From positions 1 to 64,000 of the forward strand of contig NZ_MPZV01000004.1 in assembly GCF_002020355.1 (NCBI RefSeq): 64,000 bases of DNA. The letters are read 5' to 3'. The position numbers and the translations under genes are program-made. The stretch is from Thioclava sediminum. Its GTDB lineage: Bacteria; Pseudomonadota; Alphaproteobacteria; Rhodobacterales; Rhodobacteraceae. The notes under the pieces are model-generated. The model saw only the letters and a program-made list of their open reading frames with translations. It made no database searches and was not told the origin of the DNA. Shown here in pieces: positions 1 to 64,000 of the stretch. The first letter of the stretch is position 1; every line of letters starts with the position of its first letter.

Positions 1-607
1 GATATGCTCCGGTCCGCATCGATCATCGACCAAACCGCCCGCATATCTCTTCAGATATCTATCAATGTCAAAGAGCGCGGAGACAAAATCAACCGGCCTC
101 GCCTCAATCCCTTGGGGCGCGCCTGCCAACCGTATCTCCAAAATTTCCTTCGCCTTCAGTCTCTTGCGATCCCTTCCGGCGCCCCGTTGCGGTGTGTGCC
201 GCTTCGGTGAGGCGGTATTTACGGATCACTCCGCGGAGTCGCAAGTGCCTTTTTCGAAAAACTGTCACTTTTCTCGAAAGAACTCACCAAACCACTGAAA
301 TCGCTACGCTTTAGATCGCACCGCAAAGGCACCCAATTCACACCAAACCAGCGCAGGGAAGAATCTTGCGCAAATCACCCACCCCCGCGAAACCTCCTGA
401 GGACCATGCCCCAAGGGCAGCACACCAAACCAACCGAGTCACCAGCGAAATGAACGGAATCGCACCGCCATCAATGCGATGAAGACGCCGAGCCAGAGCT
501 AGGCTCAGGGTCTATTGGTCGGCATGCATCCCCAGTGGCGGCCTCTTCCTGAGAACAGAACACCTGACCCACGGCGCATGACATTCATGCCGCGTGGGCC
601 CTTTGAA
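1..607. other. Left-edge stretch without a convincing gene
   Basis: No reading frame here looks like a real protein. Short frames at 4-298 are Arg/Pro/Ser-rich and resemble nothing I know, and the long plus-strand frame entering at 515 is the mirror of the flavin oxidase gene. A perfect 12-nt palindrome (ACTCCGCGGAGT) lies at 228-239 and is followed by a short T-rich run near 250, so an RNA end or terminator of a gene to the left is possible. No tRNA fold was recognised. Confidence 0.4.
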
Positions 608-2251
608 TCAATCGGCCAACCTGATCGGCCCGCGCTCGGGATAGAGGTCGCCGGGACCGGGGTTTGCCGCGGGGCTGCTGCCCCCGAGATGCGTCATGAT
701 CCCCCACACCGCATTGAGCGACGTCTGCACCGCACCTTCGACCCAGGCGGGGGTCCAGCTTACACCGTCCCCGGCGAGGAAAACGCCCTTCTGGCTTGCG
801 GCCATGTCTTGCTGCATGAAATGGCCATAGATGCGGTGGTTGTAACGATAGTGCCCCGGCAGGGCGCCCTTGAAGGCCCCGAGGAAGTTTTCGTCCGCCT
901 CCCAGCTCACGCAGATCGGCTGGCCGCGGATATGCGAGGCAATGTCGACGCCGGGGTAGATTTTGCCCAGCGCCTGCAGCGACAGTTCGACCCGGCGCTC
1001 CGCACTAAGCGGCAGCACCTTGAGCGCGTCGCTCATCCAAGCGTAGCTGAGACAGATCACACCGGGCCGGTCGGGTCCGTTGTCGAAGAAATAGGTGCCG
1101 CGCGTCAGCCGGTCGGTCAGCGTCATCGACATCAGCGGCTCGCCGGTTTCCGGATCGATGTCGTTCCAGAACGGCCGGTCGGTCATGACGAAGGTTTTCG
1201 CAGCCTGCATGTAGCGGGTCCGGTCGAGCGCCATCCACATCTTCTGATCGAACAGATCCTCTTCGGTCTCGATCGCCGTCGTCAGCAGGTGCGTCTGGCA
1301 GGTCGCCAGCACCGCCGCATAGTCGTTCTCGTTGCCCCATTGGTCGCGAAGCCGGATCATCTCGCCTGCGCGGCTCAGGGCGGTCGCCCGGCTGCGCGTC
1401 GCACCGCCATGCAGGCTCGCCAGCGTCGTGCCTTCGGGCCAATGCGCGCAGGCAGGCGCTGCGTTCCACAGGCGATGCAGGACAGTTTCCACCCCGCCCA
1501 CGATGTAGCGCTGATCGTCGTCGAGCCCGAGCAGGTTCACCCGCAGGATCTCCAGCATCGAGTTCGGGAAATCCGAGTCCCAGCCGCCAGTGCCGAAGCC
1601 GACCTGACCGAAAATCTCCCGGTGCGAGAAATCGAGCTTCTGGAACGCGTCGGAATGGGCCACGAAATCGTAGAAGGTGCGCTCGTCCCAATCTTGGACG
1701 AGCGGATCCCAGATCGCCTTGATGGCCCCAATGTCCTTGGCGCGCACCGCGGCTTGCAGGTCGGGAAAAGCCGCCTGGCTGCGCAGCGCTTCGTCATAGG
1801 CCTCTGCGATCTGATGGTATTGCTCGGGCAGGTCCTCGAGGCTGCGGGCGAAATGTCGTTGGCCTTCGAGCTCGATGACGGTCGACCCGGCGGCGGGCGT
1901 CAGCGGGTTGGGAAAGGGTCGGCTCTCGCATCCGACAAGATCGACATAGTGGTAGAACCCGCGCGAGGAGACGGGGAAGCGCATACCGCCAAGCTCCGCC
2001 ACGACCCCATCCGTTCCTTCGAAGCTCTGCGAGCGCAACCGCCCGCCGAACTGAGAGGACTCGTAAACCACCGGTCGCAGTCCCAGCTTCATCAATTCGT
2101 AGGCCGCGATTACCCCGGCCGCTCCGGCACCGATGATGGCGACCGGCGCGCCAAGTACATTCTTCGGAACCGTGCCGAGACCCGCGGGATGACTGATCCA
2201 GTCCTCGTAGGAAAAGGGGAAATCCGGTCCAAAGGCTGTCAATTGCTGCAT
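608..2251 (-). CDS. Flavin amino-acid oxidase/2-monooxygenase (IaaM/DavB-like)
   Basis: 547 aa. A FAD-binding Rossmann motif GAGAAG lies at residues 41-46 after a short leader (about 1-36). The family usually oxidises or oxygenates the alpha-amino group of an L-amino acid. Blocks such as AELGGMRFP, FGTGGWDSDFP and the C-terminal FAD block ending WVEGAVQTSLNA match the layout of tryptophan 2-monooxygenase (IaaM) and lysine 2-monooxygenase rather than generic monoamine oxidases, and the length fits (IaaM about 557 aa). AGGAG precedes the ATG. No signal peptide is seen, so it is probably cytosolic. The substrate cannot be read from sequence, and no amidase partner (IaaH/DavA) lies nearby. Confidence 0.8.
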   Translation of the reverse strand: MQQLTAFGPDFPFSYEDWISHPAGLGTVPKNVLGAPVAIIGAGAAGVIAAYELMKLGLRPVVYESSQFGGRLRSQSFEGTDGVVAELGGMRFPVSSRGFYHYVDLVGCESRPFPNPLTPAAGSTVIELEGQRHFARSLEDLPEQYHQIAEAYDEALRSQAAFPDLQAAVRAKDIGAIKAIWDPLVQDWDERTFYDFVAHSDAFQKLDFSHREIFGQVGFGTGGWDSDFPNSMLEILRVNLLGLDDDQRYIVGGVETVLHRLWNAAPACAHWPEGTTLASLHGGATRSRATALSRAGEMIRLRDQWGNENDYAAVLATCQTHLLTTAIETEEDLFDQKMWMALDRTRYMQAAKTFVMTDRPFWNDIDPETGEPLMSMTLTDRLTRGTYFFDNGPDRPGVICLSYAWMSDALKVLPLSAERRVELSLQALGKIYPGVDIASHIRGQPICVSWEADENFLGAFKGALPGHYRYNHRIYGHFMQQDMAASQKGVFLAGDGVSWTPAWVEGAVQTSLNAVWGIMTHLGGSSPAANPGPGDLYPERGPIRLAD

Positions 2252-2426
2252 AGCTGTCTCCTGCTCCGCCAGTCGTCACCGCAACCCGATGGATGCGGTA
2301 AAGAAGACCTCTACGAGAATGTCAGGGTCTGCAAGCGGGCATTCCGCGGGCGCTCGGGCCGGCGGGTTGACCAGATCGATCCGGCCTTTCAAGCCCGAGT
2401 CACCGCAGCGAAATCCGCGACGGCTC

Positions 2427-3041
2427 TCACCCGGGAGGCGCCATCGGGCCGGCGGCTTCCGTCGCCGCGATGTATCCCGGCTGCGCTCGCAGCGCCGCCC
2501 AATAGGCCGCGACCTTCGGATGATCCGCGAGCAGGTCGAACCGCGCCAACAAGGCAATGACATAGGACATCTGGATATCGGCCAGCATCGCCTTGTCGCC
2601 GAACAGCAGAGGCCCCGTACCGATCGCCCGTGCGATGAAATTGAGATGGGCATCAAGCGCCGCCTGCGCCTGAGCGGGGACCGGCTTGTCGCGAAAGGCT
2701 GGCAAAATCGCTTGCAGCACGACCTCGGCGAAGGAGCTCTCGACGTAATCGAGGAGCTCCTCGTGCTGCCAGAATTCCGGAGTGCCCCGCGGCGGTGTGT
2801 GGGTCTCGTCGCCGTATTTCGCGACGAGGTAGCGAAGGATCGTCGCGGACTCCGCGAGTATCCGATTGCCGTCCTCGATCACCGGAGACTTGCCCAAGGG
2901 GTGAACCCGGGACAGGGCCTCCGGCGCGCGAAAATTCTCGGTGCGCTGATAATCGACCCGGTGGCAAGGCTCGCCAAGATCGGCGAGCAGCCACAGCACC
3001 CGGGTCGCGCGGGAATAGTGCAGAGCGTGAAGCGTGATCAT
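2427..3041 (-). CDS. Glutathione S-transferase
   Basis: 204 aa, the usual GST size. The N-terminal thioredoxin-like half (about 1-80) carries the glutathione-binding pattern around LGKSPVIEDG and the E-S-A-T-I segment. An all-helical C-terminal half follows, with the ADIQMSYV helix. It would conjugate glutathione to electrophiles in the cytosol. Its ATG overlaps the TGA of the upstream aldehyde dehydrogenase by 4 nt (ATGA), so the two are very likely co-translated and may act together on reactive carbonyls. The exact GST class and substrate are not evident. Confidence 0.88.
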   Translation of the reverse strand: MITLHALHYSRATRVLWLLADLGEPCHRVDYQRTENFRAPEALSRVHPLGKSPVIEDGNRILAESATILRYLVAKYGDETHTPPRGTPEFWQHEELLDYVESSFAEVVLQAILPAFRDKPVPAQAQAALDAHLNFIARAIGTGPLLFGDKAMLADIQMSYVIALLARFDLLADHPKVAAYWAALRAQPGYIAATEAAGPMAPPG

Positions 3042-4414
3042 GGCAGGAACACCGCCTTGGCGTTGACGAATTCCTTCATGCCGAAGCCGCCATGCTCTCG
3101 CCCGTAACCGGAATCCTTCACCCCGCCGAAGGGCATGTTCGGATCGGCGGTCCCGAAGGAGTTGATCCGGACCATCCCGGTGTCGAAGTGATCGCGGGCG
3201 AGTTTGAGGGCGCGGTCTTCATCCTTGCTGAAGATCCCGCCGCCAAGGCCATAGCGGCTATCATTGGCGATGCGCATCGCATCCTCGTCATCCTTGGCGC
3301 GGATCACCGCAGCGACGGGACCGAAGATTTCGTCATCATAGGCGGGCATGCCGGGGACCACGTCGACCAGCACCGTCGCGGGGTAATAGGCGCCGGTGCC
3401 GCCCGGGGCCTCGCCACCGCAAAGAGCCTTTGCACCCTTGGCGAGGCTCTGCTCCACCTGCTCCTTCACGGTTTCGAACTGATCCTCGCTGGACAGCGGA
3501 CCAAGCTGGGTGTCGTCTTTCGTGGGATCGCCCATCTTCACCGCCTTCATCTGCTCGACGAAGGCCTCGACGAAGGTGTCATAGACCTTGTCCGCCACGA
3601 CAAAGCGCTTCGCCGACACGCAAGTCTCGCCGTTGTTATACAGCCGCCCCATCAGCGAAAATTTCACCGCCGTTTCGATATCGGCATCTTCCAGCACGAG
3701 ATAAGCGTCGTTCGATCCCAGCTCCAACACGGTCTTCTTCAGCGCCTTCGACGCCACGCTACCCACATGCCGACCCGCGCCGTCGCTGCCGGTCAGGGTC
3801 ACACCGCGCACCAGCGGATGCTCGATCAGATTGTCGCTGGTCTCGTGGTCGATCAGGATGACCTGGAACAGATCCTCCGGCAGCCCGGCCTCGATGCATA
3901 GCTCGCGCAGGCGCAGCCCGGAGCCGGTGCAGATGCTCGCATGTTTGAGCACGCAGGCGTTGCCCGCCATCAGGTTCGCCGCCAATACGCGCACCGGCTG
4001 ATAGAGCGGGAAGTTCCACGGCTGGATCGAGTAGATCACGCCGATCGGCTGAAAGGTGACGACACCACGCGATCCGTTAGCGCCGTGGGTGCGTTCCTCG
4101 TCGGCGAGCGCGTCGGGCCCGGTCTTCGCGGTATATTCAAAGATCGCGGCGCAGATCTCGACCTCGGCCTTGCCGTCCTTCAGAAGCTTGCCGGTCTCGC
4201 GCGTCATCAGCGCGGCCAGCTCCTCCGCATTCTCGCGGAGCTTCGCGGCGATCTTGGTCAGGTAGGGCGCGCGTTCGGAATGGGACAGCTTGCGCCACTC
4301 CAGAAAAGCGGACTGCGCGGCCTCGAGTTTCTCGACGGCCTCCTGCTCGGACATCAGCGGATAGGTCTGGATCGTCTCGCCCGTCGCAGGGTTGGTGGTG
4401 GTGATCGTGGACAT
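3038..4414 (-). CDS. NAD(P)-dependent aldehyde dehydrogenase (succinate-semialdehyde type)
   Basis: 458 aa. The start MSTITTTNP is chosen because GGAG lies just upstream and the family begins there; an in-frame extension to 4513 looks non-coding. Diagnostic motifs are the cofactor-loop motif LTGSDGAGRHVG, the general-base Glu in VLELGSN, and the catalytic Cys in NNGETCVSAKRF. The C-terminus has MPFGGVKDSGYGREHG. Overall it resembles the NAD-dependent succinate-semialdehyde/aldehyde dehydrogenase group (GabD/YneI-like). It oxidises an aldehyde to the acid in the cytosol. It is first gene of a two-gene unit with the GST and is divergent from the MDR oxidoreductase across a 328-nt gap. Confidence 0.88.
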   Translation of the reverse strand: MSTITTTNPATGETIQTYPLMSEQEAVEKLEAAQSAFLEWRKLSHSERAPYLTKIAAKLRENAEELAALMTRETGKLLKDGKAEVEICAAIFEYTAKTGPDALADEERTHGANGSRGVVTFQPIGVIYSIQPWNFPLYQPVRVLAANLMAGNACVLKHASICTGSGLRLRELCIEAGLPEDLFQVILIDHETSDNLIEHPLVRGVTLTGSDGAGRHVGSVASKALKKTVLELGSNDAYLVLEDADIETAVKFSLMGRLYNNGETCVSAKRFVVADKVYDTFVEAFVEQMKAVKMGDPTKDDTQLGPLSSEDQFETVKEQVEQSLAKGAKALCGGEAPGGTGAYYPATVLVDVVPGMPAYDDEIFGPVAAVIRAKDDEDAMRIANDSRYGLGGGIFSKDEDRALKLARDHFDTGMVRINSFGTADPNMPFGGVKDSGYGREHGGFGMKEFVNAKAVFLP

Positions 4415-4742
4415 GAGAACTCCTTCGATTTCACCAGGGAAACTTGCACCGCAGTCAGGGGTTCCAGCGCCCGCGACAGTAACGCGGCGTCTTTCGGCCC
4501 GCGAAACGGTCACCGCTGACCACGAAAACTTGTCTCAAGCCCGGCCTTGTCGCTCTCACCCGGGGCCAAGCATTTGAAGACCCCGGAAAAGACGCAGCGG
4601 AACGTAGCCGCGCGCCTTTTCGCTGCACGCTTTGCGGTCGCCTCGGACGCAGGGCGCTCTATCTGGCAAAGCAAGCGCGCCCTCGGAAACCCCTGGGCGT
4701 GAACCAACCTTTTCCCGACGACATTCAAATCTGGAGATCGAC
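4415..4742. promoter_or_regulatory. Divergent intergenic region between ALDH and MDR genes
   Basis: 328 nt separate two divergent starts, so both promoters should lie here. Shine-Dalgarno GGAG is visible in front of both genes (minus strand just above 4414; plus strand at about 4732). A GGAAC at 4600-4604 is followed 17 nt later by CGCT, which is not a good EcfG -10 element. No gene or clear operator was recognised. Confidence 0.4.
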
Positions 4743-5855
4743 ATGGCGACCACTGGCAAGCAACTGTTCACGACGCTGGAGGCAGACGGTACGCTCACCG
4801 TCGCGATCGAGGACGTGGACTTCCCCGATCCGACCGGCAATCAGGTCCTCGTGAAGATGGAGGCGGCCCCGATCAATCCGTCGGACCTCGCCATCCTCGT
4901 CGGCGCGGCGGATATGGAGAACGCGGAATATTCCCCCGGCAAATTCGTGGCCAAGATGCCCGAGCCGTTCAACGCGGGTTCGAAAGCACGGCACGGCCTC
5001 AAGCTGCCCGCCGGGAACGAAGGTGCAGGCACCGTTGTCGCGACCGGTGACAGCGACGCGGCCAAGGCGCTGATGGGACAACGCGTGTCCTGCGTGCCGG
5101 GCAACGCCTACAGCCAATATTGCATCGCCGATGCGCAGATGTGCCTGCCGCTGGGCGATCACTCCTCCGAGGAGGGCGCGAGCGCCTTCGTCAATCCGAT
5201 GACCGCGCTGGGGTTCGCCGAGAACGCCAAGATGGATAAGCAGGACGCGATCCTGCACACGGTCGGGGCGTCGAACCTCGGCCAGATGCTGACCCGCATC
5301 TGTCAGGAGGACGGGCTCGGACTGGTCAATATCGTGCGCAAGGACGATCAGGTCGATCTGCTCGAGAAGATCGGATCGACCCATGTCGTGAACTCGTCGC
5401 AGGATGACTTCATGCAGAAACTCAGCGCCGCGATCGACGACACCGGCGCGTTCTACGGCTTCGACCCGATCGGCGGCGGCCACGCGGTCGACAACGCCTT
5501 CAAGGCGATGGAGCAGGTCGCGGTGAGCCGGATGACGGAATACTCGCGCTACGGCTCGAACCAGCCCAAGCGGATGTTCATCTACGGTCGGCTCGACACC
5601 GGTCCGACGACGCTTTCCCCGAGCTATGGCTTCGGCTGGACGCTGTCGGGCTGGCTGCTGTTCCCGTTCCTGCAAGCGGCGGGGCAAGAAACCGTCGGCC
5701 GCATGCGCAAGCGCGTGCGCGACAATCTCACCACCACCTTCGCCAGCCATTACAAGACGCACGTCAATCTCGACGAGATGCTGACAAAGGAAGCCGTGAC
5801 CGATTACCGGAAGATGAAGACCGGAGAGAAATACCTCGTGACCCCCTGGTCCTGA
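4743..5855 (+). CDS. MDR-family zinc-type/quinone oxidoreductase
   Basis: 370 aa medium-chain dehydrogenase/reductase. The N-terminal GroES-like domain contains the NPSDLAILVG segment and LPAGNEGAGTVVATG. The nucleotide-binding half carries HTVGASNLGQM, an Ala/Gly-loop variant of the AXXGXXG motif. The structural and catalytic zinc-ligand cysteines of alcohol dehydrogenases are not evident, which favours the quinone oxidoreductase/enoyl reductase side. It would reduce a quinone or enone with NADPH. The ATG at 4743 follows GGAGATCGAC; the longer in-frame start at 4632 has no such support. Confidence 0.8.
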   Translation: MATTGKQLFTTLEADGTLTVAIEDVDFPDPTGNQVLVKMEAAPINPSDLAILVGAADMENAEYSPGKFVAKMPEPFNAGSKARHGLKLPAGNEGAGTVVATGDSDAAKALMGQRVSCVPGNAYSQYCIADAQMCLPLGDHSSEEGASAFVNPMTALGFAENAKMDKQDAILHTVGASNLGQMLTRICQEDGLGLVNIVRKDDQVDLLEKIGSTHVVNSSQDDFMQKLSAAIDDTGAFYGFDPIGGGHAVDNAFKAMEQVAVSRMTEYSRYGSNQPKRMFIYGRLDTGPTTLSPSYGFGWTLSGWLLFPFLQAAGQETVGRMRKRVRDNLTTTFASHYKTHVNLDEMLTKEAVTDYRKMKTGEKYLVTPWS

Positions 5856-5868
5856 TGATGCATCGCCG

Positions 5869-5897
5869 AAGTGGCCCGGATCGGTTCCGGGCCGCTT
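5869..5897. terminator. Hairpin after the MDR gene
   Basis: A 12-bp stem (AAGTGGCCCGGA with TCCGGGCCGCTT, one G-U pair) closes a 5-nt loop 13 nt after the MDR stop and 29 nt before the end of the convergent DUF4386 gene. There is no T-tract, so it may act as a stabilising or weak bidirectional terminator. Confidence 0.5.
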
Positions 5898-5925
5898 CGC
5901 CGGCAGTCGCGAGAACGGACCTTGG

Positions 5926-6648
5926 TCAGCTCACGCTCCGCCCGTGTCGGCGCGGCGGAAAAAGTAGCCTGAGGCAGAACGCAGTCTCTGCGAGGATCGT
6001 CACCCCGTATGCCGGAGCGAAAGCCGCCGAGAGGTCGGGGGCGAGAAACCGTATTCCGCTGCCAATCAGATAGACCAGACCGGCCAGCGCGAGCCCCACC
6101 CCGAAGGCTTTCGCGAAGAGGCCCGAGCGCCAGACCAGAACGCCCATCATCAGGCTGTTCACACCGAAGAAGACCAGCCCGAGATCGTAGCCATGGCCAT
6201 GCAGCTCGAGAAAGATCAGCGCCAGCGACTGAGCGTCGGCCACATCATGGGCGTTTGACAGAAGCAGCCAGGCCGTCTGCAAGGCCATCAGATTTGCCGC
6301 GATGAGGACGGCCTGAACCAGCCGAAATACCATCGCAGATAGAGCAAGACCCGGAGCGACGCTGCGAAAAATCAGATAGAGCAAGACGGCAAGCCCCGCA
6401 TCGCTCAGCGCCATGACCAGATCGGCGATGATCGCCAGCCGGAACTGGCCCGGCGCCGCCAGTATCGCTGCGGCCGTGCCTGCGGCATCTGAAAGGTCGA
6501 TCAGCGGAGCGCGCAGCCCAAGCTCCGCGCCGAGCCCCATGACGATGATGATGAGATATAGCAGCCCGGCGAGGCGCGACTTTCGGATCAGGTCGTCCGT
6601 CAGGGAAAGCTGGGCCACGAGGAAGCTCCTCCGTTGATTGACGCTCAC
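5926..6648 (-). CDS. DUF4386 family membrane protein
   Basis: 240 aa with about six hydrophobic segments, starting with the helix around LLYLIIIVMGLGAELG (about 30-45). The pattern of a conserved first helix, a long periplasmic loop and a terminal pair of helices is typical of DUF4386 proteins, whose function is unknown. It lies in the inner membrane by prediction. Its start overlaps the stop of the DMT exporter by 4 nt, so the two are co-translated. Confidence 0.75.
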   Translation of the reverse strand: MSVNQRRSFLVAQLSLTDDLIRKSRLAGLLYLIIIVMGLGAELGLRAPLIDLSDAAGTAAAILAAPGQFRLAIIADLVMALSDAGLAVLLYLIFRSVAPGLALSAMVFRLVQAVLIAANLMALQTAWLLLSNAHDVADAQSLALIFLELHGHGYDLGLVFFGVNSLMMGVLVWRSGLFAKAFGVGLALAGLVYLIGSGIRFLAPDLSAAFAPAYGVTILAETAFCLRLLFPPRRHGRSVS

Positions 6649-7544
6649 GCCGCTCTCGATTGCGCCACGTGCGACGGGCGGAAGCTATTGGCAACCTGCG
6701 GACGGTTCGCGCGCTGCCCGGCCCAGACCGAGATCAGAACGATAGCTGCGCCGCTCATCTGGAGCAACGACAGGCCCTGCCCCAGCCAGAGCCAGCCAAG
6801 GGTGACCGCCGTGACCGGGCTCATCATCCCCAGCATCGAAACCGCGCCGGGCTCGAGACGGGCAATGCCCCGGAACCAGATCGCATAGGTCGCGCCCGCC
6901 CCGATCAGGCCAAGCCAGATCAGACCTGACAGGTTCAGCGCGGTCAGCGGCGGCAGCGACGGCTCGACGATCAAAGCCAGCGGCAGCAGGATCAGCCCAC
7001 CTGCTGTCAGTTGCCAGCCGGTGAAACTCAGCGCCGAGACAGGCAGCTGCCATTTGCGGCTCAGCACGGTGCCCGCCGCCATCGACGCGGCCCCGCCAAT
7101 ACCCGCGATCACACCCACGGGATCGAGCGCGGCCTCTGGCCCCAGCAGAAGAAGCGCGACGCCCAGCACACCCGTCGCCGCAGCGGCAACCGCCCCGGCG
7201 CGCACCGGCGTGCCAAGCCAGCCGCGCGCCATGAGGATAACCATCATCGCCTGCAGCGAGCCGAGCGTCGCCGCGACCCCGCCGGGCAGACGATATGCCG
7301 CCACGAAGAGAAGGCTCCAGAACAGGGCGAAGTTCAGGCTGCCGAGGAGGAACGTGCGGCCAAGCCATGCACGCGGCGGCAGCGATCGCGTGAGTGCGAG
7401 CATCAACCCCCCCGCAGGCAAGGCGCGCAGCGCCGCAAGCGTAATGGGGTAGCCAGCGGGCAGCGCCTCGGTGGTGACGAGATAGGTGCTCCCCCAGATA
7501 GCCGGGGCGAGCGCCGTAAGAAGAATATCGGTGGTGCGTGACAT
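6645..7544 (-). CDS. EamA/DMT-family transporter
   Basis: 299 aa with about ten membrane segments in two EamA repeats (about 1-140 and 145-285), the normal size for RhaT/YdcZ-like metabolite exporters. Recognisable are the opening ALAPAIWGSTYLVTTEALP and the final hydrophobic repeat before a short basic tail. It probably exports an amino acid or other small metabolite across the inner membrane; the substrate is unknown. It is first gene of a unit with the DUF4386 gene. A (GA)11 simple repeat lies 31-52 nt upstream of its start. Confidence 0.85.
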   Translation of the reverse strand: MSRTTDILLTALAPAIWGSTYLVTTEALPAGYPITLAALRALPAGGLMLALTRSLPPRAWLGRTFLLGSLNFALFWSLLFVAAYRLPGGVAATLGSLQAMMVILMARGWLGTPVRAGAVAAAATGVLGVALLLLGPEAALDPVGVIAGIGGAASMAAGTVLSRKWQLPVSALSFTGWQLTAGGLILLPLALIVEPSLPPLTALNLSGLIWLGLIGAGATYAIWFRGIARLEPGAVSMLGMMSPVTAVTLGWLWLGQGLSLLQMSGAAIVLISVWAGQRANRPQVANSFRPSHVAQSRAA

Positions 7545-7574
7545 TGGGTGACTCGTATTCAGGGAGAAGCGCGC

Positions 7575-7596
7575 GAGAGAGAGAGAGAGAGAGAGA
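7575..7596. repeat. (GA)11 dinucleotide repeat
   Basis: Eleven uninterrupted GA units (TC on the coding strand of the DMT gene) lie in the presumed leader or promoter of the DMT exporter, between it and the P-loop kinase gene. Such tracts can change length by slippage; whether this one does is unknown. Confidence 0.9.
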
Positions 7597-7630
7597 AGAC
7601 GGGGCCTCGGGGCGGTATCGGTGCGCCGCG

Positions 7631-8128
7631 TTAGGGCCCTTCTGAATGCCTCACCTCATGGAAACCCTCCTCAGGCGTGGGTTCGACGAAATGGCGGGTG
7701 AACTGACGAAACTGGGCTTCGGAGATCTCGAACGGGTGATCCCCGCGATGATTGCGCGCCTGCATCCGCGCCAGGCACATAGCATCGGACACGTCGAGCA
7801 CATAAAGCTGATGCGCCGCATCGGTCTGGTCGAGGATACCGCGCAACCAGTCCCGCTGCGTGACGGTATTCGCCGGGAAATCGAGGACCACCGAAAGCCC
7901 CGCATTCAGCAGTTTCACCACATGCGACGCGACGACCCGCCGGAGCCTCGAAGAATAGTCGACGTAATCGGACGGTGACCGCAACGCATCGGCGAAAAGC
8001 ACATGGAGCCACTCGTCCTCGGCGATGAGTACCGTTCCGGGCGCACGCGCCAAGCGTGCCGCCAGACTGGATTTGCCAGAGGCGATCTTGCCGCACAGCA
8101 TGTAGAGGGTCGGAGATGGATAGGTCAT
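7631..8128 (-). CDS. Short P-loop AAA/zeta-like kinase
   Basis: 165 aa. Walker A is GKIASGKS at residues 13-20, and an acidic strand (VVLDFP) and an Arg-rich lid (MQARNHRGDHPFEIS) follow, as in AAA_33/zeta-toxin/chloramphenicol-phosphotransferase-like small kinases. It should phosphorylate a small molecule or nucleotide; the substrate is unknown. The ATG at 8128 has GAAGGTG upstream. A GTG nine codons earlier (8155) would overlap the DUF1127 stop as GTGA and is the alternative start. Confidence 0.75.
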   Translation of the reverse strand: MTYPSPTLYMLCGKIASGKSSLAARLARAPGTVLIAEDEWLHVLFADALRSPSDYVDYSSRLRRVVASHVVKLLNAGLSVVLDFPANTVTQRDWLRGILDQTDAAHQLYVLDVSDAMCLARMQARNHRGDHPFEISEAQFRQFTRHFVEPTPEEGFHEVRHSEGP

Positions 8129-8151
8129 TTTGGCACCTTCGGTCGGGTCGT

Positions 8152-8301
8152 TCACAGAAAGTGGCGCGGCGAGAGACAGGGACGCTCGGGCCAGGGCTCG
8201 AGCCCGATATCGCGCATCAGATAGGGCGAGAGATCGCGCGGCACGCGTCGCGGATGGAAGCGCCGATGCCGGAGACCACGGAACAACAAACGGATCTTCA
8301 T
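8152..8301 (-). CDS. DUF1127 small protein (49 aa)
   Basis: Found by reading the gap by hand. A 49-codon frame starts at 8301 with AGGAG 8 nt upstream and ends at 8152. It is Arg-rich, and its C-terminal half carries PRDLSPYLMRDIGLEP, the hallmark of DUF1127 proteins (LSDHLLRDIGL-type). Small DUF1127 proteins in alphaproteobacteria are linked to RNA and phosphate/carbon metabolism; the role here is unknown. It overlaps the alternative GTG start of the kinase, so the two probably share a transcript. Confidence 0.8.
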   Translation of the reverse strand: MKIRLLFRGLRHRRFHPRRVPRDLSPYLMRDIGLEPWPERPCLSPRHFL

Positions 8302-8313
8302 CAGGGGCACTCC

Positions 8314-8955
8314 TCAGGCGACGAGTTTCAGCGAGCTGCGCAGCTGTGCCGCGAGGTCTTCACGCGTCCCGTTCACGAGCCGCGCACCGGTTTCCCGGAC
8401 GATCAGCGCGGGAATGGAGCGGACCTGAAGCGCGCGGGCGCGTTGCCGATCGGCTTCGACGGCTTCGGTGGTGGCCGGATCGTCGAACGCCTCTGCGAAG
8501 GCCGCCGCCTCGAACCCGAGGCTTCGCGCGACGTCGCGCACGATGACCGGATCGGCGATGTTGCGGGCCTCGGTGAGATGCGCGCGCTGCAGCCGGTCGA
8601 ACATCTCCCAATGGGCGCCCTGCCCGCCCAGCGCCTCCGCGGCCTTGCATCCGAGCGCGGCGGTCATCCCGTGCGGATAGTCGAAATCAGCGGCCCGCAT
8701 GGCCGCGATATCGACAAGCTCCGGTCGGTCGCTGACCTCTCTACAGACCGCCCAATGCCCGAGGATGGTCTCACGGGCGGCTTCGGGGGAGCCCCAGCGC
8801 GCAGCCATTTCGGCGCGGTCTGCCTGCAGGACGAATGTGCGATGCCGGATGTCGAGATCGAACTCGGCGGCGAGGCTGCGCATCCGCGACGAGATGTTGA
8901 AACACCAGCAGCAGACCACGTCGTGAAAGAAATCGATGGTGAGCTTGGGCATCAC
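8314..8955 (-). CDS. DsbA-family oxidoreductase (FrnE-like)
   Basis: 213 aa DsbA/thioredoxin-fold protein. It starts directly with the beta-strand [15 protein letters not shown] and has no signal peptide, so it is probably cytosolic like FrnE. The redox motif region is C15-C16-W17-C18, an unusual variant of the DsbA CxxC spacing. The helical insertion (about 50-150) and the cis-Pro region VRSIPALIV are present. It overlaps WrbA upstream by 4 nt (ATGA), suggesting a joint role in redox or quinone stress. Confidence 0.82.
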
Positions 8956-9575
8956 GCGGCCTCCTCGTTCAGAGCGGCCCCTGCCAGCCGCGCCGCGATG
9001 CGCGCGACATGGGCGCCCTGAAACCGTGCACCCGCGAGATCGGTTTCGGTCGGTGTCCGTGATCCGTCCGCCCCGGCGATCGTGCCGGCGCCGTAGGGCG
9101 CACCGCCGACGATACCGTCGGCCCGCGTCTGATCAGCAAAAGTGTAGGGCATCCCGGCGATGAGCATCCCGAAATGCTGCAGCGGAATCTGCGTGGAAAG
9201 CAGCGTCGCCTCGTGCCCGCCATGCTGCGATCCGGTGGAGGTGAACACGGCGGCGACCTTGCCGACCAGCGCATTGCGCGCCCAGAGCCCGCCCGCCTGA
9301 TCGAGGAAGGACTTCACCTGACCGGCCATCATCCCGAACAGCGTGGGCGTGCCGAAGATGATCGCATCATAGGCTTCGAGATCGGCGGGGGTCGCAACGG
9401 GTGTGTCGTCGGCGGCGAAGCCAGCCTTCTGCCGGATATCGTCAGGCAGGGTTTCGGGAACGCGGCGCAGATCGACATGCGTGCCAGGCACGCTGCGTGC
9501 GCCCTCCGCCTCGGCTTGGGCGAGCGCACGGACATGGCCGTAGCTGGAATAATAGAGAACGAGAACGCGGGTCAT
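8952..9575 (-). CDS. wrbA: NAD(P)H:quinone oxidoreductase WrbA
   Basis: 207 aa flavodoxin-like protein, the normal WrbA length. The N-terminal FMN phosphate loop is YYSSYGHV, then [19 protein letters not shown], and [17 protein letters not shown], the characteristic WrbA signature. It reduces quinones by two electrons using NAD(P)H and FMN in the cytosol. It lies upstream of and overlaps the DsbA-like gene, and a LysR-type regulator lies 106 nt further upstream on the same strand and may control the pair. Confidence 0.93.
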
Positions 9576-9681
9576 TGGATCCTCTCAGGGCATGGGTTTC
9601 ATTGCCCGAGAAGATCGCGGATCAGCCGCGTCGGAATAAGCGGCCGAGGCGCAAATCACTCTTTACGCCGGTTGAAGAATG

Positions 9682-10569
9682 TCAGGGCGCCATCGCCGCC
9701 CGCAGGTGATCGAGAAACGCCGTCACTTTCGCATCCATGCCCAGCCGCGAGGCCGTCACGGCGAAAATCTCCGGTGCGGGCAGTTCCCACTCGGGCAGGA
9801 CGCGCACCAGATCGCCGCGCGCCTCGGGATCGTTCGAGACGAAATCCGGCAAGGTGCCGATGCCTTGTCCCGCGATCAGCAGATCGCGCAGCACGAGACT
9901 GTTGCCCACGCGAATGGCGGGATCGAGATCTAGCGTGGTGGCCCCGGACGGCCCGTGCAGCGCCCATTTCGTCAGATGGTCGGCCAGCAGGAAGCCGATG
10001 ACCCTATGCCCCGCGATATCCTCCGGTCGCTCGGGACTGCCGGCCTGCGCGAGATAGGCAGGCGAAGCGAAGATGCGCTGACGCATGGTGCCGATCTTGC
10101 GCGCGACCAGAGCCGAGTCCGGCATCGCCGGTCGGATGCGGATCGAGACATCGAACCCGCCCTCCACCATGTCGACCACTCGGTCATCGAGCGAGAGCGA
10201 CAGCCGCAGATCGGGATGCGCCTCCAGAAACTCCGGCAGGATCGGGGAGATCACCGTCTGCCCGAAAGAGCTCGAGGCGTTCACTTTCAGATGCCCGCGC
10301 ACAGCCCCGGCCCCGTCGCGGATACGCGTCTCGACCGAGGTCACCGCGTCGAGGATGCCGCTCGCCTCGTCGTAGTAGACACGCCCGGCATCGGTCAGAG
10401 ACATCGAGCGCGTCGTGCGTGTCAGCAGCGAGCTCCCGAGGCTTTCTTCCAGCAGCTTGATCTCGCGGCTCAAAAGCGCGGGCGACACCCCGAGATCCTC
10501 CGCCGCGCGCGCGAAACTGCCGCGCTCGACAATGCGGCGGAAGGCTTGCATGACGGAAAGCTTGTCCAT
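9682..10569 (-). CDS. LysR-family transcriptional regulator
   Basis: 295 aa. The N-terminal winged helix-turn-helix (about 1-60) has the LysR pattern FRRIVERGSFARAAEDLGVS followed by SREIKLLEESLGSSLLTRTTR. The C-terminal half (about 90-290) is the periplasmic-binding-protein-like effector domain. It resembles the large group of LysR proteins (YafC/DmlR-like) that act on neighbouring oxidoreductase genes. The wrbA-dsbA-like pair follows on the same strand after about 106 nt, and is a plausible target. The ligand is unknown. Confidence 0.9.
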   Translation of the reverse strand: MDKLSVMQAFRRIVERGSFARAAEDLGVSPALLSREIKLLEESLGSSLLTRTTRSMSLTDAGRVYYDEASGILDAVTSVETRIRDGAGAVRGHLKVNASSSFGQTVISPILPEFLEAHPDLRLSLSLDDRVVDMVEGGFDVSIRIRPAMPDSALVARKIGTMRQRIFASPAYLAQAGSPERPEDIAGHRVIGFLLADHLTKWALHGPSGATTLDLDPAIRVGNSLVLRDLLIAGQGIGTLPDFVSNDPEARGDLVRVLPEWELPAPEIFAVTASRLGMDAKVTAFLDHLRAAMAP

Positions 10570-10737
10570 TTCGGAAAACCCTCGGGGCGGTCAGGTAGCG
10601 CTCCGAATAGCACGAATTTCGCGGCACGCGAACGCCCTCGCAGAGAGCGACGGCAATTGCCGAAGCCGCAGGGTGCATCGCGGGAGACGAAGGCGACCTT
10701 CACGACCGCGGCCCAAAACTGCGACCGGAGGGCCCGC

Positions 10738-11205
10738 TCACTCGGTGGGCCGCTCCTCCAGATCCAGCCGCATCGTGGCCATGCCCTGCCGCCGCGACAG
10801 CTCCTCATAGCCAGCCGAGAGATAGGCGTTGTGGGCTGGCGCGTTGTCGACTTCCACCTTCAAGGTCAGGGTCAGCGCCCCGAGGTCGCGCGCCGCCTGC
10901 TCCACATGGCTCGTCAGCTCCGCAGCGGCGCCTCCGCGTGCCTCTTCGACGAGATAGACATAGGTCAGGTGCCGCACTTCCGGCCCGACACCCTCACGCA
11001 GCGCGAAGAAACCCACATCTCGCCCCGCGGCATCCTGCAGGTAGAAGGAGACATCTTCGCGGTCTCCGAGCCACTTCTGATGCCATTCCATCTCGTCGAA
11101 AGGGACTTTCGCATTGGGATTGAGCAACGGGATTTCGGCGTCCGACAGCATTGCTGCCAAGGGTGCCAGATCGCGGTCGCGGTTGCGGCGCAGGGTAAGT
11201 GCCAT
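10738..11205 (-). CDS. GNAT-family N-acetyltransferase
   Basis: 155 aa. One GNAT domain covers the protein. It begins MALTLRRNRDRDLAPLAAML and carries the acetyl-CoA loop region around EEARGGAAAELTSHVEQAARD, then the beta5/helix segment NAPAHNAYLSAGYEELS that ends GNAT enzymes. AGGAAGGAC precedes the ATG. It would acetylate an amine of unknown identity. It stands alone between the LysR gene and a 459-nt non-coding stretch. Confidence 0.82.
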   Translation of the reverse strand: MALTLRRNRDRDLAPLAAMLSDAEIPLLNPNAKVPFDEMEWHQKWLGDREDVSFYLQDAAGRDVGFFALREGVGPEVRHLTYVYLVEEARGGAAAELTSHVEQAARDLGALTLTLKVEVDNAPAHNAYLSAGYEELSRRQGMATMRLDLEERPTE

Positions 11206-11664
11206 ATGTCCTTCCTTCGGCTGGGCCCGGCACGTGCGCCGAGGGTCCTCATGAAAGGTCGCGTGCCTGACACAAAAGTCCAGTCCGGGTCAACCGGAGG
11301 GGCCCCGCAACTGCGTCCATGTCCAAGGTGCGGGCAGGCCCGAGCGACCGACCATCAGACAGCGGCGCTCGAATATTCACCGTTTCGGAGCTTTGGAGAA
11401 TAATCGAGCGAGCTTTGTGAGGGGTGTGGGGACGGCACAACAAAGCTCGCTCGATACCCCGCGGCTCAGGTCAGGCGTGTTTGCGGCCGGTGACCATGGC
11501 TCTCGCGAGGTGTTCGTGATGGGAGTGGCCCGCGAGGTGCACGCCTCCCAAATGTAGGACACTCAACTCGAGTGTCAGGTGGGCGGTGGCGAATCCCGCC
11601 ACCAGCCCTCAGTATCCGAAGCGGACGAAAGGGCCTCAGACCCGACTGGCCTCTCCTTTGCTCA
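11206..11664. other. Non-coding stretch rich in inverted repeats
   Basis: No convincing gene. Three hairpins are visible: a perfect 16-bp inverted repeat at 11403-11418/11440-11455, an ACACTC/GAGTGT hairpin near 11559-11576, and a GGTGGCG/CGCCACC hairpin near 11585-11603. The last two lie just downstream of the minus-strand PepSY gene and could end its transcript. The left part (11210-11400) shows nothing I recognise and may be the remains of a degraded element. Confidence 0.45.
11403..11455. repeat. Perfect 16-bp inverted repeat with 21-nt loop
   Basis: ATCGAGCGAGCTTTGT at 11403-11418 is followed by its exact reverse complement at 11440-11455. Either strand would form a very stable RNA hairpin. 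There is no T-tract of normal terminator length and no coding sequence, so it could be a small RNA, a bidirectional terminator or the remnant of a mobile element. Confidence 0.85.
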
Positions 11665-12135
11665 TCAGTCCAGCTCGGAGCCGATGATCTCGCCCGACAC
11701 CGGGTCGAGCTTCAACTCAAGCCGACGACCGTCGCGATCGCGGACCTTGGCTTCGTAGCTGTAGCGCTCCATCTCCATCTTGCTGATCTGGTAGCCCTCG
11801 GCACGCAGGTCGCTGGCGACCTCGTCCATCTTCTTCCACTGCTCGCGCGCCTGATTCATGTTGCGAACTTCCTCGCGGTAGTTCGACGGCATGCCATATT
11901 CGCCCTCGGACTCGCCATTGCGATACGAGTTGCGATATTCGTTCCGGTATTCGTAGGTCTCGCGGTTCTGGGACTTGGTCTGCGTGGCATTCTTCTGCGG
12001 CAGCATGACCTGACCGCCCGACTGCCCGCCGCCACCATTCCCATTGCCACCAGGACCCTGCGCCTGTGCGGCACCGAGGCTGAATGCGCCGACAGCGGCA
12101 CCGAGGGCGGCGGTGAAGAGAAGAGTGCGTTTCAT
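11665..12135 (-). CDS. Secreted PepSY-like protein with Tyr/Arg/Asn-rich middle
   Basis: 156 aa. A signal peptide (about 1-25, ending AAQAQ) is followed by a Gly/Asn/Gln-rich stretch, then a charged Tyr-rich segment (about 60-85), and a C-terminal half with the PepSY-like ending YSYEAKVRDRDGRRLELKL then DPVSGEI. PepSY domains usually sit in the periplasm or membrane and can inhibit or sense. It is divergent from a second PepSY gene and a two-component system, which suggests it is a target or partner of that system. GGAG precedes the ATG. Confidence 0.75.
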   Translation of the reverse strand: MKRTLLFTAALGAAVGAFSLGAAQAQGPGGNGNGGGGQSGGQVMLPQKNATQTKSQNRETYEYRNEYRNSYRNGESEGEYGMPSNYREEVRNMNQAREQWKKMDEVASDLRAEGYQISKMEMERYSYEAKVRDRDGRRLELKLDPVSGEIIGSELD

Positions 12136-12198
12136 CTTTAACTCCTGTGATCGGATAGGGGCGAGTTGCCCGGATGAGACGACATTGGCAGAATCACT

Positions 12199-12238
12199 CT
12201 GACGCCGTACTGACGGGCTTTGTCAGCGTTCTGTCAGC
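12199..12238. promoter_or_regulatory. Four 11-bp-phased GTCAG/CTGAC boxes, candidate response-regulator operator
   Basis: CTGACG occurs at 12199 and 12210, and TGTCAGC at 12221 and 12232, so all four boxes are spaced exactly 11 bp apart; the first two are in the opposite orientation to the last two. Two direct 7-bp repeats with a 4-bp spacer are the classic layout for OmpR/PhoB-type dimers, and the right pair resembles a Pho box. They lie between the two divergent PepSY genes and upstream of the two-component genes. Confidence 0.65.
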
Positions 12239-12260
12239 TTGTTTGCGCTAGGAAAGCCGC

Positions 12261-12611
12261 ATGAAAACGCTCACGACCCTCCTCCTTCTTTCGCTGGCCA
12301 CGGCCACGCCCGCCCTCGCCGATCGCGCGGGCGGCGGAGGCGGCTCGGGCCGAGGCGGCTCGGATCACGACCGGGCGCGCAGCGCGGTCGAGCGTGAAGA
12401 GATCCTTCCGCTGTCGAAAATCCTCGGCGGCGTGCGCAACCGTTTCGGCGGCCGCGTCATCAAGCTGGATCTCGAATCGGATGACGGTCACTATATCTAC
12501 GAGCTCAAGCTGATCACCCCGGAAGGCCGGATCATCGAGCTTGAGGTTGACGCGGCGACCGGTTTGCCGATTGGTAGTCCCGAAGACAGCGAGCGCGACG
12601 GGGACAAGTAA
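12261..12611 (+). CDS. Secreted PepSY domain protein
   Basis: 116 aa. A signal peptide (about 1-20, ending ALA) is followed by a Gly/Ser/Arg-rich linker (about 23-35) and one PepSY domain (about 45-105) with ILPLSKILGGVRNRFGGRVI and a closing ELEVDAATG. Its stop lies 1 nt into the ATG of the response regulator (TAATG), so it is the first gene of a three-gene operon with the regulator and kinase. A PepSY protein encoded with a sensor kinase could modulate its periplasmic sensing; this is inference. Confidence 0.8.
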   Translation: MKTLTTLLLLSLATATPALADRAGGGGGSGRGGSDHDRARSAVEREEILPLSKILGGVRNRFGGRVIKLDLESDDGHYIYELKLITPEGRIIELEVDAATGLPIGSPEDSERDGDK

Positions 12612-13276
12612 TGCGCGTATTGGCGGTCGAGGACGACCAGAGGATCGCGGCGGATCTCAAGGCTGCGCTCGAGGCGGCGGGATTTCTCGTCGAGACCTGC
12701 GCGGACGGGCTTGATGCGTGGTTTCTGGGCGATACCGAAGATTACGACCTCGTCATTCTCGATCTGGGCCTGCCGAAGATGGACGGGCTGAGCATCCTCA
12801 AGAAATGGCGCGCCAATGATCGCGAGATGCCGGTGCTGGTGCTGACCGCGCGCGGCGCCTGGACCGAGCGGGTCGAGGGAATCGACGCGGGCGCGGATGA
12901 CTACCTGCCCAAACCGTTCCGAATGGAGGAACTGGTCGCCCGGGCGCGTGCCCTGATCCGGCGCTCCGCCGGGCGGGCCTCGTCGAACCAGAGCGTGGGC
13001 GAGTTGACGCTCGACGCGAACCGGATGAGCGTATCTATCCGCGGTGTGCCCATCGCGGCGACGGCGCTGGAATTCCGGCTGCTCTCCTACCTGATGCTGC
13101 ATCGCGACCGCGTCGTGCCGCCGACGGAACTGCTCGAACATCTCTATGGCGATGACGACTCGCGCGAGGCCAATGCGCTGGAGGCGCTCGTGGCGCGGCT
13201 GCGCCGTAAGCTGGGCCCCGGCGTGATCGGCACGCGGCGCGGCTTTGGCTATTTCCTCGAAGGCGGCGGCGCGTGA
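12611..13276 (+). CDS. OmpR-family response regulator
   Basis: 221 aa. The receiver domain (about 1-115) has acidic residues E7, D8 and D9, phosphoacceptor D51 in VILDLGLPKMDG, and Lys in DDYLPKPF. The C-terminal winged helix (about 125-220) ends GVIGTRRGFGYFLE, typical of the PhoB/OmpR/QseB group. It binds direct repeats as a dimer, and the 11-bp-phased boxes upstream of this operon are a natural candidate site. Its stop codon overlaps the kinase start as TGATG. Confidence 0.95.
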   Translation: MRVLAVEDDQRIAADLKAALEAAGFLVETCADGLDAWFLGDTEDYDLVILDLGLPKMDGLSILKKWRANDREMPVLVLTARGAWTERVEGIDAGADDYLPKPFRMEELVARARALIRRSAGRASSNQSVGELTLDANRMSVSIRGVPIAATALEFRLLSYLMLHRDRVVPPTELLEHLYGDDDSREANALEALVARLRRKLGPGVIGTRRGFGYFLEGGGA

Positions 13277-14640
13277 TGCGGTTGTCGCTGCGCCTCCGGC
13301 TCGCGCTTGGCGGCGCGCTCGCGGTGGTGCTGGCGCTGGCGATTGCCTCCGCCGCGCTTACGGCGCTGTTTGCCGCCCATGTTCAGCGCCGGGCCGAGGC
13401 CGAACTGTCGGTGCAACTCGATCAGGTCGTGGCAGCGCTCGGACGCGATGCCGACGGGAGGCTGGCGCTGCAGACGCCGCCCGCCGATCCGCGGTTCGAT
13501 CAACCTCTCAGCGGGCTTTATTGGCAGATCGACCTCGGCGACACGCTGCTGCGGTCGCGCTCGCTTTGGGATTACGCGCTGCCGCTACCGCCCGATGAGC
13601 TGCCCGACGGACATATCCACGTGCATCGTCTTCCCGACCAGACAGGCGACACCCTTCTGACGCTAGAGCGCAGCGTGACCCTGCCACCCTCGCTGGGCGG
13701 GAGCCAAGTGCGCGCGGCGGTCGCGCTGACGACGGTCGATCTGGATCAGGCGCGCAACGATTTTCTCAAGGAACTGCTGCCCTATAACGCTATCCTCGCA
13801 GCCGCTCTGATCGTTGCCGGATGGGTTCAACTTTTCTTTGGCCTGCGGCCCCTTTCGGAAGTGGGCCGCCGCGTGCTCGCCGTGCGCTCGGGCGAACAGC
13901 GCCGGCTCGGCAGCGATTTCCCGAAAGAGGTGCAGCCCCTCGCGAATGAGGTCGACGCGCTGATCGACGCCCGCGAGGCCGAGCTGGACCGCGCGCGCCA
14001 CCGCGCCGCCGATCTCGCGCACGGGTTCAAAACGCCGCTGCAGGCGCTGATGGGCGAGGCCGACCGGCTGCGCCAGACCGGCCAGACCGAGCCTGCCGCC
14101 GCCATCGAGGAAATTGCCGAAGCGATGCGCCGCCATGTCGACCGCGAATTGACCCGGTCGCGCCTCGCGGGGCGCGTGGTGAAAGACAAAGCCACGGTGG
14201 CCCCTGTCGTGCAGCAGATTGTCTCGGTGATCCGGCGCACCCCCACGGGCAGCGCGGTGGAGTGGGATATCGCCGTGCCCGAGGATCTGCAGGTGACGCT
14301 CGACGCCAGTGATCTTGCCGAAGCGCTCGGGGCGTTGATCGAGAATGCCAGCCGCCATGCCACGTCGCAGGTCACGATCCGCGCAAGCCGACGGGCGGAA
14401 ATGATCGCCATCGACGTGCAGGACGATGGCCCGGGCATCTCGGCGGACCGCATCGAGCATCTTCAGAAACGCGGCGCGCGCGCCGATGAAAGCGGTCATG
14501 GTTTGGGACTGTCGATCAGTGCCGAGATCGCGCAGGCCGTCGGCGGTACGCTGAGCATCGCGAATGCCGAGACCGGGCTGCGTGTGACGCTAATCCTTCC
14601 AGACGCCCGCGCTGGCGTTCCCGGGACGCGCCGCCCCTGA
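13276..14640 (+). CDS. Sensor histidine kinase (QseC/PhoQ-like)
   Basis: 454 aa membrane kinase. TM1 is at about 8-33, followed by a periplasmic domain (about 35-165) and TM2 (about 170-195), then a HAMP-like linker. The phosphoacceptor His is in LAHGFKTPLQAL; the HATPase region has the N box LIENASRHAT, the DDGPGI motif and GHGLGLSIS. It pairs with the response regulator with which it overlaps. ATG at 13276 is preferred over GTG at 13273. The signal is unknown; the PepSY proteins next door are candidate modulators. Confidence 0.93.
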   Translation: MRLSLRLRLALGGALAVVLALAIASAALTALFAAHVQRRAEAELSVQLDQVVAALGRDADGRLALQTPPADPRFDQPLSGLYWQIDLGDTLLRSRSLWDYALPLPPDELPDGHIHVHRLPDQTGDTLLTLERSVTLPPSLGGSQVRAAVALTTVDLDQARNDFLKELLPYNAILAAALIVAGWVQLFFGLRPLSEVGRRVLAVRSGEQRRLGSDFPKEVQPLANEVDALIDAREAELDRARHRAADLAHGFKTPLQALMGEADRLRQTGQTEPAAAIEEIAEAMRRHVDRELTRSRLAGRVVKDKATVAPVVQQIVSVIRRTPTGSAVEWDIAVPEDLQVTLDASDLAEALGALIENASRHATSQVTIRASRRAEMIAIDVQDDGPGISADRIEHLQKRGARADESGHGLGLSISAEIAQAVGGTLSIANAETGLRVTLILPDARAGVPGTRRP

Positions 14641-14697
14641 ACACCTGAAACGCGCATCATCCTCACGCATCGTTTATGAGCGATGTCCTGCCTACAT

Positions 14698-14713
14698 ATT
14701 CAAGTTTTGGAAC
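14698..14713. promoter_or_regulatory. ATTC-N8-GAAC box, candidate persulfide-responsive (SqrR/BigR-type) operator
   Basis: ATTC and GAAC are separated by exactly 8 nt, 65 nt upstream of the persulfide dioxygenase-rhodanese start. SqrR of Rhodobacter recognises ATTC-N8-GAAT-type repeats, so this is a one-mismatch candidate by eye. No sqrR-like gene lies in this window. Confidence 0.45.
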
Positions 14714-14777
14714 ATGAATCGATCGCGGCGCATTTCTCCGGCAATCCCGAACGGACGGAAATTCGGAGGCAAATGAC

Positions 14778-16163
14778 ATGACCATGCGTTTTGAACAGAT
14801 CCTTGCGGAAGGGATCGCCCAGTGCTCCTACCTGTTGGGCGACACCGGCAGCGGCACCGCCGCCGTCGTCGATCCCCGCCCGGATTGCGATATCTATATC
14901 GAGCGCGCCAAGGCGCTCGGCCTGACGATCACCCATGTGTTCGAGACCCATATCCACGCCGACTTCCTGTCGGGCGCGCGCGAATTGGTGGACCGGCTGG
15001 ATGGCACGCCCAAGCTTTGCGTCAGCGTCGAAGGCGGCGCCGAATATGACTTCGCGCATGAGGGCATCCGCGATGGCGACAAATTCACCTTCGGCCAGCT
15101 CACGCTCGAGACGCGGCACACGCCGGGGCACACGCCCGAACACGTCTCCTTCCTGCTCTACGAGAAGGAGAATGACGACCCGTGGGGCGTGCTGAGCGGG
15201 GATTCCTTCTTCGTGGATTCGGTCGGCCGGCCCGACCTTCTGGGCGACGACAAGACCGAGGAGCTGACCGAGGCGCTCTTCCGCACCACGCAGGAATTCT
15301 ACATGCAACTGCCCGAGGGCGTGCTCGTCTATCCCTGCCACGGCGCGGGCTCGGCCTGCGGGCCGAATATCGGCGACCGGATGTCCACCAGCATCGCCTA
15401 TGAGAAAGCCCATAACAAATACGTCCAGATCACCGATCTGGAGGCCTTCAAGGAGGAGATGACGAAGGACGCCCCGCCGGTGCCGACGCATTACCCGCGC
15501 CTCAAGAAGGTGAACGCGGCGGGCCCCGAGGTGATGCACGGATTGCCGCGCTGCATCGGCAAGACGCCGGAGGAGTTCGAGGCGCTCATCGCGAAAGACG
15601 ATGTGCAACTGGTCGATATCCGCGACATGCTCGCCTTCGGCGGCGGCTTTATCGAGGGCTCGATCAACATCGGGCTGCAGCCGATCCTGTCGGTCTGGGC
15701 GGGCTGGACGCTCGATCCCGACAAGCCCATCGCGCTTGTGAGCGAAAAAGCTGCCGACATCGACGAGGCCGTGCTGCGTCTCTGGCGCGTGGGTTTCACG
15801 AAATTCGCAGGCCACCTGAACGGCGGCATCGCCGCGTGGCGCACCTCCGGGCGACCGCTTGCACATATCCCGCAGGTCCCCGTGCAGGAGCTGAAGGGCA
15901 GCGATCTGACCCCGCTCGACGTGCGCAAGGACGAGGAATGGGACGGCGGCCATATCCCCGGCGCCATCCACCATTTCCTCGGCACGCTGGAAGACGAGAT
16001 GGACCAACTCGACCGTTCGACCGATTATGCGGTCTATTGTCAGGGCGGCTACCGTGCCAGCGTGGCTGCAAGCCTGCTGCACCGTGCCGGGTTCAAGAAC
16101 GTCTCCGCCGTGCCGGGCAGCTTCGGCGCATGGTCCGCGCAGGACTACCCGGTCGAAACGTAA
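14778..16163 (+). CDS. Persulfide dioxygenase-like MBL / double rhodanese fusion
   Basis: 461 aa. The N-terminal metallo-beta-lactamase domain (about 1-240) has THIHADF at residues 57-63, the ETHE1/persulfide dioxygenase pattern, with Phe where many have His. That position is not a ligand of the mononuclear iron in ETHE1. The first rhodanese domain (about 265-365) lacks a catalytic Cys, while the second (about 370-460) has C421 in YCQGGYRAS. This layout is like CstB-type fusions, which oxidise persulfide to sulfite and move sulfane sulfur. GGAGG lies 8 nt before the ATG. It is followed by DUF302, a common sulfur-metabolism neighbour. Confidence 0.88.
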   Translation: MTMRFEQILAEGIAQCSYLLGDTGSGTAAVVDPRPDCDIYIERAKALGLTITHVFETHIHADFLSGARELVDRLDGTPKLCVSVEGGAEYDFAHEGIRDGDKFTFGQLTLETRHTPGHTPEHVSFLLYEKENDDPWGVLSGDSFFVDSVGRPDLLGDDKTEELTEALFRTTQEFYMQLPEGVLVYPCHGAGSACGPNIGDRMSTSIAYEKAHNKYVQITDLEAFKEEMTKDAPPVPTHYPRLKKVNAAGPEVMHGLPRCIGKTPEEFEALIAKDDVQLVDIRDMLAFGGGFIEGSINIGLQPILSVWAGWTLDPDKPIALVSEKAADIDEAVLRLWRVGFTKFAGHLNGGIAAWRTSGRPLAHIPQVPVQELKGSDLTPLDVRKDEEWDGGHIPGAIHHFLGTLEDEMDQLDRSTDYAVYCQGGYRASVAASLLHRAGFKNVSAVPGSFGAWSAQDYPVET

Positions 16164-16191
16164 ACCGCTTTCAACTCAAGGAGCCAACACC

Positions 16192-16578
16192 ATGAGCTAC
16201 ACCATCGATAAACGCCTCACCGATACCACGCTGGAAGAGGCCGACACCCGGACCCGCGAAGCCCTCAAGGAACAGGGCTTCGGCGTGCTCACCGAGATCG
16301 ACGTGCAGGGCACGATGAAGAAGAAGCTGGACGCGGACATGCCCGGCTACCTGATCCTCGGCGCCTGCAATCCGAAGATGGCGCATCAGGCGATCCAGCT
16401 GGAGCCGAATGTCGGCGCGATGCTGCCCTGCAACGTCATTCTGCGGCAGGATGGTTCGGACATCCTCGTCTGCGCGATCGATCCGGAGGCCTCGATGACG
16501 GCGATCGACAATCCGCAGCTGAAATCGGTCGCGGGCGAAGTGCGCGACATGCTGGCAAAGGCGATCGACGCCCTTTGA
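16192..16578 (+). CDS. DUF302 domain protein
   Basis: 128 aa, one DUF302 domain across the protein, with GFGVLTEIDVQGTMKKKL, the GYLILGACNPKMAHQAI core containing a conserved Cys, and LPCNVILRQ with a second conserved Cys. DUF302 proteins often sit with sulfur-oxidation and persulfide genes; the biochemical role is unsettled. AAGGAG precedes the ATG, and it lies 28 nt after the dioxygenase-rhodanese gene, so it is in the same operon. Confidence 0.85.
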   Translation: MSYTIDKRLTDTTLEEADTRTREALKEQGFGVLTEIDVQGTMKKKLDADMPGYLILGACNPKMAHQAIQLEPNVGAMLPCNVILRQDGSDILVCAIDPEASMTAIDNPQLKSVAGEVRDMLAKAIDAL

Positions 16579-16584
16579 GCTGGA

Positions 16585-16624
16585 ATGACCCCGGCAGCGA
16601 GGCCTCCTCCGCTGCCGGGGTCAT
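16585..16624 (+). terminator. Long perfect hairpin after DUF302
   Basis: A 15-bp perfect stem (starting ATGACCCCGG at 16585) closes a 10-nt loop just after the DUF302 stop. There is no T-run, but the stem is strong enough to mark the 3' end of the sulfur operon transcript. Confidence 0.65.
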
Positions 16625-16725
16625 CGGCGCGCGCGTCCCGCGCAGCCCTTGCATTCGAGAGCCGTTTTGCGGGATATCACGGCCCGACGACTTCCCATGC
16701 GAAGTCCCGTTAAGCGAAGGCCAGA

Positions 16726-17220
16726 ATGTCCCAGACCGATCGTCTCAAGACCGACTGTTCCCAATGCGCAGCCCTGTGCTGCCTGGTGCTGGCCTTCGAC
16801 AAGGGCAAGGATTTCGCCTTCAGCAAGAACCCCGGCGAGCCCTGTCGGCACCTCTGTGGGCACGATTGCTCGATCCACGACAAGCTGACGCAGGAAGGCA
16901 TGGCGGGCTGCGTCGCCTATGATTGCCTCGGCTCGGGCAATCGTGTCGTGCAAGAGGTCTTCGGCGGGCAAACCTGGCAGAGCGAGCCGCGCCTGATGCC
17001 GGTGATGATGGAAGCCTTCTCCGCCATGCGCGAGGTCCATAAGCGGATCGACCTGCTGCGCGCCGCCGAGACCCTGTCGCTGGACGCGAGCGACGAGCGC
17101 AAACGGCGCGACTTCCTCGACCAACTCGAACAGCACGAATGGACCCATCCCGAACTGACCGAATTCGAGTTCGGACTGGCGCTCGAGATCGACCTCTTCT
17201 TCCACAGCCTCAGCACGTAA
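16726..17220 (+). CDS. Cys-rich N-terminal domain protein (YkgJ-like cluster motif)
   Basis: 164 aa. The first 70 residues hold a dense cysteine set: CSQCAALCC, then PCRHLCGHDC, then a final pair in GCVAYDC. This is the zinc/iron-sulfur-like module also found fused to pentapeptide-repeat proteins. The C-terminal part (about 85-164) is helical and has no motif I recognise. It probably binds a metal or Fe-S cluster in the cytosol. It stands alone between the sulfur operon and the ABC export operon. Function unknown. Confidence 0.6.
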   Translation: MSQTDRLKTDCSQCAALCCLVLAFDKGKDFAFSKNPGEPCRHLCGHDCSIHDKLTQEGMAGCVAYDCLGSGNRVVQEVFGGQTWQSEPRLMPVMMEAFSAMREVHKRIDLLRAAETLSLDASDERKRRDFLDQLEQHEWTHPELTEFEFGLALEIDLFFHSLST

Positions 17221-17360
17221 CGCGCCCCTGCGCCTCGATGCGGCGGGGCCACGCTGAAGCGCTCAACTCCCCGCCAGAGCCGACAAATTTTGACTGCCTG
17301 AAGAAGCTGTGATCTGATCCGGGTTGGGCGCTCTGCCCGATCTATCTCAAGAGGCCGAGC

Positions 17361-18065
17361 GTGCAGCCTGCCTTTCGCACCGAAGCATTGTCGAAGACCT
17401 ATGGCGAGGGTCCTGCCGCGGTTCACGCGCTCCGAGACGTGACGCTCGAAATTCCGCGCAGCGAGGTCGTCGTGCTGCTGGGCCCCTCGGGTAGCGGCAA
17501 ATCCACCTTCCTCAACATCATCGGCGGGCTCGACAGGCCAAGCTCGGGTCAGGCGTGGTTCGGCGATCAGAACCTGACCGAAATGTCCGACCGGGCGCTG
17601 ACGCAATATCGGCGCAGCCATGTCGGCTTCGTCTTCCAGTTCTACAACCTGATGCCCAGCCTCACCGCGCGCGAGAATGTCGATCTGGTGACCGAGATTT
17701 CGCATGACCCGATGGATGCGGGCGAGGCGCTGCGGCTGGTGGGGCTGGAGGAACGGCTCGACCATTTCCCGGCGCAGATGTCGGGCGGCGAGCAGCAGCG
17801 CGTCGCCATCGCGCGCGCCATCGCGAAGCGTCCGGCGGTGCTGTTTTGCGACGAGCCGACCGGCGCGCTCGACAGCACGACGGGGCGGCGCGTGCTGCAG
17901 GTACTCAACGATGTGAATCGCGAACTGGGCACCACCGTGCTGATCGTCACCCATGCGGCGGCGACGGCGGCGATGGCGCATCGCGTGCTGCATTTCACCG
18001 ATGGCCAATTGCGCGAGACGATCGTCAACGAGACCCGCGCCGATCCTGCCGAGATCGAATGGTGA
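17361..18065 (+). CDS. ABC transporter ATPase (LolD/MacB type)
   Basis: 234 aa. Walker A is GPSGSGKST; the Q-loop is [18 protein letters not shown]; the signature is [14 protein letters not shown]; Walker B is [12 protein letters not shown]; the H-loop is VTHAA. The length and the EPTGALD motif fit the MacB/LolD/DevA group that drives FtsX-type permeases. The start is GTG with AAGAGG upstream. It lies 5 nt before the FtsX permease and powers it, with the HlyD-like adaptor as the third component. Confidence 0.95.
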
Positions 18066-18069
18066 GCCG

Positions 18070-20433
18070 ATGGCCCTGACCGTCCTCCATCGCAAGCTCT
18101 TCCGCGACCTCTGGCGCATCCGGGCGCAGGCGCTTGCGATCTCGGCGGTCGTCGCTCTGGGCGTGATGGTGCAGGTGATGATGGCGGGGCTGACCGATAC
18201 GCTCACTGTCACCCGCGACGCCTATTTCGAACGGCACCGGCTGGCGCAGGTCTTCGAGCCGCTCACCCGCGCGCCCAGCTCGATGATGGAACAGGTCAAC
18301 GCCATTCCCGGCGTGCTGGCTGCGGAAGGCCGGATCAGCGGCTTCGGCCGGATCGATGCAGACGGCGGCGAGCCGGTGCAGGCGCGCATCCTGTCGCTGC
18401 CCGGCCCGGCGGGGCTGAACGGCATCCTGATGACGGCGGGACGCAAGCCCATCGCCGGGCGCAGCGACGAGGTCGTGCTGCTCGACACATTCGCAGCCGC
18501 CCGCGGGATCGCGCTTGGCGACACGCTCGGCGTCACCGTCGAAGGCCGCCACCAAAAACTGCAGGTCGTCGGTTTCGCCCGCGCACCGGAGTTTCTGTTC
18601 ATGCCCGCACCGGGCGAATTCTTCCCGACCGATGGCCGCTTCGCCGTGATCTGGATGGAGCGCAAGGCCGCTGCCGCCGTGCTCGATCTCGACGGCGCGT
18701 TCAACGAGGTGCTGGCGCTCACCACGCGCGAGCGACCGCGCAAGGCGGTGCTGGCCGATCTCGACCGGCTGATGGCGCCCTATGGCGGCGGCGCGGGCTA
18801 TGTGCAGGACCAGCAGACCTCGGCGCGCTTCATCGAGGAAGAACTCAAAGGCCTGCGCCAGTCGCGGGTGTTTCTGCCGCCGATCTTCCTCGCCGTTGCG
18901 GCCTTCCTGCTCAACGTCACGATCACCCGGATCGTGCAGGCCGAGCGGCGCGAGATCGGGTTGATGAAAGCCTTCGGCCATAGCGGCGCGGAGATCGCCG
19001 GGCACTACCTCGAAATGGCACTGATGATCGCCTTCGCCGGCGCGCTGCTCGGATCGGCACTGGGCGTGATGCTCGGGCGCTCGATCACCGGGCTCTACAT
19101 GGAATTCTACAAATTCCCCTATCTCGTCTTCTCGATGCATCCCGGTCCCTTCGCCGGGGGGCTCGCCTTCTCGCTGATCGCCGCCGCGCTCGGTGCGGCG
19201 ATTGCGCTGCGCACGGTGTTCCGCCTGACGCCCGCCGAGGCGATGCGTCCCCCGGCCCCGCCCGATTTCACCCATGGCCGCGTCGGCTTCCTCGCGACCG
19301 TCACGAAAGTCTTCGACCAGCCGGGGCGGATGATCCTGCGCCAGATCACGCGGCAACCGGTGCGCAGCCTCGGCACCGTCGCGGGCGTGGCCGCCGGCCT
19401 CGCGCTGAACATGGCCATGCTGATGATCTATTCGGGCTTCGATCACACAATGGATGTCACCTTCGGCTTTGCCGACCGCTCCGACGCGACGGTGAGCTTT
19501 ATCCACCCCGTCTCGCGCGATGTGACGCATGAGATTGCGCACCTGCCCGGCGTGCTGGAGGCCGAGCCGACGCGCTATGTGCCGGTCCTCTTCCGCAACG
19601 GCGTCATCACCCATCGCGGCGAACTGACCGGCCTGTCCGAGGATGCGCAGCTCAACCGCGCGCTGCGGCCCGATCTGGAGCCGATCGCCTTGCCCGCGCA
19701 AGGAGTCGTGATCTCGCGGGGGCTCGCGGATGTGCTGAAACTTCAGCCGGGCGAAAACCTCACCGCCGAAGTCACCGAAGGCCGCAAGCGGACCCTCTCG
19801 CTGCCGGTCGCGGCGATCTCCGACACCCTGCTGGGCGCTCCGGCCTATATGCGCCTCGACTCGCTGACCCGGGCCGTGGGCGAGGCGGACCGGATCACCT
19901 CGGTCTCGATCCGCACCGAAGGCGCCCCGTCGCCGGAGCTTCTGCACGAGCTGCGCGAGCGGCCCAAAGTCGCAGGCGTCTCGATCAAATCCGACAGCCT
20001 GGCGGCGTTCCGGGAAATCGCCGACGAGGGCGCGGGCCAGATGCGTTTCGTCTTCGGGGCGATCGCCTTCGTGCTGAGCTTCGGCATCGTCTACAACGCC
20101 GCGCGCAACGCCTTTGCCGAACGCGCGCATGAATTGGCGAGCCTGCGCGTCCTTGGCTTCACCCGCGGAGAGGTGACGTTGATCCTGGCCGGGGAGATCA
20201 CCCTGCTGGTCGCCTGCGCGCTCCCGGTCGGCATCTGGTTCGGCTGGACACTTGCCAAGTTGATCGCACGCGTTTTCTCCAATGAACTCTACAGGGTCAG
20301 CGTCAGCTTCGATCTGCCCAGCATCGCGACGGCGGTGCTGGTCGTGGTTTCGGCGACACTGGCCTCGATCCTGATGTTGCGCCGCGCGCTGGATCGGTTG
20401 AACATGATTTCGGCGCTCAAGGCGAGGGACTGA
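18070..20433 (+). CDS. FtsX-like ABC permease with two core domains
   Basis: 787 aa. TM1 is near 20-40. A large periplasmic domain (about 45-270) and an FtsX core of three TM helices (about 275-400) follow. The whole unit is then repeated (second TM near 455-480, second periplasmic part about 490-660, last core about 675-785), the double layout of large MacB-like permeases. The pattern IVQAERREIGLMKAFG is the FtsX coupling motif. The ATG at 18070 is chosen because the longer in-frame extension overlaps the ATPase. It exports an unknown substrate with the ATPase and adaptor. Confidence 0.92.
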   Translation: MALTVLHRKLFRDLWRIRAQALAISAVVALGVMVQVMMAGLTDTLTVTRDAYFERHRLAQVFEPLTRAPSSMMEQVNAIPGVLAAEGRISGFGRIDADGGEPVQARILSLPGPAGLNGILMTAGRKPIAGRSDEVVLLDTFAAARGIALGDTLGVTVEGRHQKLQVVGFARAPEFLFMPAPGEFFPTDGRFAVIWMERKAAAAVLDLDGAFNEVLALTTRERPRKAVLADLDRLMAPYGGGAGYVQDQQTSARFIEEELKGLRQSRVFLPPIFLAVAAFLLNVTITRIVQAERREIGLMKAFGHSGAEIAGHYLEMALMIAFAGALLGSALGVMLGRSITGLYMEFYKFPYLVFSMHPGPFAGGLAFSLIAAALGAAIALRTVFRLTPAEAMRPPAPPDFTHGRVGFLATVTKVFDQPGRMILRQITRQPVRSLGTVAGVAAGLALNMAMLMIYSGFDHTMDVTFGFADRSDATVSFIHPVSRDVTHEIAHLPGVLEAEPTRYVPVLFRNGVITHRGELTGLSEDAQLNRALRPDLEPIALPAQGVVISRGLADVLKLQPGENLTAEVTEGRKRTLSLPVAAISDTLLGAPAYMRLDSLTRAVGEADRITSVSIRTEGAPSPELLHELRERPKVAGVSIKSDSLAAFREIADEGAGQMRFVFGAIAFVLSFGIVYNAARNAFAERAHELASLRVLGFTRGEVTLILAGEITLLVACALPVGIWFGWTLAKLIARVFSNELYRVSVSFDLPSIATAVLVVVSATLASILMLRRALDRLNMISALKARD

Positions 20434-20436
20434 CCC

Positions 20437-21654
20437 GTGACACCAAAACCCCGGACCAGATGGCTCATTCTCATCCTGATCGGCCTGATCGCGGCGGGCG
20501 CTATCGCTGCGCTGCTTTGGCCGCAGCCGCAGACCGTCGATATGGGCGAGGTCACGCGCGGCCCGATGAAGCTCGTGATCGAGGATGATGGCCGGACCCG
20601 CGTGAGCGAAAGCTACACCGTCTCGACCCCGGTCAGCGGCAGGCTGCAACGGCTCGATATCCATGTCGGCGATCATGTCGTCGCGAATGAGACGGTCGTC
20701 GCCCGGATGCGCCCCGCCCTGCCCGCCGTTCTGGATGCGCGCAGCCGGGCGCAGGCAGAGGCCGCGCTGGCCGAGGCTCAAGCCGCGCTGAGCGCCGCCG
20801 AGGGCGATTACCGCGCCGCCGTCGCGATGCGCGAACAGGCCGATAGCGATCTCGCGCGGTCGCAGCGGCTCGCGCTTTCGGGCACGATCAGCCAGTCCAA
20901 GCTGGACCGCGATCAGATCAATGCCGATTACGCCACCGCGCAGGAAGCCGCGGCGAAAGCTGCCATCGCGATGCGCGAGGCGGCGCTGGCCTCGGCGAAA
21001 TCCGTGCTGCAGAACGATGCCGCCGCGAACAACAGCGACGGGGTCGAGCCGATCCCGCTTTATGCCCCCGCGACCGGAACGGTGCTGCAAATTCTGCAGG
21101 AGAACGAGACCGTGCTCTCTGCGGGCTCCCCGATCATGGAGATCGGCGACATCTCGGAGGGGCTCGAGGTGGTGGCCGATCTTCTCTCGCGCGATGCGGT
21201 GCGCGTGCGCCTCGGCGATCCGGTGGAGATCACCGATTGGGGCGGGCCGGATGTGCTGGAGGGCAAGGTGGTCCGCATCGATCCGTCGGGCACGACGAAG
21301 GTGTCCGCCTTGGGCGTCGAGGAGCAACGCGTCGGCGTGGTCATCGCCTTCACCGGCGATTCCGCGCAGCGGGCCGGTCTGGGCCACGGCTTTCAGGTGA
21401 CCGCCCGGATCGTGGTATGGCAGAACCCCGACGCGCTGCGGGTGCCGTCGAGCGCCCTGTTCCGGCGCGGCACCGGCTGGGCCGTCTTCAAGGTCGAGGA
21501 CGGGCGCGCGCGGGAAGTGAACGTGAAAATCGGGACCGACAATGGCACCTATGCCGAGCTTCAGGACGGCCTCAGCGAGGGCGACAAGGTCGTACTCTAT
21601 CCGGTCGAGACGCTGGAAGACGGCGCACCGGTGGAGGCCCGATCCGGCGGTTAA
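20437..21654 (+). CDS. HlyD/MacA-type periplasmic adaptor (membrane fusion protein)
   Basis: 405 aa with a GTG start 4 nt after the permease stop. One N-terminal membrane anchor (about 8-28) is followed by a biotinyl-lipoyl half-motif, a long Ala-rich coiled coil (about 95-185), and a beta-barrel and membrane-proximal region (about 230-395). This is the architecture of HlyD/MacA-type adaptors. It links the FtsX permease to the outer membrane or periplasm. No outer-membrane TolC partner is encoded here. Confidence 0.92.
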   Translation: MTPKPRTRWLILILIGLIAAGAIAALLWPQPQTVDMGEVTRGPMKLVIEDDGRTRVSESYTVSTPVSGRLQRLDIHVGDHVVANETVVARMRPALPAVLDARSRAQAEAALAEAQAALSAAEGDYRAAVAMREQADSDLARSQRLALSGTISQSKLDRDQINADYATAQEAAAKAAIAMREAALASAKSVLQNDAAANNSDGVEPIPLYAPATGTVLQILQENETVLSAGSPIMEIGDISEGLEVVADLLSRDAVRVRLGDPVEITDWGGPDVLEGKVVRIDPSGTTKVSALGVEEQRVGVVIAFTGDSAQRAGLGHGFQVTARIVVWQNPDALRVPSSALFRRGTGWAVFKVEDGRAREVNVKIGTDNGTYAELQDGLSEGDKVVLYPVETLEDGAPVEARSGG

Positions 21655-21780
21655 GTTGCGCCTCACGCCCCGCCCCAACCACCTCGCGAGGAATCACGAA
21701 GCCGCACGAAAAGCGCACCAACCGATCAAAGATGCTTGGGGCATCGCCCAAAAAGCCATCACTTGAGAGTTTTTTGCGCC

Positions 21781-21816
21781 CAAATGCCAAGCGGGTCGCA
21801 ATCCGGGCGGCATTTG
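21781..21816 (+). terminator. Hairpin between adaptor gene and guanidine riboswitch
   Basis: CAAATGCC (21781-21788) pairs with GGCATTTG (21809-21816) across a 20-nt loop that can itself pair partly. It probably separates the export operon from the riboswitch operon. No T-tract follows. Confidence 0.4.
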
Positions 21817-21867
21817 CCCCCTCTCCACCTTTGGAAACGCACCAAGGTCATGCCCGAATGAGGGCGC

Positions 21868-21972
21868 AGGGCGCTTAGGGTTCCGTTGCCGACAAGGCAG
21901 GTCTGGTCCGAGAAGTGCCACCCACGCGGCAAATTCCGTGCGGGCACACGGCGGGCCAAAATCCCGGGAGAT
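21868..21972 (+). ncRNA. Guanidine-I (ykkC class) riboswitch
   Basis: The conserved ykkC-aptamer blocks occur in order: CTTAGGGTTCCG (21874-21885), GGTCTGGTCCGAGA (21900-21913), ACACGGCGGG (21946-21955) followed by CCAAAA, and TCCCGGGAGA (21962-21971). Spacing between blocks is normal for the family. It senses free guanidinium and turns on the downstream operon (ABC importer, GdmH-like hydrolase and His-rich proteins). The expression platform in 21973-22060 is not obvious: GACCCGC/GCGGGTC can pair there (21987-22021) but no T-run follows, so translational control is possible. Confidence 0.95.
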
Positions 21973-22068
21973 TACTGCGCAGGTTTGACCCGCGCCTCAT
22001 CTCTTGTTCCGCCAGCGGGTCGGCCTCTACGCCATAGAAAGGCGGGACGCATGCCAACGGGGAAGACC

Positions 22069-23136
22069 ATGACCAGAACGAAATTCCTGTCCGCCACGGC
22101 CCTCAGCTTGGGCGTTATCGCCGCCTCTCTCTCGCCCGCGATGGCCGAGCAGAAAACCGATTTCAAACTCGCATGGTCGATCTATGCCGGCTGGATGCCC
22201 TGGGGCTATCTGGACAGCTCGGGGATCATGGACAAATGGGCCGAGAAATACGGCATCACCGTCGATATCGTTCAGATCAACGACTACGTGGAATCGATCA
22301 ACCAATACACCGCGGGCGGCTTCGATGGCGTCTCGGCGACGAACATGGACACGCTCTCGATCCCGTCGGGCGGCGGCGTCGACACGACCGCGCTGATCGT
22401 CGGCGACTATTCCGACGGCAATGACGCGATCATCTCGAAGAAAGCGACCTCGATCGAGGAGCTGAAGGACACCAAGGTGAACCTCGTCGAGCTGTCGGTC
22501 TCGCATTACCTGCTGGCGCGCGCGCTCGATAAAGCCGGGCTGGCCGAGAAGGATCTGGCCGGCGTGGTGAACACCTCCGACGCCGACATGATCGCCGCCT
22601 TCGCGACCCCCGAGGTCGAGACCGTCGTGACTTGGAACCCGCTGGTGTCGGAAATCCTCGATTCCAACCCCGATGCGAACAAGCTCTTCGACAGCTCGCA
22701 GATCCCGGGCGAGATCCTCGATCTGATGGTGGTGAATACCGAGACGCTCAAGGACAATCCCGATTTCGGCAAGGCCGTGGTCGGCGCCTGGTATGAGGTC
22801 ATGTCGAAGATGGCCGCAGGCGACGAAGAGGCCCTGACCGCGATGGCCGAGGCTGCCGGCACCGATCTCGAAGGCTACAAGGCGCAGCTCGCCGCGACGG
22901 CGATGTTCTACGATCCGGCCAAGGCGGTCGAGCAGGCTTCGAGCGCAGAGATGCCCGAGACCATGACCACGGTCGCGAACTTCCTGTTCGACAAGGGCAT
23001 CCTTGGTGTCGATGCACCCTCGGCCGATTTCGTGGGCGTCGAATATCCTGACGGCAAAGTCACGGGCGACGAAGCCAATGTGAAGCTGCGCTTCGACACG
23101 ACCTACATGCAGATGGCGGCCGACGGCGCGCTTTGA
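22069..23136 (+). CDS. Guanidine ABC transporter substrate-binding protein
   Basis: 355 aa. A signal peptide (about 1-25, ending AMA) is followed by an NMT1/SsuA-like periplasmic-binding fold, opening FKLAWSIYAGWMPWGY. This is the nitrate/taurine/guanidine-type binding-protein family. The ATG at 22069 follows GGGGAAG; ATG at 22051 is an alternative. It is the first gene after the guanidine riboswitch, and it should capture guanidinium in the periplasm. It resembles the position of sll1080 in the cyanobacterial gdmH locus. Specificity is inferred from riboswitch and neighbours. Confidence 0.88.
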   Translation: MTRTKFLSATALSLGVIAASLSPAMAEQKTDFKLAWSIYAGWMPWGYLDSSGIMDKWAEKYGITVDIVQINDYVESINQYTAGGFDGVSATNMDTLSIPSGGGVDTTALIVGDYSDGNDAIISKKATSIEELKDTKVNLVELSVSHYLLARALDKAGLAEKDLAGVVNTSDADMIAAFATPEVETVVTWNPLVSEILDSNPDANKLFDSSQIPGEILDLMVVNTETLKDNPDFGKAVVGAWYEVMSKMAAGDEEALTAMAEAAGTDLEGYKAQLAATAMFYDPAKAVEQASSAEMPETMTTVANFLFDKGILGVDAPSADFVGVEYPDGKVTGDEANVKLRFDTTYMQMAADGAL

Positions 23137-23144
23137 TCTGACTT

Positions 23145-23170
23145 GCCCGGCCTTCGGGCCGGGCCCTTTT
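23145..23170 (+). terminator. Intercistronic hairpin after the binding-protein gene
   Basis: An 8-bp GC stem (GCCCGGCC with GGCCGGGC) closes a TTCG tetraloop and is followed by CCTTTT, between the binding-protein and permease genes. Such structures commonly end or stabilise part of the transcript so that binding protein is made in excess. Confidence 0.75.
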
Positions 23171-23192
23171 CCGACAATTGCCGAAAGCGCCC

Positions 23193-24005
23193 ATGCGTTT
23201 GCTCAACCGACATCCGACCCGGCCCACCGGCATCCTGCTGGCCGCGCTGCCCTTCGTGGCGGTGCTCATCGCCTATTGGATCGGCTCGGAAATCCGGCTC
23301 GCGGCGAACCCGCAAGACAAGCTTCTGCCCGCGCCCGAGACCATCATGAACACCGCCGGGCGGCTCTTCACCGAGCCGAACAAGCGTACCGGCGAAATCC
23401 TCCTCTGGGCCGATACCTTCGCGAGCCTGCGGCGTCTGGCCTTCGGTGTCGGCATCGGGGCACTGATCTCGCTGACGGTCGGGGTGGGGATCGGGTTGCT
23501 GCCTTACGTCCGGCGCGGATTGTCCAGCTTCGTCGCGGTGCTCTCGATGGTGCCGCCGCTGGCGCTGCTGCCGATCCTCTTCATCGTGTTCGGGTTGGGC
23601 GAGACCTCGAAAATCGTGCTGATCGTGATCGGCATCACGCCCTTCCTGATCCGCGACCTCTCGCAGCGGGTGCTCGACATTCCGCACGAAGAGATCGTGA
23701 AGGCGCAGACGCTCGGGGCCTCCACATGGGTCATCGCGCTGCGTGTGGTGCTGCCGCAAATCCTGCCGCGCCTGATCGCGGCCATCCGCCTGTCGCTTGG
23801 CGCCGCGTGGCTCTTCCTCATTGCCGCAGAAGCCGTCGCGGCCGAGGTCGGCCTTGGCTACCGCATCTTCCTCGTCCGGCGTTACCTCGCGATGGATATC
23901 ATCCTGACCTACGTCATCTGGATCACGCTGCTCGCCTTCCTGATCGACTTTGCGCTCAAGACGCTCTCGCGCAAAGCCTTCCCGTGGCTGGGAGGTGGGC
24001 TATGA
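23193..24005 (+). CDS. Guanidine ABC transporter permease
   Basis: 270 aa with six membrane helices, starting with the helix LLAALPFVAVLIAYWIG (about 14-30). The EAA-type coupling loop (AQTLGASTWVIALRVVLPQILP) is the SsuC/TauC-like pattern. It forms the membrane channel for the riboswitch-controlled importer. ATG at 23193 is preferred over a TTG 15 nt upstream. It overlaps the ATPase by 4 nt. Confidence 0.9.
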   Translation: MRLLNRHPTRPTGILLAALPFVAVLIAYWIGSEIRLAANPQDKLLPAPETIMNTAGRLFTEPNKRTGEILLWADTFASLRRLAFGVGIGALISLTVGVGIGLLPYVRRGLSSFVAVLSMVPPLALLPILFIVFGLGETSKIVLIVIGITPFLIRDLSQRVLDIPHEEIVKAQTLGASTWVIALRVVLPQILPRLIAAIRLSLGAAWLFLIAAEAVAAEVGLGYRIFLVRRYLAMDIILTYVIWITLLAFLIDFALKTLSRKAFPWLGGGL

Positions 24006-24793
24006 GCTTCGTCACCGTCCGCGATGTCTTTCAGGAATACGACGGTCGTCCGATCATCGAACGCGTCAATCTCGACGTGGCCGAGGGCGAGTTCGTCTCG
24101 ATCGTCGGCGCATCCGGCTGCGGCAAATCCACCTTCCTGCGGCTTCTGCTGGCCGACGAGACGCCCACGCGCGGGCGCATCACCGTCGATGGCGGCACGC
24201 CCGCGCGCGAGCCGGGCCGCGAGCGCGGCGTGGTGTTCCAGAAATACTCGGTCTTCCCGCATATGACGGTGCGCGACAACATCGTCGCCGCCGAGAGTTT
24301 CCCGAAAGGCTGGGGCTGGTTTCGCGGCGCGAAGCTGCGCGAGGCCCGGGCGCGCGCCGATGAGGTTCTCGAACGGATCGGGCTGGCCCATGTGGCGAAG
24401 AACTACCCCTCGACCCTCTCGGGCGGGATGCAGCAACGCCTCGCCATCGGGCAGGCGCTGCACGCGCGGCCCCGCATCCTGTTGCTCGACGAGCCCTTCG
24501 GCGCGCTCGATCCGGGCACGCGACTTTCGATGCACGAATTTCTGACGCAGCTGCGCGCTGAGACCAGCATGACCGTCTTCATGGTGACCCATGATCTGGG
24601 CGAGGGCTTCAAACTGGGCGACCGCGTTCTCGTGTTCGACAAGACCCGCTGGGATCCGGATTATCCCGAACGCTACGGTGCGACGATCACCTATGATTTC
24701 GACGCCCGCGATCACGGCATTCCGTATCAGCACATCCTCGACAAGATCCCGTCTCTGGCCGCCGCAAGCGAACCCGCGCCCGCGCCGAACTGA
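24002..24793 (+). CDS. Guanidine ABC transporter ATPase
   Basis: 263 aa. Walker A is GASGCGKST; the Q-loop is FQKYSVFPHMTVRDNI; the signature is LSGGMQQRLAIGQA; Walker B is ILLLDEPFGALD; the H-loop is VTHDLGEG. The EPFGALD motif matches SsuB/TauB-type importers. The tail after residue 215 carries a short acidic extension with a Pro/Ala-rich end. It overlaps the permease stop by 4 nt and powers the guanidine importer. Confidence 0.92.
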   Translation: MSFVTVRDVFQEYDGRPIIERVNLDVAEGEFVSIVGASGCGKSTFLRLLLADETPTRGRITVDGGTPAREPGRERGVVFQKYSVFPHMTVRDNIVAAESFPKGWGWFRGAKLREARARADEVLERIGLAHVAKNYPSTLSGGMQQRLAIGQALHARPRILLLDEPFGALDPGTRLSMHEFLTQLRAETSMTVFMVTHDLGEGFKLGDRVLVFDKTRWDPDYPERYGATITYDFDARDHGIPYQHILDKIPSLAAASEPAPAPN

Positions 24794-24896
24794 GATCAAA
24801 GTTTCACCGCGCGCGCCGCTGGGCCCCGCGCGCGGGCCGCCGCCAAGGTCCAGACAGCCTGCCCCGATCCGGGGCTTCGATAGATTGGAGACAGAG

Positions 24897-26171
24897 ATGT
24901 TCCATGACCTGCCAGGCGGGCGATCGCGCCCGCACCACCCGCAAGCGGCCATCGCGGCGCATGCCCTGCGCGAGCGCCGCCAGCACCACCCGGACCTGAC
25001 CAAGCTCGCCGGCTGGAAGGCGATGCGCAAAGAGGCGGAACTCCCCGAGGGCCGCTGGGATGAGGAACGCCGCTGGGCGCTGCGCATGGGTCTGACCGGC
25101 GCGGACAGCATCGAGGACAAGTCGATCCCGACCTTCGCGCGCGGCGAGCTGCCCCATTACGCGGGCATCAACACCTTCCTGAAAGCGCCCTATGCCGAAG
25201 ACGTGCTGGAGGTCTCGCATTACGACGCGACCGTGCTGGGCATCCCCTTCGACGGCGGCACCACCTATCGCGCGGGCACCCGCTTCGGGCCGCAGGGCGT
25301 GCGCAAGATCTCCGCGCTCTACACGCCCTACAACTACGAGATCGGCGTCGACCTGCGCGAGCAGATGACGCTCTGCGATGCGGGCGACGTGTTCACCATC
25401 CCGGCGAATATCGAGAAGAGCTTCGACCAGATCAGCCGCGCGGTCAGCCACGTCTTCTCCTCGGGCTCGCTCCCGATCATGATCGGCGGCGACCACTCGA
25501 TCGGCTTTCCCTGCGTGCGCGGTATCGCGGAATGCACCTCGAAGAAGATCGGTATCGTCCATTTCGACCGCCATGCCGACATTCAGGAAAAAGACCTCGA
25601 CGAGCGGATGCACACCACCCCGTGGTTCCACTCGACCAACCTGCCCAACGTGCCCGCAAAGAACCTCGTGCAGATCGGCATCGGCGGCTGGCAGGTTCCG
25701 CGCGAGGCGGTGAAGGTCGCGCGCGAGCGTGAGACCAACATCATCACCATGGGCGACATGGAGAAGATGGGCATCGACAAGACGATCGAGATGGCGCTGG
25801 AGATGGCGTGGGACGGCGTCGACATGGTCTACATGTCCTTCGATATCGACTCGATCGACTGCGGCTTCGTGCCCGGCACCGGCTGGCCCGAACCGGGCGG
25901 GTTCCTGCCGCGCGAGGCGCTGGCACTGGCCTCCGGCATTGCGGCCGAGGGCATCTGCGGTATGGAGCTGGTCGAGGTCGCGCCGCCCTATGACGTGTCC
26001 GACATCACCGCGCTGATGGGCACGCGGGTGATCGTGGACGTGCTGGGCTCGCTGGTCGCCAATGGCAAACTCGGCGCGCATCGCAAGCATATCGACAAGC
26101 CCGTTTCGCTGCCGCATGGCGAATTCGAGGGCAAGCGCTGGTCGAATTCCGAACCGCATAAGGTGGGCTGA
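24897..26171 (+). CDS. gdmH: Guanidine hydrolase of the ureohydrolase family (GdmH-like)
   Basis: 424 aa, longer than agmatinase (about 300) because of an N-terminal helical extension (about 1-85). Metal-ligand motifs of arginase/agmatinase enzymes are all present: GGDHS, FDRHADIQ and SFDIDSIDCGF. The motif PGTGWPEPGG replaces the usual PGTG-P-PGG and is a mark I associate with the cyanobacterial Ni-dependent guanidinase GdmH. It would hydrolyse guanidine to urea and ammonia in the cytosol. GGAG precedes the ATG. The symbol is by family resemblance and riboswitch context; biochemical proof is lacking here. Confidence 0.82.
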   Translation: MFHDLPGGRSRPHHPQAAIAAHALRERRQHHPDLTKLAGWKAMRKEAELPEGRWDEERRWALRMGLTGADSIEDKSIPTFARGELPHYAGINTFLKAPYAEDVLEVSHYDATVLGIPFDGGTTYRAGTRFGPQGVRKISALYTPYNYEIGVDLREQMTLCDAGDVFTIPANIEKSFDQISRAVSHVFSSGSLPIMIGGDHSIGFPCVRGIAECTSKKIGIVHFDRHADIQEKDLDERMHTTPWFHSTNLPNVPAKNLVQIGIGGWQVPREAVKVARERETNIITMGDMEKMGIDKTIEMALEMAWDGVDMVYMSFDIDSIDCGFVPGTGWPEPGGFLPREALALASGIAAEGICGMELVEVAPPYDVSDITALMGTRVIVDVLGSLVANGKLGAHRKHIDKPVSLPHGEFEGKRWSNSEPHKVG

Positions 26172-26174
26172 GCC

Positions 26175-26663
26175 ATGCCGCATGATCACGCCCCCCACGG
26201 GCACCATCACCACCACGATCACGGGCACAGCCACGGGCATTCGCACGACCACGCGCATCACGGGCATGGCCATAACCACGCCCATGGCGAGCATCTGCAC
26301 AGCCACATGCATCACGAGGACGAGGCGGCGGACCTGCAGGTTCTGGCCACCCAGTTCATCGACGGCTTCATGCAGGCCTCCGACAAGACGAGCTATCTCA
26401 AGCTCGCGGGCGTTCCCTTCGAGCGTCCTTCGTCCACGGGGCCGAAGTCGCTGAAACTCGTGGATGTGGAGCTGAAGACCGAATGGCAGGTGGGCACCGC
26501 CTCGCCCTCCTTCGGCTCGCGCGAATTGTCCTACCTTCCGTTCCCGGGCGAGATGGTCCGCGAACGCACCAACATGTCGCTGATCTACGTGTCGATGGAC
26601 GAGAAATCCGTCCTCGACATCCGCGACTTCCTGACTCAACGCAAGAAAGAGATCGACCAATGA
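26175..26663 (+). CDS. His-rich protein, candidate metallochaperone of the guanidine operon
   Basis: 162 aa. Residues 1-47 contain 25 histidines in alternating HxH runs, interspersed with Asp, Gly and Ser, and then an acidic link (EDEAAD). The C-terminal domain (about 50-162) starts with the helix LQVLATQFIDGFMQAS and ends DEKSVLDIRDFLTQRKKEI; I do not recognise it. The protein has no signal peptide, so it should act in the cytosol where GdmH is. A His tail of this kind usually binds Ni or Zn. It starts 3 nt after the hydrolase stop and overlaps the 54-aa gene. A role in loading Ni into GdmH is inference. Confidence 0.75.
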   Translation: MPHDHAPHGHHHHHDHGHSHGHSHDHAHHGHGHNHAHGEHLHSHMHHEDEAADLQVLATQFIDGFMQASDKTSYLKLAGVPFERPSSTGPKSLKLVDVELKTEWQVGTASPSFGSRELSYLPFPGEMVRERTNMSLIYVSMDEKSVLDIRDFLTQRKKEIDQ

Positions 26664-26824
26664 AGACGACCTTCGCAACGCTTCTGGGCGCAACGCTCGC
26701 CAGCCCCGCCCTCGCGCATTCCGGCACGCAATTCCATACCCACGGAGTCGAGCCGATGCTGATCGTCGGCGTCGCCGCCCTCGCGGTCTATGGCATCGTC
26801 GAATTCGTCAGATCGCGCCGCTGA
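26660..26824 (+). CDS. 54-aa secreted/membrane peptide with His cluster
   Basis: 54 aa. A signal peptide-like segment (about 1-19) ends ALA, followed by a short His cluster (HSGTQFHTHG), then one hydrophobic helix (about 33-50) and a basic end (VRSRR). It overlaps the His-rich protein by 4 nt (ATGA), so it is the last gene of the guanidine operon. It could bind metal at the outer face of the inner membrane. No family is recognised, and the function is unknown. Confidence 0.65.
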   Translation: MKTTFATLLGATLASPALAHSGTQFHTHGVEPMLIVGVAALAVYGIVEFVRSRR

Positions 26825-26842
26825 TTTTTCGAAACGACCTTA

Positions 26843-26866
26843 CAAGGCGCCTCGACGGGCGCCTTG
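26843..26866. terminator. Bidirectional terminator between guanidine and ectoine-like operons
   Basis: CAAGGCGCC (26843-26851) pairs with GGCGCCTTG (26858-26866) across a 6-nt loop. It sits 19 nt after the guanidine operon and 1 nt before the stop of the convergent EutA-like gene, so it can end both. Confidence 0.75.
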
Positions 26867-26867
26867 T

Positions 26868-27581
26868 TCACTCCGACTCCCCGAGCCCCGCAAGCTTTCG
26901 CATATGCCACGCCAGCGCCTGGTTCGAGCTGAGCACCGGCATCCCGAGCTCCGCCTTCAACTCCGGCAAAATCCCCCGCGTCCGCAGGTTGGTGCAGGAC
27001 AGGAAAATCCCGTCCAGCTTGGCCTGCCCCGCAAGGTTCCGCGCCGCCTCCGCGATCGAGGCCGGATCGATCCGCGCCACCCGCGCCTCAACCTCCTCGC
27101 CGAAAGACAGCGTCGCGGGGACGGTGATCCCCGCGGCGACAAAGGCCGCCCGCAAAGGCTCCGCGACCGAGGCGACATAGGGCGAGACGATGCCCACGCG
27201 CTCCAGCCCAAGATCGGAGATCGCAGCCAGCGCGGCGCTCAGCGGATCGGTCACCTGCTGCGTCGTGACGCCCGCCATGACATTCGCCCGTACCTCGCCC
27301 GGCCCGATCAGCGCTGCGCCCGAGGTGCAGCCATAGCCCACCACATCGAACTTCGCCGCAGGCGGCAGCAGCGCCGCCGCGCCGCTCAGCGCACGCTCCA
27401 TCTCGGCGATGCTCGACGGGGTCAGGTCATCGCCGGAATGGACGCGCGTGACATGCATCCGCGCGTCGCCCGGCGGGATGTAGCTGCGGAATTCGTCCTC
27501 GATGGTCTCGTCCACGCGCAGCACGATCAGCCCCATCGTTGGCGTGGCGTCTTCGCGAAGGCGATAGGGGAAATCGGCCAT
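26868..27581 (-). CDS. EutA-like Asp/Glu racemase-superfamily protein
   Basis: 237 aa. This is the maleate isomerase/arylmalonate decarboxylase/EutA branch of the Asp/Glu racemase superfamily. Two catalytic cysteines lie in YGCTSGAALIG and FLSCTNLR. The ATG at 27581 shares 1 nt with the stop of the M24 gene. In ectoine loci EutA has an unsettled role in hydroxyectoine breakdown. It is last gene of the ehu-like operon. Confidence 0.78.
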   Translation of the reverse strand: MADFPYRLREDATPTMGLIVLRVDETIEDEFRSYIPPGDARMHVTRVHSGDDLTPSSIAEMERALSGAAALLPPAAKFDVVGYGCTSGAALIGPGEVRANVMAGVTTQQVTDPLSAALAAISDLGLERVGIVSPYVASVAEPLRAAFVAAGITVPATLSFGEEVEARVARIDPASIAEAARNLAGQAKLDGIFLSCTNLRTRGILPELKAELGMPVLSSNQALAWHMRKLAGLGESE

Positions 27582-28756
27582 CAGTTCAGCTCCGGCAGGG
27601 TTTCGGGGGCGCGCGGCGACAGCAGTTCCGCCCCGGTCGCACGCAGGACGATGTTTTCCTCGTGGACCAACAGGCGGCGCAGGCCATCCGCAGTCTCGAC
27701 CCACGCGCCGGGTTCCAGCGTCAGCACCATGCCCTCGCGCAGTTCGGTGCCGTCGCGCGGGGTGAAGGAGGGCCATTCCGTCAGGGTGATCCCCAGCCCG
27801 TGCCCCAAGCGCCCGCCGCCCGCCGCGACACCGCGCGCCGCCAGCCCCTCGACCAGCAGACGATGCGCATCATGCGCCCGCATCCCGGGCCGCAGCTGCG
27901 CCATCACCGCCTCGGTCACCTCCCACAGCGCGGCATGGGTGCGCCGCACCGGATCGGACACCGGGCCGACCGAGAAATTGCGATCGAAGTCGCAGAAATA
28001 CCCGTCGCGCACCGCGCCGGTATCCAGCATCAGCACGTCGCCCACCTGCAGCGGCTCGGGCCCGGCAGGCGAGATCACATCGTCATAGCCCGATGGCCCC
28101 GCCGCCCCGGCGACATAGCTGACCCAGTCGGCCCCCTCCTCCAGAAGCGCGGACTGGAAGGCGCGGAAAATCCCGTCGAGCGGACGCCCCTGCCCCGCGA
28201 ATTCCGGCACCCGCGCGAAGGCACGGCCCGCAATGGCGCAGGCCATGCGGATCTTCTCGATCTCCGCCGCGCTCTTGATCTCGCGCACCCGCTGGATCGC
28301 GGCGGTGCCGTCGACGAAGCGCCGCGGCGCGATACGCTCCCCGAGCCGCGTGAAATCCGCGAGCGGCATCCGCAGATGCGTCTCCAAGCCCATCGGCACG
28401 CCGATCCGCGCGCTCTCGGGCAGCAGATCGCAGAGCGTCTCGGCAAGCAGGCTCACCCCGTCATCCGTCGGATCGGGCGCCTCCCAAGTGCGGACCTGCG
28501 TCATCCATGTGCGGCCCATCAGTTCCGCCCCGATGGAGGGGATCACCGCGACCGGCGCACCGCTGGCCGGAACGATCACGAACCACGGGCGCGCGGGGCT
28601 TTCCCAGAACCGGGTCAGGAAGCCCGTGACGTAGAAGATATCCGCAGCCGAGGTCAGGAACAGCGCATCCAGACCCTGTGCGCTCATTTCGGCCTGCAGG
28701 CGAGCGACGCGGGTGCGAAACTCCTCGGCCGGAAAGATGAGCGAGCGCTCAGCCAT
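27581..28756 (-). CDS. M24 metallohydrolase (EutD/DoeA ectoine-hydrolase-like)
   Basis: 391 aa. N-terminal creatinase-like domain (about 1-150), then a pita-bread M24 domain. The metal ligands are visible: two Asp around LMLDTGAVRDGYFCDFDR, His in RLGHGLGITLTEWPS, Glu in VLTLEPG and Glu in LLVHEENIV. The run from GHGLG to the C-terminal end ELLSPRAPETLPEL closely resembles ectoine hydrolase DoeA/EutD. It would open the ring or amide of an ectoine-like compound in the cytosol. It overlaps the upstream PLP enzyme by 8 nt (ATGGCTGA). Confidence 0.82.
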   Translation of the reverse strand: MAERSLIFPAEEFRTRVARLQAEMSAQGLDALFLTSAADIFYVTGFLTRFWESPARPWFVIVPASGAPVAVIPSIGAELMGRTWMTQVRTWEAPDPTDDGVSLLAETLCDLLPESARIGVPMGLETHLRMPLADFTRLGERIAPRRFVDGTAAIQRVREIKSAAEIEKIRMACAIAGRAFARVPEFAGQGRPLDGIFRAFQSALLEEGADWVSYVAGAAGPSGYDDVISPAGPEPLQVGDVLMLDTGAVRDGYFCDFDRNFSVGPVSDPVRRTHAALWEVTEAVMAQLRPGMRAHDAHRLLVEGLAARGVAAGGGRLGHGLGITLTEWPSFTPRDGTELREGMVLTLEPGAWVETADGLRRLLVHEENIVLRATGAELLSPRAPETLPELN

Positions 28757-29795
28757 CTTCCGGGCCTTCGCTGAGGATCGCCAACACGCGCGCCTCGGGG
28801 TCAAGCGACAGCCCGGCAAGCAGAGCCGCCAGCCCGGCCCCGCCCGAAGGCGTCGTGGCCAGCCCGTGTGCTGCGAGGATATCGACGCCGGACTGCGCCT
28901 CGGCTTCGGTGATCGTGGCGAAGCGATCCGCATCGCGCGACAGACCCGCCAGCGCCACCATCGACGGCGTCTTGCAATCGAGCCGCCCCATCGCCGAGAC
29001 CGGCCCTTCCGTGCTCACCAGATGGCCTGCGCGAATGCTCTCGATCAGCGCAGGCGCCGCATCGGGTTCGACCACGATGATCTCAGGCCCGTCACCCCAA
29101 GTGAGCCGCGCATGCGCCGCGACGGCGGCCGCCAGACCGCCGACCCCCGCCTGCAGCAGGATATGGGTGGGCGGCGCGTCGATCTGCGCGACGGCCTCGG
29201 CGGCAAGCTGGGTGTAGCCCTCCATCACCCGCAGCGGCAGATCGACATAGCCCTCCCACGAGCTGTCCGACAGAAGCGTCCAGCCATTCTCCGCGGCGGC
29301 TGTCTCGGCGGCCTCCATGCTCGCTTGATACTCCGCGCCAGCCCGCACGACCTCGGCCCCGCGTGCCTCCAACCGTGCGGCGAAGGCGGCGGGCACGGTC
29401 TCGGCCAGATAGATGATCGCGCGGGCCCCGAAAATCCGCGCGCCTGCCGCGACCGAGAGACCGTGGTTGCCTGCACTGGCCGCGACATAGGTCTCACCGG
29501 AGAGGGCCGTTTGCAGGTCACCACCCTCGGCGCGCGCCGCCGCCTCCCGGGCGATCGCATGGACCGCGCCCAGCGCCTTGAAGCTGCCGAGCCCCATCCG
29601 CTCACGCTCGTCCTTGATCCAGACCTCGCCGACCCCGGCGCGCTCCGCAATTTCGAGCGCCGCGCGCAGCGGGGTCTCGCGATGTGCCGGACATTGGGCA
29701 AGCAGGCTGGCCACGCCCGAGGCGTCCGCGATGGGCTGAACACCCTCCGGGTCGAGCCCGTCACCGCGCCAGGGATTGTCTATGATGATCGGCAT
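28749..29795 (-). CDS. Diaminopropionate ammonia-lyase-like PLP enzyme
   Basis: 348 aa fold-type II PLP enzyme. The PLP Lys lies in GLGSFKALGAVHAI; SAGNHGLSVAAGARIFG is the phosphate/carboxylate-binding loop; and LLSDSSWEGY and THILLQAGVGGLA are hallmarks of diaminopropionate ammonia-lyase (DpaL) rather than of threonine dehydratase. The family turns 2,3-diaminopropionate into pyruvate and ammonia. Ectoine loci instead carry EutB, a threonine-dehydratase-like enzyme, at this position. GAGGGG precedes the ATG at 29795. The true substrate is unknown. Confidence 0.8.
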   Translation of the reverse strand: MPIIIDNPWRGDGLDPEGVQPIADASGVASLLAQCPAHRETPLRAALEIAERAGVGEVWIKDERERMGLGSFKALGAVHAIAREAAARAEGGDLQTALSGETYVAASAGNHGLSVAAGARIFGARAIIYLAETVPAAFAARLEARGAEVVRAGAEYQASMEAAETAAAENGWTLLSDSSWEGYVDLPLRVMEGYTQLAAEAVAQIDAPPTHILLQAGVGGLAAAVAAHARLTWGDGPEIIVVEPDAAPALIESIRAGHLVSTEGPVSAMGRLDCKTPSMVALAGLSRDADRFATITEAEAQSGVDILAAHGLATTPSGGAGLAALLAGLSLDPEARVLAILSEGPEDG

Positions 29796-29897
29796 ATCGG
29801 CCCCTCGCTGCGATGGAAGCAGGCCCATAAGGCAACGAGACGTCCGCGCACGCAATGACCTTTTCAGACAGGCCATTGCGCGACATCGTGAGGCGCG

Positions 29898-30716
29898 TCA
29901 GTCGGCCTCTTTCACCGCCGAGAGGAATTGCTGCGTACGCTCTTTCTGCGGGTTGCCGAAGAGATCCTCGGGGGCGCCCTGCTCCTCGATCTTGCCGTCG
30001 AAGAAGAAGCAGACCCGGTCCGAGATGTCCTTCGCGAAGCCCATCTGGTGCGTCACCATCAGCATCGTCAGATTGTGCTTCTCCACGAGCGACCGGATCA
30101 CATTGGTCACCTCGCCGATCACCTCCGGATCGAGCGCGGAGGTCACCTCGTCGAACAGCATCACCTTGGGACGCATCGCCAGCGCCCGCGCGATTGCGAC
30201 GCGCTGCTGCTGACCGCCCGAAAGCCGCGAGGGATGCTGGTCGCGCTTGTCGGACATGCCCACGAGCTCCAGCAGTTCTTCGGCCCGTTCGCGCGCCTCG
30301 GCCTTCTTCATGCCCAGAACCTGCACCGGCCCTTCCATGCAATTCTCCAGCGCGGTCATATGCGGGAAGAGGTTGAAATGCTGGAAGCACATGCCGATCT
30401 GGCTGCGGGCCTTGCGCAGATATTTGCGGTCCGCAGGCACCAGCTTGCCGTTTTTCTCCATATGGGTCAGCGGCTTGCCGTCCACGTAGATCACGCCCTC
30501 GTTGATCGTCTCGAGCGTCATCAGCATCCGCAGCACGGTCGTTTTGCCCGAGCCGGACGGGCCGATGATCGTGACCATTTCCCCCTCGGCCACGTCGAGA
30601 TCGAGCTGGTCGAGCACCACCAGATCGCCATAGCGCTTGGTGACTTTCAGGAACCGCACCATCGGCACATTGTCGCCCGTCAGTTCGAGCGGATAGTTCG
30701 AAAGGTCTTCCATCAT
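29898..30716 (-). CDS. ehuA: Polar amino acid/ectoine ABC transporter ATPase (EhuA-like)
   Basis: 272 aa. Walker A is GPSGSGKTT; Q-loop FQHFNLFPHMTALENC; signature [14 protein letters not shown]; Walker B VMLFDEVTSALD; H-loop VTHQMGFAK. The EVTSALD motif and end match polar amino acid ATPases such as GlnQ/HisP/EhuA. It overlaps the EhuD-like permease by 4 nt. It powers the importer. The symbol rests on the EutD/EutA neighbours and importer gene order, so it is tentative. Confidence 0.88.
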   Translation of the reverse strand: MMEDLSNYPLELTGDNVPMVRFLKVTKRYGDLVVLDQLDLDVAEGEMVTIIGPSGSGKTTVLRMLMTLETINEGVIYVDGKPLTHMEKNGKLVPADRKYLRKARSQIGMCFQHFNLFPHMTALENCMEGPVQVLGMKKAEARERAEELLELVGMSDKRDQHPSRLSGGQQQRVAIARALAMRPKVMLFDEVTSALDPEVIGEVTNVIRSLVEKHNLTMLMVTHQMGFAKDISDRVCFFFDGKIEEQGAPEDLFGNPQKERTQQFLSAVKEAD

Positions 30717-31384
30717 TTCAATCCGAGTTTACGCCGCACGCGATCCTCGAAGACGCGGATCAGGGCAGCGGTGGGAAGCGAGATGGCGAGGAAGATGATC
30801 CCCACCAGCGTATAGGGTTCGAGATAGCGATAGCTCGACGAGCCGATCGCATTCGCGGTGTGCATCAGTTCTGCCACCCCGATCACCGAGAGCATCGGCG
30901 TATCCTTGAAGATCCCCACGAGGTAATTGCCCATCCCCGCCAGCGCGGGCGGAATGGCCTGCGGGATCACGATGCGCCAATAGGTATCGCGGGTCGACAT
31001 GTTGAGCGCGGTGCAGGCCTCCCATTGGCCTTTCGGCACCGCGTCGAGACCGCCGCGATAGACCTCCGACAGATAGGCCGAATAGTGCAGACCGATCGCG
31101 ATCATGCCCGCCGTCCACGGCCCCAGCTTCAGACCGAATTGCGGGCCGACGTAATAGACGAAGAAGATCTGCAGGATCAGAGGCGTCGAGCGGATGAACT
31201 CGATGAATTCGCGCACGACCTTGGTCAGGACCCAGTAGGGCGTGCGTTGGGCCAGCGCGAAGACCATGCCCAGCACCACCGCGATGGCATAGCCGAAGCC
31301 CGCTGCCATCAGCGTATTGAGCGTCGCATGCATCAGCTTGGGCAGAATTTCCCAAGTGAATTCCCAGTTCCAGTTGAACCCCAT
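30713..31384 (-). CDS. ehuD: ABC transporter permease (EhuD-like)
   Basis: 223 aa with five helices, the size of HisM/GlnP-type permeases. The motif EFIRSTPLILQIFFVYYVG near 65-85 and the EAA loop EACTALNMSTRDTYWRIVIP are typical. The sequence closely resembles EhuD of ectoine importers in the start (EILPKLMHATLNTL) and in SSYRYLEPYTLVGIIF near the end. It lies in the inner membrane and pairs with the EhuC-like permease, which ends 3 nt upstream. Confidence 0.85.
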   Translation of the reverse strand: MGFNWNWEFTWEILPKLMHATLNTLMAAGFGYAIAVVLGMVFALAQRTPYWVLTKVVREFIEFIRSTPLILQIFFVYYVGPQFGLKLGPWTAGMIAIGLHYSAYLSEVYRGGLDAVPKGQWEACTALNMSTRDTYWRIVIPQAIPPALAGMGNYLVGIFKDTPMLSVIGVAELMHTANAIGSSSYRYLEPYTLVGIIFLAISLPTAALIRVFEDRVRRKLGLK

Positions 31385-31387
31385 GGA

Positions 31388-32053
31388 TCAGGCCCTCCCC
31401 AGCTTGCGCCGCATGACCAGCTCCAGCCAGCGCATGAACGGCGTCACGATGAAGCGCGCGAAGACGTAGTAGATGATCAGCGCGGTGCCGAAGGTCTGCG
31501 CCGACAGGAAGGTGGAGCCGTTGATCTGCTTCGCTTCGAACATCAGGTCCGACACGGAGATCAGCGCGACCAGCGCGGTGTTCTTCAGCAGTTCGATCAG
31601 CAGGTTGCCCCAAGGCGGCAGCATGTTGACGAAAGCCTGCGGCAGGATGATCCGCCACATCCGCCTCATCGGGCTCATCGACAGCGCATAGGCCGCCTCC
31701 CACTGCCCTTTCGGCACGGATTGGATGCCGCCGCGCACCAGCTCGGCGCCGTAGGCCCCGAGGTTCATCCCCACGGCGACGAAGCCTGCGGTGAATTTCG
31801 GCAGCGTCAGCCCGAACAGCGGCAGCACGAAGAAGATCCAGTACAGCTGGACCAGCAGTGAGGTGCCGCGGAAAATTTCGATATAGACGACGGCGATGCC
31901 CCGGATCAGCCCGTTGCGCGAAAGCTTCATAAGCCCGGCAATAAGCGCGATGACGATCGCCAGAGCGGAGGCCAGGAAGAACTGCCCCGCCGTCACGAGC
32001 GTGCCGTCCCAGAAGCGCGGCCCGTATTCTTTCAAAAATTCTATGTAACTCAT
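31388..32053 (-). CDS. ehuC: ABC transporter permease (EhuC-like)
   Basis: 221 aa, polar amino acid permease with five helices. EIFRGTSLLVQLYWIFFVLP near 60-80 and the EAA loop EAAYALSMSPMRRMWRIILP are present. It forms the heterodimeric channel with EhuD. It lies between the binding protein (76 nt upstream) and EhuD-like gene. Confidence 0.85.
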   Translation of the reverse strand: MSYIEFLKEYGPRFWDGTLVTAGQFFLASALAIVIALIAGLMKLSRNGLIRGIAVVYIEIFRGTSLLVQLYWIFFVLPLFGLTLPKFTAGFVAVGMNLGAYGAELVRGGIQSVPKGQWEAAYALSMSPMRRMWRIILPQAFVNMLPPWGNLLIELLKNTALVALISVSDLMFEAKQINGSTFLSAQTFGTALIIYYVFARFIVTPFMRWLELVMRRKLGRA

Positions 32054-32129
32054 TCCCGTCCCGCCCCGGCGGTGAATGTCAAAATGGACGGGCCATGCGC
32101 TGGCCCGTCCATGTCTTCAGCAGCTGCGC

Positions 32130-32972
32130 TTAGCGCATCTCGCAGACTTCTGCGGCGGTCTTGTCGCCCGGCAGGTTGCCTTTCGAGTAGCCGTACTCGC
32201 CGACCGCTTTCATCATCGCATCCGAACCGAGATACTTCTTCTGGGCTTCGTTGAACTTGTCGACGAAGTCCTGATCCGCCTTGCGGAAGCCGATGCCGAC
32301 CCAGTTCTGGGTCCATTCGGGAAGCTGGCTCACATCCGACACTTCAACCGAACCGTCCGATTGCTTGGCGAGGTTCTGCGCAGTGAAGTAGGTCACGCCA
32401 CCTGCATCCGCGCGGCCCGCTTTCACGGCGGCGAGGATTTCGGTCGGACCCGGCACGGTCATGACATTGCTGTCTTCGATGCCGCCCTTGGCTGCGGATT
32501 CCACCTGGTTGTAGCCCGCACCCGTCACGAAGGTCGCGCCAGCCTTGGCGACCTGCTCGTAGTTGTTCAGGTCCTTCGGGTTGCCCTTCGGCACGATGAA
32601 CGCATCGCCCACCTTCGCCATCGGCTCCGAGAACGCGACGTTCTGGCAGCGCGAGTTGAGGATGTAGAGACCGCCGGTGACCATGTCGAAGCGGTTCGCG
32701 TTGAGGCCCGGGATCAGCCCGCCCCAATCGGTCACGACGGGGGTGATGTTGTCATAACCCATCTCGTGGAGCACACCCAGAACATAGGCGTTCACGAAGC
32801 CCAGCGGCTTGTTGTCTTCGCCCGGATAGGCCCACGGAACTTCGTTCGCAAAGCCGATGCGGATCGGCTCGCCCGAATTGATACGGTCCATCAGGGGTCC
32901 GGCCAGTGCGGCGGTCGCGCTCATCGCGAGGCCCATACCGGCAGCGGCGACAGATTTCCAAATCGATTTCAT
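32130..32972 (-). CDS. ehuB: Substrate-binding protein (EhuB-like, ectoine/polar amino acid)
   Basis: 280 aa. A signal peptide (about 1-24, ending ALA) precedes a type II periplasmic binding fold. Segments RIGFANEVPWAYP, GGLIPGLNANRFDMVTGG and LYILNSRCQNVAFSEPMAKVG are close to EhuB of ectoine importers. It captures the substrate in the periplasm for EhuCDA. AGGAGAGACGC precedes the ATG. Ectoine specificity is inferred from these matches and from the EutD/EutA neighbours. Confidence 0.85.
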   Translation of the reverse strand: MKSIWKSVAAAGMGLAMSATAALAGPLMDRINSGEPIRIGFANEVPWAYPGEDNKPLGFVNAYVLGVLHEMGYDNITPVVTDWGGLIPGLNANRFDMVTGGLYILNSRCQNVAFSEPMAKVGDAFIVPKGNPKDLNNYEQVAKAGATFVTGAGYNQVESAAKGGIEDSNVMTVPGPTEILAAVKAGRADAGGVTYFTAQNLAKQSDGSVEVSDVSQLPEWTQNWVGIGFRKADQDFVDKFNEAQKKYLGSDAMMKAVGEYGYSKGNLPGDKTAAEVCEMR

Positions 32973-33027
32973 GCGTCTCTCCTGTTGGCTCTTGTTAACG
33001 GAAAGCCGACAGCCTTCCGCGCTTGAT

Positions 33028-33139
33028 GTACACAACACCTATGAGATTCCGGGGAGTGTCAAGCAGATCACATTGATTATACAGGGTTGCCAGACAGATA
33101 TCGTGTGCTCGAAGTGGGCTGCGCGCATATGTTGTGTAC
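33028..33139. promoter_or_regulatory. Paired GTACACAACA/TGTTGTGTAC boxes, candidate GntR operators
   Basis: GTACACAACA at 33028-33037 is repeated as its exact reverse complement at 33130-33139. The boxes bracket the ehuB promoter side of the divergent region. TTGT-type palindromes are usual for GntR/FCD regulators, and the divergent gene here is one, so autoregulation and operon control by DNA looping or two-site binding are plausible. Confidence 0.6.
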
Positions 33140-33339
33140 CAATGCCGGAGCTTTGAGGAGGGAAGCGGCGCGCATCTGCACCTGCGCCGGCCCTCGCTGC
33201 CGCCTCGCGCGGTTTACGCTACGCAATGAAACTCCGTATGTGCGGACAAAATCCGCCTTGGGCAGCTGATACGAAGCAGATTGACCTGCGCGCCGCCGCC
33301 GCCGATCATGGCCTTCGCGCGAAGAGACAACAAAACCCG

Positions 33340-34044
33340 ATGAACGAGATACCCCTGATCCCTCGGCAAACCGAACCGGAACGACTGCGTGGCCGCGACC
33401 GCTTGGATCTCATCCATGCCGAAATCCGTAGCCGCATCTGCCTGCTCGACTACCCGCCCGGCATGCGCCTGTCGGAAACCGCGCTGGCGTCCGAATTCGG
33501 CATCTCGCGAACACCGCTGCGCCGGGTGCTGGCGCGGCTCGAGGATGACGGGTTGCTGCGCTCGATGCATGGGGTCGGCACCTTCGTCACCGATGTCGAT
33601 TACACCGAACTTGCTCAGGTCTTCCGGCTGCGGCGCGAACTCACGGTGCTGCAGACCACGCTCGACCCGGTGCCGCCAAGCGCCGCGCTGATCGCGTCTT
33701 TCGTCAAGCTTCAGGAACGCGGCCGCGCCCTTGTCGATGCGCCCACGGCACGCGCTTTCGCGGAGCTGGACCGCGATACCTTCCTCTGCCTGCTGGACCT
33801 GACCTCGAATGCGCCGCTGAGGGAAATGTCGGAGGCGCTGTATTTCCGCACGGCCCGGATCTGGCTGCAGCAGGTCACCGCCTCGCAGATCGACCTGATG
33901 CAGGAGATCGAGATCTACAATGACGAGCTGCGCGACATCCTGCGCGCCTTGCGGCTCGGCGATCTCGATGCGCTCGGCCATATGCGGCGCGGCCATATCT
34001 CCATGAGCTTCGCGCGGATGCCCGTCCTGATCAAAGCGCCCTAG
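33340..34044 (+). CDS. GntR-family (FCD-type) regulator
   Basis: 234 aa from ATG 33340, the normal length. The winged helix (about 20-85) contains LSETALASEFGISRTPLRRVL and LLRSMHGVGTFVTD. The C-terminal helical FCD-like domain (about 95-230) should bind an organic acid. It is divergent from the ehu-like operon and probably represses it until its substrate or product is present. The usual ectoine regulator EnuR is instead a MocR/PLP protein. An in-frame extension to 33226 looks non-coding. Confidence 0.87.
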   Translation: MNEIPLIPRQTEPERLRGRDRLDLIHAEIRSRICLLDYPPGMRLSETALASEFGISRTPLRRVLARLEDDGLLRSMHGVGTFVTDVDYTELAQVFRLRRELTVLQTTLDPVPPSAALIASFVKLQERGRALVDAPTARAFAELDRDTFLCLLDLTSNAPLREMSEALYFRTARIWLQQVTASQIDLMQEIEIYNDELRDILRALRLGDLDALGHMRRGHISMSFARMPVLIKAP

Positions 34045-34120
34045 TGGACGACTGGAGGCCGCAGCCTCCGCGACCGGGTTTACCCCGCGCGCGGCTCTCG
34101 ACCGCACACGGTTTGTTCAA

Positions 34121-34145
34121 GGAACTGCGGCGCGGCGGGTCCGTT
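34121..34145 (+). promoter_or_regulatory. EcfG-type promoter for the GH15 gene
   Basis: GGAAC (34121-34125), a 16-nt spacer and CGTT (34142-34145) match the alphaproteobacterial general-stress sigma consensus. The GH15 start lies about 71 nt downstream. Confidence 0.75.
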
Positions 34146-34215
34146 CGATCACTGAGAGGGATGTGACTGACTCCGGGGGACGACGCCCGGAGATGCGACG
34201 AAGGACATGCATTCC

Positions 34216-36114
34216 ATGACCGATCTCACCCGCCCTTCCTCCGACAGATCCGCGAAGACCACGCCCGATCCGGACAGCCCGCCGCTGCGCTTTCTCGAAG
34301 GGCGACGCGGCTATCTCCCGATTGGCGATTACGCGGTGATCGGGGATACGCGCACGGCGGCGCTGGTAGCCCGCGACGGCGCGATCGACTGGCTCTGCGG
34401 CCCCGATTTCGACGGCGATCCGGTCTTCGGGCGGCTGCTCGACCAGTTTCGCGGCGGGACGTTCTACGTTGGCCCGGTGTCGGATGCCGAGCGCCGGACC
34501 ACCCCCGAACGCGCCTATGAAGACCACGGCCCGATCCTGACCACGACCCACCCGACCGAGGGCGGCCAACTCAAGGTCACCGACTTCATGAACCTGCCGG
34601 ACTCGCTCGAAGAAGCGGCGAGTTTCGGGCGCTCCGTCGTGCGGCTGATCGAGGCGCAGGAAGGCGCGGCGGAGGTCGAAATCTGCATCGCCCCACGCTG
34701 CGATTACGCGCTGAACACCCCCGATTTCATCCGCCGCGGCCCAGGCAGCTGGCAATTCACGCAAGACGGCGACATCGTCCTGATCGACAGCTCCATCGAG
34801 TTGGAGATCGAAGGCTCGGGCCGGCTCAACGGGCGTGGCACCCTCGCCGCCGGAGAAGAAGGCTACGTCACCCTCACGATCACCCAAGGCGGCCACGGTC
34901 ACGTCGGGGGAATGGACGCGGCCCACAAGGCGCTCGCCGCGACCCGCGAGGCATGGCGCAAGCGGCAGTCCAAGACGGATTTCGGCGACGGGCCGTTCTC
35001 CGGGGCGCTCAAACGCTCGCTGATGGTGCTGCAGCTGCTGATCCACGCCCCCACCGGCGCCGTGATCGCCGCGCCGACGATGGGCCTGCCGGAGGTGGTC
35101 GGCGGTATCCGCAATTACGACTATCGCTATTGCTGGCTGCGCGATGCTTACTTCGTGCTGCATGCCTTTCTCGATCAGGGTCTGACCGGAGAGGCCGACG
35201 CCTTCTTCCGCTGGCTGATGGCGGCCACGCGCGAAACGGCGCCAGAGCTGGGCACGCTCTACACGGTGCGGGGCGACAGTGACGTATCCCTGCAGAAACT
35301 GCAGACGGTCGAGGGCTATCGCCGCTCGGCCCCGGTGCAATTGGGCAACGGCGCTGCGACGCAGCTGCAACTCGACGCGTACGGCTCGATGATCATGGCC
35401 GCGCGCGCCTATGTTGAAGCGGGCGGCGAGCTGCATCCCGGCGAAGGTATCCGGCTTGCGAATTTCGCGGATGTAGTGGTCTCGCAATGGACCCGGCCCG
35501 ATAACGGCATCTGGGAAATGCCCGACCCGCGCCGCCATCATACCTATTCCAAGGCGATGTGCTGGGGCGCGCTGAACGCGGTGATTGCGCTGGTCGAGCG
35601 GGGCGTGATCGATGCCGACACAAAGCTCTGGAAAGCCGAGCGCGCCGCGATCGAGGCGCTGATCCGGGAAGAAGCGTGGAATGAAGAGATCGGCGCGTTC
35701 ACCGGGGCGATCGGCGAGGACTGGCTTGATGCGAGCGTCCTGCTGATGCCGCGCATCGGGGTGATCGCCGCGGACGATCCGAAGATGGCCGCGACCTACA
35801 CGGCGATCCGCGAGCGGCTGGGTTCGGGCGTCCATCTGCGGCGCTACGACCTGCGGGAAGACGGGCTGCCTGGCGTCGAGGGGTATTTCAACGCCTGCGG
35901 CTTCTGGGCGGCGGATTACCTCGTGCGGGCGGGGCGGCTCGACGATGCCAAAACCCAGATCAAGGGGATGCTGAAAGCCACGACCGATCTTGGCCTGATG
36001 GCGGAAGAGCACGACCCGGAGACCGGCGCGCAGCTGGGCAACTTCCCGCAAGGGCTGTCCCATGCCGGGATGATCGCGGCGATCACCGCCTATCGTTCGG
36101 CCGTGAAGGGCTGA
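34216..36114 (+). CDS. Glycoside hydrolase family 15 protein (glucoamylase/trehalase-like)
   Basis: 632 aa. N-terminal beta-sandwich (about 30-260) and a C-terminal (alpha/alpha)6 barrel (about 270-630), the GH15 layout. Motifs NYDYRYCWLRDAYF, the catalytic-Glu block GIWEMPDPRRHHTYSKAMCW and the second block GLMAEEHDPETG, then NFPQGLSHAGMI, are all clear. Relatives cleave alpha-glucans or trehalose. The absence of a signal peptide suggests a cytosolic role, and its EcfG-type promoter links it to stress-induced trehalose or glycogen turnover. AAGGA supports ATG at 34216 over 34207. Confidence 0.9.
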   Translation: MTDLTRPSSDRSAKTTPDPDSPPLRFLEGRRGYLPIGDYAVIGDTRTAALVARDGAIDWLCGPDFDGDPVFGRLLDQFRGGTFYVGPVSDAERRTTPERAYEDHGPILTTTHPTEGGQLKVTDFMNLPDSLEEAASFGRSVVRLIEAQEGAAEVEICIAPRCDYALNTPDFIRRGPGSWQFTQDGDIVLIDSSIELEIEGSGRLNGRGTLAAGEEGYVTLTITQGGHGHVGGMDAAHKALAATREAWRKRQSKTDFGDGPFSGALKRSLMVLQLLIHAPTGAVIAAPTMGLPEVVGGIRNYDYRYCWLRDAYFVLHAFLDQGLTGEADAFFRWLMAATRETAPELGTLYTVRGDSDVSLQKLQTVEGYRRSAPVQLGNGAATQLQLDAYGSMIMAARAYVEAGGELHPGEGIRLANFADVVVSQWTRPDNGIWEMPDPRRHHTYSKAMCWGALNAVIALVERGVIDADTKLWKAERAAIEALIREEAWNEEIGAFTGAIGEDWLDASVLLMPRIGVIAADDPKMAATYTAIRERLGSGVHLRRYDLREDGLPGVEGYFNACGFWAADYLVRAGRLDDAKTQIKGMLKATTDLGLMAEEHDPETGAQLGNFPQGLSHAGMIAAITAYRSAVKG

Positions 36115-36133
36115 TCGCTCACTCCCAAAAAGA

Positions 36134-36160
36134 AACGCGCGCCGCTCGGCGCGCGTTCTT
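36134..36160. terminator. Terminator between GH15 and SDR genes
   Basis: An 11-bp GC stem (AACGCGCGCCG with CGGCGCGCGTT) closes a very short loop 20 nt after the GH15 stop and 20 nt before the convergent SDR stop. A-rich and T-rich flanks on both sides allow termination in both directions. Confidence 0.8.
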
Positions 36161-36179
36161 CAAATCTCTTTCCGAGTGC

Positions 36180-37184
36180 TCAGCCCCGGTGCCGTGACGC
36201 GGCGAAGACTGCCCCCAGCATCAGCCCGGCGACCAGCGCCGCACCGCCGCCGGCGACGAGCCGCGAGCCGCCATGCTCGGAGATCGCGATCGCCGGAGAG
36301 CTGTCGCTCGCCTCGTCGGAGAACCGCCCCCGCGCCTCCCAATCGCCATCGACGCTGTCATAGAGGTTGTCCGCCCGGGTAGGATCGGCGGGCTCTTCCG
36401 TCTGTTGGCCGGAGATCGCCGTGCGCGCCAGATATAGGTCGCCCAGCTCCGGCGAGATCTTCTCCGACAGGATCGCCTTCACCGCCGAGAAACCCAGCCA
36501 ATATTCCCGCTTGGGATGGAAGGCCGCGTGATGGATGCCATCCGCGATCAGCTCCGGCTGGAACACCGGCGCGACCGGGCGCGGCCGGTTGGGCAGCTTG
36601 TTGCGCGCCCAGTCGAATTGCGGCGTGTTCACCGCCGGCAGGTGGCAGACCGTGATCTTCACGTCGGACTTCTCGTGGATCAGCTCGGAGCGCAGGCTGT
36701 CGGTGAAACCCACGATCGCCGCCTTCGCCGCGCAATAGGCCGATTGCAGCGGCACCGCGCGATAGGCCAGCGCAGAGCCTGTCTGCACGATCGTACCCCA
36801 CCCCTGCTGGCGGAACCGCTTCAGCGCGGAAAGCGTGCCGTTGACCGTGCCAAGATAGGTCACTTCGGTCACGCGGCAATATTCCTCGGGCGTCATCTCG
36901 GCCACGGGCGACAGCACCGTGACCATCGCGATATTGATCCAGATGTCGATCGGACCGAAGGCGCGCTCGGCGGCGACTGCTGCGGCCTCGACCGCATCGG
37001 CATCGGCCACGTCGAGCGGCTGCACGAGGGCCTCGCCGCCCTTCGAGCGAATTTCCTCCGCCGCCTTCTCGAGCCGCGCCTTGTTGCGCGCGATCAGGGT
37101 GATGCGGTTGCCTTTGGTGGCGAAGCGGCGCGCGACGGCGCGTCCCACGCCTGCGGATGCGCCGGTAATCACGATATTGGTCAT
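36180..37184 (-). CDS. SDR-family oxidoreductase with C-terminal membrane anchor
   Basis: 334 aa. Rossmann motif TGASAGVGRAVARRFA near the start, the NIAMVTVLSP block, then active Ser/Tyr/Lys in QTGSALAYRAVPLQSAYCAAKAA. The classical SDR domain ends near 250. A linker (about 255-305) and a hydrophobic helix (about 310-328) with a basic end follow, so the enzyme is probably held at the inner membrane. The substrate is unknown. It lies inside the general-stress island, divergent from no other gene, 178 nt upstream of which phyR ends. Confidence 0.88.
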   Translation of the reverse strand: MTNIVITGASAGVGRAVARRFATKGNRITLIARNKARLEKAAEEIRSKGGEALVQPLDVADADAVEAAAVAAERAFGPIDIWINIAMVTVLSPVAEMTPEEYCRVTEVTYLGTVNGTLSALKRFRQQGWGTIVQTGSALAYRAVPLQSAYCAAKAAIVGFTDSLRSELIHEKSDVKITVCHLPAVNTPQFDWARNKLPNRPRPVAPVFQPELIADGIHHAAFHPKREYWLGFSAVKAILSEKISPELGDLYLARTAISGQQTEEPADPTRADNLYDSVDGDWEARGRFSDEASDSSPAIAISEHGGSRLVAGGGAALVAGLMLGAVFAASRHRG

Positions 37185-37302
37185 GGGGCGGCTCCTTCGG
37201 TCTGAATGGGTTTCGTCAATTCGTCTCTGAAGGAAGAACCGCGCGCGGCTGCCGCTGGTTGCAGCGACGCGGCTTCAATTTGTGGTGCACGACCCGCATG
37301 TG

Positions 37303-37338
37303 AAAAAAGGCAGCCCCGATCCCCGGAGCCGCCTTTTT
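37303..37338 (-). terminator. Rho-independent terminator of phyR
   Basis: On the minus strand, AAAAAGGC pairs with GCCTTTTTT around a GC-rich inner part, with a T-run at its end, 24 nt after the phyR stop. It can also work in reverse. Confidence 0.8.
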
Positions 37339-37361
37339 CATGTGTTCGCCCGATGTGGCCG

Positions 37362-38159
37362 TTAGGCCGCGAGCGTCTCCGTGGAGGAGAAGAACATCGC
37401 CTGGCTGACCGCCGACTGCACCTGGCTTTCGGTGTAGGGCTTGGTGATCAGGAACGCGGGTTCAGGCCGCTCGCCAGTCAACAGACGCTCCGGGAAGGCC
37501 GTGATGAAGACGACGGGCAATTCGTTGCCGAACTGCGCGAGAATGTCGTTCACCGCGTCGATGCCCGAGGAATTATCCGCCAACTGAATGTCGGCAAGGA
37601 TCAGGTCGGGCTTGTTGGTCGAAGCAAGCTCCACGGCCTCGGTCCGAGTCCGGGCGATACCGGTGATCTGGTGACCCATATCCTCGACGATGGCACGAAT
37701 ATCCATCGCGATGATCGCCTCGTCCTCGATGATCATCACCTTGCCCGCGACGGAGGTTTCCATCTCGCGGATCGCGATGTCGATCAGTTCCTTCGCCTCG
37801 TCGGTGTCGACCTGCATGATCGTGCCGATCTCCTCGACGCGGAACCCTTCGATCGAGTGCAGCAGAAGCGCCTCACGCGTGTTCGGCGTGAGCGTCGACA
37901 TGTGATCCTGCGCACGTGCCGACAGCCGGTTGTCCGGCTCGCCCAGCGGTGCGCCCGCGGAGGCCCAGACCAGATGGAAGGCGTGGAACAATGCGAGCTT
38001 CGGATCGTTATTCTCGAAAGGCGTCGTGTCTTCGAGTATGGCCTCGAGCGTAGCCGCGGCGTATCTGTCGCCGCTGTCCTGGCTGCCGGTAAGGGCTCGG
38101 GCGTAGCGCCGCAGATACGGCAGGTTGGCTCCGATGGTGCCGGCGATGTCTTCGGACAT
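37362..38159 (-). CDS. phyR: PhyR, response regulator/anti-anti-sigma factor
   Basis: 265 aa. Residues 1-135 form the sigma-like domain (sigma2/sigma4-like helices, with TPNTREALLLHSIEGF). Residues 140-260 are a receiver with acidic EDE near the start and phosphoacceptor D190 in LILADIQL. On stress PhyR is phosphorylated and its sigma-like part binds NepR, releasing EcfG. AGGGGG precedes the ATG. It is divergent from nepR-ecfG, and each side has a match to the EcfG promoter. Confidence 0.96.
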   Translation of the reverse strand: MSEDIAGTIGANLPYLRRYARALTGSQDSGDRYAAATLEAILEDTTPFENNDPKLALFHAFHLVWASAGAPLGEPDNRLSARAQDHMSTLTPNTREALLLHSIEGFRVEEIGTIMQVDTDEAKELIDIAIREMETSVAGKVMIIEDEAIIAMDIRAIVEDMGHQITGIARTRTEAVELASTNKPDLILADIQLADNSSGIDAVNDILAQFGNELPVVFITAFPERLLTGERPEPAFLITKPYTESQVQSAVSQAMFFSSTETLAA

Positions 38160-38184
38160 GAAAACCCCCTTTTGCGTTTTTTCG

Positions 38185-38210
38185 GGAACCAAACTCTCTG
38201 GCCCCGCGTT
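38185..38210 (+). promoter_or_regulatory. EcfG-type promoter for nepR-ecfG
   Basis: GGAAC (38185-38189), a 17-nt spacer and CGTT (38207-38210). It gives the expected positive feedback on nepR-ecfG. Confidence 0.85.
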
Positions 38211-38217
38211 CGGTTCC
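38192..38217 (-). promoter_or_regulatory. EcfG-like promoter for phyR
   Basis: On the minus strand GGAAC (38213-38217), a 17-nt spacer and AGTT (38192-38195). The -10 has one mismatch from CGTT. It overlaps the nepR promoter, so the two may compete. Confidence 0.6.
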
Positions 38218-38244
38218 GTGCAAAATGAGTGGGATCGAAACCGG

Positions 38245-38403
38245 ATGTATAGTGATATGGCAGACGAAAAGCCTAAGTCCAGTATCAGGGACCAGATCAA
38301 TCAAAACCTGAAGAAGGTTTATGAGGAGGCGCTTCAGGAAGAAGTGCCAGATCGGTTCAAAGACTTGCTGGCGCAACTCAAGGCGAAGGAGGGCGAAAAA
38401 TGA
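38245..38403 (+). CDS. nepR: NepR anti-sigma factor
   Basis: 52 aa from ATG 38245; ATG 38257 (48 aa) is an equally possible start. It carries the NepR core: IRDQINQNLKKVYEEAL and VPDRFKDLLAQL. NepR holds EcfG inactive until phosphorylated PhyR takes it away. It overlaps ecfG by 4 nt (ATGA), which couples the levels of the sigma factor and its inhibitor. Confidence 0.92.
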   Translation: MYSDMADEKPKSSIRDQINQNLKKVYEEALQEEVPDRFKDLLAQLKAKEGEK

Positions 38404-38990
38404 CTTCGTCCTCCAAAGCCAACTCGTCTACCGAAGCCCGCGATCCGCGTGAGGAACTGCCCGATCATCTCGGGGCCCTGCGCGCCTTCGCCCTGTCGCT
38501 GACCCGGAATTCGGCCTCTGCCGACGACCTCGTGCAGGACACGATCGTCAAGGCGTGGTCGAATATCGAGAAATTCGAGCGCGGCACGAACCTGCGTGCA
38601 TGGCTGTTCACGATCCTGCGCAATACCTTCTACTCGGACCGCCGAAAGCGTAAGCGCGAGGTTGCAGACCCCGAGGGTATCCACGCGGCTTCGCTCTACG
38701 AGAAACCTGCGCATGACGGACGTCTCGCGATGAACGATTTCGTCGTGGCCTTCGATCAGCTCAGCCCCGAACACCGTGAGGTTCTGACCCTCGTCGGCGC
38801 CTCGGGCTTCTCCTACGAAGAAGCCGCCGGAATGATGGGCGTCGCAGTCGGGACGGTGAAAAGTCGTGCCAACCGAGCCCGCGCCCGGCTTGCGGAGATG
38901 CTCGGGCTGGAAGAAGGTGAAGACATTCTGTCCGGCTCGGATCGAAATTCGCTGGCCGTGATGGGCAAATCCGGAGTTGCCGCCGCATGA
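38400..38990 (+). CDS. ecfG: General-stress ECF sigma factor EcfG
   Basis: 196 aa ECF15-type sigma factor. Region 2 (about 20-85) has LTRNSASADDLVQDTIVKAW and FERGTNLRAWLFTILRN. Region 4 (about 120-175) has LSPEHREVLTLVGASGFSYE and then VGTVKSRANRARARL. It directs RNA polymerase to GGAAC-N16/17-CGTT promoters, several of which are visible in this window. It overlaps nepR and the kinase gene by 4 nt each. Confidence 0.96.
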   Translation: MTSSSKANSSTEARDPREELPDHLGALRAFALSLTRNSASADDLVQDTIVKAWSNIEKFERGTNLRAWLFTILRNTFYSDRRKRKREVADPEGIHAASLYEKPAHDGRLAMNDFVVAFDQLSPEHREVLTLVGASGFSYEEAAGMMGVAVGTVKSRANRARARLAEMLGLEEGEDILSGSDRNSLAVMGKSGVAAA

Positions 38991-40837
38991 ATTCGGAAGC
39001 CGCGAAAGCGGCAGACGACGAGCACTACAGTGACCACGCCCCGTTTCAAGCTCGGAAACGGGGCGTCATTCCCTTTTTTGACGGGCTTGGCGTGCGGCTG
39101 GCCTTCATGCTGGCCGTCGCGCTCTTTCCCCTGCTGATCATCGCCGTGCTGCAATCGACCTCGGTCGTTCGCGAAGCGCAGGCGCGCTCCGAGGCTGCCC
39201 TGATGGGCGAGACGATGCGCGCCGTCGCAGGCGAGACGCGGGTGATCCAGCACGCGCAGGATGCAGCCCGCGTCCTTGCCAGCACCGTCCAACCGCTCGT
39301 GGGTAGTGACGAGGCCTGCTCGAACTGGATGCGGCAGATCTCGGGCGCTTTCCCCGAGTTCTCGCTGGTCGCCTTCATTCCCGACAGCGGCAAGATGAGC
39401 TGCTCGAACTCGGGCAAGAGTTACGATTTCAAAGGTCAGGACATCTTCGAGAGGATGATGACCGCGGATCGGACCAGCTTCTACGTCAATCGCGATGCGC
39501 CGGTGTCGGGCACCTCGGTGCTGGGCGTGGCCCATCCCGTCTACAACGCGGCGGGCGATCATATCGGGATCATCGCGATCTCGATGAGCCACTCCTCGCT
39601 TTCGCTGGCGAAAGACGGGCCGAAGCTCGCCGATGACCGGCCGCTGGTGATCATGACCTTCGACCGCGAGGGCACGATCCTGACCTCCTCGGACGGGCTG
39701 GCGAACACGCAGTCGCACCTGCCCGTCGACCGCTCCCTGAAACTGCTGGCGGGCAATGGCGCGGTCACCTTCTCGGGGGATTCCAACCTCGGAATAGAGC
39801 GGGTCTATTCCGTCGTCGAACTCGTCCCCGACCAACTCTATGCACTCGGTAGCTGGCCCGCGCAGGCCGCCTCCGCGCTGAGCCCCTTCGCCGATATATC
39901 GCCGGTTCTGTTCCCCGCGCTGATGTGGATGGCGAGCCTTCTGGTCGCCTATTTCGCGATGCAGAAACTGGTCATCGGCCATGTCCGCAAACTGTCGGGC
40001 GCGATCACCAGCTTCGCCACCGGCAGCCGGATCGTGGGCAATCTCAACCTCTCGACGGCCCCCTCGGAAATCCGCGACCTCGCCGAAGCCTACGACCGGA
40101 TGACCGAGACCATCCTGCACGACGAGGCCGAGCTGGAAGATATGGTGCATCACAAGGAAGTGCTGCTCCGTGAGGTCCACCATCGGGTGAAGAACAACCT
40201 CCAACTCATCGCCTCGATCATCAATATGCAGATGCGGCAGGCGCGCACGCCCGAAGCCAAGGGGCTGATGAAATCGCTGCAGGAGCGGGTCATCTCGCTC
40301 GCGACGATCCACCGCGGCCTCTACCAGACCTCCGGGCTCACCGATATCCGCGCGCAGGAGCTGCTGCCCGATATCGTGCGCCAGATCACCCGCCTTGCGA
40401 CCGGGCCGGGGCGCCATGTCTCGGTCGATTGCCATATCGACGACATTCACCTGACGCCCGATCAGGCCGTGCCGCTTTCGCTTCTGCTTACCGAAGCGAT
40501 GACCAACGCAATGAAATACGCCTCCGCCCGCGACGGCAAACCGAAACTCGATATCTCGCTTACCAAGCTCGAAGGGATGCAGGCGCGTCTCAGCGTGCGC
40601 AACACCGTCGATAAGGACGCCCCGCCACTGGAGGCTGTGGACGGCACCGGGCTGGGATCGCAACTGGTCAACGCCTTCGTGCAACAGCTCTCCGGCACGA
40701 TCGAGATCGAAACCACAGACGACGAATACCTGCTCAACGCAGACTTCACATTGCGCCCCCTCGTCGAGAGCGAATTGCGTCACGAAGAGCGCTTGAAATC
40801 TCGGAAACACGAAACAGTTTCTGAAGAGAGCAATTGA
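38987..40837 (+). CDS. PhyK-type sensor kinase (HisKA_2/HWE-like)
   Basis: 616 aa. TM1 (about 37-57), a periplasmic sensor domain (about 60-300) with Cys in DEACSNWM and KMSCSNSG, TM2 (about 308-328), a HAMP-like linker, and a HisKA_2 domain with phosphoacceptor His398/399 in LREVHHRVKNNLQLIASI. The ATPase part has LTEAMTNAMKYA and GTGLGSQLV. Such kinases phosphorylate PhyR. The 4-nt overlap with ecfG makes this the likely stress sensor. Confidence 0.92.
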   Translation: MNSEAAKAADDEHYSDHAPFQARKRGVIPFFDGLGVRLAFMLAVALFPLLIIAVLQSTSVVREAQARSEAALMGETMRAVAGETRVIQHAQDAARVLASTVQPLVGSDEACSNWMRQISGAFPEFSLVAFIPDSGKMSCSNSGKSYDFKGQDIFERMMTADRTSFYVNRDAPVSGTSVLGVAHPVYNAAGDHIGIIAISMSHSSLSLAKDGPKLADDRPLVIMTFDREGTILTSSDGLANTQSHLPVDRSLKLLAGNGAVTFSGDSNLGIERVYSVVELVPDQLYALGSWPAQAASALSPFADISPVLFPALMWMASLLVAYFAMQKLVIGHVRKLSGAITSFATGSRIVGNLNLSTAPSEIRDLAEAYDRMTETILHDEAELEDMVHHKEVLLREVHHRVKNNLQLIASIINMQMRQARTPEAKGLMKSLQERVISLATIHRGLYQTSGLTDIRAQELLPDIVRQITRLATGPGRHVSVDCHIDDIHLTPDQAVPLSLLLTEAMTNAMKYASARDGKPKLDISLTKLEGMQARLSVRNTVDKDAPPLEAVDGTGLGSQLVNAFVQQLSGTIEIETTDDEYLLNADFTLRPLVESELRHEERLKSRKHETVSEESN

Positions 40838-40899
40838 GTGAGATACCTGCCGCGGCGACCTCTGGTCACCTTCGCGGCCGTTCAGAAAAAACGAGCCGC

Positions 40900-42471
40900 A
40901 TGGAACGTCTTAAACAAGCCGGAGTTCACGCCGAGAGCCGCGTCAGACTGCTTTTGACAGCAGCCGAGGCTTATCCCGTGCTCGAGGATGCCTTCCTCGA
41001 CTCGCGTCATTCTATCCACGGCTCCTTCCGCGTCTTCGACCTCAACACGAAGCTGAAATCGGATCGCGGGCGCGCCATCGGTGCGACTTGGTTCGACCTG
41101 ATCATCCACCTGCTGAAACGTGGCGTGGCGATGCAGATCGACCTGACCGACTTCGACCCCTGCGCCAAGCCCGAGCTGCACCGCATGACGTGGTCGTCGA
41201 TCCGCATGTTCTGCGCCGCGCGCGAACTGGCCGGGCCGAACGCCAATCTGCGGCTGCGCGCACTGATGCACCCGGCGCAATCGGGCATCCTGCCGCGCAC
41301 GATCTTCTGGCCCTATGTCTATTACAAGCTCGGCAACCATGCCGACTGGCTCAACGATATGGACGAGGCCAAGCGGCTGACGGCGATGCGCGACATGCCG
41401 GGGCTGCGGGAGTATCTCAAGGCCGGATCGGACAAGAAAATTCACCGCAAGTTCCGCGGCGCGCCGCCGAAGCTGTTCCCGGCGACGCATCACCAAAAGC
41501 TCGCCGTGTTCGACGACAAGAAGCTCTATATCGGTGGGCTGGATCTCGACAATCGCCGCTTCGACACGCCCGTGCACGAGCGCGACGGCGAGATGACTTG
41601 GCACGATGTGCAGCTGATGATGACCGGTCCCGTCGTCGCCGAGGCGAAGGCCCATCTCGAGACGTTCCACGAAAGCTGCGCCGGCGACAAACTCGCAAAA
41701 CCGCCGCGCCGACTGCTCCGCACGATTTCGCAGCGGCGCAAATTCGCGACCTTCCGGATCGGGCCGAAGCTCTATCGGACCGAGATCGAGAACGCGCATG
41801 AGATGCTGATCGCGCGCGCGCAGAAGCTGATCTATCTCGAAAGCCAGTTCTTCCGCTCGCACAACCTCGCAAATCATCTGGCCCGCGCCGCGCGCGAGAA
41901 CCCCAATCTCAACCTGATCCTGATGCTGCCCGCCGTGCCCGAGACGCTGATGCTGGCCGACCGCCCGACCAGCGACGTGCGCTATGGCGAGTATCTTCAG
42001 GTCCGCGCGCTGGATACGATCCGGGAAGCCTTCGGCAGCCGCCTGTTCATCGGCTGCCCGGCGGAGCCGCGCCTCGCCGCTCCCGACGATGACGGGGCGA
42101 TGCGCACCGGTGGCGCGCCGCTGATCTACGTCCATGCGAAAGTCTCGATCTTCGACGAGGACGCGGCGCTGATCACCTCGGCCAACCTCAACGGACGGTC
42201 GCTGCACTGGGACAGCGAGGCGGGCGTCTATCTGCGCCGCAATGACGGCATCCCGGCCATGCGCCGTCGCCTGATGCGCCATTGGCTGCCGCCCGCGCCG
42301 GAAGAGGCGTTCTTCGACCCGACGCGCGCGGTCTCGGCCTGGACCGAACTCGCACGCGAGAACGGCACCAAAGCCCCCGAGGACCGGGAAGGCTTCGTGC
42401 TCCCCTACGACATGGAAGCCGCACGCAAAATTGCGCGCAAACTGCCGTTCATTCCCGAAGAGATGGTCTGA
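40900..42471 (+). CDS. Phospholipase D-family protein
   Basis: 523 aa. Two HKD motifs: THHQKLAVFDDKKLYIGGLD and VHAKVSIFDEDAALITSANL. The region between includes FRSHNLANHLA. The family hydrolyses or transfers phosphatidyl groups at the membrane. No signal peptide is evident. A TTG start at 40834 would overlap the kinase stop; ATG 40900 is chosen because family similarity starts there. It is in the sigma factor operon by position, so it is probably part of the envelope stress response. Confidence 0.88.
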   Translation: MERLKQAGVHAESRVRLLLTAAEAYPVLEDAFLDSRHSIHGSFRVFDLNTKLKSDRGRAIGATWFDLIIHLLKRGVAMQIDLTDFDPCAKPELHRMTWSSIRMFCAARELAGPNANLRLRALMHPAQSGILPRTIFWPYVYYKLGNHADWLNDMDEAKRLTAMRDMPGLREYLKAGSDKKIHRKFRGAPPKLFPATHHQKLAVFDDKKLYIGGLDLDNRRFDTPVHERDGEMTWHDVQLMMTGPVVAEAKAHLETFHESCAGDKLAKPPRRLLRTISQRRKFATFRIGPKLYRTEIENAHEMLIARAQKLIYLESQFFRSHNLANHLARAARENPNLNLILMLPAVPETLMLADRPTSDVRYGEYLQVRALDTIREAFGSRLFIGCPAEPRLAAPDDDGAMRTGGAPLIYVHAKVSIFDEDAALITSANLNGRSLHWDSEAGVYLRRNDGIPAMRRRLMRHWLPPAPEEAFFDPTRAVSAWTELARENGTKAPEDREGFVLPYDMEAARKIARKLPFIPEEMV

Positions 42472-42526
42472 TCCGCACTGGCGGATCGCGGGCCGCGTCG
42501 CCTCATCTGGGGCGGGCCGCGCCGGC

Positions 42527-43588
42527 TCAGTTGGTTTCGAGCTTCTGCTCCGCCTCGGATTTCGGATCCGGCAGGCTGTCGGTCAGCACCAACGCCCAGA
42601 GCAGCAGCGGAATCGCCACGATCCCGCCCAGCGGCCCCCAGAGCCAGATCCCGAAGGTCAGCGACAGGAAGACCAGAAGCGGATTGAGACGCATCTGCCG
42701 CCCGATCGCCGCCGGGGTCACGAATTGCGCCTCGGTCGCGTTGAGTATGACGTAGATCAGCGGCGGCAGGATCACCCGGATCCCGTCGAACGTCGCCACG
42801 CCTGCAAATCCCAGCGCGATGATCAGCGCCGCAGGGCCGAGATAGAGAATATAGTTGATCAGGAAGGCCACCAGCCCCCAGAGCGGCGCATTCGGCAGCC
42901 CGATCAGCTGCATCGCGACGCCCACCGCCAGCCCGAGGCCGGCATTCACCACGGTGATCGTGAGGAAATAATGCGACACCCGCGTCTCCGCCTTGCGCAG
43001 CCGTGCAGCGGTGGCTCCGCGGCTCGCCGGTTCCGCGAGATGCTTTGCGATCCAGTTGTAAATCTCGGTCCGCGAGAGCTGGAAAAAGAACAGCGCCCCG
43101 ATATAGATCAGCCCCTGCGCAATGATGGCCGGGGCGAGCATGACGAGATCCTTGGCGTCCGGCACGGCGCTCTTGTCGCCATTGCCACCGCCATCCTGCG
43201 CGGCATCCTTCGCCGGTGTGATCGCGTCGCTCACTTCCTTCGAGGCGTCCTGAATGCCTTGGAACATGTGGCGCATGTGAATGATGGTGGAGCGCATGTC
43301 GTCCATCACCTTCGGCGCCTGACGCATCAGCTCCGCGATCACTGGCTGGATCACAAGAACCAGCAACACGGCGATCATCAGAGAGATGACGAGCGAGGTA
43401 AGTGCCCCCCAGACAGGCGACAGACCTCTTTTCTCCCATGCATCGGAAATTGGTGAAAGCACGATCCCAACGACGAGCGCGAGCACGACGGGGGCGAGCA
43501 AGCTTTCCACCTGGCTAAGCGCAGCCACGACAGCGATTACAGCGATCGCGATCATGGCGATGCGCGACAGGGTCTCCAGGCGATGCAT
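42527..43588 (-). CDS. AI-2E family transporter
   Basis: 353 aa with about seven to eight helices, the AI-2E (PerM/TqsA/YdiK) family. The PALIIALGFAG region, FVTPAAIGRQMRLNPLLVFLSLTFG and the end with GGIVAIPLLL are typical. A Gly/Asp-rich insertion lies at about 130-145. Members export signals or drive Na+/H+ exchange; the substrate is not known. An EcfG-type promoter lies 36 nt upstream, so it is stress induced by prediction. Confidence 0.88.
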   Translation of the reverse strand: MHRLETLSRIAMIAIAVIAVVAALSQVESLLAPVVLALVVGIVLSPISDAWEKRGLSPVWGALTSLVISLMIAVLLVLVIQPVIAELMRQAPKVMDDMRSTIIHMRHMFQGIQDASKEVSDAITPAKDAAQDGGGNGDKSAVPDAKDLVMLAPAIIAQGLIYIGALFFFQLSRTEIYNWIAKHLAEPASRGATAARLRKAETRVSHYFLTITVVNAGLGLAVGVAMQLIGLPNAPLWGLVAFLINYILYLGPAALIIALGFAGVATFDGIRVILPPLIYVILNATEAQFVTPAAIGRQMRLNPLLVFLSLTFGIWLWGPLGGIVAIPLLLWALVLTDSLPDPKSEAEQKLETN

Positions 43589-43623
43589 TTCGAGAATTAC
43601 TTCCCTCTTGGGTTTCGCGAGCT

Positions 43624-43649
43624 AACGCCGCTGGAGCCCCCGCAGTTCC
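43624..43649 (-). promoter_or_regulatory. EcfG-type promoter for the AI-2E transporter
   Basis: Minus strand: GGAAC (43645-43649), 17-nt spacer, CGTT (43624-43627), upstream of the start at 43588. Confidence 0.75.
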
Positions 43650-43673
43650 CGAGTTTTTGCGCCCTCACCCACA

Positions 43674-43698
43674 GGAACATCGCCCCCGGCGAAACGTT
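43674..43698 (+). promoter_or_regulatory. EcfG-type promoter for csbD
   Basis: GGAAC (43674-43678), 16-nt spacer, CGTT (43695-43698), 49 nt before the CsbD start. Confidence 0.78.
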
Positions 43699-43746
43699 GA
43701 TGGACGACGCCGAGACCCGCGTCTTCATCTTGAAAGGAGCGACGCC

Positions 43747-43944
43747 ATGAATTGGGATCAGATTAAAGGCAGCTGGAAAGAAATGAAGGGCAAGGCCCGC
43801 GAGAACTGGGGCGAGTTGACCGACGACGAGCTTGAGGAGGCCGCAGGCCATCGCGAGCAGATGGTCGGCCTGATCCAGAAGAAATACGGCAAGACGAAAG
43901 AGGACGCCGAGCGCGAAGTCGACACCTGGTCGAGCTCGGTCTGA
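43747..43944 (+). CDS. CsbD family stress protein
   Basis: 65 aa, CsbD-like: MNWDQIKGSWKEMKGK, then WGELTDDELEEAAGHREQMVG and IQKKYGKTKEDAEREV. A small, charged, cytosolic protein widely induced in the general stress response of bacteria; the mechanism is unknown. A GGAGCG Shine-Dalgarno precedes the ATG. It has its own EcfG-type promoter and a strong terminator. Confidence 0.93.
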   Translation: MNWDQIKGSWKEMKGKARENWGELTDDELEEAAGHREQMVGLIQKKYGKTKEDAEREVDTWSSSV

Positions 43945-43954
43945 TCTTCGGAAT

Positions 43955-43965
43955 TAGACCCTATT
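43955..43965 (+). repeat. Copy of the repeated 11-mer TAGACCCTATT, after csbD
   Basis: It is flanked as GGAAT-TAGACCCT-ATTCC, so it can also be read as a 5-bp inverted repeat. It lies between the csbD stop and its terminator. Confidence 0.8.
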
Positions 43966-43983
43966 CCCGCGTAAAACAGCATA

Positions 43984-44020
43984 AACCGGCGTCGCAGAGA
44001 TTGCGGCGCCGGTTCTCTTT
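43984..44020 (+). terminator. csbD terminator
   Basis: AACCGGCG (43984-43991) pairs with CGCCGGTT (44007-44014), followed by CTCTTTT. Confidence 0.85.
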
Positions 44021-44062
44021 TGCGGGTCGGTCACGCGCAGCGAGCGCCATGAGCCGCCAAGC

Positions 44063-44090
44063 AAAAAGGCCGGGCGCGAAGCCCGGCCTT
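44063..44090 (-). terminator. Terminator of the DUF3618 operon
   Basis: AAGGCCGGGC (44066-44075) pairs with GCCCGGCCTT (44081-44090); on the minus strand a TTTTT run follows, 24 nt after the DUF3618 stop. Confidence 0.88.
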
Positions 44091-44114
44091 CTCTAATCAG
44101 GTCCACCGATCGGA

Positions 44115-45311
44115 TCAGTGGGTGGTTTTCGGCGCCGATGAGGACGTCGGGTTGGTCGAGGACGCGCTCGACGTGGACGAGGAGGAGGAGGACGAATGGT
44201 TCGCCTTCACCTTCTCAGCCGCCTCGTGAGTCTTCGCCTCAGCCTTGGACGCGACCTCTTCGGCCTTGGACTTCGCGGCATCCTTGGCCTCTTGGGCCCC
44301 GGCGCGCACTTCCTCTTCGCCTTTCTGCAGCGACTGGCCGACATCGCGCAGCGCGCGGTTGGCTTCCTGAGCAAGCTGGCGCGAGAGGCGGTCGATCAGC
44401 TGCTCTCCTGCGGCCATCGCCTGATCGCCGAAGTCGCGTGCAGCACTGCGTGCCTCGTCACCTGCCGAGCTCATCACCGAGCGGGCGGTACGCTTCAGTT
44501 CGTCGGTGAACTGGTCGGCAACCTTGCCCGCGCGGCGCTTCTCGTCGCGGTAGAGGCGCTCGGCCTCGTCGAACAGACGGTTCGCCCGCGGGCCGAAGCT
44601 GCGGCGGCTGACATTGACGTCCGGCTTGGGCACCGCGTTGAAGATCGCGGCACCGATGGCGAAGCCGATAGCGGCGGCGATCAGCGGGTGATCCTTGACC
44701 ATCTGCTTGCTCGTCGACCCGGCTTGGGTCGCACCGTCCTGCAGGCGAATCCGGGCGGAATAGGCTCTTTCACGGGCCCGCACCACGCGGTCGCGCGCAT
44801 CTTCGTTGAGGTCGCTCAGACCCGAGGACAGCGAGCCGCGCAGATCGCTCGCGAATTTCTGCATCACCTCGGCGCGTTCCTTTACGAAGTCGCGCGCCTT
44901 GTCGGTCGAGCTGCGCTGTTCGGCCTCGAGATCTTCGAGACGCACCGACGCATCGTGGCGCAGCGTGTCGATCTCGTCGATCCAGCCATCGGCGCCCGCT
45001 TCGCTCGGCATCACGAGCGGATCGGCATCGGCGACAAGATCCTCTTGCTCAACGGTGTCCGAGTTGCGCTGGCGCAGCAGGAACCAAGCGATACCGGCAC
45101 CCGCGAGGGCGAAGGCCACGGGGTTCTTGCGCACGGCCTGTTCGGCACTGCGCGCAGCCGGCGCCGCGTAATCGCGCACGACTTGCGACACTTGATCGGA
45201 GAGATAGTCCGGCGCGATGCGGCCGGTCAGATCGCCGAGCGTCGATGCGAGATCGGCACGGTCCTGGCGCAGACGGTTCTCGATTTCCTCAATGGTTTTC
45301 TTCTCGGTCAT
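44115..45311 (-). CDS. DUF3618 domain stress/envelope protein
   Basis: 398 aa. The N-terminal DUF3618 domain (about 5-55) contains IENRLRQDRADLASTLGDLTG. A hydrophobic segment (about 65-82) and a second (about 210-225, LIAAAIGFAIGAAIF) flank a long charged helical region. The C-terminal third is a long Ala/Glu/Lys coiled coil with a Ser/Thr-rich end (about 375-398). It overlaps the holin-like gene by 4 nt. DUF3618 proteins occur with DUF1469 partners at the envelope; the function is unknown. Confidence 0.82.
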   Translation of the reverse strand: MTEKKTIEEIENRLRQDRADLASTLGDLTGRIAPDYLSDQVSQVVRDYAAPAARSAEQAVRKNPVAFALAGAGIAWFLLRQRNSDTVEQEDLVADADPLVMPSEAGADGWIDEIDTLRHDASVRLEDLEAEQRSSTDKARDFVKERAEVMQKFASDLRGSLSSGLSDLNEDARDRVVRARERAYSARIRLQDGATQAGSTSKQMVKDHPLIAAAIGFAIGAAIFNAVPKPDVNVSRRSFGPRANRLFDEAERLYRDEKRRAGKVADQFTDELKRTARSVMSSAGDEARSAARDFGDQAMAAGEQLIDRLSRQLAQEANRALRDVGQSLQKGEEEVRAGAQEAKDAAKSKAEEVASKAEAKTHEAAEKVKANHSSSSSSSTSSASSTNPTSSSAPKTTH

Positions 45312-45727
45312 TTGAAGCTCTCCTTAAGCGCCTGCGCGTCAGCAGACAGGTTTTCCTTGAGACGGGTGGGTGGGCTCGACACTTTGCGCAGCTTCGACGC
45401 GGCAATGAGCGCCGCGATGATGCCGAGGATCAGAAGCACCACGCCGACGATCAACGTCGCGGGGCCCCTGTCGAGGCCGGCCCATTCCAGCCCGTAGATG
45501 GCGGATTGCGTCAGGGGGAAGATCGCACCGAGCGCGAAAACCAGGGCGACCGCACCGAGAATGACGGCATTGCGCGCAAGACCCGCCCGATGGGCAGCTT
45601 CGGCGCGCACCAATTCCGCCTCGGTCCGTGCGATCTCGCGCGTCTGCTCGATCACCCGGTTCAGCAAATCGGTCACCGTTCCCCGGCCCTCGTGGCCGTC
45701 AGGTTCTTCGGTCTCGTGGTAACTCAT
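45308..45727 (-). CDS. Phage-holin-like DUF1469 membrane protein
   Basis: 139 aa. A soluble helix (about 15-50) is followed by two membrane helices (about 53-75 and 88-110) and a basic C-terminus, as in the DUF1469 (YqjE-like) holin superfamily III group. The match to phage holins is by name only; this is a chromosomal stress gene. It starts after GGGAGAGG and is driven by an EcfG-type promoter at 45778-45802. It is paired with the DUF3618 gene. Confidence 0.82.
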   Translation of the reverse strand: MSYHETEEPDGHEGRGTVTDLLNRVIEQTREIARTEAELVRAEAAHRAGLARNAVILGAVALVFALGAIFPLTQSAIYGLEWAGLDRGPATLIVGVVLLILGIIAALIAASKLRKVSSPPTRLKENLSADAQALKESFK

Positions 45728-45777
45728 CGACCTCTCCCAAACATGTCACGGCCTCTTGCCGCGATTTCTGTGGTTCC

Positions 45778-45802
45778 AACGCGGGTTGGGGAATGCGGTT
45801 CC
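45778..45802 (-). promoter_or_regulatory. EcfG-type promoter for the DUF1469-DUF3618 operon
   Basis: Minus strand: GGAAC (45798-45802), 16-nt spacer, CGTT (45778-45781), upstream of the start at 45727. Confidence 0.75.
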
Positions 45803-45836
45803 TTGAGGCTCTCCGCAGCCGCCCCCCTTGATTTCG

Positions 45837-46031
45837 TCACTTCGAGGCGCGCGGCCCGGCCACCAGCCAGATCAGGAAACCGATCAGCGGCAGGAAGAAG
45901 ACGAGAAGCGCCCAGAGCACTTTCTTGCCGGTGCTGGAATTCGACCCGACGATCGAGACCAGCGCCCAGATATCAAGTGCGAGAAGTAAGATACCCCAAA
46001 AGCCGCCGAGGCCCGTCATATTCATTTCCAT
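45837..46031 (-). CDS. PLDc_N domain small membrane protein
   Basis: 64 aa with two hydrophobic helices (about 10-28 and 37-58), the second with LWALLVFFLPLIGFLIWLV, the mark of the PLD nuclease N-terminal (PLDc_N) family. Such small proteins stand alone in many genomes and lie in the inner membrane. GGAGATGGGG precedes the ATG. An EcfG-type promoter lies 43 nt upstream. Confidence 0.85.
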   Translation of the reverse strand: MEMNMTGLGGFWGILLLALDIWALVSIVGSNSSTGKKVLWALLVFFLPLIGFLIWLVAGPRASK

Positions 46032-46073
46032 GTCCCCATCTCCCTTTTTCGTGAGGTTGTGAATCGCCGCCCA

Positions 46074-46098
46074 AACGCCGGAAAGCGCACGATGTTCC
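46074..46098 (-). promoter_or_regulatory. EcfG-type promoter for the PLDc_N gene
   Basis: Minus strand: GGAAC (46094-46098), 16-nt spacer, CGTT (46074-46077). Confidence 0.78.
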
Positions 46099-46122
46099 GC
46101 GGATTTACTGACTCAGGGTAAT

Positions 46123-46147
46123 GGAACTTTCGGGAAAACGGCACGTT
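46123..46147 (+). promoter_or_regulatory. EcfG-type promoter for DUF1328
   Basis: GGAAC (46123-46127), 16-nt spacer, CGTT (46144-46147), 61 nt before the DUF1328 start. Confidence 0.78.
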
Positions 46148-46208
46148 TGGATGTCATGAAAGCGCAGCACTCAGCGCTAATGTACGCAACATCCGAAGGA
46201 GAATACCC

Positions 46209-46382
46209 ATGCTTGGTTGGGCTCTGACCTTTCTCGTTATCGCGCTGATTGCCGCGGCGCTCGGTTTTGGCGGCATCGCAGGCGCATCTGCCGGGATCGC
46301 ACAGATCCTCTTCGTGGTCTTCCTGATCCTGTTCGTGGTGGCCATGGTCGCCCGGGCGGTAAAAGGCAAACCGCCGGTATAA
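46209..46382 (+). CDS. DUF1328 small membrane protein (YtjA-like)
   Basis: 57 aa, not long enough to be listed by most gene callers. Two helices with Gly/Ala-rich [18 protein letters not shown], the DUF1328 pattern, and a basic end ([10 protein letters not shown]). AAGGAG lies upstream. It is an inner-membrane protein, often stress induced in proteobacteria; the function is unknown. It has its own EcfG-type promoter and terminator. Confidence 0.9.
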
Positions 46383-46406
46383 GTGCGAAGACGCTAGGAA
46401 TATTTC

Positions 46407-46434
46407 AGGCCGCTCCCGCCGGGGCGGCCTTTTT
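46407..46434 (+). terminator. DUF1328 terminator
   Basis: AGGCCGCTCC (46407-46416) pairs with GGGGCGGCCT (46421-46430), followed by TTTT. Confidence 0.88.
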
Positions 46435-47096
46435 CATGCGTCGGGGGCGGTCTTGGCGCGCGCCTGCGCCAGCATCGCATCCAGATTGTCTGCGACGACC
46501 CGGGAAATCTGCGCAGCCTCCGCCCCGCCGATCTCCGACCATCCCATCTTGCGGCGCACGACCTCCGCGCCGAGCCGGAAATAGAGCACCTGTCCGATCA
46601 TCGCGAAAACCCGCAGCGCGCTCTCCGGATCCTCCTCGGAGGTTCCGCTCGCCCGGGCCCACAGCGCCAGCAGCCGCCCATGCACAATCGAGATCAGGCG
46701 GTCATAAAGAATATCGAGCGTCTCGCCGCCTTCGGTCACTTCGCGCATCACGAAGCCGATCATCGAGGCCGCATCCGGTTGCGTAAGGATGCGCGAGATC
46801 ATCGCCTCCATCAGCGCCTTGATCTCCGCTTCCGCCGCCTCGGGTGAAAGCGCCTCCGGCGGCCCAAGAGGCCGCATCACCTCTTCCATGCGGTGCACGA
46901 ATTCCAGCGTACAGGCGCGGCGCAGCCCTTCCTTGCCTTGGAAATGGTAGGAAATCGCGGCGACATTCGCGCCCGCCGCCTCGGCCAGTTCCCGCGTCGA
47001 GGTGGCCGCGAACCCTTTCGTCCCGAACAGGCGCATCCCGGCTTCGATCAGGGCGCGCGCGGTTCGATCACGGGCGGGCGGCTGTGTCTGGGTCAT
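46434..47096 (-). CDS. TetR-family transcriptional regulator
   Basis: 220 aa from ATG 47096; ATG at 47135 is an alternative. The helix-turn-helix (about 10-60) has RALIEAGMRLFGTKGFAATS and AAGANVAAISYHFQGKEGL. The C-terminal domain resembles the CerR/DUF1956-type TetR proteins (with VMREVTEGGETLDILY). It is a ligand-sensing repressor. Its target is unknown; no efflux operon is adjacent. Confidence 0.88.
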   Translation of the reverse strand: MTQTQPPARDRTARALIEAGMRLFGTKGFAATSTRELAEAAGANVAAISYHFQGKEGLRRACTLEFVHRMEEVMRPLGPPEALSPEAAEAEIKALMEAMISRILTQPDAASMIGFVMREVTEGGETLDILYDRLISIVHGRLLALWARASGTSEEDPESALRVFAMIGQVLYFRLGAEVVRRKMGWSEIGGAEAAQISRVVADNLDAMLAQARAKTAPDA

Positions 47097-47147
47097 CGGC
47101 GCATCACGTCTGGAGGGAAAATCTGTCGCCAACATGCGCGGCGAGGC

Positions 47148-47185
47148 GCAAAAAAAGCAAGCCGCACGGGCGACCCATGCGGCTT
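47148..47185 (-). terminator. Terminator of the MipA/OmpV gene
   Basis: AAGCCGCA/TGCGGCTT stem (47159-47166/47178-47185) with a run of seven T on the minus strand, 34 nt after the MipA/OmpV stop. Confidence 0.88.
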
Positions 47186-47219
47186 GGCTTCATGCATTTC
47201 GTAGGAAGCTTTGGCCCGA

Positions 47220-47999
47220 TCAGAACGGGAAGCTCACCCGGCGGGTCAGCATCAGCGAGACCGAGCTTTGCTCGCGCGAGCCTTGCTGCACGATCGGGCT
47301 GTCCGCCGCATCGCCCTGCAGGCGATCGTAGTTCAGCTTGCCCTCGACCGCCCAGTCATTGCCGAGCTGGTAGGTCGCCGACAGTTCCAGACCGGTCGAG
47401 ACGAGGCCGCCATCGGGCGAATAGGCCGCGAGACCGCTCGCCGTGGATTCCGACGGGCTGATGCCGAAATAGGTGCGGTTGTAGAGGCCCGAGCCATAAA
47501 AGACGCGCGGCCCGATGCTCAGCTTGAAATTGTCGGTCTTGATCGGTTTCCAGTCGGCGCCGATTTCAGCGACGACGGCGTTATGCCCGACCACGCCATA
47601 GCGCATATCGGCAAAAGCGCCCCATTGCGGCGCCTGATAGCCGAGGCCGAGCCCCAGTTCGAGCGACGTGGTGACGTCGTCGAGACCCGCGATCTCAGAA
47701 TAATCGCTGGAATTACGACCGCCGACGAGACGGAAGGAGCCATGCACGTTCGGGCCCAGCTTTTCGTAATTCGGATCGTCCGAGCCGAACCGCATCCCCT
47801 GCAGCGTGAAGCTGTTGAGCTTCACCTTCGCGGTGGGGCTGGTGTCGTAATGATCCGCGCCGAAATAGGACGGGGCATAGCGTGCGCCCGCGCCGATGGT
47901 GAAGGTCACGCCACTTTCTGCCTGCGCGCTCGCGGCGGTGCAGACAGCAGCGACCGCGATTGCGGCGCTTGCGGAAAGTTGGCGGATGACTTTTGCCAT
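47220..47999 (-). CDS. MipA/OmpV family outer-membrane protein
   Basis: 259 aa from ATG 47999 (GGGAG upstream). A signal peptide (about 1-27, ending AQA) precedes a beta-barrel of alternating hydrophobic residues. It opens FTIGAGARYAPSYFGAD, the MipA/OmpV signature, and ends with Phe (RRVSFPF), as outer-membrane barrels do. MipA of E. coli scaffolds MltA with PBP1B. An MltA gene lies 13 kb away in this window. Substrate or partner is not proven. Confidence 0.9.
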   Translation of the reverse strand: MAKVIRQLSASAAIAVAAVCTAASAQAESGVTFTIGAGARYAPSYFGADHYDTSPTAKVKLNSFTLQGMRFGSDDPNYEKLGPNVHGSFRLVGGRNSSDYSEIAGLDDVTTSLELGLGLGYQAPQWGAFADMRYGVVGHNAVVAEIGADWKPIKTDNFKLSIGPRVFYGSGLYNRTYFGISPSESTASGLAAYSPDGGLVSTGLELSATYQLGNDWAVEGKLNYDRLQGDAADSPIVQQGSREQSSVSLMLTRRVSFPF

Positions 48000-48088
48000 G
48001 ATGGCGCTCCCGAAAAAATGTACCGATTTGCGCAAACACTGCCAATTGGCGGCGAAAAACGCAATCGGCTGGCGCAGATTGGTTCAGA

Positions 48089-49723
48089 TTAGCGGCGCTT
48101 ATACCACGGCTGGGCGATTTCCTCGATCCCTGTGGGCTGATCCTGCTCCACTTCACGCCAGACCGTGCCGTCGACCGGGGCCACCGTCGCATCGCGTCCT
48201 TGGGTAAAACTCTGGTCGCGCACGATCATCCGATAGGCCGCGTTGAGCGCATCGGCACGCTCCGGCGAGGGCAGGATCAGCGGACCGATATCCTCGGCCA
48301 AAGCCGCCTCTTTCTCGGGCGGCAGCTTTCCCGCCTCCAGCCAATCCTCGATGAGCTCGGCATTGGCGCGGAACTCGTCCCCTGCCCCGTTGGTCTTCAG
48401 GTAATGGGCGTAATCGCCGCTGCCATCGGCGCGCACTCGGTCGGGCGTGCCAGCCAGCCCCTTCTGCGTCCAGTGATACCAGCCGCCGCGATAGGCCTCT
48501 TTGCCCAGCTTGCGCGCGAAGGCAAAGGTGGAATCGTCGTTCACGCCCAGCGTACCGTGGCAGCCGACGCAGAACACGGTCTCCTCGAAGCTCTGCGGGC
48601 GCAGATCGCCCGTCGCATCCTCGATGAAACCCTGCAGCCGCCAGCCGAACGTGTTGGGCACGCCGGTCTCGGAACTGCCGAAGAACTGCTTGGTGCGGTC
48701 AGGAAAGGCGCTGTCTTCCTTCAACTCGGCCAGCGCGGTCTCTTCCAGATCGGCATAGCTCTCCCAATCCGTCTTGACCATGTAGCGCAGCTCTTTCAGC
48801 CGCGCGGCCAGTTCGATGCCCTCGGGCGTTGGGTCGATATAGCGCACGGAATGGACGAATTCCGTGCCCTTGGGATACAGCCCGGCGGCAAGCTGAGCAC
48901 CTTCGACACCCGCGCGCCCCGCCCAATGCATCGTGATCCCGTCGAGCGGCGCGAAGGCGAATTTCACCACCTCCGCCTGCCCCATCACCCCGTCGCGGTC
49001 CAGATCGACGCCCATCGCGGCCTCATCGGTGGGCTCGATCGCGACATCGGCACGGGTGATCAGCGCCTGCACGATCGCGAGGTTGGTCTTGTAGGTCGCA
49101 ATGTCCTCGACCCCCTCGGCATTCTGACGGAACGCCTCCGGCAGACGGATCATCACATCATCGGTCGAGCCATTGGTCGGCCAGAACGTGCCCGGCAGCG
49201 GCTGATAGGCGAAGGCGCGCCAGCCGGTCAGGCTGCCATCGGTCCTGCGGTCGAACCCCTCGTCGTCGAAGGCGAATTGCACGTCGGGAATATAGCCGTC
49301 CCATTGCCCATTGCCGTTCACGTCCCAGGCCGCAGGCGGATCGGCGAGCCTCGTAGCCAAGGCGATCCCCCCCTCGGCGTCGTGGTAATTGTCCTGCCGC
49401 ACATAGGCGCGGATCTCGGCACTGTCGGTCGCAGCCACCGCGGCGCGGCGATCCACGAAGAGGTTGCGCCACGGGTTCTCGAGCGCCGGGCCCGGAAACG
49501 CATATTCGGTCTGCAGATCGGCATCGCGCACGTAATTGGGGTGGCGCGGATAGGAGTGACAGGTCTGGCAGGGGTTATGCACCTCGCCCGCCGTGTCTTC
49601 CGTCTTGGTATAGCATTGCGGAGGAATATAGGCCGTCGGATTGTCCAGCACCGTGGTCTTCAGATCGACCGCCCCCGCCATCGTGGTCATGCTCAGCAGC
49701 GCCAGTATCGAAATCCGCAGCAT
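48089..49723 (-). CDS. Secreted di-heme c-type protein of unknown function
   Basis: 544 aa. A signal peptide (about 1-18, ending AGA) and two CxxCH heme-binding motifs: CQTCH near residue 55 and CVGCH near 390. The spacing is unlike ordinary diheme peroxidases. The body includes an Asp-rich repeat-like block (WDVNGNGQWDGYIPDV) and many Trp/Tyr. Periplasmic redox protein by prediction. It lies 80 nt downstream of phoX on the same strand and may be co-transcribed. I do not recognise a named family. Confidence 0.65.
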   Translation of the reverse strand: MLRISILALLSMTTMAGAVDLKTTVLDNPTAYIPPQCYTKTEDTAGEVHNPCQTCHSYPRHPNYVRDADLQTEYAFPGPALENPWRNLFVDRRAAVAATDSAEIRAYVRQDNYHDAEGGIALATRLADPPAAWDVNGNGQWDGYIPDVQFAFDDEGFDRRTDGSLTGWRAFAYQPLPGTFWPTNGSTDDVMIRLPEAFRQNAEGVEDIATYKTNLAIVQALITRADVAIEPTDEAAMGVDLDRDGVMGQAEVVKFAFAPLDGITMHWAGRAGVEGAQLAAGLYPKGTEFVHSVRYIDPTPEGIELAARLKELRYMVKTDWESYADLEETALAELKEDSAFPDRTKQFFGSSETGVPNTFGWRLQGFIEDATGDLRPQSFEETVFCVGCHGTLGVNDDSTFAFARKLGKEAYRGGWYHWTQKGLAGTPDRVRADGSGDYAHYLKTNGAGDEFRANAELIEDWLEAGKLPPEKEAALAEDIGPLILPSPERADALNAAYRMIVRDQSFTQGRDATVAPVDGTVWREVEQDQPTGIEEIAQPWYKRR

Positions 49724-49803
49724 CCGTCAGTCCTCAGTCTTGAAAGAAAAGGCGAGGCCCGGGTCTCCGCCGGGCCTCGCCAGAAATGTCTCGCGAGCGC
49801 CCG

Positions 49804-51612
49804 TTACTGGGTCTTCGCGGTGGCATCCATCTGCGGGAACGGACCGACGTAACCCACATAGGCACGCGCCTGCGCCGGGTCGGTCAGCTTGTCTTCGTCG
49901 CTCTCGCCATAGGGGTGCTGGATGACCGCCATCAGGTAGCCGTGGCCGTTGACGTTCGGGTACCAGTAGGTCGAGGTGGTTTCCGAACCGTAGGGCGTCG
50001 ACACGATGCGGGTCAGCTCCTTGGTGTCGGTGTTCATCGCCCAGATCGCGTCGTTCTGGTGGCCCGAACCGGTGTCTTCACCGATGATCAGCGTGTTGTA
50101 GCCCGGGATGTAGGTGATGTTGTCCGGGTTCGCGATGCCGTTGATATCGCAGCTGTTCAGCTCTGCCGTGTCGCCGCACATGTCATGCGCCGGATCGCAG
50201 CTTGCGTCCTGTGCTTTGACCTTGTGCTCTTCGGTGAGCGGCTTGCCCGAGATCAGGCCCATCATCTTCGTCGCGGTGAACTTGTCGTCCAGCGAGAGCG
50301 AGTAGACCGTGCCGCACTTGTTCTTGGGCAGCTTGATCGCGTTCATCCCGCCCAGATCCTGCTTGGCACCGTCTTCCATGCCCTTCTCGACCGCCGACAT
50401 CGACAGATACATCTGATGCTTGTCGGCGTCGTAGGTGATGCCTTCCATCTTGCGGAACTCGGTCGTGGCGCCCTTCATCGAGGCATAGCGACGGGTTTCC
50501 AGACGCGAGGCGATCGCATCCATGCCGTCCTTGACCTTCAGACACTCGGGATTGCCTTCGGCATTCGAAGCCGAGAAGCCGTCGGCGCAGGAACCGTCCT
50601 CGCCCATCTCGGCGGTCTCGAAGAGATCCGAGAACTGGGTGCCGGCTTCGATCGCCTTCTGGATCGTCGCGTCGTCGGCATGGCCCAGATCGACCCATTC
50701 CAGATCGGCCGCGCCGCCATTTTCTGCCGAGGTCTGGTTCCACTTGGCCGCGTAAAGCGTCCCGGCGCTCAGGTCGCCTGCATTGTCGGCTTCAAAGCGG
50801 AACAGGCCCACATTGGTGCCGTCATCCGAGATATAGGCGGTTTTCTGGTCGGGCATGACATAGGCCAACTCGACTGCCACGCGGCCCATCGCGAAATGCT
50901 TGTCAGCCTTGGCCGAGCCGTCTTCCGAGACGGTGATCTCGGTCGGGTAGCCATAGCGATAGGGCTTGTAGGCGTCGCGGAACTGCTCGAGGGTCATGCC
51001 CTCGGGGTTCACGCCCGCATAGCGCACCATCGGGAAATCGTAATCGTCGATCTCGTCGAGCGAGGTCGCCGCTTCGATCACGCGCGCATCGGCCGGGTAT
51101 TCTTCCGAGCCCAGATGGGTCTCCCACGGCGTCACCGACCCCGCGCAGGGCACCCAGAGACCGTGATATTCGGAGAAGTCGATCGGCTTGGTGGAAACCA
51201 GCTTCAGGTTGCCGTCCGCATCCTGCGCGACTTCGCTGAGATACATCGCACCGGGGCGCGACTCGAAATGCGTCACCGAATAAAGCTTGTCGCCCTGACG
51301 GAGGAGCGAGGTGAAATCGGCGGAGTCCGAGATATGCTCGGAGCCGTCGGCCGACTTGACCGGGTTGCCGTCCTTGTCGGTCAGTAGGGCGAAGGTGTTG
51401 TCACCGATCTTGTCGCCCGAGCGCGCCATCACGTGATAGCCGATCTTGTAATCCTTGCCGTCGACGGTGACCGTGTCGGAGGCGATGGCCTGACGTTTGG
51501 CGGCGTCATCCTTGGCGAAAGGAACGGGCGAGAAAGAGATATCACCGGCATGTGCCGCAAGCGGCAGCACAGCGATAGCGGTGGCTTGGAGGAGGGTCGT
51601 ACGAAGCGACAT
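49804..51612 (-). CDS. PhoX family (DUF839) phosphatase-like protein
   Basis: 602 aa. A signal peptide (about 1-22, ending AHA) precedes a beta-propeller domain with PCAGSVTPWETHLGSEEYP, the active-site/metal region, and NPDNITYIPGYNTLIIGEDT near the end. PhoX is a Ca/Fe-dependent alkaline phosphatase that releases phosphate in the periplasm; DUF839 proteins as a group are broader, so activity is inferred. Length is close to family norm. A single TTGTCAC half-site lies upstream on the same strand, but no full Pho box is seen. Confidence 0.85.
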   Translation of the reverse strand: MSLRTTLLQATAIAVLPLAAHAGDISFSPVPFAKDDAAKRQAIASDTVTVDGKDYKIGYHVMARSGDKIGDNTFALLTDKDGNPVKSADGSEHISDSADFTSLLRQGDKLYSVTHFESRPGAMYLSEVAQDADGNLKLVSTKPIDFSEYHGLWVPCAGSVTPWETHLGSEEYPADARVIEAATSLDEIDDYDFPMVRYAGVNPEGMTLEQFRDAYKPYRYGYPTEITVSEDGSAKADKHFAMGRVAVELAYVMPDQKTAYISDDGTNVGLFRFEADNAGDLSAGTLYAAKWNQTSAENGGAADLEWVDLGHADDATIQKAIEAGTQFSDLFETAEMGEDGSCADGFSASNAEGNPECLKVKDGMDAIASRLETRRYASMKGATTEFRKMEGITYDADKHQMYLSMSAVEKGMEDGAKQDLGGMNAIKLPKNKCGTVYSLSLDDKFTATKMMGLISGKPLTEEHKVKAQDASCDPAHDMCGDTAELNSCDINGIANPDNITYIPGYNTLIIGEDTGSGHQNDAIWAMNTDTKELTRIVSTPYGSETTSTYWYPNVNGHGYLMAVIQHPYGESDEDKLTDPAQARAYVGYVGPFPQMDATAKTQ

Positions 51613-51931
51613 GGCTGATCCCTTGGCTAGTTGCGTTCACGACGCTCCTAACGGCGAAGTGATTCCCTTTTGTGACAATCTGGCGCTTTCGTGATCTTGG
51701 CCCCGACCACGGGCGGAGGGCGCGCGTGGCTCGGCCCGTACTGACCTGCGCCTTGGCCAAAAATAGACCCTATTCCAGCATTTTTTCGTGTTTCCGGCCC
51801 TGTCTGGCACAGGCACGGTTCGGCTCGCGCGACGCCAAGCGCCTGAGACGCAACAGCTTTCAGCAAAGCGCGGGCGCCGCGTTGCGATCACGCGGGGCTT
51901 GAGCAATGGTGAATGAAACGAGGAGTAGCGC
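51613..51931. other. Intergenic region between phoX and yihY
   Basis: 319 nt. It must hold the promoters of phoX (minus) and of the YihY gene (plus). One copy of the repeated 11-mer TAGACCCTATT is at 51764-51774. No gene was recognised. Confidence 0.5.
51764..51774 (+). repeat. Copy of the repeated 11-mer TAGACCCTATT, intergenic
   Basis: Found in the phoX-yihY gap, with A-rich flank on the left and CC on the right as in the csbD copy. Confidence 0.8.
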
Positions 51932-52825
51932 GTGAGAGAAACGGCGAAATTCGCGGTCAGCCTGTTCGGGCGGCTGTTCCAATCGAATATCACCCTCGTG
52001 TCGGCGGGGGTCGCCTTCTATTCCATGCTCGCGATCTTCCCCGGCATCTCCGCGACCATCGCGCTGTGGAGCGCGTTTGCCGATCCGACGGTGATCCGCA
52101 CCTATCTCAACGTGGCGGATGATTTCATCCCGCCCGAAGCCTATGCGCTGATCAACGACCAGATCCAGAACTGGCTGATCGGGCCGCGCGCAACGATCGG
52201 GCTCGGCGTGATGTTCTCTGCCGCCGTGACCCTGTTCTCGGCCCGCGCGGGCGTCGCGGCGCTGGTGCTCAGCCTCAACGTGATCCACGGCACCCGGCCC
52301 CGGGCGACGATCTGGAGCTTCATCATGGGCTACCTGATGACGATCGCGCTGGTCGGCGTGATGCTGGCCGCAATGGCGACGGTGGTCGTCGTCCCCGTCG
52401 CCATCAACTTCCTGCCCTTCCACGAATATTCCAAGATTCTGCTCTCGGGTCTGCCATGGGCGGCGATGCTTTTGCTGATGCTGACGGCGCTCGGCATTCT
52501 CTATCGCTACGGGCCCAATACCGAGGGCAAGCGCGATCCGATCCTGACGCTCGGCGCGGTGCTGGCGACGGCGCTCTGGGGGCTCAGCTCGATCGGGCTG
52601 ACCTTCTACCTTTCGAATTTCGGCAATTACAACAAGATCTACGGCTCGATCGGGGCGGTGATCGCGCTTCTCGTCTGGCTCTATCTCAGCGCCTTTTCGG
52701 TGCTGATGGGGGCCGCGCTGAACGCAGAGCTCGCCGCCTTCCGCAAGCGTCGCGCGCAAGAGAAACTCCGCGACGCGATCGAGGGCGACGACGAGGCTAA
52801 GGCCAAGGAAGCATCCTCGTCATAA
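51932..52825 (+). CDS. YihY/RBN family membrane protein
   Basis: 297 aa with about six helices. The GTG start follows AGGAG. Motifs typical for the family: LVSAGVAFYSMLAIFPGISA near the start and YGSIGAVIALLVWLYLSAFSVLMGAALNAE near the end. Once called ribonuclease BN by mistake; it is an inner-membrane protein of uncertain role (envelope/virulence-factor transport). The last codons overlap the start of a long hairpin. Confidence 0.9.
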   Translation: MRETAKFAVSLFGRLFQSNITLVSAGVAFYSMLAIFPGISATIALWSAFADPTVIRTYLNVADDFIPPEAYALINDQIQNWLIGPRATIGLGVMFSAAVTLFSARAGVAALVLSLNVIHGTRPRATIWSFIMGYLMTIALVGVMLAAMATVVVVPVAINFLPFHEYSKILLSGLPWAAMLLLMLTALGILYRYGPNTEGKRDPILTLGAVLATALWGLSSIGLTFYLSNFGNYNKIYGSIGAVIALLVWLYLSAFSVLMGAALNAELAAFRKRRAQEKLRDAIEGDDEAKAKEASSS

Positions 52826-52864
52826 GTTTCACTTATTTCCGGGCGCGGAAATGAAGTGAAACTT
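52824..52864. terminator. 18-bp bidirectional hairpin between yihY and tamB
   Basis: AAGTTTCACTTATTTCCG (52824-52841) pairs with its complement at 52846-52864 (one bulged G, 4-nt loop). It begins inside the yihY stop codon and ends 5 nt before the tamB stop. It can terminate both convergent genes. Confidence 0.85.
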
Positions 52865-52869
52865 ATGGA

Positions 52870-55800
52870 TCAGTAGTTCTTCTCGAAATAGAGGCCGACC
52901 CCGCTCTTGCCGTCGGAACCGACGGTGCCGCGCGCGGTGAGGCTCTTGGTCACATCCAGATTGAGGTTGATCTGCGAGGTCCCGTCACCGCCCACCGTGA
53001 CATCGGTATAGATATTGTCCGACAGGTATTTCCCGACCTTGAGCTGGGTGTTGCCCTGCGCATCGGTCGAGACGTCGAAATCATCCAGCCCGAAATTCTT
53101 CCGCAGCTTGCCGATGATCCCTTCGCCGCCCTTGCCCGCGAGTGTCGCGACGGCCGAGGCCAACTGCGCCGCCTGCAAGGGCGAGAGATTGTCGATGGAG
53201 CGCCCGAAGATCAGCCGCGCGAGAACCTCATCCTGTGGCAGGTCAGGGGAGGACGCGAAGGTCACCAACGGCGCATTCGCCTGCCCCTGAATGTTGATCG
53301 AAATCGTGTAATCGTCCTGCGTCGTGGTCGCGGTGAAGTCGATATAGGGTACCAGCGCGCCTTGCAGCGCGATCCGGCCCTGATCGAGCGTGAAGCGCTG
53401 CCCCAGAATGTCGAGCCGACCGCGCACAAGCGAGAACTGCCCGATCGGGATCACGTTCGCCGTGGTGCCGGTGATCCTCAGCGAACCGCCAAGCTCCGCA
53501 TCCAGACCCCGGCCGCGCACGAAGATGCCGCGTTCGGAGGCGATGGTGACATCGAGCGGGAACGACGGACCGGAGGCCTTCGCACCACCGCTCGCATCGC
53601 TCTGGCCATTGTTCAGCAGGCTCGCACGCTTCAGCGTCTCGCGCACCGCACCGCTCTCGCCGACATGCTGGATCCCGTCGGGGACCGAAGCCCCGCCGCC
53701 GACGCCCGAGGAGGGCACCCGCAATTCGGTATCGCTCAGCGTGATGCGCCCGGCGATTTTCGCACCGCCGGTCAGCGGCCCGTCCATCGTGATCGTGCCC
53801 GAGGCGCGCGTGTCATACAGCTCGGGATCCTTCAGCCGCGCGCGGTCGAAACGGATCGTCAGATTGCCGTTATAGGGCGCGGAGAGGTTGATCGGGCCGT
53901 TGACGGTGATTTGCCCGCCCGTGCCCAGCCGCCCGGTCACGCCAAGCTGCGCGCTGCCATTCGAAAGCTGCACGCGCGTGTCGACGTTTTCCAGAACCAT
54001 GCCGAGATTGGGGGCGACAACCTTCGCGCCATTCGACGTCACCGTGCCCGACAGCGCCGCCAGCCCCGGCTTGCCGTTCATCCGCAGATCGAAGCTAAGC
54101 GGGCCCTGGACCGAGCGCGGCTCGATGAAGCTGTTGGCGAGCGCGGTCTGCGCCTGCCCGGTGATCGAGAGATCGGCATCGGCGAAATTCGTCGCCATGC
54201 GGCCAGACACTTTCGCGTCCAAGCCGCCCGGTCCGGTGCCGGAGAGGCTCAGATTATAGCCAGAGCCATCCTCGGTGACCGTGCCCGACACCGTCACCGG
54301 TCCCGGGAAGCCCGGCGCAAGCAGCGCGGCATTGGCGAGGCGCGCGTTCAGGTCGACCTTGCGCGAGGTCTCGTCCGCGGTCCCCTTGGCGGAAACGTCG
54401 AGCTGCGGGTTCTTCAGGTCGAGGTTCTGCACTTCGACCGCGCCGTTCGCATATTTGGCCTGCAGCGAGAGGTTCGTCGTGCCCGCCAGCAGCTTGTCCG
54501 CCTCGGGCTGACCGATTGCGAGGGATTTGCCGGTGCCGTCGAGCGTCAGCCCATAGGTCGCGCCATCCATCGTCGCCGTCGCATCGGCCACGAGCGTACC
54601 GCCATATTTCGCGCCCAGCGCCGACAAATCCTTGGTGTCGAGATGGGCGGTCACCTTACCCTTGTCGCCGTCGAGATTGCCCTGCGCCTGCAACTCTCCC
54701 GCTGCGGTTTTCACATCGAGCGAGTCCAGCGTCATGCTGGCATCGCTGCGCGAGCCCGAGACCGAAAACTCAGACCGCCCGGCCAGCGCGCGGTCCACCT
54801 CGGGGATACCGATCGCGAGGGAATTGCCGGTGCCTTTGAGCGTCACCCCATAGGTGCCGCCATTCAACGTCACGGACGCATCGGCGGCCAACTTGCCGCC
54901 ATATTGATCGCCCAGCAGCGACAGGTCATTTGTGTCGAGCGTGGCGGTCAGTTTGCCGTTCTCGCTCGCCAGATCACCCTGCGCCTGAAGCGTGCCCGCG
55001 CTTGTTTGCACGTTAAGCGAATCCAGTGTCAGCCCGGTCTCGTCGCGCTTGGCCGAGATCGCGATTTCCGACCGGCCCGCCAGCGCACGATCCGCCTGCG
55101 GCTGGTCGATCGAGATGTCCTGACCGACGAGGTTGAGATTGGCGTCGAAGGCGCCGCTGAGAACGGTGTATTTCCCGGCGACCGTCATCCGCGCCGCGCC
55201 GCCGAGATCACGCCCCGCCAGACCCGACAGCATCGAGAGGTTCGAATGGTCGACCTGCGCCGCGCCCTCGATGGTCACACCCTCGCTGATATTGTCGATC
55301 GTGAGGTTGGAATTCAGGCTGTAGCCGGTGCCTTTCAGCGCCAGTTGCGACAGGCGCAGCGGCTTGTCCTGCTGCCACGAGAAGACGGTGCGCAGGGTAA
55401 CGGCGCTGCCCGCGGCGGCGCTCAGCTTTGGATCGGACAGCTCCAACCCGTTGATACCCAAAAGCACCGTACCGCCCGCAGAGGGCGGCGAAGCCTGCCG
55501 GATGCGGCCCGAACCCGAGAGGTTCGCGGTCAGCATCTTGGTGCCATCTTCGCGGCGCAGCTGGTTCAGACGGCCCGTCAGCTTCCAGCCATCGCCCTCG
55601 GCCTTGTCATAAGAGAGATCGAGCGTACCCGATTGCACATAGGTTTTCGGCCCCGAGATCGGCAGCAGCACCTCTTGGCCATCGCCGAGGCCGAGATTGG
55701 CGGTGAGGTCGAATTTCACCGGCATGTTATTGGCGCCGGTCTGCGCCGAGCCGTTCAACTGCAGCGCGCGCGATTTCAGATCGAGCGTATTGAGCGTCGT

Positions 55801-56781
55801 CTGTCCCGAGGCCGTGCGCGTGCCATCCGCGACCAGCGCGACCTCGTTGCCGAAGAATTCGTGGTAGTCGGGCGGCAGCAGCGGACGGATATCGCCACCC
55901 AGCGCGACGGAGAAGGTCGTTACCTTGTCGCTGCCTTCGGGTGCGCCCTCGGGCAGTTTGCTGCCCACCGAGACCTGCCCCGCCAGACGCTGCTGACCTT
56001 CGGTGCTCAGCACGATATCGGCGGTGAAATCGTCGAGCGGGCCCTTGCCCGAAACGGCGAGCGTCATCGCCGGATTGCCCGGAAGGCCGACCTTCTGGAC
56101 GATGATCCCGTTTTTGCCCTCGTCCACCAGCAGGTCGAGGCCCAGTTCACGCGTGGCGTTTTCGTAGGATGCGGTAAGGGAGAACTGGCCCTTCTTGTTG
56201 TCGATCCGGGTGATGTCGAGCTTGGCGTTGCCCTCGCCCCCTGCGAGCGACATCGAGCCAGAGACTTTGACCGTCGCCTCTTGCCCGAGGATTGGCTCGC
56301 CGAGGATCACCTTCTTCGCGTCGATCTTGCCGATCTGCACCGAGACGGGCAGGTCGGGAAGCTGGAACGGCTTGGCCTCGGGGCTGGGAGCGGTCGAGCT
56401 GCTCTCGGAGGTCGGCAGGCGCGGCAGGTCGATCTCGGCGGCGGAGAGCTCGTCGATCTCGATCTTGCCGGTCAGCAGCGCCGTGCGGTTCCACTGGAGT
56501 GCGCCATCCTTGATCGTGATCCACGCGCCGTCCTTGTCGGAGATCGTGAGCTGATCGAAGGTCGCCCGCGAACTGAGCGCCCCCGAGAACCCGTCGAGCC
56601 GCACGGTACGCCCGGCGCCCGAGAGGTTATCCTCGATCAACCCGGTCAGATAGGAGCGGTCGCGCTGCGTCTGCTCGTCGGTCGCGGCCCCTGCCCCATC
56701 TGCGGTCTGCGGCGCGCTGTCCTGCGCGGTGGCGACCAGCGGCGTCAGGCAGAAAGCGAGAAGGATAGCGAAACGTTTCAT
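52870..56781 (-). CDS. tamB: TamB, inner-membrane component of the TAM system
   Basis: 1303 aa. A signal-anchor (about 1-20) leads into a long beta-rich periplasmic part with at least three similar repeats in 590-800 (each with the LDSL and KGTGNSLAIGIPEVD pattern), and the DUF490 C-terminal domain (about 950-1303) with FGRSIDNLSPLQAAQLASA and a terminal KYLSDNIYTDVTVG. The last residues end in Tyr. With TamA it moves phospholipid and outer-membrane proteins between membranes. It shares 1 nt with TamA (TGATG). Confidence 0.93.
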   Translation of the reverse strand: MKRFAILLAFCLTPLVATAQDSAPQTADGAGAATDEQTQRDRSYLTGLIEDNLSGAGRTVRLDGFSGALSSRATFDQLTISDKDGAWITIKDGALQWNRTALLTGKIEIDELSAAEIDLPRLPTSESSSTAPSPEAKPFQLPDLPVSVQIGKIDAKKVILGEPILGQEATVKVSGSMSLAGGEGNAKLDITRIDNKKGQFSLTASYENATRELGLDLLVDEGKNGIIVQKVGLPGNPAMTLAVSGKGPLDDFTADIVLSTEGQQRLAGQVSVGSKLPEGAPEGSDKVTTFSVALGGDIRPLLPPDYHEFFGNEVALVADGTRTASGQTTLNTLDLKSRALQLNGSAQTGANNMPVKFDLTANLGLGDGQEVLLPISGPKTYVQSGTLDLSYDKAEGDGWKLTGRLNQLRREDGTKMLTANLSGSGRIRQASPPSAGGTVLLGINGLELSDPKLSAAAGSAVTLRTVFSWQQDKPLRLSQLALKGTGYSLNSNLTIDNISEGVTIEGAAQVDHSNLSMLSGLAGRDLGGAARMTVAGKYTVLSGAFDANLNLVGQDISIDQPQADRALAGRSEIAISAKRDETGLTLDSLNVQTSAGTLQAQGDLASENGKLTATLDTNDLSLLGDQYGGKLAADASVTLNGGTYGVTLKGTGNSLAIGIPEVDRALAGRSEFSVSGSRSDASMTLDSLDVKTAAGELQAQGNLDGDKGKVTAHLDTKDLSALGAKYGGTLVADATATMDGATYGLTLDGTGKSLAIGQPEADKLLAGTTNLSLQAKYANGAVEVQNLDLKNPQLDVSAKGTADETSRKVDLNARLANAALLAPGFPGPVTVSGTVTEDGSGYNLSLSGTGPGGLDAKVSGRMATNFADADLSITGQAQTALANSFIEPRSVQGPLSFDLRMNGKPGLAALSGTVTSNGAKVVAPNLGMVLENVDTRVQLSNGSAQLGVTGRLGTGGQITVNGPINLSAPYNGNLTIRFDRARLKDPELYDTRASGTITMDGPLTGGAKIAGRITLSDTELRVPSSGVGGGASVPDGIQHVGESGAVRETLKRASLLNNGQSDASGGAKASGPSFPLDVTIASERGIFVRGRGLDAELGGSLRITGTTANVIPIGQFSLVRGRLDILGQRFTLDQGRIALQGALVPYIDFTATTTQDDYTISINIQGQANAPLVTFASSPDLPQDEVLARLIFGRSIDNLSPLQAAQLASAVATLAGKGGEGIIGKLRKNFGLDDFDVSTDAQGNTQLKVGKYLSDNIYTDVTVGGDGTSQINLNLDVTKSLTARGTVGSDGKSGVGLYFEKNY

Positions 56782-58574
56782 CAGAAGGCCTGCCCGATAC
56801 CGATATAGAGTTGCGCCCCCGATCCGGTGCCGCCCGAGACCGGGAACCCGACGTCGAGGCGGATCGGGCCGATGCCCGTCTTGTAGCGCAGGCCGAGGCC
56901 CGCGCCCGCCTGCGAGCCCGAGTCGCCGCCGCCCGCGATATAGCCATAATCGTAGAAGGCGACCGCGCCGATCTTGTCGGTGATGCCGATGCGCGCCTCG
57001 CCCTGGAAACCCACGAATTCGGTGCCGCCGGTTTTCAGCGTGCCGCCATCGAGCACTTCGACGCCGAGCGACTGGTAGGGCTGGCCGCGCACGGTGCCGC
57101 CGCCGCCCGAGTAGAACAGATAGTCGCGCGGGGTTTCCTCGAGATCGGAGCCATAGACCCCGCCAAGCTGCACGCGCCCCGCGAGCACGAAGCGATCGTT
57201 CTGCCCGAAGCCCCGATAGGCGCGCAGATCGCCGGTGACCTGCGCCCCGGTGCCGGTATCGCCGCCGATCCCCACGAAGGGCGTCACGCCGGCCTGAATG
57301 TAATAGCCCTTTGTCGGATCGAGCTTGTTGTCGCGATCGTCCCAGGTGAGTTTCGTCGGCAGATAGACCTGACGGAAATAGGTTTGTCCCGAGTCGTCGG
57401 TCACCTTGGACCAGCCGTAATTGATCGAGACGTCGCCGGTCAGCTTGTCGTTGAAGATCCGCGTCAGACCGAAGCCGATATCGAAGGCGTTCTCGGTGTA
57501 ATCCTCTTCGTTCTTCTGGCTGATCTCGGTGGTGATATAGGCGCTGGTTTCCGGGTTGAAGGTCGCCGGGCGGTCGATCCGCGCGCCGATCGAGTAATCC
57601 GTGCCGCCCGTCGCGCCGCCGATGCCGGAGATGCCCGCATCCACGCGGAAACGCTCGCCGCCGCCGAAGAGGTTGCGGTGCAGCCAGTAGCCATTGAGGC
57701 CGAGCCCGTCGCTGGTGCTGAGCTCCGCGCCGAGGCCGATCTTGCGTTTCTTCTGCTCGACCACGGCAAGGTTCACATCGAGGCTGTCATCGGGGTTGAG
57801 GGTCTTGGCCTCGGTGATCGCGACCGAGGAGAAAATCCCGGTGCGCTGCAGCCGCGCCTGAACCTGATCCAGCTTCTTCGGGTCGTAGACCTCGCCCGTC
57901 GGGAAGCCCGCGATCTCGCGCAGGCGTTTCGTGCGCAAGCGCTTGTTGCCGGAGGTTTCCAGCCGCCCGAAGGTCACCAGCGGCCCCGGTGCCAGACGCA
58001 CGTCGGAGGCCAGCTGATTGGCGCGGTGATCCGCGACGATGTTCTGATAGGAGACTTCCGCCTTGGCGTGCCCCGCATCACGCCAACCGGTCGTCGCCGC
58101 GCTGGCCGCATCGACGATCACGCCCGATTTCGCGACCGCCCCGACCTTATAGCCCTCGGGCAGATCGGTTTTCGGCGCGACCGGCGCGATATCGGCGCGC
58201 GAGAAGGTAAATTCGGGGCCCGGCGTCACGGTCACGGTGACGTTGTTCACCGTGGAAGGTGCATCGAGCGGCGGAATCGAGGCGGCCTCGCGCCCGTCGA
58301 GCTTGATCGACACGGTGCCCGAATACCGTCCCTCAGCGAACAGTGCCGAAACGATCCGGTTATAGTCGGCGCGCGCCTCGGAGAGCACGTCCTGCGCGTC
58401 CTTGCTGTCGTCTTCTGCAGATTGCACCAGAAGCGATGCGCCCTTGATCGTATTGCGCAGATCGTCTGACGCGCCGGGAGTGTTGAACTTCAACGAATAT
58501 GCGAGTGCCGGGGTCGCGAGGATCGCAAGCGCCGCCACGCTCAAATGAAAAACTCGGATGGTCTTCAGTCCCAT
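56781..58574 (-). CDS. tamA: TamA, BamA-family outer-membrane protein
   Basis: 597 aa. A signal peptide (about 1-25, ending ALA), POTRA domains (about 45-285) and a 16-stranded barrel (about 290-597) with the typical VRGQPYQSLG lid-lock region and a terminal Phe. It partners TamB, which follows with 1-nt overlap. The operon order tamA-tamB is common in proteobacteria. Confidence 0.94.
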   Translation of the reverse strand: MGLKTIRVFHLSVAALAILATPALAYSLKFNTPGASDDLRNTIKGASLLVQSAEDDSKDAQDVLSEARADYNRIVSALFAEGRYSGTVSIKLDGREAASIPPLDAPSTVNNVTVTVTPGPEFTFSRADIAPVAPKTDLPEGYKVGAVAKSGVIVDAASAATTGWRDAGHAKAEVSYQNIVADHRANQLASDVRLAPGPLVTFGRLETSGNKRLRTKRLREIAGFPTGEVYDPKKLDQVQARLQRTGIFSSVAITEAKTLNPDDSLDVNLAVVEQKKRKIGLGAELSTSDGLGLNGYWLHRNLFGGGERFRVDAGISGIGGATGGTDYSIGARIDRPATFNPETSAYITTEISQKNEEDYTENAFDIGFGLTRIFNDKLTGDVSINYGWSKVTDDSGQTYFRQVYLPTKLTWDDRDNKLDPTKGYYIQAGVTPFVGIGGDTGTGAQVTGDLRAYRGFGQNDRFVLAGRVQLGGVYGSDLEETPRDYLFYSGGGGTVRGQPYQSLGVEVLDGGTLKTGGTEFVGFQGEARIGITDKIGAVAFYDYGYIAGGGDSGSQAGAGLGLRYKTGIGPIRLDVGFPVSGGTGSGAQLYIGIGQAF

Positions 58575-58687
58575 TACTCATGCCCCCGCCCAATCGAGAG
58601 CAGAGTTACAGGTAAGCGGTACGAAAGCTAGGGCAAGCGCGGAATTCCGCGTAGCAATTTAAGGCAATCGGCAGAAATCCCCACTAC

Positions 58688-59212
58688 TCAGCAGATCAGC
58701 GCGGGCAGGATGCGGGAGATATGCTCGTGCATGTAAAACCGGAGCCAGCGCGAGAACCGATCGGGATAGCGCCGCACCTCGGCCCCGAGGTCGTAAAGTC
58801 CGATCCAGCGGGTCTCCGAGACCAGCTCGGGATCGGGATTCACGGTGAGGCCGCGCTGCGCATAGGCGATGTAGATGTCGGTTACTTCGTGCTCGACCAG
58901 CCCGTCGCCGATATCCATCCGGTATTCGATGCGGTCGGCATGGGCAGGATAGAGCCCCTCGATGCCCAGCTCCTCGCGCAGTCGCCGCAGCGCACAGGTC
59001 TCGGGGCGCTCCCCCCAATCGGGATGACTGCAGCAGGTATTCGACCAGAGACCGGGGGATTGCAGGCAGTTTTCCGAGCGCTTCTGCAGAAGGAGCTTTT
59101 CGCCATCCATGACGAAAATGGAAACCGCCCGGTGGCGGATCCCTTCGCGATGCGCATCCATCACGTCGACAGGGGCGAGCGTGCCCTCGATCCATGCCTG
59201 TATCTGGCCCAT
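58688..59212 (-). CDS. idi: Isopentenyl-diphosphate delta-isomerase
   Basis: 174 aa. Nudix box in GERPETCALRRLREELGIE; active Cys in WSNTCCSHPDWG and Glu in HEVTDIYI. It interconverts IPP and DMAPP for isoprenoid (carotenoid, quinone) synthesis. Rhodobacteraceae with carotenoids usually carry it. It lies alone between tamA and secB. The type I length is about 180 aa, so this is complete. Confidence 0.95.
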   Translation of the reverse strand: MGQIQAWIEGTLAPVDVMDAHREGIRHRAVSIFVMDGEKLLLQKRSENCLQSPGLWSNTCCSHPDWGERPETCALRRLREELGIEGLYPAHADRIEYRMDIGDGLVEHEVTDIYIAYAQRGLTVNPDPELVSETRWIGLYDLGAEVRRYPDRFSRWLRFYMHEHISRILPALIC

Positions 59213-59230
59213 GATACCTCTTTTGAATCC

Positions 59231-59263
59231 GGTGATCCTGTCCGGGTCGCGGACGGGATCACC
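59231..59263 (-). terminator. Hairpin upstream of idi
   Basis: GGTGATCCTGTCCG (59231-59244) pairs with 59250-59263 (one G-U pair). It lies between secB and idi on the minus strand and could end the secB transcript. The T-run is weak. Confidence 0.55.
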
Positions 59264-59311
59264 GTTACAAAATGGGTCCGTGACAGGCCAGAGTCACGGT
59301 GTCAGCTTGTC

Positions 59312-59337
59312 CCTGAGGCACGATGCCGCGCCTCAGG
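59312..59337 (-). terminator. Hairpin after secB
   Basis: CCTGAGGC (59312-59319) pairs with GCCTCAGG (59330-59337), 13 nt after the secB stop. No T-run. Confidence 0.5.
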
Positions 59338-59350
59338 TCAGCTTGACGAA

Positions 59351-59863
59351 TCAGACCGTCGTGGGCGCCTCGGTCTGCTGACGACGCGCCAGTTCGTTGC
59401 GGTACAGCGCGACGAAATCGACGATCTCGAGGTTGAAGGGCGGGAAGCCACCGTCGCGGGTCACGTCCGAGACGATGCGACGCACGAAGGGGAACAGCTG
59501 ACGCGGGCATTCGATCAGCAGGAAGGGATGCAGCTGATCTTCCGGCACGCCTTCGACGTGGAAGATGCCGCCGTAATCGAGCTCGAGCAGATAGAGCGTC
59601 GCGCCGTCCGACTTGTTGTTCGCGGTGATCTTGAACTTGGTGATCACCTCGTATTGATGCTCGGCGTTGCGCTTCTTGGCATCGAGCGACACCTGCACCT
59701 GCATCTCGGGCTGGATGTCGCTGGTCTGCACGCCTTTCGTGGCGACATTGTTCTCGAAGGACATGTCGCGCGTGAATTGCGCGAGGATGTTCATACGCAG
59801 CCCTTGTTGCTCTTGCTGCGGATCCGCGGCGCCGTTGGTCTCGCCATTTGCTTCGTCAGTCAT
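59351..59863 (-). CDS. secB: Protein-export chaperone SecB
   Basis: 170 aa. The SecB fold is covered by VQVSLDAKKRNAEHQYEVITKF, LLELDYGGIFHVEGVPEDQL and the C-terminal LFPFVRRIVSDVTRDGGFPP. Length fits alphaproteobacterial SecB. It keeps preproteins unfolded and hands them to SecA. FxsA lies divergent or upstream on the same strand with a 59-nt gap. GGGAGAGG precedes the ATG. Confidence 0.96.
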   Translation of the reverse strand: MTDEANGETNGAADPQQEQQGLRMNILAQFTRDMSFENNVATKGVQTSDIQPEMQVQVSLDAKKRNAEHQYEVITKFKITANNKSDGATLYLLELDYGGIFHVEGVPEDQLHPFLLIECPRQLFPFVRRIVSDVTRDGGFPPFNLEIVDFVALYRNELARRQQTEAPTTV

Positions 59864-59922
59864 CGACCTCTCCCAAAATTATTTGTGCGAGGTTTAGCAC
59901 CGGCAGAAAGAAGCCTCAATTC

Positions 59923-60450
59923 TCAATGACGCGTCCAGCCGGACGGCCCGTCGGAGGGCTTGCCGTTGGGATCGTCGCGATGGGTCATCTCCTCGACCTC
60001 TTCGGCATCGAGGATCTCCGGATCGCGCGGACGGTTCGGAGGTTCGCGGCGCGGATCGTATTGGGTCGTCGTCCGGTATGCGCCGCCCATCTCGAATCGC
60101 TGCACCTTCACCCGGCTCGCTGCGGCTTTCATCACCCAGTCACGAATTCCGGGGATCAGCAGCAGGATCCCGACCGTATCGGTAAAGAAGCCCGGCGTCA
60201 GCAGCAGCACCCCGGCCACGAGGATCATCGCACCATGCGCCAGTGGGCGCGACGGGTCGCTCAATTCATTGAGAGAGCTGCGCAGATCGTTGAGCGCACG
60301 CGCCCCTTCCCTGCGGACCAGCGACGTGCCCACGATCGCGGTCAGCAACACGATCCCCAGCGTCGGCCACAGGCCGATGAGCCCGCCCACTTGAATGAAC
60401 AGACCGATCTCGATCAGCGGCACGGCCAGAAAGGCCAGAAAGATCCACAT
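59923..60450 (-). CDS. fxsA: FxsA family membrane protein
   Basis: 175 aa from ATG 60450 (GAGGATGCC upstream); the in-frame extension to 60585 is not credible. FxsA signature: PLIEIGLFIQVGGLIGLWPT and LLLTPGFFTDTVGILLLIPGIR. Two to three helices in the N-terminal 110 residues and a charged C-terminal tail. In E. coli FxsA is a cytoplasmic-membrane protein that relieves phage exclusion. It is conserved next to secB in this group. Confidence 0.9.
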   Translation of the reverse strand: MWIFLAFLAVPLIEIGLFIQVGGLIGLWPTLGIVLLTAIVGTSLVRREGARALNDLRSSLNELSDPSRPLAHGAMILVAGVLLLTPGFFTDTVGILLLIPGIRDWVMKAAASRVKVQRFEMGGAYRTTTQYDPRREPPNRPRDPEILDAEEVEEMTHRDDPNGKPSDGPSGWTRH

Positions 60451-60568
60451 GGCATCCTCTTTTATCGCGTCTCCGGGCAAGCTGCGCCGGTGGACTTGAA
60501 CTAGTTGACGCCTTACATAAGTAGCCATTGACCTAGAAACAAACATGAAGCCAAACACAGGGGTCTCG

Positions 60569-61228
60569 ATGTCCGGTGCCGTCATTCAGCTTATCGTCCT
60601 CGCGGCGATTGCGATCTTCCTGATTTTCAAGCTGAAAAGCGTGCTCGGGACCCGTGAGGGCTATGAAAAGCCGATCGCGCCCGAAACGCCGGACACGCCG
60701 GCGCCGAAGCGCGATTTCGACGTGATCGAAGGCGGTCCCGATCACGATATCATCGACAATGTGCCCGAGGGCTCGACCGCCGCCGTCGCGCTTGCCGCGA
60801 TGAAACGCGTCGAGCCGAGCTTCTCGGTCTCGGAATTCCTGCAAGGCGCGCGCGGCGCTTACGAGATGATCCTGATGGCTTTCGAGACCGGCGATCTGGA
60901 AAAGGTCCGCCCCTTCCTGTCCGCCGAGGTCTACGAGGCCTTCGAGGGCGCCGTGGAAGCGCGCAAGGAGAAGGGTCTCGATGTTCAGGCGGAATTCCTC
61001 GGCCTGCGCGAACTGGTGCTGAGCAATGCCGATTTCGACCACTCCACGAAGGAAGCCGAAGTGACCGTGCGCTTCGGGGCCGAGATCATTTCGGTCGCGC
61101 GCGACGCCGCCGGAGAGGTGGTCGAGGGCGACCCCAAATCGCCGCGCAAGCAGCGTGACATCTGGACCTTCGCCCGCACGATGGGTGCGAATGACCCGAA
61201 CTGGCAGCTCGTCGCCACGGGCGGCTGA
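60569..61228 (+). CDS. Tim44-like domain protein
   Basis: 219 aa from ATG 60569 (GGGG upstream); ATG 60545 is an alternative. One N-terminal membrane anchor (about 5-22) and a Tim44-like/TimA domain (about 85-215) with FLQGARGAYEMILMAFETGDLE and PFLSAEVYEAF. In alphaproteobacteria these proteins resemble mitochondrial Tim44 and lie in the inner membrane; they may bridge membrane complexes. mltA starts 5 nt downstream, so they are co-transcribed. Confidence 0.9.
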   Translation: MSGAVIQLIVLAAIAIFLIFKLKSVLGTREGYEKPIAPETPDTPAPKRDFDVIEGGPDHDIIDNVPEGSTAAVALAAMKRVEPSFSVSEFLQGARGAYEMILMAFETGDLEKVRPFLSAEVYEAFEGAVEARKEKGLDVQAEFLGLRELVLSNADFDHSTKEAEVTVRFGAEIISVARDAAGEVVEGDPKSPRKQRDIWTFARTMGANDPNWQLVATGG

Positions 61229-61233
61229 AGCCG

Positions 61234-62121
61234 GTGGCGCTGTCCTTCGCCGATATTCCCGGATGGACCCGGGACGATCACGCCGCCGCTTGGGCGGCGT
61301 TTTGCGTTACGGCCGATCTCTATGGGATGGACACCGCCGGGCTGGGCGATGCCAGAGCCGCCTTCGAGACCTATTTCACCCCCTATGAAATCGCCCCCGA
61401 GGCGGCTGCGCATTTCACCGGATATTACGAACCCGAACTGCCCGGCGCGCGCGAGAAATCCGACCGCTTCGCCTGGCCGCTTTATGCGAAACCGGGTGAA
61501 ATAGGGTCTAATTCGCCGTGGTATACCCGCGCCGAGATTGCGGCTGGCAATCTGCTGGCGGGGCATGAACTGGTCTGGCTGGAGCGCCCGATCGAGGCCT
61601 ATCTCGCGCAGGTGCAAGGCTCGCTACGGGTGCGGTTTGCGGATCGCGGCAGCCTGCGGCTGGGTTTCGACGGAAAGAACGGGCATCCCTACCGCTCGAT
61701 CGGCAAGGAGCTGATCGCGCGCGGCGCAGCCCCGGCCGAGGGGATGACGCCCGAGTTCATCCGACGCTGGGCCGCCGAGAACCCCGATCAGCTGCAAGGG
61801 TTGCTCGATCACAACCCCTCTTTCGTGTTCTTCCGGGTGCTGGATATCCCGGGCGACACCGGCCCCCTGGGCGCGATGGGGCGTCCGGTGAGCGCGGGAC
61901 GCAGCCTCGCCGTGGACCCCGAGGTCGTGCCGTTGGGCAGCCCGGTCTGGATCGACTGTCCGGGCTTTGGACAGCGGTTAATGGTGGCGCAGGATGTGGG
62001 CTCTGCGATCAAGGGCGCGGGGCGCGGCGATATTTTCATTGGCACCGGCATGGACGCCGGACGTATCGCGGGCGCGATCAACGCCAAGGGCCGGATGATC
62101 GGCTTGCGGAGGCGCGCATGA
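61234..62121 (+). CDS. mltA: Lytic transglycosylase MltA
   Basis: 295 aa, GTG start 5 nt after the Tim44-like stop. MltA domain: FTGYYEPELPGA, FIRRWAAENPDQ, then the 3D domain with RSLAVDPEVVPLGSPVWID and the catalytic Asp in GRGDIFIG. It cleaves peptidoglycan to 1,6-anhydro products. No signal peptide or lipobox is seen at this start, unlike E. coli MltA; upstream frame is open but overlaps the Tim44-like gene. Smr follows with a 4-nt overlap. Confidence 0.9.
   Translation: MALSFADIPGWTRDDHAAAWAAFCVTADLYGMDTAGLGDARAAFETYFTPYEIAPEAAAHFTGYYEPELPGAREKSDRFAWPLYAKPGEIGSNSPWYTRAEIAAGNLLAGHELVWLERPIEAYLAQVQGSLRVRFADRGSLRLGFDGKNGHPYRSIGKELIARGAAPAEGMTPEFIRRWAAENPDQLQGLLDHNPSFVFFRVLDIPGDTGPLGAMGRPVSAGRSLAVDPEVVPLGSPVWIDCPGFGQRLMVAQDVGSAIKGAGRGDIFIGTGMDAGRIAGAINAKGRMIGLRRRA
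61500..61510 (-). repeat. Copy of the repeated 11-mer TAGACCCTATT, inside mltA
   Basis: The same 11-mer occurs at 43955-43965 (+) and 51764-51774 (+). Here it lies in coding sequence, on the minus strand. Confidence 0.8.
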
Positions 62122-62711
62122 GCCGCAAACGCAAACTCAGCCCCGAGGAACGCGCGCTGTGGGATCGCGTGGCGTCGACCACGGAGAATTACCGCCCGAA
62201 AAAGGCCGATCCCGCCGAATTAGAGTCTTTTCTGGCGCCCAAACCCAAGCCGAAAACGAGAGCCGAGGGGCTGCGCAGTTTCGAGATGGGCCAGCACGCC
62301 AAGCCCTCGCCCAGCCGTCACGATCTGACCCCGGAGCCGGGCGAGCATCTCGCACGTCAGCCCGTCACGATGGACCGCAAGGCGCATAAGGCGATGACGC
62401 GCGGCAAGCTGAAGCCCGAAGGCGTGCTCGATCTGCACGGGCTGACATTGGCCGAAGCTCATCCCGAACTAATCCGCTTCATCCTGAATTCACAAAGCCA
62501 CGGCAAACGGCTGGTGCTTGTGATCACAGGCAAGGGCAAGCGCGGCGACGATGACGGTCCGATCCCGCGCCGCGTCGGCGTGCTGCGTCATCAGGTGCCG
62601 CAATGGCTGCGGATGATGCCGCTCGCGCCCGCCGTCATGCAGATCAACGAGGCGCATCTGAAACATGGCGGCGCGGGCGCCTATTACGTCTACTTGCGCC
62701 GGATCCGCTAA
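62118..62711 (+). CDS. Smr/MutS2-type endonuclease domain protein
   Basis: 197 aa. An N-terminal basic, disordered part (about 1-95) and a C-terminal Smr domain (about 100-195) with VLDLHGLTLAEAHPELIRF, LVLVITGKGKRG and a final HGGAGAYYVYLRR. Smr domains nick or bind branched nucleic acids; the bacterial stand-alone proteins are of unsettled role. It overlaps mltA by 4 nt and ends 4 nt inside the convergent hydrolase gene. Confidence 0.92.
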   Translation: MSRKRKLSPEERALWDRVASTTENYRPKKADPAELESFLAPKPKPKTRAEGLRSFEMGQHAKPSPSRHDLTPEPGEHLARQPVTMDRKAHKAMTRGKLKPEGVLDLHGLTLAEAHPELIRFILNSQSHGKRLVLVITGKGKRGDDDGPIPRRVGVLRHQVPQWLRMMPLAPAVMQINEAHLKHGGAGAYYVYLRRIR

Positions 62712-63799
62712 CCGCCCGAGATCGGCGCGAGGATGATCTGCGTCGTATTCTCGACCGTCAGCACCACAGCATCGCCCAGCCCCGTGCGCCCGAACTGTTC
62801 TACCTCGAGCACCTCGGCCACTTTCTGCGCGCTGTCGAGCAGCCGGATCAGCGCAGGCGAGGTGACGACGTTGAAATGCCCGTCGCCTGTGTTGAAGGCC
62901 GAGACGTTGATCAGCGTCACCTTGTAATGCGCGATGCTGGAGACGTCTTCCAGATTGCCCAGCCGGTCGCGCTTGCCCGACAGCCGCGCCGAGAGTTGCA
63001 GCGCGCGATCCTTCGCGGAGGTGAAGATGATGAACGGCTGCGGCAGCGCGCCGATCGCGTCGGCCTGCGTCTTGAACACATCCACCGCGATGTCCGGCGA
63101 GATCAGGACCACCCCGGAAATCGTCGAAAATCGACCCTGTTTCTGCGCAATCGCCTCCTGACGCAGCACCTCCATCACCAGTTCCGCGCCCAGCGAATGC
63201 CCCACGATCAGGATGCGTTTCGCCCCGGCCGCGTTTAGATCGTCGATCAATTTCTCCAGCCCGTCGCGCGCGAACAGCACCGAATCCCGGTCATAGGCAT
63301 AGCCCAGCACATTCGCCCGCGACGGCCAGGAATAATGCACGAGCACGCCAGGCAGATCGAAATCCGCGCCCATCTGCGCCATCCGGTACAGCCCCTCGGC
63401 GAAGGAGTTGTTGAAGCCGTGGACGAACAGCACCGCCTGCCCGTCATGTTTGCGCAGCGCCGTGCGCAGCTCCGACTGGAACGCAGGGCGCTTCATGTCG
63501 ATTTCGGATTGCGAGACGAGGAATTGCTTGTCCGGGTCGACCGGCGAGGTGTCGGTCATCGGATAGGCGATCTCGGCCACCTCGCGGTCCGGGGGCGTCG
63601 CGACGTCGAAACGTGCGAGCCGCAGCTGCTGGCTGCGCGCGGTGCCGAAGGGTTGCCCGGTCTGCGGATCGGGCGCCCGGGTCGAGCCCACGAAAATAGA
63701 CCGCGCATCGGCGACCGGGTGTTCAAGATAGGCAAGCCGCCCACGCGGTGCGCAGGCGGCCAAGCTCAGCATCAAGATCATGATCAGAAACCGCACCAT
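62708..63799 (-). CDS. Lipoprotein alpha/beta hydrolase (DUF900)
   Basis: 363 aa. The first 19 residues form a lipoprotein signal with lipobox LAAC. The DUF900 core has VLFVHGFNNSFAEGLYRM, the nucleophile Ser in IVGHSLGAELVME, then a catalytic His around IAHYKV or DGHFNV. It is an outer- or inner-membrane-anchored esterase of unknown substrate. The stop overlaps that of Smr. Confidence 0.85.
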   Translation of the reverse strand: MVRFLIMILMLSLAACAPRGRLAYLEHPVADARSIFVGSTRAPDPQTGQPFGTARSQQLRLARFDVATPPDREVAEIAYPMTDTSPVDPDKQFLVSQSEIDMKRPAFQSELRTALRKHDGQAVLFVHGFNNSFAEGLYRMAQMGADFDLPGVLVHYSWPSRANVLGYAYDRDSVLFARDGLEKLIDDLNAAGAKRILIVGHSLGAELVMEVLRQEAIAQKQGRFSTISGVVLISPDIAVDVFKTQADAIGALPQPFIIFTSAKDRALQLSARLSGKRDRLGNLEDVSSIAHYKVTLINVSAFNTGDGHFNVVTSPALIRLLDSAQKVAEVLEVEQFGRTGLGDAVVLTVENTTQIILAPISGG

Positions 63800-63860
63800 C
63801 GCCCGTGCCTTGCATCCCTCCCGCAGGAGGATACCAGAGCGCGCGCGAGGTGCCAGTGCC

Positions 63861-64000
63861 CTAGAGGACGTAGCGGCTCAAATCGGTGTCGCGGGTCAGA
63901 TCGCCCAGCTCGTTCTCGACGAATTCCGCATCGACGGTGACGCTTTGTCCGCCACGGTCGGGCGCGGTGAAGGACAGCTCCTCGAACACGCGTTCCATGA
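63861..64000 (-). CDS. hslU: HslU C-terminus (partial)
   Basis: The last 46 codons of HslU, the ATPase of the HslUV protease; the start lies beyond the right edge. The end [13 protein letters not shown] is the family's conserved C-terminal tail that docks in HslV. The stop TAG lies 62 nt beyond the start of the hydrolase gene. Confidence 0.9.

Follow-up and report, generated by a model that had tools for sequence, protein, structure and literature searches.

The window, that is the whole 64-kb stretch of DNA analysed, carries a riboswitch followed by the genes of an ABC importer, a GdmH-type guanidine hydrolase, a histidine-rich protein hereafter called HISR, and a 54-aa membrane peptide. These features are:

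21864..21972, + strand: Guanidine-I (ykkC) riboswitch aptamer (RF00442, 80.2 bits, whole model 1-107)
22069..23136, + strand: periplasmic substrate-binding protein of an NMT1/SsuA-type ABC importer (TIGR03427, NMT1_2)
23193..24005, + strand: ABC permease (BPD_transp_1, 71.9 bits)
24002..24793, + strand: ABC ATPase (ABC_tran, 121.5 bits)
24897..26171, + strand: GdmH-type guanidine hydrolase (guanidinase; 7esr 549 bits, 9fek 539 bits)
26175..26663, + strand: HISR (His-rich N-terminus and a core of about 115 aa), directly 3′ of gdmH in 80/80 loci
26660..26824, + strand: 54-aa peptide, the start of which overlaps the HISR stop by ATGA

An earlier note on this DNA had described such an operon, and each of its elements was found again: the importer, the GdmH-type enzyme, the His-rich protein and the 54-aa peptide, downstream of a riboswitch placed at 21868-21972, within 4 bases of the RF00442 match. 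The same gene order occurs in 26 other Rhodobacterales loci, and a Guanidine-I riboswitch is above the cut-off in 28/28 gdmH genomes of the order sample. Thus, the arrangement is not due to chance.

The riboswitch match, obtained with the Rfam covariance model, exceeds the gathering score of 63 (E 1.1e-12) and is the only Rfam match above gathering score within the window. The element is assigned to the Guanidine-I class by its sequence, and is predicted to bind guanidinium and to control gene expression. A terminator as expression platform was rejected, since no terminator-like site is present on the + strand between 21650 and 22150; folding downstream of the aptamer is not unusual (z 0.25). 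Outside the order, the riboswitch scan covered 17 of the 80 loci described below, with a riboswitch present in 11 and no match in 6. Among the latter, L155, L158, L160 and L164 offer about 6 kb of sequence with no riboswitch over threshold; the sequence of the other two (L139 and L123) ends early upstream.

The ABC importer of NMT1 type proposed in the earlier note is recovered as an NMT1-like binding protein, a permease and an ATPase. The binding protein reaches 510 bits (cut-off 333.9) with TIGR03427, a model named 'putative urea ABC transporter'. The best NCBIfam match of the permease is TauC, under its cut-off, and the start of the ATPase gene overlaps the permease stop by ATGA. The substrate of the importer is probably guanidine, the riboswitch linkage being part of the evidence as regards the binding protein.

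The product of 24897-26171 belongs to the arginase family (254 bits). Its closest solved relatives are the guanidinases of Synechocystis (7esr/7oi1) and Nitrospira (9fek), at the scores given above; the next best, a guanidinobutyrase, lies far below at 171 bits, and the agmatinase model TIGR01230 (167.3 bits) does not reach its cut-off of 174.3. The sub-cut-off models, together with the guanidinases as closest structures, rule out an agmatinase or another ureohydrolase, and bear out the GdmH-like enzyme first proposed. Ten active-site residues, listed in the available passages of PMC11410670 and placed here by motif, are identical in 81/81 sequences. They comprise the metal ligands H200, D224, H226, D228, D316 and D318, as well as T122, H239, W330 and E360. 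The ligands of the two metals and the Thr and Trp for guanidine specificity are thus present in every sequence. Similarity scores and active-site residues assign the protein as a GdmH-type guanidinase, predicted to hydrolyse guanidine and presumably in need of nickel. In the one annotated plasmid locus with such labels, 'agmatinase family protein' is given for the enzyme and 'putative urea ABC transporter' protein for the binding protein, two annotations that would be worth correcting.

The window HISR contains 25 His, all within residues 1-48, and no Cys. It matches no Pfam or NCBIfam family, has no sequence relative in the PDB (best E 0.42), and carries neither a HypA (PF01155) nor a HypB-type GTPase domain. 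Its identification with HypA, HypB or another known family was therefore rejected. Weak matches to nickel/cobalt efflux families, in 3/81 HISR members each and with E of 0.0025 or worse, are taken as matches to the His tail. The conserved part of the protein is the core of about 115 aa, and the His-rich tail is variable: a cluster of at least 4 His in 15 residues is found in 78/80 members, and the tail is not universal, L154 having 1 His and L164 having 5. No near-invariant His or Cys occurs in the core, which thus shows no metal site of its own. In the AlphaFold prediction of the window protein, blocks of ten residues have pLDDT of 93-98 from residue 51 onwards; the two predicted HISR models have mean pLDDT of 84.5 and 76.9, with core blocks at 90-98. 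Neither model retrieves a solved structure at E<=0.001, so that a role of HISR draws no support from a known chaperone fold. As judged from these searches, HISR is an undescribed protein family, and a His-rich partner of guanidinase is not described in the literature titles, abstract openings and passages considered.

Inspection by eye of the 54-aa peptide suggests a signal peptide, a mature N-terminal His with an HxHG motif, one transmembrane helix and a basic tail. Similar peptides are found in 32/80 loci with a pattern requiring an AxA-His signal and, by eye, after HISR in 13/26 Rhodobacterales loci. Likeness in the signal and in the first part of the mature chain had suggested a shortened HupE. 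This candidate was set aside: the mature part aligns to HupE with an hhalign probability of 5% and shows no likeness beyond the signal region, and Pfam gives no HupE match for the window peptide or for two relatives. A HupE/UreJ-type gene occurs in 12/80 loci, directly after HISR in 10 of them; PF04955 is passed by L085, one of these 12, and by L066 and L081, which are outside the 80.

HISR lies directly downstream of gdmH in all of the 80 named alphaproteobacterial-type loci examined, at least 481 further relatives from the same search lying outside this set. With gene starts set by the analyst's choice, the two genes are within 25 nt of each other in 73/80 loci and overlap in 34. In a sample of 292 Rhodobacterales genomes (E<=1e-100 for gdmH, E<=1e-50 for HISR), 28 have gdmH and 27 of those have HISR, the 28th being a contig that ends inside gdmH. 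In a phylum sample of 398 genomes, both genes occur in the identical 7. Furthermore, HISR is kept beside gdmH in 8 loci with no permease match despite about 6 kb of upstream sequence, 4 of which also have no riboswitch over threshold. The pairing therefore survives where permease and riboswitch are unmatched, which argues that HISR belongs to the enzyme rather than to the importer or the riboswitch. The distances between HISR cores also track those of GdmH (r 0.86; partial r given the permease 0.75; 72 rows).

Among 12 other genomes of the class with HISR, 10 have gdmH directly upstream. G989, where HISR comes immediately after the riboswitch and the binding protein, reads as a collapsed or misassembled operon; G771 has an orphan HISR fragment without gdmH, and G012 a HISR remnant only, gdmH being missing. 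Weak HISR matches (20.7-24.2 bits) occur in five more genomes (G077, G111, G180, G213, G253). The non-alphaproteobacterial gdmH sample consisted of four actinobacterial plasmid records, Cyanobacteria and Nitrospira being outside it. HISR, HypA and HypB were not found in the stretches around these four genes; three of the records, searched whole, have no HISR, and one has HypA far from gdmH. It had been suggested that the system may be common in Rhodobacteraceae. It is in fact patchy (28/292 genomes of the order), but its spread goes far beyond, across Alphaproteobacteria, including Sinorhizobium, Mesorhizobium, Roseibium, roseobacters and SAR116 among the matches listed. On the loci surveyed, HISR is a fixed partner of gdmH in the Alphaproteobacteria examined, a pairing that is new here.

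No HypA or HypB match was obtained for any of the six operon proteins, in agreement with the absence stated in the earlier note. In tblastn searches with HypA and HypB of the own genome, HypA was found in 0/80 loci and HypB in 1/80, that one being UreG; a single-sequence search may miss divergent copies, and in 13/80 loci the sequence available on one side or on both is shorter than 5.5 kb. The earlier note had concluded that a different loading route must exist. This does not follow from the genome itself, which carries HypA and HypB at C2:290057-291213. A different route is better supported by the order as a whole, since HypA is above the cut-off in only 5/27 gdmH genomes, the own genome included, and in none of the other 22. 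The His-rich protein had also been said to stand in the place of hypA/hypB, and its position directly after gdmH holds in 80/80 alphaproteobacterial-type loci. What is conserved, however, is the core and not the His-rich stretch. A UreG-like GTPase match and a urease alpha subunit are present in all 27 gdmH genomes. Urease enrichment was dropped as support, since urease is found in 91/101 genomes of the order and is not enriched with gdmH.

Considering these data, it is fairly probable that the operon serves guanidine-induced nitrogen assimilation and that HISR is a dedicated nickel partner of GdmH. Guanidine would bind the Guanidine-I riboswitch and turn the operon on, the ABC importer would bring guanidine into the cell, and GdmH would yield urea and ammonium from it; the last step would fall to urease, whose genes lie at another place in the genome. 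The core of HISR probably docks onto GdmH or onto the enzyme subunit before assembly, and the His-rich tail would hold Ni2+ for delivery to the active site, no HypB-type GTPase being dedicated to this step. Passage of nickel across the inner membrane, or its accumulation there, is probably assisted by the 54-aa peptide or, in some other loci, by HupE; the 36/80 loci with neither HupE nor short peptide count against this reading. With a reasonable likelihood, as indicated by genetic linkage, His content and co-variation, HISR thus acts independently of a GTPase as a nickel donor or an assembly factor of the guanidinase, replacing HypA/HypB. A bolder proposal, whose chances seem somewhat short of even, is that HISR founds a new class of nickel metallochaperones, with an unrecognised fold, a variable His reservoir and GTPase-free loading of guanidinase. 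Together with HupE or the one-helix peptide with its periplasmic His, it would form a dedicated membrane-to-enzyme nickel line throughout guanidine-using Alphaproteobacteria. Nickel loading of guanidinase in Alphaproteobacteria has a direct candidate in the HISR family, and the fixed pairing makes the open question of nickel loading testable.

Other functions may be envisaged for HISR. It might be a structural or regulatory subunit of GdmH, involved in hexamer stability or gating, the His tail being a nickel store or having no specific role. Indeed, conservation and the tracking of GdmH concern the core rather than the tail, and a few members have almost no His. Moreover, according to the available passages of PMC11410670, the N. 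inopinata guanidinase obtained from E. coli without any chaperone was active. Its nickel content was low, and one Ni and one Mn are found in each subunit of the crystal, which also weighs against the preferred reading: a loader may be dispensable, and so may nickel as the sole metal. We nevertheless regard a subunit as unlikely, in view of the His cluster kept in 78/80 members, of the HupE-type gene near 12/80 loci, and of the N. inopinata enzyme being, like that of Synechocystis, a homohexamer for which the same passages mention no further subunit.

Alternatively, general chaperones could load GdmH, either UreE/UreG of urease or HypA/HypB of a hydrogenase-like cluster, and HISR would merely buffer nickel for both enzymes. 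The own HypA/HypB and the UreG-like matches in 27/27 gdmH genomes mean that GTPase chaperones could serve GdmH, and urease alpha accompanies them in all 27; HypA/HypB are found in 5/27. A general buffer would not, however, be fixed to gdmH in 80/80 loci, nor be absent from the 391/398 sampled genomes without gdmH when urease is present in 91/101 genomes of the order, which makes this mechanism quite improbable. Finally, metal storage proteins often carry His-rich tails, and HISR might protect the cell from metal or guanidine, as a nickel sink or a guanidinium-binding protein, without acting on GdmH. The weak efflux-family matches (3/81 members each) would fit such a role, which the strict order after gdmH, kept even where no permease is matched, and the closer tracking of GdmH than of the permease render very improbable.

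The preferred reading, HISR as a nickel partner of GdmH, may be set against known systems. The nickel chaperones HypB, UreE and SlyD join a flexible His-rich stretch to a folded domain. HISR resembles them in having a tail and a folded domain, and the HypB frame of the own genome also has a His-rich stretch; it is unlike them in having no match to a GTPase domain, a family or a fold. In Synechocystis, the gdmH operon (sll1077) combines hypA/hypB homologues with an ABC importer and a Guanidine-I riboswitch, and the available passages describe a guanidinase that depends on nickel and is assisted by accessory nickel proteins (PMC12186494). The window operon has in common with it the riboswitch class, the ABC importer, the kind of enzyme and the metal and specificity residues (PMC12186494, PMC8390497, as far as their passages go), but lacks hypA/hypB, the enzyme being followed by HISR and the 54-aa membrane peptide. 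The comammox Nitrospira locus, as presented in the passages of PMC11410670, shares the GdmH-type enzyme, the Guanidine-I riboswitch and the absence of nickel chaperones nearby, and its loading route is called unclear. It has an APC permease where an ABC importer is found here, and no His-rich partner is mentioned in those passages. In the operon of the metformin/dimethylguanidine hydrolase MefH/DmgH, a nickel ureohydrolase related to GdmH, the passages of PMC11399263 place hypA, hypB and hupE downstream, so HISR appears to sit where hypA/hypB would. Both systems would associate a nickel ureohydrolase with dedicated accessory genes and, in some of the loci considered here, a downstream HupE; the MefH/DmgH operon differs by its heteromeric enzyme and by having hypA/hypB in place of HISR.

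The only Rfam match above gathering score in the 64 kb of the window is to the Guanidine-I riboswitch (RF00442), which scores 80.2 bits (gathering score 63) and spans 21864-21972. The ykkC-I element that the earlier note had seen upstream of an importer and enzyme operon is thus confirmed. The genes of the operon lie downstream on the riboswitch strand:

22069-23136, riboswitch strand: NMT1-type binding protein
downstream of the binding protein gene, riboswitch strand: permease, then ATPase
24897-26171, riboswitch strand: arginase-family enzyme (GdmH, a GdmH-type guanidine hydrolase)
26175-26663, riboswitch strand: HISR, the His-rich protein, 162 aa, with 25 His, all within residues 1-48
after HISR, same strand: gene of a 54-aa peptide, the last of the operon

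Packing is tight among the later genes: the permease and ATPase frames share an ATGA overlap, as do those of HISR and the 54-aa gene, and 3 nt separate the gdmH stop from HISR. A search for terminator-like sites around the riboswitch came up empty on the + strand. The 22069-23136 product carries the NCBIfam label TIGR03427, 'putative urea ABC transporter'; its linkage to the riboswitch suggests guanidine as the substrate of all or some members of this family. Beyond the operon, convergent genes on the minus strand (26868-30716) have the looks of an ectoine uptake and utilisation cluster, with an EhuA ATPase above cut-off (410 bits) and, below cut-offs, diaminopropionate/threonine ammonia-lyase-like, M24 peptidase-like and EutA-like proteins.

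Compared with solved structures, the 24897-26171 product scores 549 bits with the Synechocystis entries 7esr and 7oi1 (labelled agmatinase 2) and 539 bits with the Nitrospira entry 9fek, followed by a guanidinobutyrase at 171 bits. In the excerpted text of PMC11410670, these entries are the guanidinases of Synechocystis and N. inopinata. An agmatinase assignment was rejected, the equivalog model giving 167.3 bits for a cut-off of 174.3, and the GdmH-like identity proposed earlier is upheld. Following the residue list in the same excerpt, six metal ligands (H200, D224, H226, D228, D316, D318) and four guanidine-hydrolysis residues (T122, H239, W330, E360) were placed by motif; none of the ten differs among the 81 sequences, one from the window and 80 from the loci described below. 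Nickel dependence would be carried over from the characterised relatives. Since the N. inopinata enzyme is described as holding one nickel and one manganese in each subunit (PMC11410670, excerpt), a mixed Ni/Mn centre may also be possible in the window's enzyme.

A GdmH alignment scan with one genome per species yielded at least 561 relatives; the best 80, judged by similarity to Sinorhizobium fredii GdmH, were kept. Going by title, their sources are Rhizobiales, Rhodobacterales, Rhodospirillales, SAR116 and Kordiimonadales, together with a single Anaerolineae-named MAG. A profile built from 29 previously fetched HISR proteins found HISR downstream of gdmH in 80/80 of these best of at least 561 relatives. 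With starts chosen manually, the gap is at most 25 nt in 73 loci, with an overlap in 34, and reaches 185 nt at the largest. In flanks of about 6 kb per side (less than 5.5 kb upstream in five loci and downstream in nine, one locus counting in both), tblastn with single-sequence queries found HypA in 0/80 loci and HypB in one, where the match is UreG (243 bits as UreG against 42 as HypB). The position of HISR after gdmH supports the earlier idea of a His-rich gene in the place of HypA/HypB.

Eight of the 80 loci, with about 6 kb upstream, have no permease match and keep HISR. In four of the eight (L087, L088, L089, L098), gdmH comes immediately after the riboswitch; in the other four, three SAR116 records (L155, L158, L160) and an alphaproteobacterial MAG (L164), the roughly 6 kb contain neither a permease match nor an above-threshold Guanidine-I riboswitch, and the gdmH-HISR pair is present. 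Because HISR is kept in loci without permease match and without riboswitch, its association is with the enzyme rather than with importer or riboswitch. Only the enzyme links the latter four loci to guanidine, and other control and uptake must serve them. The Anaerolineae-named MAG (L123) holds an alphaproteobacterial-looking pair, its GdmH sharing 76% identity with the S. fredii query, by either transfer or mis-binning. On a Rubrobacter indicoceani plasmid (L067), the gene after gdmH encodes a sodium:solute symporter, and formamidase and urease genes lie further along; neither HISR nor HypA/HypB was found near gdmH, and this is possibly another guanidine arrangement.

Among 292 genomes of the order Rhodobacterales, some of which are also among the 80 loci, gdmH (E<=1e-100) is present in 28 and HISR (E<=1e-50) in 27, all within the 28; in the remaining one (G291), the match stops at base 4979 of a 4981-base contig, inside gdmH. 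The Guanidine-I riboswitch is above cut-off in 28/28. Binding protein, permease, ATPase, gdmH and HISR follow in that order in 26/26 other fetched loci of the order. The system that the earlier note took as possibly common in Rhodobacteraceae is patchy in the order (28/292). In the phylum sample, 7 of 398 genomes have gdmH and the same 7 have HISR, all from Alphaproteobacteria. In the class sample, HISR occurs in 13 of 385 genomes, the window's own included; gdmH is directly upstream in 10 of the other 12, and the remaining two are a collapsed or misassembled guanidine operon and an orphan HISR fragment. The three samples overlap and their counts are not additive. At E<=1e-3, HISR matches 33 order genomes. 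The six extra matches are weak, and the sole one inspected (G012; L028, 1489-2016) is a C-terminal remnant in a genome without gdmH, a sign of operon loss removing both genes. In G989 (L176/L178), riboswitch and binding-protein start are joined straight to HISR, through either deletion of importer and gdmH or misassembly. G229 has a second Guanidine-I riboswitch (C11:33894-34002) apart from its gdmH operon.

For the window's HISR, no fitting family was found in Pfam or NCBIfam; across 81 members these libraries gave scattered weak matches only, and a profile search of PDB sequences gave a best E of 0.42. From residue 51 on, AlphaFold reaches pLDDT 93-98 per ten-residue block and predicts a core of two helices, six strands and a C-terminal helix. 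In a rhizobial member, modelled from a separate alignment, the predicted elements come in the same succession, the last helix being short. Neither model has a Foldseek match in the PDB at E<=0.001. D70, P111 and P124 are invariant; near-invariant in the core are R131 and a set of positions that are for the most part hydrophobic, Gly, Pro or Tyr, and in the preceding linker H33, N34 and H40 (the exact string GHN occurs in just 63/80). The window's core contains no His and no Cys. Pairwise distances of the HISR core follow GdmH (r 0.86) more closely than the permease (0.645), with a partial correlation with GdmH given the permease of 0.75 (72 rows: window and 71 loci); this tracking may be taken as support and not as a probability, related sequences being non-independent.

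In the proposed mechanism, guanidine would bind the riboswitch, leading to operon expression, the importer would take up guanidine, GdmH would convert it to urea and ammonium, and urease, encoded elsewhere in the genome, would complete nitrogen release. Most likely, HISR would feed or position nickel for GdmH, its core being the docking part and its His-rich tail a nickel store of variable size. The His-rich part is variable: the His count of a protein ranges from 1 to 33 (median 17), 78/80 carry 4 or more His in a 15-residue stretch, the His run of L109 is C-terminal and L154 has a single His. One main rival is that HISR would be a structural partner of GdmH.

The other main rival is that GdmH would be loaded by UreG or HypA/HypB, HISR acting as a buffer. 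HypA is above the Pfam cut-off in 5 of 27 gdmH genomes, and in all five a HypB-type GTPase match is adjacent. The window's genome is one of them (C2:290878-291213), the surrounding genes being HypD-like and [NiFe]-hydrogenase large-subunit-like by eye, and HypA/HypB may conceivably contribute to GdmH there. Such a contribution is unlikely in the 22 genomes without HypA above cut-off, which include G035, with a weak sub-cut-off match, and the close relative G088 (GdmH 96% identical). The earlier statement that a different loading route must exist is therefore too strong for the window's genome but is favoured by these 22. A cobW-family match of 114-138 bits, taken as UreG-like, occurs in each of the 27; the window's own, the only one inspected, is near urease. 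Urease alpha is found in 27/27 (in the window's genome at C2, ~69-73 kb), and because 91/101 genomes of the order at large have urease, it is no special mark of gdmH genomes.

With HISR as nickel supplier still the preferred reading, two further neighbours may be considered. A HupE/UreJ-type protein is encoded nearby in 12/80 loci, directly after HISR in 10 and upstream of the riboswitch in L088 and L089; three tested proteins, L085 of the 12 and L066 and L081 from outside the 80, score 153-169 bits with PF04955. In 32/80, HISR is followed by a short peptide that has a single hydrophobic stretch and a signal sequence whose end precedes a His. HupE and the peptide occur together in 0/80 and neither in 36/80. 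Because hhalign gives the mature peptide only 5% probability against HupE, a shared role can only be guessed at. In the operon of metformin hydrolase, a related nickel ureohydrolase, hypA and hypB precede the enzyme genes and hupE (PMC11399263, excerpt).

The riboswitch, the importer and the enzyme all belong to known kinds. The HISR family is absent from the searched libraries, and the titles and abstract openings listed by literature searches describe no such partner. In marine picocyanobacteria, the excerpt of PMC10119275 places hypA/hypB in the same cluster, whereas in the alphaproteobacterial locus HISR follows gdmH. For comammox Nitrospira, the excerpt of PMC11410670 reports an absence of nickel chaperones. 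Thus, as far as these excerpts go, the alphaproteobacterial locus makes a third arrangement beside the picocyanobacterial and comammox Nitrospira ones.
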